Assembly: GCA_027028505.1 (NCBI GenBank)
Contig: JALVJE010000015.1
Location: 1 to 45,527 of the forward strand
DNA length: 45,527 nt
Direction of reading: 5' to 3'
Source: Bacteroidales bacterium
GTDB taxonomy: Bacteria > Bacteroidota > Bacteroidia > Bacteroidales > VadinHA17
The translations under genes were made by a program, and so were the position numbers. The notes beneath the pieces were generated by a model. That model saw only the letters and a program-made list of their open reading frames with translations, ran no database searches and had not been told where the DNA came from. Positions 1-45,527 of this stretch are shown here, in pieces (the stretch's first letter is position 1; each line of letters begins with the position of its first letter).

Positions 1-124
1 AATGCGTTAGCTGGGGTTAACCCCGATCTAGGAGTTCACGGTTTTGGTGAATAACCAAAACCGATGAAATCCTTAATCGATCAGCAATGAAAAGCGCTTG
101 CGATTTTCTATTGCTGATTTTGGG
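1..124 (+). repeat. 124-bp multi-hairpin repeat, copy 1 (inverted copy at 15728-15851)
   Basis: Reverse complement of 15728-15851 matches with 2 mismatches by eye. Internal hairpins: ggggttaacccc (13-24), cggttttggt-gaata-accaaaaccg (39-63), atcagcaat...attgctgat (80-118). Confidence 0.95.
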
Positions 125-185
125 ATAAAATTTCCAGTTTCTTCATGCAGGAACGTATATCATTACCTCACTTTTTATAACTTGC

Positions 186-217
186 ACCTCCTTAAATATG
201 AAGGAGGTCTTTTTTTG
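186..217 (+). terminator. Intrinsic-terminator-like hairpin just upstream of the first CDS
   Basis: ACCTCCTT-aaatatg-AAGGAGGT followed by CTTTTTTTG; the 3' arm is also a Shine-Dalgarno-like AAGGAGGT, 12 nt before ATG 221. Confidence 0.7.
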
Positions 218-220
218 TTG

Positions 221-730
221 ATGAGAAAATTTTTATCACTCATATTATTGATCGTTGTGCTTTTGGCCGGAGAGGGGTGGTATCTCTCTTTCATCTACCT
301 GCAGCACACCGTCCGGGAGGAGGCGGAGTACGAGATCCGGAAAGGACTGAAAGACGAAGACCTCACCCTCATCGTGGTTACACCCGGCCGGGAGCAGGAG
401 ATCACCTGGACGAAGAAAGACAGGGAGTTCAGGTACCGGGGATCGATGTACGACGTCGTAAGAATAAAGGTCAGGGACGGGAAGAAATACTATTACTGTC
501 TGAACGATGTGAAGGAAAAAGAGATCATTGCAGATTTCAGCAGATCACACAAGAAACATGACAAGACCCTGCAAAACCTGCAGGAGGTCTTCAGTAACAA
601 ATACCTGCCGGAAGGATTTTCCATTCAGGAAATACGAAACAGTTTCCTTATCGCCTATTCCGGATACAGATGTTTTTACCGTTCCCGGGTCGTGGGGACA
701 GAATCGCCGCCACCGAAGCCTAATCTTTAA
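221..730 (+). CDS. Hypothetical membrane-anchored protein (N-terminal TM/signal)
   Basis: ORF frame 98..730; ATG at 221 gives MRKFLSLILLIVVLLAGEGWYL..., a hydrophobic N-terminus. Upstream part of the ORF uses a TTG start inside the repeat. Confidence 0.65.
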   Translation: MRKFLSLILLIVVLLAGEGWYLSFIYLQHTVREEAEYEIRKGLKDEDLTLIVVTPGREQEITWTKKDREFRYRGSMYDVVRIKVRDGKKYYYCLNDVKEKEIIADFSRSHKKHDKTLQNLQEVFSNKYLPEGFSIQEIRNSFLIAYSGYRCFYRSRVVGTESPPPKPNL

Positions 731-794
731 ATTTCAGGGGTATCTATTGTTTTAAAGTAGGTGCTGCCCGCCCGGCTAACGCCAGTCGGACGGG

Positions 795-883
795 GGTGCT
801 GGGTGCTGGGTGCTAGGTGCTAGGTACTGGATGCTAGGTGCTGGATGCAGGGTACTGGGTACTGGGTGCTGGGTACTGGGTGA
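795..883. repeat. Degenerate word array (CTGGGTGCTAGGTACTGG...)
   Basis: About 7-8-bp units ggtgctg/ggtactg/ggtgcta repeated; reverse-complement versions at 4872-4915, 7415-7433 and 7749-7768. Confidence 0.9.
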
Positions 884-1065
884 TATGCCATTAACGACTC
901 CCCTTTGCGAAACTTTGCGGACCCTTGGCGTAACTTTGCGTAACAGTTTGAAGACAACATGAAAGAGCTGTTACGCAAAACGACGCAAAGCAGCGCGAAG
1001 GAACGCAGAGAATGAGCATATTAATAACTTTAAATTTTAGGCACTTTCAACTTTAGGCACTTCCT

Positions 1066-1125
1066 TTATAGGTATTTAAATACCTATTTAAAAACCTATT
1101 TTAATACCTATTTAAATAGGTAGAT
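1066..1125. repeat. AT-rich palindromic array (ACCTATTTAA units), copy 1
   Basis: tataggtatttaaatacctatttaaaaacctattttaatacctatttaaataggta; near-identical array at 13296-13352. Confidence 0.85.
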
Positions 1126-1154
1126 TTGTAAATTGATATTCAAACCAAAAATCC

Positions 1155-3296
1155 ATGAAAAGATCCATATATATCCTTGTATTCCTGGGCCTGGCAATCT
1201 CTTTGCAGGCGCAGGAGCGATCCCTGACGGACACCATTGACCTGGAGGAGGTCGTTGTTACGGCCAACAGGACCGCCATCCGTATAAAGAACAATCCCGG
1301 GGCGGTCTCTTATGTAAGCAGGAAAGAGCTGAAGGTCATGCCTAAATCCATCGGTGCGGAGGAGGCGTTAAGGCTGGTGCCGGGGGTCCGCATAGACAAC
1401 CAGCATGACGGCGAACGGGTACATATCTCCATCCGGGGTCAGGGCATCCTGACCGAGCGGGGACTGCGGGGCATAGGTATCATGCTCGATGGCATTCCCC
1501 TCAATGATCCGTCCGGCTTTGCACCCGATCTGTACGACGTGGACTGGGCGACCGTTCACAGCATCGAGGTGTTGCGCGGGCCGGCAGCCGGTCTGTATGG
1601 CAGCGGCGGCGCAGCAGGGATCATCAGCATAACCACCGACAACGGAGGATCCAAACCCATTGGCGGCACCTTCAGCCAGCATGCGGGCTCCCACGGGTTC
1701 TTCAAGACACGCGTCGGCCTGAATGGCTCCAAAGAGACCGTCAATTACAGGTTAGAGTATGCCAGAACATCCGGCAACGGCTATCGCGTCCATCAGGCTT
1801 TTTGGGCTAACAACCTGTATGAAAAGTTGCATTTTGCTCCTTCCGAAAAACTCTCTCTGACACAGATCCTCTCCCATACCGATTATTTTCAGCAAAATCC
1901 CGAAGGTCTGAACCTCAGTCAGCTGGACGATCCCCGGCAGGCCAATCCCGACGCCATCCCTTTCAACGAATACCAGAAAACCAACCGGACCACCTGGGGG
2001 ATCACGGGAACTTATAACATAAATGACAAGCAGAACATCAAAGGATATGCTTTCTACCGGACCTGGAGGTATAAAGAGACCAGCAACAAATATGCGGCAT
2101 ACAGCGATCATACCGATCCGGGCTTGGGTGTGCAGTACAACTTTCATTTTCATACCGGAAGGGTGATCCATCATTTTGGGGTTGGCACCGACCTGAAATG
2201 GCAGACCATAAAAGTGTACAAGCTGAAGAGCGCTGCCGATCCCGGCCGGGTAGAGAGCATTGACGAGACCAACCTGGAAACGGACACCCTGCTGGCCAAC
2301 CAGATCATTGACCAGAACAGCACGGGCCTCTATGCCCTGTACCGTTTTGAGGCCGGCCGGTTTAATATCATCGGGAATATCCGTTACGACGATATCAACA
2401 ATGCCCTGACGGATAAGATGGTAGGGCCGGACAGTGCCCGTACGGCCATGGATTTCTCCGATCTTTCCTCACGGCTGGGTGTCAGCTACAACTTTTCCGA
2501 TGCGGTCACCCTCTTCGCCAATTTCAGTCAGGGGATCCTTCCACCCTCCACCGAAGAGCTTGCCGCCAATCCGGAAGGATATTCTGGTTTCAACACCCAC
2601 CTGGTCCCTGCCACCTCCAACTGTTTTGAGGTGGGAGGCCGCGGTAAGATCGGGAAGAGAATATTTTATGATGTTACAGGCTTCCTCATGTACACCCGGA
2701 ACGATTTCTTCCGCTTCAAACAATCCGGCCGGGGCAACCAGGAGGTATTTTACGGCAATGCCGGCAACAGCCGGCGGTACGGTGTGGAGACCTATTTTTC
2801 GGCCGGCATCCTGAAAAACCTGGACCTGCAGGTCGCCTATACCTTCTCGGATTTCCGGTACACCTCTGCCGAGATCGATCCTGTGTACACGGATACCAAT
2901 TACGTGCTGACCACGCCCCCGGAAGCGGGACAGTACCTGCCCAACTCTCCTAAACATCAGCTCTACGCACAGATACAGTACCGGCCGATCAGGAACATTG
3001 AGATCACGCTGGGAACGGAGGTGCAGTCGAAATGGGCCATCTACACCGATGCCAAAGCCTATCACGGCGAGCTGGATCCCGCCGTCTTTCAGAACTGGCA
3101 GAAAGGCTTCAACCTGTACCACGCGAAGGTCTCCTACCTCTGGAAGCTGAAAGCCGTTTCAGGTGTGCTGAGCTTTTCGGCCCGGAATTTCACAGGGACG
3201 CGTTATATGGCTTTCACCGAGCCCGACCCCGACGGCAATGCTTACCACCCCGGGCCGCGGCAGGAGTTTTTCGGGAGTGTGACGGTAAGGTTTTAG
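1155..3296 (+). CDS. TonB-dependent outer-membrane receptor
   Basis: Signal peptide, TonB-box-like VVVTA, plug motifs (RIRGQG-like ISIRGQG, VEVLRGPAAGLYGSGGAAGIISITT), C-terminal aromatic residue F. Confidence 0.92.
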   Translation: MKRSIYILVFLGLAISLQAQERSLTDTIDLEEVVVTANRTAIRIKNNPGAVSYVSRKELKVMPKSIGAEEALRLVPGVRIDNQHDGERVHISIRGQGILTERGLRGIGIMLDGIPLNDPSGFAPDLYDVDWATVHSIEVLRGPAAGLYGSGGAAGIISITTDNGGSKPIGGTFSQHAGSHGFFKTRVGLNGSKETVNYRLEYARTSGNGYRVHQAFWANNLYEKLHFAPSEKLSLTQILSHTDYFQQNPEGLNLSQLDDPRQANPDAIPFNEYQKTNRTTWGITGTYNINDKQNIKGYAFYRTWRYKETSNKYAAYSDHTDPGLGVQYNFHFHTGRVIHHFGVGTDLKWQTIKVYKLKSAADPGRVESIDETNLETDTLLANQIIDQNSTGLYALYRFEAGRFNIIGNIRYDDINNALTDKMVGPDSARTAMDFSDLSSRLGVSYNFSDAVTLFANFSQGILPPSTEELAANPEGYSGFNTHLVPATSNCFEVGGRGKIGKRIFYDVTGFLMYTRNDFFRFKQSGRGNQEVFYGNAGNSRRYGVETYFSAGILKNLDLQVAYTFSDFRYTSAEIDPVYTDTNYVLTTPPEAGQYLPNSPKHQLYAQIQYRPIRNIEITLGTEVQSKWAIYTDAKAYHGELDPAVFQNWQKGFNLYHAKVSYLWKLKAVSGVLSFSARNFTGTRYMAFTEPDPDGNAYHPGPRQEFFGSVTVRF

Positions 3297-3387
3297 GGGA
3301 AGGGCGAAGGATGAAGGATGAATGTCGAACACCGAACACTGAACACCGAATTTCGAATGCTGATTTTTGAATGGGAGGCTTCACGCA

Positions 3388-3489
3388 GTCCTTCGGTACG
3401 CCTGGCGGCTACTCAGGAACCGTCCTTCGGTACGCCTGGCGGCTACTCAGGAACCGTCCTTCGGTACGCCTATCGGCTACTCAGGAACC
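3388..3489. repeat. Three tandem 34-bp units GTCCTTCGGTACGCCTGGCGGCTACTCAGGAACC
   Basis: Units at 3388-3421, 3422-3455, 3456-3489; single/partial copies at 4719-4753, 12775-12797 and 33994-34010. Confidence 0.95.
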
Positions 3490-4605
3490 AATGACTACAA
3501 ATTCCCGGAAATTACTCCGGTCGATCACCCTGGTTTCGGCATGATAGGTATTCGTAAAAGTTTTTGAGATCTTCCCTGTATTCCCTGCTTTCCATTTGAA
3601 CTCAAATCCAAAGATCTTCCCCTCCTTTTCCTCCACCAGATCCACCTCCTGTTGCTGCCGCGTGCGCCAGAAATACATTCTTGCAAAAGTATTTTTATAA
3701 TGGTTTTGCTTCATCCTCTCGGAGATCAAAAAGTTCTCCCACAAAGCTCCCGTATCCGTCCGCATACGCAGGGGAGCAAAATTCCCGATGATCATGTTCC
3801 GGATGCCATTGTCATAAAAATAGATCTTGCGGTTGCGTTTTATTTCATTACGCAGATTTCGACTGAAGCTTCTGAGCCGGAAAATGATATAACTTTTTTC
3901 CAGAAGGTCGATGTATTTCTGCACCGTGATCTTATTCACCCCCACCATCTGGGCCAGTTCGTTGTAATTTACCTCATTCCCGGTCTGCAAAGCCAGTGCC
4001 AGCACCAGATCATCCAGGATCTCTGTCTTCCTGATCTCTGAAAAAGTCAGGATATCCCTGTATAGATAGCTGCTCACCAGTTCTTTCAACACTTCACGCT
4101 CAGCCCCCCGGTGGTTCAGGACATCAGGATACATCCCGTATAATAAACGATCCTCCAGTTGTTGTTCAGCACGGAGATATCCTTCTTTCTCTTCAAATTC
4201 TTCCCAGGCAACCGGAAAGAGTTCATATTCCCATTTTCTTCCTGTCAGAGGTTCGTTCAGTTGATTCCCCAGATCAAAGGAGGAAGATCCGGAGGCAATC
4301 CACTGAATTCCGGTAAAACGGTCGGAAATGATCTTCAGGGTAAGCCCGATATCCGGGATCCGCTGAGCCTCATCTATGCACAGGAGTTTGTGACCCCCGA
4401 CAATAGAACGGATCTGTTCGGTATTGGGAGATGAGAACAGACTCCGTACCGTAGGGTCATCCCCATCGAGGAAAAGATAGTCCTTCCCTTCCAGGATCTT
4501 TTTGATCAGCGTGGTCTTCCCAACCTGCCGGGCTCCCATAAGAATGATACCTCTTTTCCTACCTATTTGCTCTCTTATCGTCTTTTCAAGGATCCGTGGA
4601 TACAT
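3481..4605 (-). CDS. AAA+ ATPase with DUF4143 (AAA_14 family)
   Basis: Walker A GARQVGKTT, Walker B LLCIDEAQ, DUF4143-like C-terminus with nuclease-like EVDLVEEKEGKIFGFEFKW; preferred start MYPRILEK within ORF 3481..4650. Confidence 0.88.
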   Translation of the reverse strand: MYPRILEKTIREQIGRKRGIILMGARQVGKTTLIKKILEGKDYLFLDGDDPTVRSLFSSPNTEQIRSIVGGHKLLCIDEAQRIPDIGLTLKIISDRFTGIQWIASGSSSFDLGNQLNEPLTGRKWEYELFPVAWEEFEEKEGYLRAEQQLEDRLLYGMYPDVLNHRGAEREVLKELVSSYLYRDILTFSEIRKTEILDDLVLALALQTGNEVNYNELAQMVGVNKITVQKYIDLLEKSYIIFRLRSFSRNLRNEIKRNRKIYFYDNGIRNMIIGNFAPLRMRTDTGALWENFLISERMKQNHYKNTFARMYFWRTRQQQEVDLVEEKEGKIFGFEFKWKAGNTGKISKTFTNTYHAETRVIDRSNFREFVVIGS

Positions 4606-5138
4606 TTTTTTAGTTTTTTCAATATTACAAAAAAATATTGTAATGACCAATTGTTATAATATTATGTCATAACGATGACTTTTTATTTAAGACTGCGGCT
4701 GCTCAGGGAGTAGCGACGGACCCTTCGGTACGCCTGGGGGCTACTCAGGAACCAACAATGAGCAAAGAGAGATGAGAGATGAGTTAGGAACAATGAAGCG
4801 ATGAATCGAAATATTTTTGAATTCTGAATTCTGATTTTTGATTGCTGATTCATTCACACATTTATCCCCCAGCACCTAGCACCCTGCAACTAGCAACCTG
4901 CACCCAGCACCTAAATTTCTACCTAATTTCATCCCGACGCAGTCGGGGTTAATTTCGTGAGCGCAGCGAACTAATGACCACCGTATCCCGAGATTGTCGA
5001 AATGCCATAAGCGAACGTACCCGAAAATTAATTTTTTAAAACAAAAATTTATAAATTTATTGACCGGTAACGGAGGACATACAAAAACGGATCACATATT
5101 CCGTTTTGAATACAAAAAAATAAGAAAGGAGGTGCATT

Positions 5139-6095
5139 ATGACGACCATCCGGAGCAAAAAGATCTTCTTTCTGTTAGGCATGATCCTGTGGGTACTGAT
5201 CTCCTGGGGTACGGCACAGGCCCAGCAGGATGTCCCGGGGAGCAAAGACCATCCCCTGCTCTCCCGTTATCCGGGATCAAGGATCAGCTATTATGATCAG
5301 AAAGATTTCTCCGTATTTTATGTCCTGGAGGCTCCCCCGGGGAAGAGCGACTACGATCTCAACGCCTGCCGGAAGGTGAAGCTGGAAGGTAAGGTTACGC
5401 GGATCGAATACGATATCCCCGCAGGCAAGAGCGCCCTGGAGGTGTTCAGGAACTATGAGACGGCTCTGCAGAAGGCCGGCTTCCAGGTCCTCGCCCGGCT
5501 GACAACAAAGCACATCCGCGATTTTCTGGAGGTGGACTGCCGGTTTCCCGGCATCAAAGGGTTCGGCAGTGAGGATGACCGGGACCATTTCTACCTCTCC
5601 GCACGCAGCCCGGCACACGACAAATATGTATCGGTATGGGTGGGAGAAGGTTATATGGGTCGCCCGGCCAAAGCAGCTGTGGGCATCGTGGAGCTGAAGT
5701 CCATGGAAAACGGGCTGATCACGGCCCAAGACATGAAAGATGAGCTGACGGCCCGGGGTCATGTGGCCATCTACGGCATCCATTTCGACACCGACAAGGC
5801 GGACATCAAACCGGGATCGGAGCCGGCATTGCAACAGATCGCCACACTGCTGAAGAACGATCCTTCGCTGAAGCTGTACGTCGTGGGACATACCGACAAT
5901 ACCGGCACGCTGGAGCACAACATGGATCTTTCAAAAAGAAGAGCGGAAGCCGTAGTGAAGGAACTGGTGGAAAAATACGGCATTGACAAGTCCCGGCTGC
6001 AGGCCTTTGGCGTAGGCCCTCTGGCACCGGTAGCCACCAACAGTACAGAAGAGGGCAGAGCCTTGAACCGGAGGGTGGAGTTGTTGGAGAGATGA
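5139..6095 (+). CDS. OmpA-family protein with DUF4892-like N-terminal domain
   Basis: Signal peptide; C-terminal OmpA motif IHFDTDKADIKPGSEPALQQIA...VVGHTDNTG...LSKRRAEAV...NRRVEL. Confidence 0.88.
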   Translation: MTTIRSKKIFFLLGMILWVLISWGTAQAQQDVPGSKDHPLLSRYPGSRISYYDQKDFSVFYVLEAPPGKSDYDLNACRKVKLEGKVTRIEYDIPAGKSALEVFRNYETALQKAGFQVLARLTTKHIRDFLEVDCRFPGIKGFGSEDDRDHFYLSARSPAHDKYVSVWVGEGYMGRPAKAAVGIVELKSMENGLITAQDMKDELTARGHVAIYGIHFDTDKADIKPGSEPALQQIATLLKNDPSLKLYVVGHTDNTGTLEHNMDLSKRRAEAVVKELVEKYGIDKSRLQAFGVGPLAPVATNSTEEGRALNRRVELLER

Positions 6096-6628
6096 GCAAT
6101 GAGCAAAGAGAGATGAGAGATGAGTAGGGAGAGATGAAGTGATAGAGAGATTATGCGATGAGGCGATATTGGGAAATATTTTTGAATTCTGATTTTTGAA
6201 TGCTGAATGCTGATTTTTGAATGGGCAGTTTCACGCAGAGGACGCGGAGCAATGCGCAATGAACGCAAAGAAAGGCAAAAGTAAAAAGGCAAAAGGTAGA
6301 AGGAAGAAGGAAGAAGGAATGTCGAACGGTCGAAAAGTCGGAAAAGTGGGAAGAGTCTAAAAAGTGCAAGAGCGAAGAGCATAGAGCACTGAGAGATGAG
6401 CTATGAGAGATGAGCGGAAGTAAATTCCACTTAATTTCGCGAGGGCATTGCCCGAGCCAATTTCGCGACCAACGGGAGCTAATTTCACGAGCTTTAGCGA
6501 GTAAATTTCGCGAGCACCCAGCCTTCGTTCCTTTAGGAACTACAGCGGGCAAGCCAGCGAGCTAATTTCGGCTACGTAGCAGCCTGATGACTCCACACTT
6601 CCCGGATTTTGTGTATCTTACCACTGTC

Positions 6629-7252
6629 ATGGCACACAAATACGACGCGGAGGGAATGATCGGGGCGGAGCTGAATCGCATCCGTCCCATCTACCACGAT
6701 AAGGAGGCGCTGAAGGCTTTCTGGGAGGAGCGGTACCGCCAGACCTACGCCCGGCTCCTGGCCGACCGCAGCGAATACGGCCGCTACGGGGTGGTGGCGG
6801 AATACCTGCTGCGTACGGTCTCCGGCGGCAGCGTGCTGGATGTGGGATGCGGACCGGGACTTCTGGCCGGGCTCCTGCCCCGCAACAGCATCTCCTACAC
6901 AGGTCTGGACATTACGGAAAAGGCCATCACTACGGCACAGGAGCAATTCCCTGACCTAAAAGAGCGCTTCCACAGGACCGACCTGGCACACTTCCGCAGT
7001 CCGGAGCGATTCGATGCCATCACGGCGGTAGAGGTTCTTTATTACCTTGATGCAGAGGAGTTCTTCGGGCACTGCGCCCGCCTGCTGAAGCCGGGAGGGC
7101 ACCTCGTCATCACGGTCTATGATTTCGAAAAAGGCCGCGAGCTCCTGCCCCTGGTGGCCGACAGACTGGAAGATCCTTTCCGGGCCGAAGTGTACAACGC
7201 TGAAAAAGAGTTGAGATGGCATGTACTTGCCGGGGTTTTTAGGAAAAGATGA
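6629..7252 (+). CDS. Class I SAM-dependent methyltransferase
   Basis: VLDVGCGPGLLAGLL (motif I), LLKPGGHLVITVYD; likely start ATG 6629 within ORF 6587..7252. Confidence 0.85.
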   Translation: MAHKYDAEGMIGAELNRIRPIYHDKEALKAFWEERYRQTYARLLADRSEYGRYGVVAEYLLRTVSGGSVLDVGCGPGLLAGLLPRNSISYTGLDITEKAITTAQEQFPDLKERFHRTDLAHFRSPERFDAITAVEVLYYLDAEEFFGHCARLLKPGGHLVITVYDFEKGRELLPLVADRLEDPFRAEVYNAEKELRWHVLAGVFRKR

Positions 7253-7257
7253 AGGAT

Positions 7258-7277
7258 GCCTGCCTGCCGGTAGGCAG
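7258..7277. repeat. 20-bp palindrome CCTGCCTGCCGGTAGGCAGG
   Basis: Self-complementary; expanded form at 7482-7541. Confidence 0.9.
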
Positions 7278-7481
7278 GAATGTCGAATGTCGAACGGTCG
7301 AAAAGTCTAAAAGGTCGGAAGAGTCTGAAAAGTGCAAAGAGCGTAGCGCATAGAGCATAGAGCATAGAGCAGACCCATCCAGCACCCCCGCCCGGCTGAC
7401 GCCAGTCGGACGGGCAGCACCTAGCACCCTGTACCTTAATTCACGAGCGAAGAGAGATGAGTAAGGAATGATGAAGCGATG

Positions 7482-7541
7482 CCTGCCTGCCGCCTGCCTG
7501 CCGCCTGCCTGCCGGTAGGCAGGGTAGGCAGGGTAGGCAGG
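7482..7541. repeat. Expanded palindrome (CCTGCCTGCCG)x3 / (GTAGGCAGG)x3
   Basis: Three copies of the 5' arm followed by three copies of the 3' arm. Confidence 0.9.
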
Positions 7542-7962
7542 AAGCGATGAAGAGAAATATTTTTGAATGATGAATTTTGAATGCTGAATTCTGAATGGGT
7601 TCACGCAATGGGCGCAAAGTATTTCGCAATGAGCGCAGAGAAAGGCAAAAGGAAGGATGATAGACGAATGTCGAACGGTCGAAAAGTCTGAAAAGTCGGA
7701 AGAGTCTGAAAAGTGCAAAGAGCGAAGCGCGTAGCGCATAGAGTAGATCTACCTAGCACCTAGCACCCCGCCTTCGTACCGACTTGTCGGAACTTCGGCG
7801 GGCGAAGCCAGCACCCACTTTGTCCACCGAAGCCACCGGCGAAGGTGGAGCACCCTGCAACTTTTAACTTCTTTTCAACTCCAAACTCGTAACTCCAAAC
7901 TCGTAACTCTTTTTTCCCTTCCCATTGTTCCGGTTTCTTTTTTCTCTGTTATCTTTACGGTC

Positions 7963-8373
7963 ATGATCCGGGAGAATGGCAGCGGGACGATGGGACGGCG
8001 ACGCTTTGCGGGGCTGGTAGGAGGCATTCTGCTGGGTTTCCTGGCCCTGCTGACAGGCCGCATGACGCGCCGCACCCGGCACCTCAAAGAGAAAAAGAAC
8101 ATCCTCCTGCCGGCCGGCCTGCCGGAAGGGATCTCCTTCGCCGAAGGGATCATCGTCGTGCGGAAGGGAGAGCGGCTGACCTTCCTCTCCTCCCGATGCA
8201 CCCACCTGGGATGCCGCATCTCGGAGAGCATTGACGGTCATCTGCAGTGCCCCTGCCACGGGTCGGAGTTTGCCGCAGACGGCTCGGTGATCAAAGGACC
8301 GGCAACGAAAGGGCTGAAGCAGTTGGCATGGAAAAAGGATAAAGACACCGGACGCTTTGAAGTAGAACTGTGA
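7963..8373 (+). CDS. Rieske [2Fe-2S] protein
   Basis: CTHLGC...CPCHGS Rieske boxes; N-terminal RRRF + hydrophobic segment (Tat-like). Confidence 0.92.
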   Translation: MIRENGSGTMGRRRFAGLVGGILLGFLALLTGRMTRRTRHLKEKKNILLPAGLPEGISFAEGIIVVRKGERLTFLSSRCTHLGCRISESIDGHLQCPCHGSEFAADGSVIKGPATKGLKQLAWKKDKDTGRFEVEL

Positions 8374-8397
8374 CAGAAAAGAACGGGATACAGGCGG

Positions 8398-8547
8398 TTT
8401 GAGGTTTGATGCGCCTGCGGCGCGTTTGTGGTTTGAGGTTTGATACAGCCTAAGGCTGCGTTTGAGGTTTGAATTGTTTCAGGTTTCAGGTTCCAGGTTC
8501 CAGGTTTCAGGTTTCAGGTTCCAGGTTCCAGGTTCCAGGTTCCAGGT
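8398..8547. repeat. TTTGAGG/CAGGTTCCAGG word array with embedded hairpins
   Basis: Words tttgaggtttga and caggttccaggttt interspersed with gcgcctgcggcgc and cagcctaaggctg hairpins; collinear inverted counterpart at 13487-13613. Confidence 0.9.
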
Positions 8548-8657
8548 TAGGACCTGTTGAAAAGATGTTTGAGGTTTAGGGTTCATAATTAAATTGTTCG
8601 TCCCCGTCCGACCGGACGGTCGTCCGGGCGGGGATCATCGATCATCATTCATCGTTC

Positions 8658-11396
8658 GTGAAAGTTTTAAGGCATACATATCGCTTGCTGTTGCGTGACA
8701 CCTTCGGGGCATATGCCCTGGCGGCGCTGGCGGTGGTGATCCTCTCGGGGATCGGTCTGGCCATCCCCTATGATGCCGGCGCTCCTCTGGCCTCGGTGCG
8801 GGGCATGATGATCTACAACCCGGCAGCCTCCTGGCTGCGCAACCTGCATTACTGGAGCGCGCAGCTCTTCCTGGTGCTGGTGTTGCTGCACATGTGGGAG
8901 CAGCTGAAGGACGACGGCGAGCGTTTCGTCAGTGGCGGCATGTGGCTGCGCCTCATCCTCTCCCTGCCCTTTCTCCTGTTTGCCATGCTCAGCGGCTTCA
9001 TCCTCAAAGGCGACGCCGACAGTCTGCAGGCGCAGCGTATCCTCGCCGACCTGCTGGGGCGCATCCCGTGGGCCGGCAACACGCTGTCCTATTTCTTCCT
9101 GGGGCGGGAGGGTTCCTTCGGCATCCTCTACATGCAGCACATCGCCGTGGCCACGCTCATCGTGGTGCTCGTCACCGTCGAGCATGCCCGGCGGCTGTGG
9201 CCGGCGGCGCGGCCTTTTGCGGTGGTGCTTGGGGTCACAGCGGTGGCCTCTTTCTTCCTCGTCGCCCCCCTGCACGACCCCCATGACCCCGTGCTCAAGG
9301 GACCGTGGTACTTCGTGGGTCTGCAGGAGATCCTCCACTGGATGCACCGTCCCGGATACGCTCTCTACCTGCTGCTCCTGCTGCTGACGCTCCTGTGGGC
9401 CCTGCCCGTGATGCGGCTGCGTCCCTCTCTGTGGGCCAAGCACCTGCTGGTGGCATTGGTAGTGGTATATGGTCTGCTCACTATCACCGGCTACTATTTC
9501 CGGGGCGAGGCCTGGCAGTGGCACAATCCCCTGGCACATGCCTGGCATGGCAGCGGCCGTCTCACCGCCGACGCCTCGCTGGTGCGGTCGCTGCTCACAC
9601 CGCAGCACCTCTCCCCCGTCGACAGCCTGCCGGCCTCCCGCGACGAGGGTTGTATCTCCTGCCATGGTGGCACCCACGGCTATGCCGCAGCCCATGACCC
9701 TGCCGCCATCGGCTGTTCCTCCTGCCACCTGGGCGACCCTTACACTGCCGACAAAAGGCGGGCCCACCGCTCCATGGTGCTGGTGCCGGGCAACCTGCAG
9801 GAGGCTCGTCTCACCTGCGGCACGGCACAGTGCCACCCCGACATATCCACCCGCATACACTCCTCGCTGATGGCCTCCCTCAGCGGCATGATCGCCGTGG
9901 ACAAGTACGTCTTCGGCGAACGCAGCGATCCCGACGGCCACTACGATGTGGAAGCACTGAAGAAGAAGAGAAAGCTCACGGCGGCAGAGAGCCATCTGCA
10001 GAACCTCTGTGTCTCCTGCCACCTGGGGAATCCCAAAAAAGAGCCCGCCCGCATCAGCGGGGAGCGCCGCGGCGGCGGCTGCAACGCCTGCCACCTCAAC
10101 CACAGCGACACCTCCTGGCACGAGTGGCAAGCCTACACCGCCGGAGGCCGGCAGGAGGAGCTCCTCCCCCGCCACCACCCCTCCCTGACGCTGGACATCT
10201 CCGACAACCACTGTTTCGGCTGCCACAGCCGCTCGGGACGCATTTCTACCAATTACGAGGGATGGCACGAGACCTTCCTCACGGCCAAAGAGATGCCCGA
10301 CAGCAGCCGGTACCGTCTGCTGGAGGACGGCCGCGTCTTTGTAAAAAAGCCCGATGATGTGCACCACGCCGCCGGCATGGAGTGTGTCGACTGCCACACC
10401 TCCTACGAGCTGATGGGCGATCACAAGGCCTACCTGCATGAGGAGGACCAGGTACGGATACGTTGCGAGGACTGCCATACGGACCAGGCCCGGCCGGTGG
10501 TCGCCCGCAGCAACCTGGACGATGAGACCGCCAGGATCGCCGACCTGCGGCACTTTACAGGAGACACCGTTATTACCGGCGTGCGGTCGGCCACGCCCCT
10601 GCTTAACGTGCTGCCTGGCGACAGCGGCTACGTGCTGCGCACCAAGAGTACGGGGAAGGTGTTACCGCTGACCGCGCCGGCAGCCGTCTGCAGCCGCACG
10701 GGAGTACACGGCGACGTGGCCTGCAGCGCCTGTCACACCGCCTGGGCGCCTTCATGCCTGGGGTGTCACACGGCCTACGAGCCCCGCACGCGGGGCTACG
10801 ACATGCTGCACGGCGACCGCCCCATGCAGGGCACATGGGTGGAGTATGCGGGACTGATGAACGCCGACGCACCGGCCCTGGGTGTACGTACACGCAACAG
10901 CCAGCGCGAGATTGTGACCGTCATCCCCGGCATGGTGCTGACGGTGGACACAGCCAGCTACCCCCGAGGGACACCCCACGACACGCTCTTCCGCCGCCTC
11001 TTCGCTCCCACGGAAGCCCACACCACCATGGCCAAAGGACGTACCTGCAGGTCCTGCCACAACGACCCGCAGGCGCTGGGATTCGGGAAGGGAACGCTCA
11101 CCTATGATACCGCCGGTGACCACGGCCGCTGGACCTTCGTGCCCCAGTACCCGCCCCTGCCCCAGGACGGTCTGGCGGAGGATGCCTGGACGGCTTTCCT
11201 GCAGGGACGCACGGGAGCCGTGAGCACACGCAGCAACGTGCGGCCTTTCACCGTCAAAGAGCAGCAGCACATTCTTACCGTGGGAGCCTGCCTCACCTGC
11301 CACAAAGAAGACTCAGAGGTCATGCGCAGGAGCCTCTCAGAGTGGAAAAAGGTATGGGAGGGAAGGAGTGAGAAATGTGTGGTGCCGGGGTTTTAG
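8658..11396 (+). CDS. Cytochrome b (b6-like) fused to C-terminal multiheme cytochrome c
   Basis: GTG start; two TM His pairs (H-13-H: HYWSAQLFLVLVLLH; H-14-H: HIAVATLIVVLVTVEH), KGPWYFVGLQEIL Qo-site-like motif, then 11 CXXCH plus one CX4CH (CGTAQCH). Rieske gene lies immediately upstream. Confidence 0.9.
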   Translation: MKVLRHTYRLLLRDTFGAYALAALAVVILSGIGLAIPYDAGAPLASVRGMMIYNPAASWLRNLHYWSAQLFLVLVLLHMWEQLKDDGERFVSGGMWLRLILSLPFLLFAMLSGFILKGDADSLQAQRILADLLGRIPWAGNTLSYFFLGREGSFGILYMQHIAVATLIVVLVTVEHARRLWPAARPFAVVLGVTAVASFFLVAPLHDPHDPVLKGPWYFVGLQEILHWMHRPGYALYLLLLLLTLLWALPVMRLRPSLWAKHLLVALVVVYGLLTITGYYFRGEAWQWHNPLAHAWHGSGRLTADASLVRSLLTPQHLSPVDSLPASRDEGCISCHGGTHGYAAAHDPAAIGCSSCHLGDPYTADKRRAHRSMVLVPGNLQEARLTCGTAQCHPDISTRIHSSLMASLSGMIAVDKYVFGERSDPDGHYDVEALKKKRKLTAAESHLQNLCVSCHLGNPKKEPARISGERRGGGCNACHLNHSDTSWHEWQAYTAGGRQEELLPRHHPSLTLDISDNHCFGCHSRSGRISTNYEGWHETFLTAKEMPDSSRYRLLEDGRVFVKKPDDVHHAAGMECVDCHTSYELMGDHKAYLHEEDQVRIRCEDCHTDQARPVVARSNLDDETARIADLRHFTGDTVITGVRSATPLLNVLPGDSGYVLRTKSTGKVLPLTAPAAVCSRTGVHGDVACSACHTAWAPSCLGCHTAYEPRTRGYDMLHGDRPMQGTWVEYAGLMNADAPALGVRTRNSQREIVTVIPGMVLTVDTASYPRGTPHDTLFRRLFAPTEAHTTMAKGRTCRSCHNDPQALGFGKGTLTYDTAGDHGRWTFVPQYPPLPQDGLAEDAWTAFLQGRTGAVSTRSNVRPFTVKEQQHILTVGACLTCHKEDSEVMRRSLSEWKKVWEGRSEKCVVPGF

Positions 11397-11624
11397 TTGC
11401 GAGTATCGAGTTGGGGGTATCGAGTATCGAGTTGAGAGTATCGAGTTAAGAGTATCGAGTTGCGGGTATCGGGTATCGAGTTGCGAGTTGCGAGTATCGG
11501 GTTGCCGGTTATCGCTTCATCGCTTTATCGCTTCATCGATATTTGTTCGTGGTTGGTGGTTTACTCTAGGTTTGTTGTTTATTCCGGCAGAGTTCTTTTT
11601 CTTTGCAGGAAAAGGAGAAAGATC

Positions 11625-12665
11625 ATGAACCTTTTGTGGGCGGCGCTGGCGGTATTTGTGTTGAACGTACCTTTCGGGTACTGGCGGGAGCATGTACCGA
11701 AGCTGTCGGCGCAGTGGTTCCTGGCGATCCATATTCCTGTGCCTTTCGTTATCGCCATGCGGTTTCTTTTCCGTCTGGGCTTTCAGCTGTACACCTATCC
11801 CGCGATGGTCGGCGCCTTTTTCTTCGGTCAGTGGTTCGGAGGCTGGCTGTACAAACGGCTGGCCGGGAAATACCTGCTCTCCGGAAATATGCTGCGTGAT
11901 CTTTTGCTTATCCCGGTACGGAGTGAGAAAGTAAAGAAAAAACCGGTCCTGATCCTGAAGGCCGGCAACACCTATCCTAAGATCGTATGGGAGTATGGTG
12001 ATTTCGAGGACTGGATCCATGCCAAACTGTTCCGCAGGGAGCCGCTGGAGGTACTGGAGGTGTTCCGTGACGAGGCGGAGATGCCCGATCCCACCCACTA
12101 TGCCGGCTTCATCATCACCGGCTCGCACGACGATGTCACCGATCATGCGCCATGGGTGGAGCGGCTGGCAGGATATGTGATGTACCTGATGGAACGTGGG
12201 CTGCCGGTGCTGGGCATCTGCTTCGGTCATCAGTTGCTGGCATACGCCGGCGGCGGCAGCGTGAAGGACCACCCCGGTGGGCAGGAGCTGGGTACCGTGA
12301 CCATCCGGCGCACGGAAGGGACAAAAAAAGACCCGCTCCTCCGGGGCCTGCCCAGGTCGTTCCCGGCCCATGTCAACCATGCCCAGACCGTAGAGCGTCT
12401 GCCGGAGGGGGCCGTCGTGCTGGCTTACAACGATTTTGAGAAAACCCACGCCTTCCGTCTGGGAGAGCAGGCCTGGGGCGTGCAGTTCCACCCCGAATAC
12501 ACGGGTGACATCATGCGGGCCCAGATACGGGAACAGTATGACGCCGTGAAGAAAAGCGGCCGTGACCCGGAGAAATTGCTGCAGGAGGTATCGGACAAAG
12601 ACCACGGCAGGCTGGTGCTGAGGAATTTTGTGAGGATCTGCCGGAATAAGGAGCGAAGTAAGTAG
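11625..12665 (+). CDS. Membrane domain fused to class I glutamine amidotransferase (GMP-synthase-like GATase1)
   Basis: About 90-aa hydrophobic N-terminus, then GATase1 with ILGICFGHQ-type nucleophile (VLGICFGHQLLAYAGGG) and GVQFHPEYT. Confidence 0.85.
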   Translation: MNLLWAALAVFVLNVPFGYWREHVPKLSAQWFLAIHIPVPFVIAMRFLFRLGFQLYTYPAMVGAFFFGQWFGGWLYKRLAGKYLLSGNMLRDLLLIPVRSEKVKKKPVLILKAGNTYPKIVWEYGDFEDWIHAKLFRREPLEVLEVFRDEAEMPDPTHYAGFIITGSHDDVTDHAPWVERLAGYVMYLMERGLPVLGICFGHQLLAYAGGGSVKDHPGGQELGTVTIRRTEGTKKDPLLRGLPRSFPAHVNHAQTVERLPEGAVVLAYNDFEKTHAFRLGEQAWGVQFHPEYTGDIMRAQIREQYDAVKKSGRDPEKLLQEVSDKDHGRLVLRNFVRICRNKERSK

Positions 12666-12789
12666 GTCGAACGGTCAAAAGTCCAAGGGTCGAAAAGTGG
12701 AAAAAGTATGAAGAGTGGGAAGAGTGTGAAGAGTCAGCGATGAGCAGTGAGCGATGAGAGATGAGTCCTTCGGTACGCCTGCGGCTACT

Positions 12790-12975
12790 CAGGAACCGGC
12801 CTTGAGAAGCCCCGAAGGGGCGTAAGCAACCAGGATCGGGCGTAGCCCGATCATCATTGGTACAATAATTCCATAGCCCTGTAAGGGCGAAAGCAAAAGA
12901 TGAGATTGCCGACCCCAGCGGGGTCGTAGTCAGGTAGCCGCAGTTACGTCTGCGGTTAAAGGCATGTCCACCACA
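12790..12975. repeat. REP-like hairpin cluster
   Basis: Successive hairpins gccccgaaggggc, gatcgggcgtagcccgatc, gccctgtaagggc, gaccccagcggggtc, ccgcagttacgtctgcgg. Confidence 0.85.
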
Positions 12976-13180
12976 CCCAACCCCAGCGAGTTTGAAGAAA
13001 GAAGTAGGTCGAACGGTCAAAAGTCCAAGGGTCGAAAAGTGGAAAAAGTATGAAGAGTGGGAAGAGTGGAAAGAGTCAGCAATGAGCGATGAGCAATGAG
13101 CGATGAGTCAACCCAACTTTTAACTTTAGCGCATTTTAACTTTTAACTCCTCTCAACTCCACACTCTAAGTACTCCACAT

Positions 13181-13280
13181 GCCGCAAATCTCCGATTTGC
13201 GAGCATCCCCGCCCGGACGACCGTCCGTTCGGACGGGCTCGTCACTCTAACGAGATTGAAAATCTCGAGAGTGACGGGAC
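13181..13280. repeat. Two-hairpin scaffold element A
   Basis: CGCAAATC-tcc-GATTTGCG / GAGCATCC [30-nt palindromic insert] TCG / CGTCACTCTaaCGAGATTgaaAATCTCGAGAGTGACG / GGAC. Confidence 0.85.
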
Positions 13281-13295
13281 TCCACACTTCTAATA

Positions 13296-13352
13296 TAGGT
13301 ATTTAAATACCTATTTAATTACCTATTTAAAAACCTATTTAAATAGGTATTT
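13296..13352. repeat. AT-rich palindromic array, copy 2
   Basis: tataggtatttaaatacctatttaattacctatttaaaaacctatttaaataggta; matches 1066-1125. Confidence 0.85.
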
Positions 13353-13405
13353 CTTTGCGTGCGGCGATTTAAAGATCCGGCCTACAACCCCCTGGAACAT
13401 GAAAT

Positions 13406-13493
13406 GCCGAAATGATCAAAATCTTTGATTTTGTAATCATTTCGAGCATCCTCGAAAAACAACGAAAATCGAAGATTTTCTGTTTTCGGGACC
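13406..13493. repeat. Two-hairpin scaffold element B
   Basis: CGAAATGATcaaaatctttgattttgtaATCATTTCG / AGCATCCTCG / CGAAAA...CGAAAATCgaaGATTTTC..TTTTCG / GGACC. Confidence 0.85.
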
Positions 13494-13614
13494 TGAAACC
13501 TGGAACCTGAAACAATTCAGACCTAAAACGCAGCCGCAGGCTGCATCAAACCTCAAACACAGCCGTAGGCTGTATCAAACTTCAAACCACAAACGCGCCG
13601 CAGGCGCCTCAAAT

Positions 13615-13691
13615 CCCGTAAAACTGCAACTGCAGTTTTACGAGGATCCTCGCAATTCTAACGAGATCATTGATCTCGAGAATTGCGGGAC
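13615..13691. repeat. Two-hairpin scaffold element C
   Basis: CGTAAAACTGCAacTGCAGTTTTACG / AGGATCCTCG / CGCAATTCTaaCGAGATCattGATCTCGAGAATTGCG / GGACC. Confidence 0.85.
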
Positions 13692-13700
13692 CACAAACCC

Positions 13701-15686
13701 TCAGGGCTTCGGCGTCAGGCGTACTGCGGCGCCGCCGCCGGCGGCCAGCTGTATCTTCAGTACATCGCCTTTCTTCACCTCCCGGCCGGTGATCTTCACA
13801 TCCTGGGGATCTTTCCGAACATGATCGCCATCCTGCAGGATCACGGCCTGGTATTTCTTCCCTTCTTCCAGCAGGGAGAGGTCCACCGTCAGTATCCGCG
13901 GATCGTTGTCGGTCATGAGACCGATCCACCAGGTATCGCCTTTCCGCCGTGCCAGCACGATATCGCGGCCTGGGTATCCCTGCAGGAAACGGGTCTCGTC
14001 CCAGGTCACCGGGATCTTCATCAGGAAATCGAACTGCTTCGGGGCCGACTCATACGCCCGGGGATAGTCGGGCAGCATCTGTATGGGAGAGTAGTAGACC
14101 ACATGCATGGCGATCTGGCGGGCGCGGGTGCCCGGCACCGATTCGGGAAACGCTGCGGTGCCGTCGAGGTCGAAGACGCCGGGAGTGAAATCCATGGGTC
14201 CCGGCACCATGCGTGTGTAAGGGATGGTAACCGTATGAATTACGGTGAGGCCGCCCTCAGGTGCGTTGGAGGAGCCCTTGGAGAACTCCAAGCCGCGCAC
14301 GGCCTCGCAGGTCATAAAGTTGGGCCAGGTGCGGGTGTAGCCTGTCGGTTTGTAGGCCCCGTGATAATCGACCAGCAGGTGATACTTCGCTGCCGTACGG
14401 ATGATCCTGTGGAGGGTGTTGACGAGCAGCTGATCCTCGCCGCCGTAGTTGTCCAGCTTGATGCCGGCGGCGCCCCAGCGGGCGTAGGTGGCCAGAACGG
14501 TATCTATGCGGTGGATGAGGGAGCTGTAGTGCACCCACAGGAAGACACCCACCCCTTTGCTGTTGGCATAGTCCAGCACCTTACGGATATCATAGAAATC
14601 CCTGCGGGTCTCCTCCATGGTGAGCACATCCTCCTTCTCCGGCTGATTCCAGGCATCCATCTCGAGGGAGTACCATCCGGCGTCGACGACAAGGTACGGT
14701 ATGCCGTGACGCGCCGCAAAATCGGTGTAATACTTCATCACCTCCGTAGAGGGTTCTCCGCTGCGGAGGCCTTTTTCGGTGATGCGGCCGTTCCACCAGG
14801 GCCAGGTGGCCTTGCCGGGACGTATCCAGGAGACATCCCGGATTTGCCGCGGCTCGTTCAGGTTAAGCACCACCGTCTGGCCGATCAGATCTCCTGCCCG
14901 CGGGGCAATGAGAAATACACGCCACGGCGAGTGGTCGGGCAACGGAGGACAGACCCGGCACTCCTTGTCCGGGTAAGGTGACAGGATGGCCTTCATCGTG
15001 TGGGGCCGGGCTCCTTTTTTCAGGATGATGCCGGAATAGTCGTCCAGGGCAGCCTCGGTGAGCATCACCCACTGCCCCTGCTGGTGCACCAGGAAAGGCA
15101 TGTAATACATTTTGTCCGGGGAGAGGCCGTCTAATAGTGCCGGATCGTAAGTGCTTTCGTAATTACTGTTGAAATGGGGACAAACGGCTGCAAAACAGGA
15201 ATCATCAGCAGGAAAGACGAACTCCGTCTTCTCGGCCAGGATGCCCTGCTGCGAAGAACTGTCGTTCGACAGGAAGATATAGCGGAAAGCGGCTCCCTGG
15301 TCATACACCCTGAACTCAAGTCCCAGAGCACCCTCTCCCAACCGGTCTTTCAGCTGTACGGTCATGGTGCGGTAGTGGTCGGTGATCTCCGAACGATTCC
15401 CATAGACAGGGGTCCAGGAGGTATTGGTCTCCGACGAATCCACCGACACCACACTGAACTGTCCGGAGAAGGCGGAACTGTCACTGAAATCCACCCCCAT
15501 GGCAGAGGGAAGGATAACGGAACGGCCTTCGTAAGAGACACTATAGAGCGGACGGCCTTCCTGCAAACGGAAGGTCATGGTGATCTTCCCGTCGGGACTG
15601 GTGATGGTCCACCGGTCTTTTTTATGACCCGCACAGGAGGACATCAGCAGGGCCAGGACAATGACAAATAGATTTGATCTTTTCAT
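13701..15686 (-). CDS. Glycoside hydrolase family 97 (alpha-glucosidase/galactosidase-type), lipoprotein
   Basis: Lipobox LLMSSCAG; SusB/GH97-like blocks WTITSPDGKI, YLVVDAGWY, GIKLDNYGGEDQ, DYHGAYKPTGYTRTWPNFMTCEAVRG. Confidence 0.92.
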   Translation of the reverse strand: MKRSNLFVIVLALLMSSCAGHKKDRWTITSPDGKITMTFRLQEGRPLYSVSYEGRSVILPSAMGVDFSDSSAFSGQFSVVSVDSSETNTSWTPVYGNRSEITDHYRTMTVQLKDRLGEGALGLEFRVYDQGAAFRYIFLSNDSSSQQGILAEKTEFVFPADDSCFAAVCPHFNSNYESTYDPALLDGLSPDKMYYMPFLVHQQGQWVMLTEAALDDYSGIILKKGARPHTMKAILSPYPDKECRVCPPLPDHSPWRVFLIAPRAGDLIGQTVVLNLNEPRQIRDVSWIRPGKATWPWWNGRITEKGLRSGEPSTEVMKYYTDFAARHGIPYLVVDAGWYSLEMDAWNQPEKEDVLTMEETRRDFYDIRKVLDYANSKGVGVFLWVHYSSLIHRIDTVLATYARWGAAGIKLDNYGGEDQLLVNTLHRIIRTAAKYHLLVDYHGAYKPTGYTRTWPNFMTCEAVRGLEFSKGSSNAPEGGLTVIHTVTIPYTRMVPGPMDFTPGVFDLDGTAAFPESVPGTRARQIAMHVVYYSPIQMLPDYPRAYESAPKQFDFLMKIPVTWDETRFLQGYPGRDIVLARRKGDTWWIGLMTDNDPRILTVDLSLLEEGKKYQAVILQDGDHVRKDPQDVKITGREVKKGDVLKIQLAAGGGAAVRLTPKP

Positions 15687-15727
15687 CTGTTCAAAATTTT
15701 TATTTTACTGAAAATAAAGAAAATAAA

Positions 15728-15851
15728 CCCAAAATCAGCAATAGAAAATCGCAAGCGCTTTTCATTGCTGATCGATAAAGGATTTCATCGGTTTTGGTTA
15801 TTCACCAAAACCGTGAACTCCTAAATCGGGGTTAACCCCAGCTAACGCATT
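15728..15851 (-). repeat. 124-bp multi-hairpin repeat, copy 2 (inverted)
   Basis: Reverse complement of 1-124 with 2 mismatches; ends 42 bp from the GH97 start codon. Confidence 0.95.
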
Positions 15852-16265
15852 AGTTCAGCTATTTTTTTAGCTTCCTAATGCGTAATCTGGGATAAAAATT
15901 TCTTCACATTCAGGAACTCCCGATGAATTTTGATCATTTTCCTGTAAGTATTTTAAAATGATAAAATTCATGGTCGTTTCCTTTTTCTTAATGGGTTTCG
16001 GTTCAAGATCACGCGGGGGCAATATCCGCAGGCAAAAATAAAAATTTTTAAATGCATGTAAAGATCATCTGTTAACCGCTTATGGCCACCGACCGGAACA
16101 ACCTCTTTTTATGCATATTTATACACAGGCAACGAAACCTCCCGATACGATCCTATCATACTGTATATCTGACATTAATACACATCATCCCATCATTCTC
16201 CATTCTTATCAACAATCGTTTGCATACATTTTTATGTCGTGTAACATAAAAAAGTGGTTAAAAAA

Positions 16266-16296
16266 TTTGCTCAGGAAAAATGGATGTTTACTTTTG
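16266..16296 (+). promoter_or_regulatory. Bacteroidota-type promoter for the ilv operon
   Basis: TTTG (16266-16269) - 19 nt - TACTTTTG (16289-16296); matches the TTTG-N19-21-TAnnTTTG consensus. Confidence 0.7.
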
Positions 16297-16314
16297 TTCC
16301 GTCAAAAAAAGAAA

Positions 16315-16371
16315 ATGACCGGAACTATTGTAAATATCATTCTCTCTCTGCTTATCCTGCGCAGGTTGTAG
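16315..16371 (+). CDS. Putative branched-chain amino-acid leader peptide MTGTIVNIILSLLILRRL
   Basis: ATG about 18 nt after the -7 element; 10 of 18 residues are I/V/L; stops 2 nt before the antiterminator. Confidence 0.75.
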   Translation: MTGTIVNIILSLLILRRL

Positions 16372-16372
16372 G

Positions 16373-16427
16373 GGTGAGAATGGTATAAGAACATATAAAC
16401 CGTTCTCACCGAGAGAACGGTTTTTTT
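16373..16427 (+). promoter_or_regulatory. Attenuator: alternative antiterminator and intrinsic terminator
   Basis: Antiterminator GGTGAGAATGGT (16373-16384) pairs with ACCGTTCTCACC (16399-16410). Terminator AAACCGTTCTC-accga-GAGAACGGTTT + T-run (16397-16427) uses the same segment. Confidence 0.85.
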
Positions 16428-16437
16428 ATGTTCTGTA

Positions 16438-18303
16438 ATGGAAAGAATGATCACTAAAGAAAAAAAGATGAAAATACCTCTCAGGAGCAATACGACGACG
16501 CAGGGGCGCATCATGGCAGGAGCACGTAGTCTCTGGCGTGCCGACGGCATGAAAGAGTTTCATTTCGGGCGTCCTGTCTTTGCCATTGTCAACTCTTTCT
16601 CCCAGTTCGTGCCGGGTCATGTGCATCTGCATGAGATCGGCCAGGAGTTGAAGAAGAAGATCGAGGCGCAGGGTTATTTTGCGGCCGAGTTCAACACCAT
16701 CGCCATTGACGATGGCATTGCCATGGGGCACCAGGGGATGCTTTACTCTCTGCCTTCACGCGATCTCATCGCCGACAGTGTGGAGTATGTTGTCAATGCC
16801 CACATGGCCGATGCGATGATCTGCATCTCCAACTGCGACAAGATCACGCCGGGGATGATGATGGCGGCCATGCGTCTGAACATACCCACCATCTTTGTCT
16901 CGGGCGGTCCCATGGAGGCCGGTGTTGTAGGCAACAAACAGCTCGACCTCATCGACGCTATGGTGATGGCCGGCGACCCCAGTGTGCCGGATGAGGAGTT
17001 GCTGGAGGTGGAGCAGCATGCCTGTCCCACCTGTGGCTCCTGCTCGGGGATGTTCACGGCCAATTCCATGAACTGTCTGGCCGAGGCATTGGGTGTGGCC
17101 CTTCCCGGCAACGGCACTATCGTGGCCACGCACCGGAACCGCAGGCTCCTCTTCGACAAGGCTGTCGATCTCATCATCGAGAACACGAACCGTTATTACG
17201 GCGAGGGGGACACCTCGGTGCTGCCCCGCAGTATTGCCACGCGTGAGGCTTTCCTCAACGCCATGACGCTGGACATCGCCATGGGCGGCTCCACGAATAC
17301 GGTGCTGCACCTGCTGGCCATCGCCCATGAGGCCGGCGTCGACTTCACCATGAAAGATATTGACGACCTCTCCCGTCGCACACCCAACCTCTGCAAGGTA
17401 GCGCCCAGCTCGCACTATCACGTGCAGGATGTGAACCGCGCCGGCGGCATCCTCTCCATCCTGGGAGAGCTGGACCGCCATGGTCTCATCGACCCGGAGG
17501 TAAAACGCGTCGATTATCCCCGTCTGGAAGATGCCCTGAACGACTATGACATCATGCGGCCTACCGTCAAGCAGGAGGCGAAAAAGATCTTTGCCAGCGG
17601 TCCGGGAGGCTTTCCCAACCTGGTGATGGCCTCGCAGGACAACTATTTCGACAGCCTCGACACCGACAGGGCCGGCGGCTGTGTGCGTGACTATGACCAT
17701 GCTTACAGCAAGGACGGTGGCCTGGCGGTGCTCTTTGGCAATATCGCCACTGACGGATGTATCGTCAAGACGGCCGGCGTCGATCCTTCGCTTTACACTT
17801 TCAGCGGGCGGGCCCGCGTTTACGAATCACAGGAGGCTGCCTGCGATGCGATCCTGGGAGGCGATATCGTCCCGGGCGACGTGGTGGTGATCCGTTATGA
17901 AGGACCCCGCGGCGGGCCGGGAATGCAGGAGATGCTTTATCCCACCTCCTATCTCAAATCCATGAAGCTCGATAAGGAGTGTGCCCTGATCACCGACGGG
18001 CGTTTCTCGGGCGGCACCGCCGGTCTGTCGGTGGGCCACATCTCTCCCGAGGCCGCTGCCGGCGGTGAGATCACACTGATCCGCGAGGGCGACACCATTG
18101 ATTTCAATATTCCGGAACGTTCCATCCAACTGCGTATCTCCGACGAGGAGATGGCCTCGCGCAGGAAAGAGGAGGAGGCCAAAGGCCGTAAAGCCTGGAA
18201 GCCTGCTACGCGTGACCGCAGGATACCCGTCTCGCTCAGGGCTTATGCTTCGCTGGTCACCTCCGCCGATAAAGGAGCTGTCCGACAGGTAACCGAAGAT
18301 TAA
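16438..18303 (+). CDS. ilvD: Dihydroxy-acid dehydratase (start may be 16468, [14 protein letters not shown])
   Basis: [66 protein letters not shown]. Confidence 0.97.
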
Positions 18304-18328
18304 GATCACTGTCAAACCTTAATACCCT

Positions 18329-20062
18329 ATGGAAAAGAAAGCAAAGAAGTTCATCAAAGAGATCCCGGCGCCGGGGACAGAGGTCACCGGCTCGGAGGCG
18401 CTTATCCTCGCATTAATGGAAGAGGGTACCGACACCATGTTCGGTTATCCCGGCGGAGCGATCATGCCTGTGTATGATGCTCTGTTCGATTACCGGGACC
18501 GGCTGCATCATGTGCTGGTGCGTCATGAGCAGGGGGCTGCCCATGCTGCCGAGAGTTACGCCAAGATCCTGGGGAAGACCGGCGTGGTCATGGTCACCTC
18601 AGGTCCCGGCGCCACCAACCTGATCACAGGCCTGGCCAATGCCATGGTCGACTCGGTGCCGATGGTTGCCTTCTCGGGGCAGGTACCCTCGGGACTACTG
18701 GGAACGGACGCTTTCCAGGAGACCGACGTGATGGGCATCACCATGCCGGTGACCAAGTGGAACTATCAGATCACCAAAGCCGAAGAGATCCCCGAGATCG
18801 TGGCGCAGGCTTTTTACATTGCCTCCACAGGCCGTCCCGGACCGGTGATGATCGACATCACCAAAGACGCTCAGTTTGGCAAGCTGAAATGGCACTACGA
18901 GAGATGTACGAAAATAAGAAGCTATTTCCCTTACCCCAAAGTGAATAAGGAAAAGGTGGAGGAAGCCGCTCATCTGATCAACAAATCCAAGAAACCTTTG
19001 CTGATAGCAGGCCAGGGCGTGCTGATCAGCAATGCCACCGACGAGCTGATGGAGCTGGTCACCCGGGCCGACATCCCGGTCACCACGACCCTGCTGGGTA
19101 TCTCCTCTTTCCCCGGCGATCATCCTCTCAACGTGGGTATGCCCGGAATGCATGGCAACATGGCACCCAATATCAAGACCAACGAGTGTGACCTGCTCAT
19201 CGCCGTGGGTATGCGTTTTGACGACCGCATCACCGGCAAGCTGGATGAGTATGCTCCGCAGGCTAAGATCATACATATCGAGATCGACCAGGCCGAGATC
19301 GACAAGAACGTCAAGACCGATGTGGCCATTGTAGCAGATGCTAAGGAGGCCCTGCAGGGACTGCTGACCATGGTCAAGGAGAACGATCACAAAGAGTGGG
19401 TAGAATCCTTTGCCAAAGAGTTTGAGCATGAATATGATCATGTGATCAAGCCGGCACGGGAAGCCAAAGGTGATGATATCAAGATGGATGAGGTTGTCCA
19501 CATGATCTCGGAGAAAACGAAGGGCGAGGCCGTGGTGGTCACGGATGTGGGACAGCACCAGATGGTGGTAGCCCGCAACTACCGTTTCCGCAAAGCCCGC
19601 AGCTTTGTCACCTCGGGCGGTCTGGGCACCATGGGCTTCGGGCTGCCGGCAGGAGTAGGCGCCAAGGTAGCCAGCCCCGACAGGACCGTCATCGCTTTTA
19701 CCGGCGACGGGGGGTTCCAAATGACCATACAGGAACTCGGCACCATCGCCCAGCATAAGCTGCCGCTGAAGATGGTGCTGCTCAACAACTCTTTCCTGGG
19801 CATGGTGCGCCAGTGGCAGGACATGTTCTTTGACAAACGTTATTCTTTCACCGAACTGGCCAATCCTGAATTTACCAAAGTGGCCGAGGGCTACGGTATC
19901 CCCGGACAGCGTGTCGATAAACGTGAAGACCTGGAAAAAGCCGTGGATGCCCTGCTGGCCAGCGAAGGACCTTATCTGCTCGAAGTGAAGGTCATGAAAG
20001 AACAGAATGTATATCCCATGGTTCCGGCAGGCGCTTCCGTCTCCAACATGGTAACCCAATAA
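18329..20062 (+). CDS. ilvB: Acetolactate synthase large subunit
   Basis: GYPGGAIMPVYDAL, RHEQGAAHAAESYA, VTSGPGATNLITG, TPP motif GDGGFQMTIQELGTIAQ. Confidence 0.97.
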   Translation: MEKKAKKFIKEIPAPGTEVTGSEALILALMEEGTDTMFGYPGGAIMPVYDALFDYRDRLHHVLVRHEQGAAHAAESYAKILGKTGVVMVTSGPGATNLITGLANAMVDSVPMVAFSGQVPSGLLGTDAFQETDVMGITMPVTKWNYQITKAEEIPEIVAQAFYIASTGRPGPVMIDITKDAQFGKLKWHYERCTKIRSYFPYPKVNKEKVEEAAHLINKSKKPLLIAGQGVLISNATDELMELVTRADIPVTTTLLGISSFPGDHPLNVGMPGMHGNMAPNIKTNECDLLIAVGMRFDDRITGKLDEYAPQAKIIHIEIDQAEIDKNVKTDVAIVADAKEALQGLLTMVKENDHKEWVESFAKEFEHEYDHVIKPAREAKGDDIKMDEVVHMISEKTKGEAVVVTDVGQHQMVVARNYRFRKARSFVTSGGLGTMGFGLPAGVGAKVASPDRTVIAFTGDGGFQMTIQELGTIAQHKLPLKMVLLNNSFLGMVRQWQDMFFDKRYSFTELANPEFTKVAEGYGIPGQRVDKREDLEKAVDALLASEGPYLLEVKVMKEQNVYPMVPAGASVSNMVTQ

Positions 20063-20074
20063 AAAGATACGATC

Positions 20075-20629
20075 ATGGAAAAAGTTGAAGAATTCACCAT
20101 AAAAGTATACAGTGAGAACCACATCGGTCTGCTGAACAGGCTCACGATCCTCTTTACCCGACGCAAGGTCAACATCGAGAGTCTTACCACCTCGGAATAC
20201 CATATTCCGGGGGTACACTCTTTCACCATCGTCATCAACACCACCGAGAGCATGGTGCGTAAGATCACGCAGCAGGCCGAGAAGCTGGTAGATGTGCTGA
20301 AGGCATTCTACTACCGCACCGACGACATCCATTACCAGGAGATCGCCCTGTACAAAGTCCCTACGGAAGCTCTAACGGCGACCAACGAGATCGAAAAACT
20401 GGTGCGGCGTTATAATGCCCGCATCCTGGAGGTCACACCCGAATATACGGTGATCGAGAAGACCGGTCACAAAGAGGAGACCCAGGAGCTGCTGGACAAG
20501 CTGCAGCCTTTTGGCCTGCTTGAGTTCGTACGCTCCGGGCGCGTGGCCATCACCAAGCCGATGAAAGAGCTGGCCACACATCTCCGGGAGAAGGAAGATG
20601 CTACCCATTTTGTACAGAACGGAAATTAA
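20075..20629 (+). CDS. ilvN: Acetolactate synthase small (ACT) subunit
   Basis: N-terminal ACT domain KVYSENHIGLLNRLTILFTRRKVNIESLT; position between ilvB and ilvC. Confidence 0.93.
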   Translation: MEKVEEFTIKVYSENHIGLLNRLTILFTRRKVNIESLTTSEYHIPGVHSFTIVINTTESMVRKITQQAEKLVDVLKAFYYRTDDIHYQEIALYKVPTEALTATNEIEKLVRRYNARILEVTPEYTVIEKTGHKEETQELLDKLQPFGLLEFVRSGRVAITKPMKELATHLREKEDATHFVQNGN

Positions 20630-20668
20630 AACATTATTTACCTTATTAAAATTAAAACCAAATTAATC

Positions 20669-21718
20669 ATGGCAAAGATCAATTTCGGAGGAGTTCTTGA
20701 GAACGTTGTTACACGAGAAGAATTTCCCATATCCAAAGCACAGGAAGTATTAAAGAACGAAACCGTCGCCGTCATAGGTTACGGTGTGCAGGGGCCGGCA
20801 CAATCTCTCAACATGAGAGACAACGGCATCAACGTTATTGTGGGGCAGGCGCCCGAGTTCAAAGAGGACTGGGACAAGGCCGTGCGTGACGGATGGGTGC
20901 CGGGAGAGACCTTGTTTCCCATTGAAGAAGCTGCAGAAAAAGCCACCATCATACAGTATCTCGTTTCGGATGCTGCCCAGCGTGCTATCTGGCCCATCCT
21001 GAAACCTCATCTCAAGGAAGGTGATGCGCTTTACTTCTCTCATGGTTTTTCGATCACCTTCAAGGAGCAGACGGGTGTCATCCCGCCGGAGAACATCGAT
21101 GTGATCCTGGTGGCGCCCAAAGGTTCGGGCACGAGTGTGCGGGCCAATTTTCTGGCCGGCGCCGGCATCAACTCCAGTTATGCTGTTTTCCAGGACTATA
21201 CCGGACGTGCAGAAGAACGTACCCTGGCCATCGGCATAGCCATAGGCTCCGGTTATCTGTTCCCTACCACTTTCGAAAATGAGGTATACAGCGATCTGAC
21301 GGGCGAAAGAGGTGTGCTCATGGGTGCCCTGGCAGGGATCATGGAAGCCCAGTACAAAGTATTGAGAGAGCATGGCCACAGCCCCAGCGAAGCTTTTAAC
21401 GAGACCGTCGAAGAGCTCACACAGAGTCTCATCCGTCTGGTGGACCAGAACGGCATGGACTGGATGTATGCCAACTGCAGTGCCACGGCCCAGCGGGGTG
21501 CCCTCGACTGGAGGCACCGTTTCAGGGAGGCTGTTCTTCCGGTATTCGAAGATCTTTATCAAAGTGTAAAGAGCGGCAAGGAGACCGAGCGTGTGCTGGA
21601 AGCCACAGGACGCCCCGACTATAAAGAAGCGCTGGAGAAAGAGCTGAAAGAGATGCGTGAGTCGGAACTGTGGCAGGCAGGAGCAGCTGTGAGGGCCCTG
21701 AGGCCGGAGAACCAATAA
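20669..21718 (+). CDS. ilvC: Ketol-acid reductoisomerase
   Basis: VIGYGVQGPAQSLNMRDNG, VAPKGSGTSVR, C-terminal helical domain MDWMYANCSATAQRGALDW. Confidence 0.95.
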   Translation: MAKINFGGVLENVVTREEFPISKAQEVLKNETVAVIGYGVQGPAQSLNMRDNGINVIVGQAPEFKEDWDKAVRDGWVPGETLFPIEEAAEKATIIQYLVSDAAQRAIWPILKPHLKEGDALYFSHGFSITFKEQTGVIPPENIDVILVAPKGSGTSVRANFLAGAGINSSYAVFQDYTGRAEERTLAIGIAIGSGYLFPTTFENEVYSDLTGERGVLMGALAGIMEAQYKVLREHGHSPSEAFNETVEELTQSLIRLVDQNGMDWMYANCSATAQRGALDWRHRFREAVLPVFEDLYQSVKSGKETERVLEATGRPDYKEALEKELKEMRESELWQAGAAVRALRPENQ

Positions 21719-21727
21719 TAACCCGTT

Positions 21728-23224
21728 ATGGACGAAAGAGTATATTTTTTTGATACCACCCTGCGTGACGGAGAACAGGTCCCCGGCTGCCAGCTCAACA
21801 CCGTTGAGAAGATCCAGGTGGCCGAGGCCCTGGAGGCTCTGGGCGTGGACGTCATCGAGGCGGGCTTCCCCATCTCCAGCCCCGGCGATTTCAACTCGGT
21901 GGTGGAGATCTCCAAGGTAGTGACCCGTCCTGTGATCTGTGGCCTGACCCGCGCCATAAAAAAGGATATCGAGGTGGCTGCCGAAGCGCTGAGATATGCC
22001 AAACATCCGCGGATCCACACGGGCATCGGTGTCTCTTACCATCACATCCATTACAAGCTCAATTCCACCCCCGACGAGATCATCAAACGGGCGGTGGATG
22101 CTGTGAAATACGCAAAGAAGTTCGTGGAGGATGTAGAGTTCTATGCCGAGGATGCCGGCCGTGCCGACAATGAGTATCTTGCCCGGGTGGTGGAAGCGGT
22201 CGTAAAAGCCGGTGCCACGGTGATCAACATCCCCGACACCACGGGGTATGCCCTGCCGTGGGAGTTCGGTGAGAAGATCAGGTTCCTGAAGGAGAATGTG
22301 AAAAACATCGACAAGGCGATCATTGCCACGCACTGTCACAACGACCTGGGCATGGCCACGGCCAACACCATCAGCGGTGTGATGAACGGCGCCCGTCAGG
22401 TGGAGGTGACCATCAACGGTATCGGAGAACGTGCCGGCAATACCTCCCTGGAGGAGGTGGCCATGATCCTGAAAAGCCGTTACAAGGACCTGCATTTCAC
22501 CTCAGGGATCAACACGAAGAAGATCTACAAGACGAGCCGGTTGGTATCATCGTTGATGAACATGCCGGTGCAGCCCAACAAAGCCATCGTGGGACGCAAC
22601 GCCTTTGCTCATTCTTCAGGCATCCATCAGGACGGCGTGCTGAAACGGCGGGAGAACTATGAGATCATCAACCCCAGGGATGTGGGCATCAAGGAATCCA
22701 GCATTGTGCTTACGGCCCGCAGCGGCCGCGCTGCCCTGAAACACCGTCTGGAAGTGCTGGGGTTCAAGCCGGACAAAAAACAGCTCGACGGCATCTACCA
22801 GAAATTCCTGGAGCTGGCAGACCGGAAGAAAGAGATCAAGGACGACGATCTGGAAGTGCTCATGGGCACCTTCAAGAAAGAGGACCGCAACATTCGTCTG
22901 CTCTCGCTGCAGGTGATCGCCGGCAAGTCGGCCATCCCCACCGCCACCGTGCGTGTGGACATCAACGGCGAGGAGTTCACCTCCACCGCCACAGGCAACG
23001 GGCCTATCGACGCCGCTTTCTCGGCCGTCAAGATGCTTATCAAGCGTAAGGTAACCCTGGAAGAATTCCTCATCCAGGCCATCACACGCGGCAGCGACGA
23101 CCTGGGCAAGGTGCATGTGGAGATAGAGAACCGCGGACAAAGTTACTACGGATTCTCGGCCAACACGGATATCATCACCGCTTCGGTGGAGGCTTTCCTG
23201 GATGCTATCAGCAAGGTGATCTGA
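21728..23224 (+). CDS. leuA: 2-isopropylmalate synthase
   Basis: [40 protein letters not shown]-terminal allosteric domain. Confidence 0.95.
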
Positions 23225-23254
23225 AAATGTAAAACCTGAAAAAAGAACGATCTT

Positions 23255-24652
23255 TTGGAACCCAAGACATTATTTGACAAGATATGGGATGCCCATGTGG
23301 TAGATCACATACCCGACGGCCCCGACGTATTGTATATCGACCGTCATCTGATCCACGAGGTGACCAGTCCCCAGGCTTTTGCCGGCATCGAGCGGCGGGG
23401 CGTACCGGTTTTCCGTCCGGAGCGTACGGTGGCCACGGCCGACCACAACGTGCCGACGAAAGACCAGCACCTGCCCATCCGTGAGGAGCTCTCACGGCTC
23501 CAGGTAGAGAAGCTGGAGGAGAACTGTCAGCGGCACGGCATCACCCTGTACGGGCTGGGACACCCCTACCAGGGCATCGTACATGTCATAGGACCCGAGC
23601 TGGGGCTTACCCAGCCGGGGATGACCATAGTATGCGGGGACAGTCACACCTCCACGCACGGAGCCTTCGGGAGCATCGCTTTCGGCATCGGCACCAGCGA
23701 GGTGGAGATGGTGCTGGCCACGCAATGCATCCTGCAGCCGAAGCCCAAAAAGATGCGTATCAACGTGGAGGGGACCCTGGGCAAAGGGGTCACCGCCAAG
23801 GATATCATCCTGTATATCATCTCGCAGATCTCCACGTCGGGGGGAACGGGATACTTCATCGAGTATGCCGGCAGCGCCATCCGTTCGCTGAGCATGGAAG
23901 GACGCATGACCCTATGCAATATGAGCATCGAGATGGGTGCCCGCGGCGGCCTTATCGCCCCTGACGAGAAGACCATTGAGTATGTGCGGGGTCGTGAGTT
24001 CGCCCCCCAGGGAGAAGATTTTGATCGCCTGGCAGAGGAGTGGCTGGCCCTGGCTACCGATGAGGGCGCTGTCTTTGACAAAGAGATCACCTATGACGCT
24101 GCCGATATAGAGCCGATGATCACTTACGGCACCAACCCGGGGATGGGCATAGGCATCACGGGTACCATTCCGGAGCCGGAGGGCAGCGAGGCCGAGCAGG
24201 CTTCCTTCATCAAGGCGCTGGATTATATGGCTTTCAAGCCGGGAGAGCCCATGCTGGGCAAGCCTGTCGATTATGTTTTCCTGGGTAGCTGCACCAACGG
24301 CCGCATCGAGGACCTGCGGGCTTTCACGCAGATGGTCCGGGGTCATAAGAAAGCGGATCATGTGACGGCCTGGATCGTCCCCGGCTCGCATCAGGTGGAA
24401 CGCCAGGCACGTGAGGAGGGGCTGGACAGGATCCTGGAAGAGTCGGGCTTTGAGCTGCGGCAGCCCGGCTGCTCGGCCTGTCTGGCGATGAACGACGATA
24501 AGATCCCGGCAGGCAAGTACAGTGTCTCCACCTCGAACCGCAACTTCGAGGGACGCCAGGGGCCGGGGGCCCGCACCATGCTGGCCAGCCCACTGACCGC
24601 CGCCGCGGCAGCCATCACCGGCCGCATCACCGACCCACGTGAGTTTTTTTAA
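23255..24652 (+). CDS. leuC: 3-isopropylmalate dehydratase large subunit (TTG start)
   Basis: [66 protein letters not shown]. Confidence 0.95.
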
Positions 24653-24669
24653 ACACTAAGTAACCGATC

Positions 24670-25266
24670 ATGCCAAGAGAAAAATTCAACATACTGCGTT
24701 CGCCTTTCGTCCCCCTGCCGGTGGACAATGTGGATACCGACCAGATCATCCCGGCGCGTTTCCTGAAAGCCACCACACGCGAAGGCTTCGGCGACAACCT
24801 GTTCCGCGACTGGCGCTATCTGCCCGACGGCAGCCCCAACCCCGGCTTTGTCCTGAACAAGCCGGAATACGGGGGAAAGATCCTGGTGGCCGGCAAGAAC
24901 TTCGGCTCGGGGTCGAGCCGCGAACATGCCGCCTGGGCCATCTATGATTATGGTTTCCGGGTGGTGATGTCCAGCTTCTTCGCCGACATCTTCCGGAACA
25001 ACGCTCTCAACAACGGTCTGCTGCCCGTGCAGGTAACACCGGATTTCCTGGAGAAGATCTTTACTGCCTCTGAGCAGGACCCGCAGACAGAGCTGGAAGT
25101 GGATCTGCCTGCCCAGACCATCACCTTACTGGCCACAGGGGATCAGGAATCGTTTGATATCAATCCCTATAAGAAAGAGTGTCTGCTTAACGGGTACGAC
25201 GATATCGACTACCTGCTGAGCATTAAGGAAAAGATCATCGCTTTTGAACAACAAAGGAACCAATAA
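24670..25266 (+). CDS. leuD: 3-isopropylmalate dehydratase small subunit
   Basis: [38 protein letters not shown]. Confidence 0.95.
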
Positions 25267-25276
25267 CAAGCATACC

Positions 25277-26815
25277 ATGAAAGTGGAGATCATGGACACC
25301 ACGCTCCGTGACGGAGAACAGACGATGGGCATCTCCTTCAGTCCTGTTGAGAAGGAGACCATCGCCAAGTTCCTCCTGGAGGAGGTGCGTGTCGACCGTA
25401 TTGAGATCGCCTCTGCACGGGTCTCTTTCGGCGAAGAGGAGGCTGTGAAACGCATCACCGCGTGGGCTGCCTCCAAAGGATGTCCCGAGAAGATCGAGAT
25501 CCTGGCCTTCATTGACGGGACAGCCTCCATCGACTGGATAGAACGTGCCGGAGGGCGTGTAGCCAACCTGCTCACCAAGGGATCGCTGCGGCATGTGCGC
25601 GAACAGTTGCGCAAAGAACCGGAACAGCATCTGGAAGACATACGCAGGGCCATCCGTTATGCCCGCAGCAAAGGCATGATGGTGAACCTCTATCTGGAAG
25701 ACTGGTCGAACGGCATGATCCACAGCCGCGACTATGTTTTTTTCCTCATGGACGGGCTGAAAGACGAAGAGATCACACGTTTCATGCTGCCCGACACGCT
25801 GGGCATCCTCAACCCGGAGCAGACGGCCTCTTTCTGCCGTATCATGCTGGATCGTTACCCGGACCTGCACTTTGATTTCCATGCCCACAACGACTATGAC
25901 CAGGCGGCAGGCAATGTTTTTATGGCCGTGAAGGAGGGTATCCACGGCGTCCATACCACCGTCAACGGTCTGGGCGAGCGTGCCGGCAATGTGCCGCTGG
26001 CAAGTGTGGCCGTGATCCTCAATGATCATCTCAAGGCAGAGAACAACATCAACGAGTCCATGCTGATCCGGGCCGCCAAGATCGTGGAGACCTTCTCCGG
26101 CATCCGCATCCCCCCCAACAAGCCGGTGGTGGGCGAGAATGTCTTCACCCAGACCTGCGGGGTACATGCCGACGGGGACTCGAAGAACCATCTTTATTAC
26201 AACGATCTGCTGCCCGAACGTTTCGGCCGCAACCGCCAGTATGCACTGGGCAAGACCTCCGGCAAAGCCAATATCCTGAAGAACCTGGAAGAGCTGGGCA
26301 TCGAGCTGGATCCCGAATCGGCCCGCAAGGTGACCGAAAAGGTCATCGAGCTGGGTGACAAGAAAGAGCAGATCACCAAGGAAGACCTGCCCTACATCCT
26401 GGCCGACGTGCTGAACAACTTCTCCAACGACAAGCCGGTACGGGTGATCAACTATTCACTGACCCTCTCGCGGGGGCTCAAGCCCATTGCCAACATCTCC
26501 ATAGAGATCCACGGTAAGATCTACTCAGAGAGCGCTACCGGCGACGGCCAGTACAACGCCTTCATGAACGCCCTGTGGAAGATCTACGACACGCTGGGCA
26601 AGGAACATCCCGTCCTGACCGACTACGTGGTGACGATCCCTCCCGGAGGCAAGACCGACGCCCTGGTGTCGACAACGATCACCTGGAAGATCGGCAATTA
26701 TGAGTTCAAGACCCACGGTCTGGAGGTGGACCAGACCGAGTCGGCCATCAAAGCCACGGAAAAAATGCTCAACATCATAGAGAACGTTAATGTAACAGAA
26801 AAAGAAAAAGTTTGA
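25277..26815 (+). CDS. Second LeuA/CimA-family synthase (citramalate or isopropylmalate synthase)
   Basis: [64 protein letters not shown]-terminal regulatory domain; start ATG 25277 inside ORF 25244..26815. Confidence 0.9.
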
Positions 26816-26819
26816 AGAT

Positions 26820-27887
26820 ATGAACTACACCATAGCCACCCTTCCCGGTGACGGCATCGGGCCCGAGATCATGGAACAGGCCGTCGGCGTATTGCAGGCC
26901 GTCGCCGAAAAATACGGACACACTTTCGATTTCCGGTACGGTCATGCCGGTGCCATCGCCATTGACAAAACGGGCGATCCTTTCCCTGATGAGACCTTTC
27001 AACTATGTAAGGAGGCGGATGCCGTGCTTTTCGGAGCCATCGGCGATCCCAAATACGACAATGACCCGAAGGCAAAGGTAAGGCCTGAGCAGGGGCTGCT
27101 GGCCATGCGCAAACAACTGGGGTTGTTCGCCAACATCCGGCCGGTGAGCACCTTCCCTTCCCTGATCGGTAAATCCCCCCTCAGGAAAGAGCTGGTGGAA
27201 GGTGTGGATTTTGTGGTCATCCGTGAGCTGACCGGCGGCAGCTACTTTGGCGAGCCGCGGGGACGCTCCGAGGACGGTACCAAAGCTTTTGAGACCAACA
27301 TTTATTCCAAAGAAGAGATCGTCCGCATCCTGGAGGTGGCCTTCCGCTATGCCGGGGCCCGCAACAAGCGGCTCACCGTGGTGGACAAGGCCAACGTGCT
27401 GGTCACCTCGCGTCTGTGGCGCGAGACGGCCCAGGAGATGTCGAAAGATCATCCGGAGATAGAGGTGGATTACCTTTTTGTGGACAATGCTGCCATGCAG
27501 ATCATCCAGAACCCGGGACGTTTTGATGTAATGGTCACGGAGAACATGTTCGGCGACATCCTCACCGACGAGGCGAGTGTCATCACCGGCTCCATGGGGC
27601 TGCTCCCCTCGGCGTCGGAGGGGCTGCTCACCTCTCTTTTCGAGCCGGTACACGGCTCTTATCCCCAGGCGGCAGGAAAAAACATCGCCAACCCCCTGGC
27701 CATGATCCTCTCGGCAGCGATGATGCTGGAGTCGGGACTGGGATTGCAGGAAGAAGGCGCACTGGTGCGGGAGGCCGTGGACAGGTCGCTCGCCGAAGGC
27801 TACGTAACGGAGGACATCGATCCGGCCCACGCCCGCAGCACATCGGAAGTGGGGAACCGGATCGCCTCGTACATCCGGAAGAAATAA
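26820..27887 (+). CDS. leuB: 3-isopropylmalate dehydrogenase
   Basis: [74 protein letters not shown]. Confidence 0.96.
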
Positions 27888-28006
27888 AATCTTCCGGGCC
27901 TTACACAGCCAGATCACATGTGGAGAGAGCAGAGAAAACCGGACCACCCCGCCGGAGGGGTAGGATGTGTCCGGCAGTGAGAGCAAGAAAAAAGAAACCT
28001 ATCATT

Positions 28007-31000
28007 ATGAAAGAAAATTCTTTATACCGGCCGGAGAACGAACATGACGCCTGTGGTATCGGCTTTGTGGCCCATATCCACGGCCACCGGTCGCATGACA
28101 TTGTCGAACGGGGTCTGCAGATCCTGATCAATCTGACCCACCGTGGCGCCGAGAGCGCTGACAACAAGACGGGTGACGGCGCCGGTATCCTCACTCAGAT
28201 ACCCCATGACATGTACCTCGACGAGGGGATCCCTCTCCCCTCCCCTTCCGCTTATGGCACGGGCCTGCTTTTCCTGCCACGCGACGGGAAAGAGGCGGAA
28301 GCATGCAAAAAGATCCTGGACGAGACCATCCGTCAGGAAGGACTGGAGTTGATCACCTACCGCAAGGTGCCGGTCAACAATGCCGGCCTGGGGGAGATCG
28401 CCCTCACCTCGGAGCCGCACATTGAACAGGTCTTCATCCGGGGCAATTATGAGGAGGATGAGCTGGAACGGCGTCTCTACCTGGTGCGCAAGCAGACGGA
28501 AAACAAGATACGTGCCTCGGAGCTGAAGGAAAAAGAGGTCTTTTATGTCAACAGCCTCTCTACCCGCACCATCATCTACAAAGGACTGTTCACCCCCGAC
28601 CAGCTGGCTTCGTATTATCCCGACCTGCGTCATCCCTCCTACCGCAGTGCCATCGCGCTGGTGCACTCACGTTTCAGTACGAACACCTTCCCCTCGTGGG
28701 ATCTGGCCCAGCCCTTCCGGTACATCGCCCACAACGGTGAGATCAACACCATCCGCGGCAACCGTCTGTGGATGCATGCCCGCGAGGCGCTGATGCGGTC
28801 GGAGCTCTTCCGTGACGATCTGCCCAAGCTCTTCCCCGTGATCGAGCCCGGCAAGAGCGACTCCGCCTCGCTGGACAATGCCCTGGAGTTCCTGGTACAG
28901 ACCGGCCGCACGATACCCCATGCATTGAGCATGCTGATCCCGGAGTCGTGGAACGACAAGAACCCCATCCCCAACAGTCTGAAAGCTTTTTACGAGTACC
29001 ACTCCACCTTCATGGAGCCGTGGGACGGCCCGGCGGCCATTCTCTTTTCCGACGGCCGGTATGTAGGAGGCACCCTCGACCGCAACGGCCTGCGGCCGTC
29101 CCGTTATCTGATCACACGTGACGACCTGATCATCATGGGATCGGAGACGGGTGTGCAGCAGTTCCCTCCCGAAGAGATCCGTGAGAAAGGCCGTCTCAAA
29201 CCGGGCAAGCTGCTGCTCGTCGACACCAAACTGGGCATCATCATCCCCAACGACGAGGTAAAATCGGAGCTGGCACGGCGTCATCCCTATGCCAACTGGC
29301 TGCAGGAGAACCGGCTGGAGATGGAACAGATCGAGGTGAAGGAGCGCAAGCCCTCGACGCTGGGCGACGATCTGCCCGTCTATCTTAAATCGTTCGGTTA
29401 CAGCAAAGAGGATATTGAGGTGCTCATCAGGCCCATGGCCGAGCAGGGCAAGGAGCCCATCAACTCGATGGGCAACGATGCCCCCATGGCCGTCTTCTCC
29501 GACAAGCCCCAGCGTCTCTTCAGCTATTTCCGCCAGCTCTTCGCCCAGGTGACCAACCCCCCCATCGATCCCATACGGGAGGGGCTGGTGATGGCCCTGA
29601 CCAACTACATCGGGTCGCTGCAGAAGAACATCCTGGAGGAGAGCCCCGAGCATTGTCATCTGATCAAGTTCAAGTCTCCCATCATCACCAACACCGACCT
29701 GGGGAAGATCAAGGACCTGCGCCATCAGATGTTCACCCACACCACGCTGAAGATGGTCTTCCCGGTGAACACCGGCGGGAAAGGACTAAAGAAGGCCCTC
29801 GACAAGCTCTGCAAGGAAGCTGAGAAAGCAGTAGACAACAATACCAATTTCCTGATCCTCTCCGACCGGGATATCTCAGAAGAGATGGCTCCCATACCTG
29901 CGTTGCTGGCGGTTTCTGCCGTACATCATCATCTCATCCGCACCCGCAAGCGGATGCAGGTGGGCCTTATCATCGAAACGGGAGAAGCCCGTGAGGTGAC
30001 CCATTTTGCCCAGCTTCTGGCCTACGGTGCCAGCATCATTAATCCCTATGTGGCTTTCGGTGTCCTGGACCATCTGGTGAAAGAGGGAGAGATAGACATG
30101 CCTTATGAGCAGGCCCGAAAGAATTATATCAAAGCCATCGACAAAGGCATCCTTAAGATCATGTCGAAGATGGGTATTTCCACGCTGCGCAGTTATTTCG
30201 GCGCCCAGATCTTTGAGGCGATCGGTCTGAGTCAGGAGATGATCGATGAATATTTCAGCGGCACGCCCTCGCAGATCGGCGGCATCGGCCTCAACGAGCT
30301 GGCCCGCGATATCCTGGAGAACCACCTGCACACCTTCTTCCCGGCCAACAACCCTTCGCTGCTGCCCCACAAAGGCATCTACAGCTACCGCTGGGAGGGG
30401 GAGACACATGCCTGGAACCCGGAGAGCATCGCCCTGCTCCAGTGGGCTGTACGCACCGGAAACTACGAGCGCTTTAAAGAATTCACCCGCACCGCAGACA
30501 ACTACACCCTGCGGCCCGTTTTCATCCGGGGTCTTTTAAAGATCAAAAAAGGCCGGAGCATACCCATGGAAGAGGTGGAGCCGGAGGAGGCAATCATGAA
30601 GCGTTTTGTCACCGGGGCGATGTCGTACGGCTCCATCAGCCGTGAGGCGCACGAGGCGCTGGCCATTGCGATGAACCGCATCGGCGGGCGCAGCAACACC
30701 GGCGAGGGAGGCGAGCACCCCGACCGTTTTGTGGTGAAAGATCCCCGGCAGAACCGTCGCAGCGCCATCAAGCAGGTGGCCTCGGGACGTTTCGGTGTCA
30801 CCACCGACTACCTCATCAACGCCGATGAGATACAGATCAAGATCGCCCAGGGGGCCAAGCCCGGCGAGGGAGGCCAGCTGCCCGGATACAAGGTGAACAG
30901 GATCATCGCCCGTGTGCGGCATTCCGTGCCGGGCATCACCCTCATCTCCCCACCTCCCCACCATGATATCTACTCCATCGAAGATCTGGCCCAGCTCATC

Positions 31001-32524
31001 TATGACCTGAAGAGCACCAACCCCCGGGCCTACATCAGCGTCAAGCTGGTGTCGGAGAATGGCGTGGGCACGGTCGCCGCAGGCGTCTCCAAGGCCCATG
31101 CCGACCTGATCGTCATCAGCGGCACCGAAGGAGGTACGGGCGCCAGTCCTGTGAGCAGCATCAAACATGCCGGCGCACCCATGGAGATCGGCCTGGCCGA
31201 GACACACCAGACGCTGGTCAGGAACAACCTGCGGGCGCGTGTGCGGCTGCAGGCCGACGGCCAGCTCAAAACGGGCCGCGACGTGGTCATCGCTGCCCTG
31301 CTGGGCGCCGAAGAGTTCGGCTTTGCCACCGCCCCCCTCATCACACTGGGATGTGTGATGATGCGCAAATGCCACATGAACACCTGCCCCGCCGGCATCG
31401 CTACGCAGGATGAAAAGCTGCGGAAGCGTTTCCGCGGCACACCGGAGCATGTGGAGAACTATTTCCGTTTCCTGGCCCGTGAGATACGGGAGTACATGGC
31501 CGGGCTGGGCTTCCGCACCTTTGATGAGATGGTGGGCCGCAGCGACATGCTGGAGCAACGGACAGACATCGACCACGAGAAAGCCCGCACCATCGACCTG
31601 TCGCGTCTGCTGTGGTTCCCCGAGAACAACGGCCATCTGCCGCTGCATTACCGGCCGGGACTGAACCACATCACGGAGAACACGCTCGATAAGGAGCTGA
31701 TCCGTCTCGCGGCGCGGGCGCTGCAGCGCCGCGAGCGGGTATGGATCACCCGGGATATTCACAACACCGACCGGGCCACCGGCTCGATGCTCTCGGGCGA
31801 GGTGGTGCGTCTCCACGGCCGGGAAGGGCTCCCTGCCGACACCATCGAGTGCACTTTCTACGGCTCGGCCGGCCAGAGCTTCGGCGCTTTCCTTATCCCC
31901 GGCATCACTTTCCGCCTGGAGGGCGATGCCAACGACTACCTGGGCAAAGGACTCTCGGGAGGGACGATCATCGTCACCCCCCCCAAAGGGATCCGCTACA
32001 AGCCCGAGGAGAACATCATCATCGGGAACACGGTCCTTTACGGCGCCACCAGCGGGCATCTGTATGTCAACGGCATCGCCGGCGAGCGTTTTGCCGTCCG
32101 CAATTCCGGCGCCCACGCCGTCGTGGAGGGCGTGGGAGACCACGGCTGCGAATATATGACCGGCGGACGGGTGGTCGTCCTGGGCAAGACCGGCCGCAAC
32201 TTCGCGGCGGGGATGAGCGGCGGCATCGCCTATGTCCTGGACCTGGACGGAGATTTCCCCTACTACTGCAACCAGGAGCTGGTAGAGCTGACGCGCCTGC
32301 AGGACTACGACGAGGTGGCCGAGCTGCAGGAACTCATCGCCACCCACTGGCATCTCACCGGCAGCAAGCTGGCCGAGAAAGTGCTGGCCAACTGGGACGG
32401 TTACTTTCCGCGCTTTATGAAAGTGACGCCGCTGGAATACAAGAAAGTGCTCAACGAGCAAAAGCTGCGTGAGATAGAGTCGAAGCTGCGGAGGGCCGAA
32501 TACGATCCCGATTACACCGAATAG
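28007..32524 (+). CDS. gltB: Glutamate synthase large subunit
   Basis: MKENSLYRPENEHDACGIGFVAHIHG (Ntn Cys), HNGEINTIRGNR, GEGGEHPDRF, GTEGGTGASPVSSIKHAG; start ATG 28007 within ORF 27920..32524. Confidence 0.96.
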   Translation: MKENSLYRPENEHDACGIGFVAHIHGHRSHDIVERGLQILINLTHRGAESADNKTGDGAGILTQIPHDMYLDEGIPLPSPSAYGTGLLFLPRDGKEAEACKKILDETIRQEGLELITYRKVPVNNAGLGEIALTSEPHIEQVFIRGNYEEDELERRLYLVRKQTENKIRASELKEKEVFYVNSLSTRTIIYKGLFTPDQLASYYPDLRHPSYRSAIALVHSRFSTNTFPSWDLAQPFRYIAHNGEINTIRGNRLWMHAREALMRSELFRDDLPKLFPVIEPGKSDSASLDNALEFLVQTGRTIPHALSMLIPESWNDKNPIPNSLKAFYEYHSTFMEPWDGPAAILFSDGRYVGGTLDRNGLRPSRYLITRDDLIIMGSETGVQQFPPEEIREKGRLKPGKLLLVDTKLGIIIPNDEVKSELARRHPYANWLQENRLEMEQIEVKERKPSTLGDDLPVYLKSFGYSKEDIEVLIRPMAEQGKEPINSMGNDAPMAVFSDKPQRLFSYFRQLFAQVTNPPIDPIREGLVMALTNYIGSLQKNILEESPEHCHLIKFKSPIITNTDLGKIKDLRHQMFTHTTLKMVFPVNTGGKGLKKALDKLCKEAEKAVDNNTNFLILSDRDISEEMAPIPALLAVSAVHHHLIRTRKRMQVGLIIETGEAREVTHFAQLLAYGASIINPYVAFGVLDHLVKEGEIDMPYEQARKNYIKAIDKGILKIMSKMGISTLRSYFGAQIFEAIGLSQEMIDEYFSGTPSQIGGIGLNELARDILENHLHTFFPANNPSLLPHKGIYSYRWEGETHAWNPESIALLQWAVRTGNYERFKEFTRTADNYTLRPVFIRGLLKIKKGRSIPMEEVEPEEAIMKRFVTGAMSYGSISREAHEALAIAMNRIGGRSNTGEGGEHPDRFVVKDPRQNRRSAIKQVASGRFGVTTDYLINADEIQIKIAQGAKPGEGGQLPGYKVNRIIARVRHSVPGITLISPPPHHDIYSIEDLAQLIYDLKSTNPRAYISVKLVSENGVGTVAAGVSKAHADLIVISGTEGGTGASPVSSIKHAGAPMEIGLAETHQTLVRNNLRARVRLQADGQLKTGRDVVIAALLGAEEFGFATAPLITLGCVMMRKCHMNTCPAGIATQDEKLRKRFRGTPEHVENYFRFLAREIREYMAGLGFRTFDEMVGRSDMLEQRTDIDHEKARTIDLSRLLWFPENNGHLPLHYRPGLNHITENTLDKELIRLAARALQRRERVWITRDIHNTDRATGSMLSGEVVRLHGREGLPADTIECTFYGSAGQSFGAFLIPGITFRLEGDANDYLGKGLSGGTIIVTPPKGIRYKPEENIIIGNTVLYGATSGHLYVNGIAGERFAVRNSGAHAVVEGVGDHGCEYMTGGRVVVLGKTGRNFAAGMSGGIAYVLDLDGDFPYYCNQELVELTRLQDYDEVAELQELIATHWHLTGSKLAEKVLANWDGYFPRFMKVTPLEYKKVLNEQKLREIESKLRRAEYDPDYTE

Positions 32525-32549
32525 ATCATTCAAAAGAAATTTTAAAACG

Positions 32550-33959
32550 ATGGGCAACCCGAAAGGTTTTATAGAGATCCCCAGAAAAGAGGCCGGTTAC
32601 CGGCCGGTGAACGAACGCATTGCCGATTTTTCGGAGGTGGAGCAGATCCTGGACCTCAGCGACCGGCTGTTGCAGGCATCGCGTTGCATGGACTGTGGTG
32701 TTCCTTTTTGTCACTGGGCCTGTCCCACACACAGCCGCATGCCGGAGTGGCAGGATGCTTTTTACCGCGAGCAGTGGGAGAAAGCCATCGCCACGCTGCA
32801 GCTCACCAACGACCTGCCCGAGATCACGGGACGGGTATGCCCGGCGCTGTGTGAAAAGTCCTGCGTGCTGGCTATCCATGACGAGGCGGTTACCATCCGT
32901 GAGAACGAAGTAGCCCTGGCCGAGCAGGCTTTTGAGATGGGGCTCATCACCCCGCAGCCACCCCGCCGGCGCAACGGAAAAAAGGTAGCCGTCATAGGCT
33001 CGGGGCCGGCAGGCCTCACCGTAGCCAGCCGCCTGAACCGCGCCGGCTACGAGGTGACGGTCTTTGAGAAAGACAAAAAAGCAGGCGGGCTGCTGCGGTA
33101 CGGCATCCCCGATTTCAAGCTCACCAAGGCGGTCATCGACCGGCGCCTGGACATCTATGAGCAGGAAGGCGTCCGGTTCCGCACCGGCGTATATGCCGGC
33201 AAAGATATCTCTGCCAAAGAGCTAACGCAGCAGTTCGATGCTATCTGTCTGGCCGTGGGAGCGCGGAAACCGCGCGACCTGGAGGTACCGGGACGCGAGC
33301 TGGAAGGCATCTGGTTTGCCATGGACTATCTGACGCAGCAGAACCTGATCAACGACGGGGCCAATATCTCAGGCCGCAGGCGCATCTCCGCCAAAGGGAA
33401 AAAGGTGGTGGTCATCGGCGGGGGCGATACGGGCTCCGACTGCGTGGGCACGGCCCTGCGGCAGCGGGCCCGCTCGGTGACACAGGTGGAGATCCTGCCC
33501 CAACCTCCGGTAGAACGAACAGAAGACAACCCCTGGCCTTTCTGGCCGCAGACCCTGCGCACCTCCTCGTCCCACCAGGAGGGATGCGAGCGACTCTGGA
33601 GCCTGCGCACCACAAAGATCATTGGAAAAGAAGGACGTGTCACAGCCCTGAAACTGGAAAAGCTGGAATGGAAAAAAGAGAACGGGAAAATGATCCCTGT
33701 GGGAACGGGAGAAAAAACAAAACTGGAAGCAGACATGATCATCCTGGCCATGGGTTTTGTTCACCCCATGCAGGACAAGCTGCTGAAAGACCTGAAAACG
33801 GAATATGACGATCGCGGCAACATCCTCCCCGAGCAACATGAGCGGGAGATCCCGGTCTTTGCCGCCGGCGATGCCACCCTGGGCCCCTCGCTGGTGGTCA
33901 GGGCCATCGCCTCGGGACAGGAAACGGCGGAGAGGATACATGCGTATCTGGAACGATGA
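32550..33959 (+). CDS. gltD: Glutamate synthase small subunit
   Basis: CMDCGVPFCHWACP, VIGSGPAGLTVASRLNRAGYEVTVFEKD, VVIGGGDTGSDCVGTALRQ. Confidence 0.95.
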   Translation: MGNPKGFIEIPRKEAGYRPVNERIADFSEVEQILDLSDRLLQASRCMDCGVPFCHWACPTHSRMPEWQDAFYREQWEKAIATLQLTNDLPEITGRVCPALCEKSCVLAIHDEAVTIRENEVALAEQAFEMGLITPQPPRRRNGKKVAVIGSGPAGLTVASRLNRAGYEVTVFEKDKKAGGLLRYGIPDFKLTKAVIDRRLDIYEQEGVRFRTGVYAGKDISAKELTQQFDAICLAVGARKPRDLEVPGRELEGIWFAMDYLTQQNLINDGANISGRRRISAKGKKVVVIGGGDTGSDCVGTALRQRARSVTQVEILPQPPVERTEDNPWPFWPQTLRTSSSHQEGCERLWSLRTTKIIGKEGRVTALKLEKLEWKKENGKMIPVGTGEKTKLEADMIILAMGFVHPMQDKLLKDLKTEYDDRGNILPEQHEREIPVFAAGDATLGPSLVVRAIASGQETAERIHAYLER

Positions 33960-34291
33960 ACGATGAACGATGAACGATGAACGATGAGCCCTGCGGCTAC
34001 TCAGGAACCTCCTTCGGTGGACAAGGGATGAAGCGATGAAGGGAGAAGCGGGATAACAACACCACACTCCAAACTCCACACTCCAAACTCCACACTCCAA
34101 ACTGTTAAGGTAGAAGGCAGAAGGCTAAAGGCAAAATGGGAGTATGGGATAATGAAGGATAATCGACGAACAATGATCGTCGAAGGTCGAACGGTCAAAA
34201 AGTAGAAAAAATGAGTGTATTTCGGGTTTATTAAAAAATATCCCGTATCTTTATATCGTTAACTGATTTTCTAATTTTATTTAAACGTATC

Positions 34292-34540
34292 ATGAACATT
34301 TATGTTGGTAATCTCCATTACGATGTCACCGGAGATGAATTAAAAGAGATCTTTGAAGAATATGGTGAAGTGGACTCTGCAAAAGTGATCACGGACAAAT
34401 ATTCGGGAAGAAGCAAAGGATTTGGTTTCGTTGAAATGAAAAATGACAACGAAGCTCTTAAAAGCATTGACGAGCTGAATGGGGCCGACATCAAAGGCCG
34501 CAACATCAAAGTAAGTCAGGCCAGACCGCGCGAATATTAA
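34292..34540 (+). CDS. RRM RNA-binding protein
   Basis: RNP2 IYVGNL and RNP1 KGFGFVEM in an 82-aa single RRM. Confidence 0.95.
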   Translation: MNIYVGNLHYDVTGDELKEIFEEYGEVDSAKVITDKYSGRSKGFGFVEMKNDNEALKSIDELNGADIKGRNIKVSQARPREY

Positions 34541-34562
34541 GATTCAGAATAATCTTCAAAGG

Positions 34563-34595
34563 AAAACGGCACCCTCGGTGCCGTTTTTTTTTTTT
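34563..34595 (+). terminator. Intrinsic terminator (likely bidirectional) between RRM gene and helicase
   Basis: AACGGCACC-ctc-GGTGCCGTT followed by a run of 12 T. Confidence 0.92.
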
Positions 34596-34601
34596 GCCGG
34601 A

Positions 34602-36041
34602 TCAGATCTCTTCGCCTGCGCCGAAGTATGCATCGGGGAAGTTGACCAGGTAAAGTTTCTCGGAAGCACGGGTGAACGCGGTGTAGAGCCATCGCAGATA
34701 CTCGACGTTCATCCGTTCTCTGGGCAGATACCCCTGGTCCAGAAATACTGTTCGCCACTGCCCTCCCTGGGCTTTGTGACAAGTGATGGCATAAGCGAAC
34801 TTGATCTGTAAAGCGTTGAAATAGGGATCCCCTCTCACCTGATCATAAGCTTTTTTTCGTGATATACTCCCTTTAACGGGATGGTCCTCCAGGATCTTAT
34901 AGAAAAGCTCCTTGTTCTGTTCGGCGGTGAGCGAGGGGGTATCCAGTTGCAGGGTGTCGAGCAGCACCTTGGCCTCCATCGCCGGCATATCCTCCCTGGC
35001 GGGCATGGTAAAGGTGACATCGGCAAAACGGTGACCGTACCGTTCTTCCCTGTTCCCGATCTTTTCTATGCGCAGGATATCGCCATTGGCCAGAAAATCG
35101 GCTTCCTCCCCCGTTGAGAGCCAGTAATAGTTGTTTTTCACCACCATCACCAGATCCTCGCGTGAGATATCTTCTTCGCGATGCAGGATCTGATAGCGGA
35201 TGCCCTCGTTGTATTTGTTAGCCATTTTGTTCGACCGCACAATGATCGTAACATCCTCCCGGTCGTATCCCTGAAAATGATCTTCCAGGAGCTCGAAAAG
35301 CTCCCTTCCGGATGTCCTTTCCAGATCCCTGAAATAATCTGTCCGGAAGAGAGGGAGTTGCACTTTTTCTTTAGCGATCAGCTTTCTCAGTCGTGTGGCA
35401 TTGATGAGGATGCCCGAGTTTTCAGCCTGGCGTATCACCTCATCCAGGAAGACCTCGGTCACGGGATAACCGTATTTCTTCAGCTTTTCCGTATCGAGGG
35501 CCTCGGAGATCGCTGTGCCTACGGGCGGCAACTGGGCGGTATCGCCGATGAGCACCAGTTTGCAGTTCTTCCCCTGAAAGACATAATCGACCAGATCATC
35601 CAGCAGATGACCTGTGCCAAAGAGAGAACTATCGCCCGACTGATTGGCGATCATGGACGCCTCATCCACGAAAAAGAAGGTATCGGACATCTTATTGAAG
35701 CCCAGGACGAACTTCCCGAAACCATCTTTGGAGGAGCGCTGGCGGTAGATCTTTTTATGGATCGTAAAGGCCTCGGAACCGGTATAGCCCGCCAGCACTT
35801 TGGCCGCCCGGCCGGTAGGTGCCAGCAAAAGGGAACGGATACCATGCTCCTCCAGGATACGTACTAGCGCCCGCACAGCCGTTGTCTTGCCCGTACCGGC
35901 ATAGCCCTTGACGACCAGGATCTCCGGCTGACCCCGGCGATCCATAAATTCCAGGAAACGATCGAACAACACTCTTTGACCTTCGGTAGGATCGTTCTCC
36001 AGGTATTCCAGATACTTACTTTTCAGATAATCCTTCAGCAT
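34602..36041 (-). CDS. RecD/Pif1-like superfamily 1 DNA helicase
   Basis: Walker A GYAGTGKTTAVRAL, FFFVDEASM, LIGDTAQLPPVG, C-terminal YAITCHKAQGGQWRTVF...LYTAFTRASEKLYLV. Confidence 0.9.
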   Translation of the reverse strand: MLKDYLKSKYLEYLENDPTEGQRVLFDRFLEFMDRRGQPEILVVKGYAGTGKTTAVRALVRILEEHGIRSLLLAPTGRAAKVLAGYTGSEAFTIHKKIYRQRSSKDGFGKFVLGFNKMSDTFFFVDEASMIANQSGDSSLFGTGHLLDDLVDYVFQGKNCKLVLIGDTAQLPPVGTAISEALDTEKLKKYGYPVTEVFLDEVIRQAENSGILINATRLRKLIAKEKVQLPLFRTDYFRDLERTSGRELFELLEDHFQGYDREDVTIIVRSNKMANKYNEGIRYQILHREEDISREDLVMVVKNNYYWLSTGEEADFLANGDILRIEKIGNREERYGHRFADVTFTMPAREDMPAMEAKVLLDTLQLDTPSLTAEQNKELFYKILEDHPVKGSISRKKAYDQVRGDPYFNALQIKFAYAITCHKAQGGQWRTVFLDQGYLPRERMNVEYLRWLYTAFTRASEKLYLVNFPDAYFGAGEEI

Positions 36042-36136
36042 TTTTTTCCAAATAATAAAAAGATTCTGTTCATGAATCCATTTTTTATTATAAATTTGCC
36101 AGCAAACTTACACAAAACTTAACATAACTATTTAAG

Positions 36137-36763
36137 ATGAGAACAGTTATCAAAGTTATTCTACTTCTGGTGATCATTATTTTGGGGTATTTCCTTTACC
36201 AAAGTATCATGGAACCTATCCGGTTTAACCGGGAAAAAGACAAACGTGAAAAAGCAGCCATTGAAAGACTGAAAGATATCCGTAAAGCCGAAGTGGCATA
36301 TAAAGCCAAGTACGGACGATTTACAGGCAGTTTTGATACCCTGATCCATTTTGTAAAATATGATTCTTTCCCCCTGGTGCGTGCTATCGGGAGTATTCCT
36401 GACAGCCTGTGGGGAGAGATCACGGAAGCTGAGGCCATCAAGCGTGGTATCATTATTCGTGACACCAGTTATGTACCCGTCCTTGACTCACTGTTCGGGA
36501 GAGATTATCCCATCGACTCGATCCGGTACGTCCCTTATTGCGACACGGCCCAGTTCCGTCTGGGAGCAGGCAGAATTGAGACCGCCTCAAAAGTGAAGGT
36601 GGATGTTTTTGAAGCCTATGTGTTGAATGATGTACTCCTCCACGGTCTGCCCAAGCAGTTGATCATCAACTACAATGCCCGCAGGGAAAAGATCGTTGGT
36701 TTCAAAGGACTGAAAGTCGGCTCACTGACACAGGCTACGAACAATGCCGGTAACTGGGAGTAA
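36137..36763 (+). CDS. Hypothetical protein with N-terminal TM
   Basis: VIKVILLLVIIILGYFLYQ; good start; next to DUF3822 gene; TAAATTTGC -7-like element at 36091. Confidence 0.7.
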   Translation: MRTVIKVILLLVIIILGYFLYQSIMEPIRFNREKDKREKAAIERLKDIRKAEVAYKAKYGRFTGSFDTLIHFVKYDSFPLVRAIGSIPDSLWGEITEAEAIKRGIIIRDTSYVPVLDSLFGRDYPIDSIRYVPYCDTAQFRLGAGRIETASKVKVDVFEAYVLNDVLLHGLPKQLIINYNARREKIVGFKGLKVGSLTQATNNAGNWE

Positions 36764-36775
36764 TGATGACATTTC

Positions 36776-37627
36776 ATGGCAGAATTTGCATATCTGGATG
36801 AATCCTTAGACATTAATCAGACCGGTATGTATCATATGTCCATTCAGGTCAGCCTGAATGGACTTTCTTTTAGTATCCTGAACACTGTCGACAACAAATA
36901 CGTTGCCTTAAAGCACTATCCCTATGTCCAGGAGGAGAAAACCACGCTGGCAGAGCTGATCGGTGACGTGGTTGCCCGTGATGAATTCCTGGGCAGGGAT
37001 TACAAAAGCCTGGCCGTGATGCCGGTTGGGTTCCGGTCGACCATGGTCCCCTCACCCTTGTTCCGCGAGAATGATAAAGAGCTCTTTTTCAGTTTCAATC
37101 ACCCCCTTGAGGAAGGAGAGACCGTTATGTCTGCCCGGGCCAGGGCGATCGATGCCTATGCTCTTTTTGCCATGGCTCCCGGGATGCCGGAAGCTATAAA
37201 AAATTCATTTCCCCGGGCCCGGGTCCTGCATCAGACCATCCCCTTCCTTGAAGGGATCGTCAGATATCTCTGGATAAAAGGGAAAGAACCGGCCATGTTC
37301 CTGAATGTCCATGACGATTTTTTTGACCTGGCCGTGTTCAGGGGACAGACGCCCCTGCTGATCAATGCTTTCCGCTACCGGCAGGTGAACGATATGATCT
37401 ATTTCATTCTGTATACCATGAAAACGCTGGAGATGGATCCGGCCACCTCTCCGGTGATCCTGCAGGGAAAGATCAATACCACCTCAGGGCTTATCAACTC
37501 CCTGAAACGTTATGTGAAGAAGATCTCCTTTGCCCGGAGAGACCCCTCCTTCACCTACAGCTACACATTCAACATGGTTTCCGAACACACCTTTGTCAAC
37601 CTGTTCAACGTCTATCCGTGCGTATAA
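36776..37627 (+). CDS. DUF3822 family protein
   Basis: Bacteroidota-type ASKHA-like protein of about 280 aa directly preceding and overlapping rsmD. Confidence 0.75.
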   Translation: MAEFAYLDESLDINQTGMYHMSIQVSLNGLSFSILNTVDNKYVALKHYPYVQEEKTTLAELIGDVVARDEFLGRDYKSLAVMPVGFRSTMVPSPLFRENDKELFFSFNHPLEEGETVMSARARAIDAYALFAMAPGMPEAIKNSFPRARVLHQTIPFLEGIVRYLWIKGKEPAMFLNVHDDFFDLAVFRGQTPLLINAFRYRQVNDMIYFILYTMKTLEMDPATSPVILQGKINTTSGLINSLKRYVKKISFARRDPSFTYSYTFNMVSEHTFVNLFNVYPCV

Positions 37628-38166
37628 TACGTGGCAAATACAGGAAACACAGGATCTCTCCCCCACGCTCCTTACAGGCCCGTCCTACGACCGATATGGC
37701 CAAAGAAGCGCTTTTCACGATCCTGGAAAACCATTTCGATCTCGAAGAGAGCTCTGTTCTGGACCTTTTCTCCGGCACCGGCAGCATCAGCTATGAGTTC
37801 GCCTCCCGCGGCACCCAACAGATCATGCTGGTGGAGAACGATCCCCGTCAGCTTCGTTTTATACGCAACACCCTGCGCGAGCTGGAGATGACGGAAGTGG
37901 AGGTGGTACGGGCCAATGTCTTCGCTTTCCTGCGGCATGCTTCCCTCTCTTTCGATATTATCTTCGCTGATCCTCCTTATGCCCTGAAGGATATAGAGAC
38001 CCTGCCGGATATGATCTTCGGCAATTCTTTTCTGGCTCCCGGGGGATGGTTCATCCTGGAACATTCCCGGAAACAGGATTTCTCTCATCATTCTCATTTT
38101 CTTTTTCTGAAAAAATATGGTCAGGTACATTTCAGTTTTTTCGGACAAGCAGAAAAAAGATCGTAG
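37618..38166 (+). CDS. rsmD: 16S rRNA (guanine966-N2)-methyltransferase RsmD
   Basis: MRIIRGKYRKHRI, RPTTDMAKEALFTIL, VLDLFSGTGSISYEFASRG, IIFADPPY. Confidence 0.93.
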   Translation: MRIIRGKYRKHRISPPRSLQARPTTDMAKEALFTILENHFDLEESSVLDLFSGTGSISYEFASRGTQQIMLVENDPRQLRFIRNTLRELEMTEVEVVRANVFAFLRHASLSFDIIFADPPYALKDIETLPDMIFGNSFLAPGGWFILEHSRKQDFSHHSHFLFLKKYGQVHFSFFGQAEKRS

Positions 38167-38332
38167 AGGGAGAAAGAGACACTTTTTATTGGGAATAATC
38201 GTTCCGATTTTCTCATATTACAGACCGTCATGACCATAATATCCTGTTCTTGACCTCACACCCATCCGGTTAATTAGCTTTTATGTGAAAATATTACGTA
38301 TTTTTGTTTTCGGCTGACAAGTACTTATAGCT

Positions 38333-39262
38333 ATGCTCACGGTAGAAAATATCAAAAAGTCCTTTGGCACTGTCCAGGCCCTGAAGGGGATCTCCTTTGA
38401 AGTGAACAAGGGAGAGATATTCGGGCTGCTGGGCCCCAACGGTGCCGGCAAGACCACGGCCCTCTCCATCCTCACCTCTCTGATCGATCCGGACTCCGGT
38501 TCCGTTTTTTATGACGGAGAGAATATCTTTTCACATCCCGCCTGGTGGCGTAAGAAAATAGGCGTGGTGCCCCAGGAGATCGCCTTCTATGAAGAGTTGA
38601 CTGCCCGCGACAATCTTCTGCTGTGGGGGGCCCTTTACGGACTAAGCGACAAAGAAGCCAGGGAACGGGCCGGATACTTGCTGCAGCTCATGGGACTGGG
38701 TTCAAAGGAAAAGGCAAAAGTATCCGAGTTCTCCGGCGGGATGAAAAGGAGACTGAACATTGCGCTGGGGATCGTGCACAAACCCGAAGTGTTGTTCCTG
38801 GACGAGCCGACGGTAGGCATCGACGTGCAGGCAAGGGTAAACATCCGGGAACTGCTCAGGAATTTTATCCATGAGGAGATGGCAATTATCTACACCACCC
38901 ATCAACTTGAAGAGGCTGAAGAGCTGTGCGACAGGCTAGCCATCATGGACGAGGGAGAGATACGGGCACAGGGAACGTTGAAAGAGCTGATCGCACAACT
39001 GGGCGAAGAAACGGAAGTGGAATTCACCGGCGACTTTGAGGAAGAAACCGTCAGATCACTGGAATTCGGTACGACAAATGTGAGGCTCAGCCGGTTCTCC
39101 GGGGACAGCATCCTGCTGGAGGTGAAAGAGGAGGAGATCATCCCGGATATCGTGGAATTGTTCATGAAGAACGATGTCACCATCAACACCATGGACATAA
39201 AAAGGCCCAACCTGGAGACCCTGTTCCTCAAACTGACCGGAAAAAACCTGCGGGAAGGATGA
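38333..39262 (+). CDS. ABC transporter ATP-binding protein (ABC-2 exporter)
   Basis: LGPNGAGKTT, VSEFSGGMKRRLNIA, VLFLDEPTVGID. Confidence 0.95.
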   Translation: MLTVENIKKSFGTVQALKGISFEVNKGEIFGLLGPNGAGKTTALSILTSLIDPDSGSVFYDGENIFSHPAWWRKKIGVVPQEIAFYEELTARDNLLLWGALYGLSDKEARERAGYLLQLMGLGSKEKAKVSEFSGGMKRRLNIALGIVHKPEVLFLDEPTVGIDVQARVNIRELLRNFIHEEMAIIYTTHQLEEAEELCDRLAIMDEGEIRAQGTLKELIAQLGEETEVEFTGDFEEETVRSLEFGTTNVRLSRFSGDSILLEVKEEEIIPDIVELFMKNDVTINTMDIKRPNLETLFLKLTGKNLREG

Positions 39263-40497
39263 GAAAGATCGTAAGACTGGCCATTTCCGATTACAAAAGA
39301 AGGTGGAACAAGCCGGTGCTGATCCTGCTGTACATATTTACACCGGTTGTCCTCTCGCTCATTATGTGGCTGGCATTCGGCGGTGCCGGTAAAAACCACG
39401 ACTTCGCCCCGTTGAGGATAGCCGTGGTCAACAAAGACAAGGACGGTCTCCTGTCCGAATTCATGGTAAACGCCCTGAACAACGAAAAGACAAAAAAACA
39501 TATCAAAACTTTCATCGTCACGGAAGAAAAGGCCCGTGAGATGATCAACCACCGGAAAGTATCGGGGATCATCATCTTCCCGGAAGGATTCTCAAAAGAT
39601 ATCCTCAACGAGAAGAAAACAGAGATCACACTGATCAAGAACCCCACCGAGACGATCTATCCCCTGATCGCCGAGACCGGCCTGGACCTGGTGAAAGACG
39701 GCACCAACTATTTCCTGGCCATTTTCCACGATGAGATCGGAGTGATCCGGCAGGCGGTGGAAAAAGATGAAAAGATCAACAGTGTCACTCTAACCTCGAT
39801 GTATAACAACATAGGCGACAAGATCACCCGCCTCACTCCGCTCTTTACAGATAAGAAGATCGTCGTGGAAGATATCAAAAAGAAAAAAAAAGGAACATCC
39901 CTGGCCATCTATTTCTTTGCGGGGATGTCTTTCTTCTTTATGTTCTTCATCTCCAATGCCATCCTTCTTGACATGGTAAAGGAAAGGAATAAGTTCATCA
40001 TCAAAAGGCTCTTCCTCTCGGAGCTGAAGAAAAAGGAGTACTATTTCGCCCGGCTGGTCAGTACGGTAGTTTTCATCTTTACGATCGAGCTGGTGCTGGC
40101 TGTCACGGGCCGGCTGCTTTTCGGGATAAAGGTGGATTCGCTGTTCTGGCTCTTTGCCGCTCTGGTCATCTCTGCCCTGCTTCTGTCCCTTTGCTCTGCC
40201 TTTATCATGGGCATATCCCGCAATGAAAAACAGGCTCACAACTACGGGATGATCTTCGTTTTCCTTTTTGCCATACTGGGAGGCTCGCTGATCCCGGTGA
40301 GTGCTCTGCCCGCAGCTGTCAGGGGACTGTCGGTAATATCACCGCTGTACTACATGACCGAATCCATGATCTCCCTGTCCACACATGATATGGACAGGTT
40401 TTTTCAGGTTCTGAAGATCGCCACGATCATCGCAGCAGGATTGTTTGTTATTTCCTGGTTTCTGAATATCAAAAAACTGAAAAAGATCGTAAGATGA
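39259..40497 (+). CDS. ABC-2 type permease
   Basis: ATGA overlap with ATPase gene; N-terminal TM, large loop, about 5 C-terminal TMs. Confidence 0.88.
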   Translation: MRKIVRLAISDYKRRWNKPVLILLYIFTPVVLSLIMWLAFGGAGKNHDFAPLRIAVVNKDKDGLLSEFMVNALNNEKTKKHIKTFIVTEEKAREMINHRKVSGIIIFPEGFSKDILNEKKTEITLIKNPTETIYPLIAETGLDLVKDGTNYFLAIFHDEIGVIRQAVEKDEKINSVTLTSMYNNIGDKITRLTPLFTDKKIVVEDIKKKKKGTSLAIYFFAGMSFFFMFFISNAILLDMVKERNKFIIKRLFLSELKKKEYYFARLVSTVVFIFTIELVLAVTGRLLFGIKVDSLFWLFAALVISALLLSLCSAFIMGISRNEKQAHNYGMIFVFLFAILGGSLIPVSALPAAVRGLSVISPLYYMTESMISLSTHDMDRFFQVLKIATIIAAGLFVISWFLNIKKLKKIVR

Positions 40498-41588
40498 AAG
40501 GGATCCTGAAATTTGCCTTTACGGAACTGAAACTCATCCTGCGGGAGCGGTCTTTTTATTTCTGGGCCATAGTCCTGCCCGTCGCCTTTGTTTACATCTT
40601 CTCGGGCCTCGGCAACGGGAACACAGTAAAGTCAACCGGTCCGGAGGTTCTTATTGTCAACCGTGACACCGGGTCCTGTTCGACCGCACTGATAGCGCAC
40701 CTGCGAAAAGAGCACGTGACCCTTGCCTTCGACACTTCGCGGGAAAAGGTCCAAAGAGAATTCATCATCCCTCCTGATTTTACGGAAAAAGTAAGGGATA
40801 AGGAAAAGGCGACCCTGCAATTCAGGATCGGCGGTGCTACGCTGGATGAGGCGGCCGTCCAGGTAAAAGTCTCCCTTTACAGGGCCATCTACAAGTATCT
40901 GATCAACAAATACACCGGCATTGAGGATCCCCGGGAAGTCCTGACCATCCACACTACGTGGGCCGGCCGTGAGAGCTATATCCCCTCGGGAGTGATCCAT
41001 CAGATGCCGGCGACGATCCTGACCTTTCTCCTTTTCAACCTGTTGATCTTCGGAGGCACCAATCTCACCAAACTGCGGGACCGGGGCATGCTAAAACGCT
41101 TCGCGACAACGCCTGCCGGTAAAAAAGGACTTTGGGCCGGCCTTTTCCTGACCAACATGCTGGTGGCTTTGCTGGTCATCGTCATCATCATGGTCAGCTC
41201 GATCCTGCTTTTCTCCGCCTCTTTCGGGCTCGTTCCCCTGCTTTACCTGATCCTTCTTTTACTTGTTTTTGCAACTTTTGTGGCATCCCTGAGCATCTAT
41301 ATGGGATCGGTTTTGAAAAAGCCGGAAGCCGTAACCGGCGTTTCCGTACTGGTAGCCAATGTGCTGGCCGCTCTGGGAGGCACCTGGTGGCCTGTCGAGA
41401 TCGTACCGGATTTCATGAAAAAGATCGCCATGCTCCTGCCCACCGGCTGGGCCATGGCTGCCAGTGACAAGCTGCTTTTTTATAAATTCCCTTTCTCCTC
41501 CATCCTGCTGCACCTGATCGTCCTGACGGGTTTCACCCTGATCTTTGCCTTCCTCTCCATCCGGTATTTCAGGATCGAAAAAGTATGA
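40494..41588 (+). CDS. ABC-2 type permease
   Basis: ATGA overlap; ABC-2 membrane topology (FGGTNLTKLRDRGMLKRFATTPAG). Confidence 0.88.
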   Translation: MKGILKFAFTELKLILRERSFYFWAIVLPVAFVYIFSGLGNGNTVKSTGPEVLIVNRDTGSCSTALIAHLRKEHVTLAFDTSREKVQREFIIPPDFTEKVRDKEKATLQFRIGGATLDEAAVQVKVSLYRAIYKYLINKYTGIEDPREVLTIHTTWAGRESYIPSGVIHQMPATILTFLLFNLLIFGGTNLTKLRDRGMLKRFATTPAGKKGLWAGLFLTNMLVALLVIVIIMVSSILLFSASFGLVPLLYLILLLLVFATFVASLSIYMGSVLKKPEAVTGVSVLVANVLAALGGTWWPVEIVPDFMKKIAMLLPTGWAMAASDKLLFYKFPFSSILLHLIVLTGFTLIFAFLSIRYFRIEKV

Positions 41589-41678
41589 TGCTCCCGTCAT
41601 GAGGAATGCGGAGGGACGATCGTTCTTTTGCCCCGGGGGTAATGACAAAAAAAGGAGGATAAAAATTATGGACACCTG

Positions 41679-41710
41679 TTGCCGGGAATAAAAAAAATTG
41701 CTTATTTTTG
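41679..41710 (+). promoter_or_regulatory. Promoter of tRNA-Asp
   Basis: TTGC (41679-41682) - 20 nt - TATTTTTG (41703-41710). Confidence 0.6.
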
Positions 41711-41723
41711 CCCACGCTAAAAA

Positions 41724-41797
41724 GGTCACGTAGTTCAGTTGGTTAGAATGCCGGCCTGTCACGCCGGAGGTCGCGAGTTCGAGTCTCGTCGTGACCG
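41724..41797 (+). tRNA. tRNA-Asp (anticodon GTC)
   Basis: GGTCACG/CGTGACC acceptor stem; anticodon loop CTGTCAC; TTCGAGT T-loop; no encoded CCA. Confidence 0.97.
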
Positions 41798-41809
41798 CCT
41801 CCAAAACAC

Positions 41810-41837
41810 AACCCGATGAGAGATCATCGGGTTTTTT
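41810..41837 (+). terminator. Intrinsic terminator after tRNA-Asp
   Basis: AACCCGATGA-gaga-TCATCGGGTT + TTTT. Confidence 0.9.
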
Positions 41838-41950
41838 GTTTTCCGGGCCTCGTCGGAAATTTCTTTTCGTAAGAGGACTGGAAAACAAAAATAAAGGACC
41901 GGTAAGCCGGTCCTGGTTGTGTTCTGGAGGCAATGGCACCCTCCTGAGTC

Positions 41951-41992
41951 CGCGAGTTCCGGCTTGCCGGAACGAGCAATCTCGTCGTGACC
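41951..41992 (+). other. Remnant resembling the 3' end of tRNA-Asp, interrupted by a hairpin
   Basis: cgcgagttc [cggcttgccggaacgagcaa] tctcgtcgtgacc versus tRNA cgcgagttcgagtctcgtcgtgacc. Confidence 0.6.
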
Positions 41993-42008
41993 ACCCTCTC
42001 CTCTCCGG

Positions 42009-42668
42009 TCATTGCTCCCTACCGGTTGATTGTTTTTCACTCAGGAACTTACCCACCAGCATGGCGATGATCATGGTGAGATACAACTGGCCGCTCACGC
42101 TGAAAAGTATGGCCAGGGAACGTGCCAGGGGGCTGGCGGGAGATATGTCTCCATATCCCAACGTCGTAAGGGTCACAAAACTGAAATAAATGAAATCCGG
42201 CATCCCCGACAGGCCTTCTGCAGGCGCATGGTAGGCATGGGGATTGAAGGCATATACCGACCTGAACAGCAAAGAAGCTGCGATCCCCAGCAAAAGATAG
42301 ATGTTTACGGCTTCCACAAACTCCAGCAGCCGCACCTTATTGCTGTTGGCAATACGCAGGACCAGAAGAAAAATGACCACAAAAAAGAACAGGGTCGCCA
42401 GCAGGCCGGTGATCTTGGTAAAAACAGGTAATCCGAAGAAAGCCCCTATCCATGTCAGAAGGACCAACAGCGTCGGTATGGAGAACGAGAAACGACTCTC
42501 CTCACGTATGGTAAGAAAAGAGAAAAAGTAAATGAAAGAGATCACCAAACCGTAAACAAGATCTATTTTGTCTACCCCCCCAAAAAGACCGATCACAAAG
42601 ATGTAAACAAAACCAAGCAAAAAAAGGATGATATTATATCTTGCTCTTTTCCCAAAATGAGAGATCAT
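42009..42668 (-). CDS. Two-pore-helix-type K+ channel / ion channel protein
   Basis: Selectivity filter TLTTLGYGD with flanking TMs. Confidence 0.9.
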   Translation of the reverse strand: MISHFGKRARYNIILFLLGFVYIFVIGLFGGVDKIDLVYGLVISFIYFFSFLTIREESRFSFSIPTLLVLLTWIGAFFGLPVFTKITGLLATLFFFVVIFLLVLRIANSNKVRLLEFVEAVNIYLLLGIAASLLFRSVYAFNPHAYHAPAEGLSGMPDFIYFSFVTLTTLGYGDISPASPLARSLAILFSVSGQLYLTMIIAMLVGKFLSEKQSTGREQ

Positions 42669-42841
42669 GTCCGGATCCTTTTTGATTTATTTTAACAAAT
42701 GTAACAATTCCTCCTCAAATTATATGATCTCAACGATACAGACTACACACTATTTACACCCTGACACCGGATTCCCGGAAACAGTTTTTTCATATCTTTG
42801 TCATCCCAAAGTTACATATTAACACATTATGTTTTAACAGA

Positions 42842-43837
42842 ATGTCTAAGACCATGAAAAAACATCTACTTCTTGCAATCATACTGATCACCACAGGCAC
42901 TTTTTTTACGGAAAAAGCCCATGCCCAGGCTCAGATGGACAATGCCGGTTTTGAAGAATGGGACACGCTGGCCTACTATCCTGACCAGAACCCGCCTATC
43001 CTCATCGTGGAGCCCAAAAGATGGAGCTCTTTGAAATCAGCCGACCAGCTGGCGGATGCAGCCCCGAATGTCTGTTTTCTCTCTGAAGATGCTCATTCCG
43101 GCAATTACTCCGTCCATCTGGTAAACGTAATGAGCTTTACGGTAGCCAATGGTATGATGACCACGGGACGGGTACACGCCGAGATGGACAAGACCAAAGC
43201 CTATGCCTATACCATTCCGGACATCTGGGAATTTCACATGCGCCTCAGCGGCCGTCCCGACAGTATTGCCGGGTGGATCAAATACATTCCCAAGGACGGA
43301 GATAAGGCTTCTTTGAATTTTGACCTTCATCTCGGAACATACAGAAAACCTGCCCGGCAGGAGGATTCGGTTTATCTTGTCGGCTCTGCCGAATATATTG
43401 TTGAAGAAGAAGTACCGGAATGGACGCGATTCAGTGTTCCTTTCACCTATTTCAAGGCAGATACTCTTCCTGAATATGTTCTGGCCGTGGTTTCCTCCGG
43501 CAACGGCTTCGACGCCCAGGCAGGCAGTGAGATGTGGGTGGATGATCTGGTCATGATCTACAATGACGGCAATACCACATCCGTAAAAAAACATCCGGTC
43601 TCCGACGGGAAGCTGACGAGCTGGTATGCCCGGGGTATACTGAACATAGAGCTGAAGAAAAACAGTAACAAAACCTATCATCTGTCCGTCATGGATATAA
43701 TGGGAAGAACGGTTTATACGGGGCTTTTACCGGCCAATGAAAGGAAACAGCTCCTGTTGGACCAGGCAGAGGGGATCTATATTGTCAGGGTCAGTGATGA
43801 GACGGAGTCCTTTACCAAAAAAGTTTTTATCAGATAA
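42842..43837 (+). CDS. Secreted protein with T9SS type A sorting tail (PCMD-like)
   Basis: Signal peptide, C-terminal SVMDIMGRTVYTG...GIYIVRVSDETESFTKKVFIR; TATCTTTG -7-like element at 42793. Confidence 0.82.
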   Translation: MSKTMKKHLLLAIILITTGTFFTEKAHAQAQMDNAGFEEWDTLAYYPDQNPPILIVEPKRWSSLKSADQLADAAPNVCFLSEDAHSGNYSVHLVNVMSFTVANGMMTTGRVHAEMDKTKAYAYTIPDIWEFHMRLSGRPDSIAGWIKYIPKDGDKASLNFDLHLGTYRKPARQEDSVYLVGSAEYIVEEEVPEWTRFSVPFTYFKADTLPEYVLAVVSSGNGFDAQAGSEMWVDDLVMIYNDGNTTSVKKHPVSDGKLTSWYARGILNIELKKNSNKTYHLSVMDIMGRTVYTGLLPANERKQLLLDQAEGIYIVRVSDETESFTKKVFIR

Positions 43838-43864
43838 AGATCCGGTTGTTGTAAATCTGAGATC

Positions 43865-45527
43865 ATGGTCCTGAGGGAAAAAATACACTGGGTGTGGGTC
43901 ATAGCAATGTTGTTGGGAAGTGTTTCCGTTTTTTCCCAGGAACAGGCAGGATATATTACCGGCCAGGTGACAGACAAGGAGACCCATGAGACCCTGCCGG
44001 GAGCCAACATCTACCTGAAACACAATATGGCCATCGGGACGGTGAGCGATTTCAACGGTCACTTCCTTCTGAAAGTCCCGGCAGACACTTTCACCGTGGT
44101 CTGTTCCTACACCGGTATGAAGACACAGGAAAAACATGTGATTGTTAAACCGGGACAGACGTTACTCATAGATTTTCCGATGGAGATCTTCAGCCATCAG
44201 TTCAAAGAGGTGGTTGTCAAGGCAGGCAAATTTGACAAGAAGCTGGAGGAACAGACGGTATCCATTGAGGTGATGAAAGCACGTATGATCGACGAGCGCA
44301 ACACCACCAACATCTCCACCGCTCTCGATCTGGTGCCGGGGGTCAACATCATTGACCAGCAGCCCCAGATACGGGGAGGCAGCGGCTTCACCTTCGGCGT
44401 GGGCAGCAAGGTGGCTGTTTTCGTAGATGATCTGCCGATCATCACGGGTGATAACGGTAAGCCCGACTGGTCGCTGATCCCCATCGAGAACATCAACCAG
44501 ATGGAGGTGGTGAAAGGAGCCGCCTCCGTGCTCTCGGGATCTTCGGCGATGAGCGGCGCCATTTATATTCATACACAATTCCCGGGACTAAAGCCTGAGA
44601 CCCGCATCAAAGCTTTTGGAAGCATGTACACGCCCCCGCGAGCGCCCGCAGCAAAATGGTGGAACGGTATCAACTGGTCGAGCGGCCTTACTTTCCAGCA
44701 TTCCCGCCAGTTCAACAAGAACCGCACCGACCTTGTGATCGGGGCCTTCCTGCAACGGGAAGGTAATTACATCGGAGCCCCCAAACCGGGGCCTCTCGTG
44801 GACGTAACCAATGACCTTACCGACAAGGATATGACCAATTACATGGGACGGTTCAACTTCAACCTGCGTCACCGCTCCCAGAAGGTCAACGGGCTGAACT
44901 ACGGTCTTAACGGCAATATCATGTATTCGGAAACGGCCCAACCCCTGGCCTGGCTGGATGATACCACCAATTTTTACCGGGCTTATCCGGATGCCATTAT
45001 CAAAGGATCACATCTCACATGGTATCTTGACCCGTTCATAAAATATGTTTCCGAGTTGGGTTTCAAGCACGAATTCATCAATCGGCTGATGGTCTCCAAC
45101 AACGATCTCATCAACAACCAGACCAACGATGTGTTCATGATGTTCAACCAGTACCAGTTTTCCAAGAGCTTTGCCAATCTGGGGCATCTGGATTTCATCG
45201 AAGGGATCTCCAGCAACTACACCCACAGCAGGGCCGATATGTACTCGGCCTCAGGGTCGCCGGAGAACTATGTATGGAACATGTCCCTATACACCGAACT
45301 GGAAAAGAATATCAACCATATCCTTACCCTCTCGGGAGGTGTACGGCTCGAACATTTTATTCTCAATGACAGTATCCGGGATATCAGGCCGGTGGCACGT
45401 GGCGGCATATCCATTAAACTGGGAAGAGAGACCTACCTGCGCACCTCCGTGGGACAGGGATACCGTTTCCCCACCATCACCGAGCGTTACATACGTACCA
45501 ATGCCGGCAGTATAGGCGTTTTTGACA
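43865..45527 (+). CDS. TonB-dependent receptor with carboxypeptidase-like N-terminal domain (truncated by window end)
   Basis: ITGQVTDKETHETLPGANIYLK, plug domain QIRGGSGFTFGVGSKVAVFVDDLP; open frame to window end (not in ORF track because no stop). Confidence 0.9.
   Translation, partial: MVLREKIHWVWVIAMLLGSVSVFSQEQAGYITGQVTDKETHETLPGANIYLKHNMAIGTVSDFNGHFLLKVPADTFTVVCSYTGMKTQEKHVIVKPGQTLLIDFPMEIFSHQFKEVVVKAGKFDKKLEEQTVSIEVMKARMIDERNTTNISTALDLVPGVNIIDQQPQIRGGSGFTFGVGSKVAVFVDDLPIITGDNGKPDWSLIPIENINQMEVVKGAASVLSGSSAMSGAIYIHTQFPGLKPETRIKAFGSMYTPPRAPAAKWWNGINWSSGLTFQHSRQFNKNRTDLVIGAFLQREGNYIGAPKPGPLVDVTNDLTDKDMTNYMGRFNFNLRHRSQKVNGLNYGLNGNIMYSETAQPLAWLDDTTNFYRAYPDAIIKGSHLTWYLDPFIKYVSELGFKHEFINRLMVSNNDLINNQTNDVFMMFNQYQFSKSFANLGHLDFIEGISSNYTHSRADMYSASGSPENYVWNMSLYTELEKNINHILTLSGGVRLEHFILNDSIRDIRPVARGGISIKLGRETYLRTSVGQGYRFPTITERYIRTNAGSIGVFD

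What the first reader, a model, noticed from the sequence alone, without database searches (positions are those of the whole stretch)
13181..13691. Three adjacent two-hairpin elements with one scaffold and completely different, self-complementary stems
Elements A (13181-13280), B (13406-13493) and C (13615-13691) share CCG-stem1-CGAG[C/G]ATCC-TCG-stem2-(inner stem)-CGGGAC. Stem 1 is CGCAAATC, CGAAATGAT(CAAAATC) and CGTAAAACTGCA respectively; the outer stem 2 is CGTCACTCT, CGAAAA and CGCAATTCT, each matched by its exact complement. Linkers are conserved while both arms change together. Within a 0.5-kb stretch this implies either selection on structure or a copying process that re-templates both arms; conceptually like attC sites but without their boxes.
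Basis: seen in the sequence. Interest (0 to 1): 0.78.

Follow-up and report, generated by a model that had tools for sequence, protein, structure and literature searches.

The report
Mobile double-hairpin DNA with variable stems
The three odd patches are copies of a small (about 55-100 base) jumping-DNA-like element that keeps the shape of two hairpins while its stem letters change freely; about a hundred copies lie in this genome and relatives occur in distant bacterial phyla, often wedged into broken tRNA gene copies, and no mobilising enzyme could be identified.

Summary
Observation confirmed and extended. A (13180-13279), B (13405-13491) and C (13614-13690) are two-hairpin elements: T[C/G]CCG-stem1-CGAG[G/C]A | TCCTCG-stem2-CGGGA. 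Each hairpin has a 3-bp foot, one bulged A/T and a CG clamp; long forms add 7 bp, a 2-nt bulge and 7 bp. The centre occurs 72+65 times in this genome (reversed control 1+1). 84 distinct 44-nt halves, chosen on their ends only, are 94% Watson-Crick at 14 variable pairs (55% with arms swapped), without G·T excess. Copies sit exactly between heptamers of degenerate 7-bp arrays (junction R^Y in 55/55) or, in other genera and in Patescibacteria, exactly in the D- or T-loop of partial tRNA copies beside the intact tRNA, with no target duplication. B and C are 97-98% identical to copies elsewhere, so the three are separate subfamily members, not one element re-templated locally. A sister species has a different element at A's place and lacks B and C. 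Best reading: a non-autonomous, structure-defined mobile palindrome (REPIN-/mitochondrial-DHE-like) moved in trans by an unidentified enzyme. Y1 transposase, reverse transcriptase, integron integrase and GIY-YIG genes do not track it.

The parts
13180..13279 (+). Element A: TGCCG-type left hairpin, GC-rich insert, right hairpin ending CGGGA
13180..13205 (+). A hairpin 1 (TGCCGCAAATC..GATTTGCGAGCA, short form)
13209..13238 (+). GC-rich third hairpin CCGCCCGGA..TCGGACGGGC nested in A; an independent insert, also found in other copies and in a tRNA fragment (L056)
13239..13279 (+). A hairpin 2 (outer stem CGTCACTCT, 2-nt bulge, inner stem CGAGATT)
13405..13491 (+). Element B: TGCCG-type hairpin 1 (13405-13448) plus hairpin 2 (13449-13491)
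13614..13690 (+). Element C: TCCCG-type hairpin 1 (13614-13646) plus hairpin 2 (13647-13690); palindromic centre CGAGGATCCTCG 13641-13652
13384..13515 (.). degenerate heptamer array (cctggaa/cctgaaa) around B; flanks rejoin in phase when B is removed
13516..13613 (.). cctcaaa-type heptamer array left of C, holding three small variable hairpins (GCAGCCgcaGGCTGC etc.)
   Evidence: direct reading

Best explanation
A, B and C are members of a family of non-autonomous mobile DNA palindromes (double-hairpin elements). The mobile unit is an inverted pair of hairpins, each recognised by geometry (a 3-bp foot with one extrahelical base and a CG clamp) rather than by stem sequence. It inserts without target duplication at R^Y steps (mostly A^C/G^T), between units of 7-bp arrays and in D- or T-loops of redundant tRNA fragments. 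SHOWN: family size, scaffold, covariation, precise junctions, presence/absence between sister species, patchy cross-phylum distribution. INFERRED: that an active enzyme acts in trans on the folded single strand; that stems drift and are kept paired by structural selection and/or arm correction; that halves are exchanged between copies. The enzyme is unknown.
For: About 100 dispersed copies; 94% WC pairing with 3-4 pair types per position and no G·T excess; predicted fold; R^Y in 55/55 and 7-bp phase restored on removal; 22 of 169 composites split a partial tRNA whose intact twin next door shows the exact empty site; present/absent between sister species; same scaffold with other stems in Bacteroidota, Patescibacteria and Marinamargulisbacteria; 23 half families in 28 pairings.
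Against: No enzyme found that tracks the element. No movement observed directly; absence in the sister species could be loss. Between sister species whole arrays are replaced, so part of the spread could be recombination between arrays.
Confidence: 0.72

Rival explanations
1. It is a REPIN/BIME proper: each half is a REP and a RAYT (Y1 HUH transposase, TnpA_REP) moves it as folded ssDNA.
For: Inverted pair of bulged hairpins with a conserved foot, no target duplication. E. coli TnpA_REP needs a bulge in the REP stem and its upper stem is recognised non-specifically (PMC8266576). REPINs are inverted REP pairs (PMC3116915).
Against: The two complete Y1 genes of the own genome are flanked by another hairpin family. 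Y1_Tnp not found in 12 of 28 carrier genomes, including the amplified G044 and G057. In the own family G005 and G011 have elements without Y1, G006, G009 and G013 have Y1 without elements. REP stems are conserved in sequence; these are not.
Confidence: 0.2
2. It is one end of a tRNA-restoring homing unit with a GIY-YIG nuclease; solo elements are leftovers or derivatives of that unit.
For: In several genomes (L335, L347, L346/L143, L351) a small GIY-YIG gene lies between the element-bearing tRNA-Pro fragment and the intact tRNA-Pro; in L332 (tRNA-Ala) the arrangement is mirrored with the element in the T-loop.
Against: G040 (14 copies) and G001 have only long GIY-YIG proteins (UvrC-like lengths). 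Most copies in the own genome are in heptamer arrays without any gene. Several GIY-YIG/tRNA loci lack a recognisable element.
Confidence: 0.17
3. Folded-strand recombination by a tyrosine recombinase (integron- or Xer-like), the element acting like an attC site.
For: Extrahelical bases, variable stems, G^T junctions; Xer-type proteins occur in all ten genomes tested.
Against: attC-type boxes at both ends 0/56; a true integron integrase in only 1 of 10 carriers.
Confidence: 0.07
4. The hairpins are host regulatory or terminator structures kept for an RNA function.
For: C lies just beyond the 3' end of a gene in a convergent gap.
Against: Contexts are mixed: 23 co-directional, 13 convergent, 7 divergent. 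Not kept at orthologous sites. No G·T excess; no Rfam family at gathering score.
Confidence: 0.04

Closest known systems
Mitochondrial double-hairpin elements (DHE, Allomyces; Paquin et al. 2000, cited in PMC4478555 and PMC5910586) and yeast GC clusters (PMC4478555)
   Same: Small, two or more hairpins, dispersed, presence/absence variation, merging and shuffling of modules, no own gene
   Different: Mitochondrial, not bacterial; yeast GC clusters are flanked by short AG or ACT duplications; no homology tested
REPIN / BIME with RAYT (PMC3116915, PMC8266576)
   Same: Inverted pair of bulged hairpins, intergenic, about 100 copies, modular halves
   Different: No conserved stem, no GTAG tag, halves abut directly, no linked RAYT, tRNA-loop targets
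GTAG/CGTC-tagged REPs (PMC3733652)
   Same: Small palindromes across phyla; CGTC type also lacks a dedicated transposase
   Different: Stem sequence conserved within a family, unpaired tags; ours has a paired foot and free stems
Cyanobacterial small dispersed repeats (SDR; Elhai et al. 2008, from memory, paper not held)
   Same: Recalled: compensatory changes, location inside heptameric tandem arrays, nesting
   Different: Shorter (21-27 nt), cyanobacterial; not compared here
Integron attC sites
   Same: Works like: folded strand with extrahelical bases and variable stem
   Different: No R/L boxes, two hairpins instead of one, not linked to cassettes or IntI

Membership tests
REPIN/BIME with RAYT | Inverted pair of palindromic units, high copy, intergenic | tested here: met
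   47 of 57 composites outside crude ORF calls
REPIN/BIME with RAYT | Conserved REP stem sequence and GTAG-type tag | tested here: not met
   30 basal and 36 apical arms among 84 halves; foot is TCC/TGC
REPIN/BIME with RAYT | Y1 transposase flanked by the same repeats | tested here: not met
Integron attC | GTTRRRY/RYYYAAC boxes at both ends | tested here: not met
   0/56
Integron attC | IntI in the genome | tested here: not met
   1 of 10 carriers over cut-off; own genome none
Mitochondrial-type DHE | Two adjacent hairpins, pairing kept while sequence varies | tested here: met
Mitochondrial-type DHE | Common descent with organellar DHEs | not tested
   no mitochondrial sequences searched
Rfam family | Match at gathering score | tested here: not met
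Retroelement | Reverse transcriptase in carrier genomes | tested here: not met
   none found in G000, G001, G043, G054, G056, G057; drafts are incomplete
Active mobile element | Observed excision or insertion | not testable with these tools
   only comparative evidence

The most novel reading that the evidence does not exclude
A cross-phylum class of mobile DNA in which the recombinase reads only the shape of two DNA hairpins (foot, bulge, CG clamp) and inserts them precisely at R^Y in tRNA-loop sequences and heptamer arrays, possibly linked to tRNA-restoring GIY-YIG units: a transposition system with no sequence-conserved ends beyond about 5 bp.
Probability: 0.35. Interest if true: 0.87.

Novelty: new variant of a known kind. 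Interest (0 to 1): 0.74.

Why it matters
Known bacterial palindromic repeats keep their stem sequence. Here the sequence is free and the shape is kept, over at least two phyla, with natural empty sites (intact tRNAs) next to filled ones. That makes the question of how small palindromes move and stay paired directly testable, and a cultured type strain (Draconibacterium orientale) carries at least four copies, all sitting at tRNA D-arm-like sequences.

Tried and rejected
RAYT/Y1 as dedicated mobiliser. Reverse transcriptase. Integron integrase and attC boxes. Rfam families. Viral carriage: the single IMG/VR hit is GC-rich sequence that reads as a chance match without the paired stems. General targeting of hairpin loops: enriched outside G000 (0.50 versus 0.29), as expected from tRNA arms, but not in G000 (0.20 versus 0.21). 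Simple tandem duplication of leader plus tRNA 5' end: leaders are often unrelated while the tRNA part is identical. Chance: shuffles and reversed patterns give almost nothing. About a third of the scaffold readings of the genome scan (29 of 91) failed the strict stem test; many look like coding-sequence chance matches, some are imperfect true copies or nested readings.

Full report
WHAT IS THERE. The three elements are real. In exact form the scaffold is T[C/G]CCG-stem1-CGAG[G/C]A directly followed by T[C/G]CTCG-stem2-CGG[G/C]A. Each half is a hairpin: TCC pairs with GGA (or TGC with GCA), an A on the 3' side is bulged, then CG pairs with CG, then the variable stem. The second half is the reverse complement of such a unit. 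ssDNA folding draws exactly this for A, B and C, with z-scores -7.3, -6.2 and -10.2. Element A also holds a GC-rich hairpin (13209-13238) between its halves; the same insert sits at the same point in many other copies and in a tRNA fragment.

FAMILY SIZE. CGAGSATCCYCG occurs 72+65 times in the 3.38-Mb draft genome, the reversed control 1+1; palindromic centres count twice, so this is roughly 100-110 places. In 811 kb of fetched sequence 137 stem-checked halves were found against 4, 0 and 0 in shuffles, forming 56-57 directly abutting composites plus forms with the GC-rich insert. B is 98% and C 97% identical to elements elsewhere in the genome. Among 56 composites there are 23 half families in 28 pairings, so halves have been shuffled.

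STRUCTURE, NOT SEQUENCE. 84 distinct 44-nt halves from many genomes were collected on their ends alone. At the 14 variable pairs 94% are Watson-Crick, against 55% (maximum 61%) when 3' arms are dealt out anew and 22-39% when the partner is slid. Most pairs occur in three or four WC types; there are 30 basal and 36 apical arms. Mismatches are G·T 7 and A·C 14: the wobble excess expected under RNA selection is missing, which favours DNA-level pairing. Sequences from one genome are related, so the shuffles are not a formal probability.

WHERE IT SITS. In the own genome most copies lie in degenerate 7-bp arrays. Rejoining the flanks restores the 7-bp phase (identity 0.77 at lag 7 and offset 0; 0.20-0.38 at other offsets) and the junction is R^Y in 55/55. 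Half families prefer their own heptamer types (mutual information 3.08 versus 2.52, s.d. 0.05, when shuffled), so arrays and elements may disperse together. In an array a 7-bp target duplication cannot be told from the array itself; the tRNA sites below, where the empty site is known, show none.

tRNA LANDING SITES. In other genera of the family and in other phyla the same composite interrupts partial tRNA copies. Of 169 distinct composites 22 lie in a partial copy of the adjacent intact tRNA: 21 upstream with the junction in the D-arm region (tRNA nt 10-22), one downstream in the T-loop (nt 54). The identical segment often runs from about nt 1 to about nt 31, and the element end usually lies 25-66 nt from the intact gene. 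The own genome has one such site, at tRNA-fMet (L046). tRNAs without the element upstream had such a fragment in only 3 of 58 cases, but loci were fetched through the element, so this comparison is biased. In several genomes the space between the fragment and intact tRNA-Pro encodes a small GIY-YIG protein (Pfam PF01541, E 6.8e-17 for the one scanned), and in one genome the arrangement is mirrored at tRNA-Ala with the element in a T-loop. I read these as scars of tRNA-restoring insertion units, in whose orphan fragment the double hairpin landed or was left; which of the two is open.

TURNOVER AND DISTRIBUTION. In the sister species G001 (96% identical neighbouring protein) a different element with a different array stands at A's place and B and C are absent; at three further loci G000 has an element that G001 lacks. 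The own family is evidently Bacteroidales: locus L067 from same-family genome G023 matches the record titled Bacteroidales bacterium Prado084 scaffold_1. Yet 0 of 397 other Bacteroidota and only 5 of 384 Patescibacteria genomes drawn evenly have a full TCCCG-type composite: patchy, with local amplification (32 in G000, 14 in G040).

WHO MOVES IT. Unknown. Y1 transposase: the own complete genes are flanked by another hairpin family, not found in 12 of 28 carriers, no correlation in the family. Reverse transcriptase: none found in the own genome. Integron integrase: one of ten carriers. Stand-alone GIY-YIG: not found in G001 and G040. Draft completeness (85-100%, unknown for many) limits each single absence.

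VERDICT. A double-hairpin mobile palindrome family: new variant of a known kind (small non-autonomous palindromic repeats), unusual because only the shape is conserved, because it spans phyla and because tRNA neighbours preserve the empty site. Novelty rests on nine searches of an open-access library only, which found no description of this scaffold.

Noticed in passing
L335, L347, L346, L351, L332, L329: Small GIY-YIG genes lie between a tRNA fragment and the intact tRNA (Pro, Ala), like tRNA-restoring homing units; in Draconibacterium (L329) the fragment carries what looks like a decayed double hairpin.
   Followed up: partly
L026 (C165) and L027 (C75); related hairpins at window 12806-12950: RAYT-like Y1 transposase genes flanked by a separate hairpin family (AGCCCCGAAGGGGC / CCCCTCCGGGG), also present in the window; a sub-threshold Rfam Acido-Lenti-1 match overlaps at 12808-12852.
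   Followed up: partly
window 13516-13613: Small 13-15 nt hairpins with variable stems (GCAGCCgcaGGCTGC, GCGCCgcaGGCGC) sit in phase inside the cctcaaa heptamer array: possibly another structure-only repeat.
   Followed up: no
window 13209-13238; L333:1350-1470 and 1745-1830: GC-rich hairpin CCGCCCGGAYGA..TCGGACGGGC is an independent dispersed insert, nested in double-hairpin elements and tandemly repeated beside a GIY-YIG gene.
   Followed up: partly
window 13288-13359: 12-bp tandem array with internal palindromes (TATTTAAATACC); it is shared with the sister species where the neighbouring repeats are not.
   Followed up: no
window 12655-12767 and 12997-13109: 113-nt direct repeat, 92% identical, in the same intergenic region.
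   Followed up: no
L184, L190, L192 (Magasanikbacteria): Elements lie within copies of a GTCATTACGAG... repeat that resembles a CGTC-type REP.
   Followed up: no
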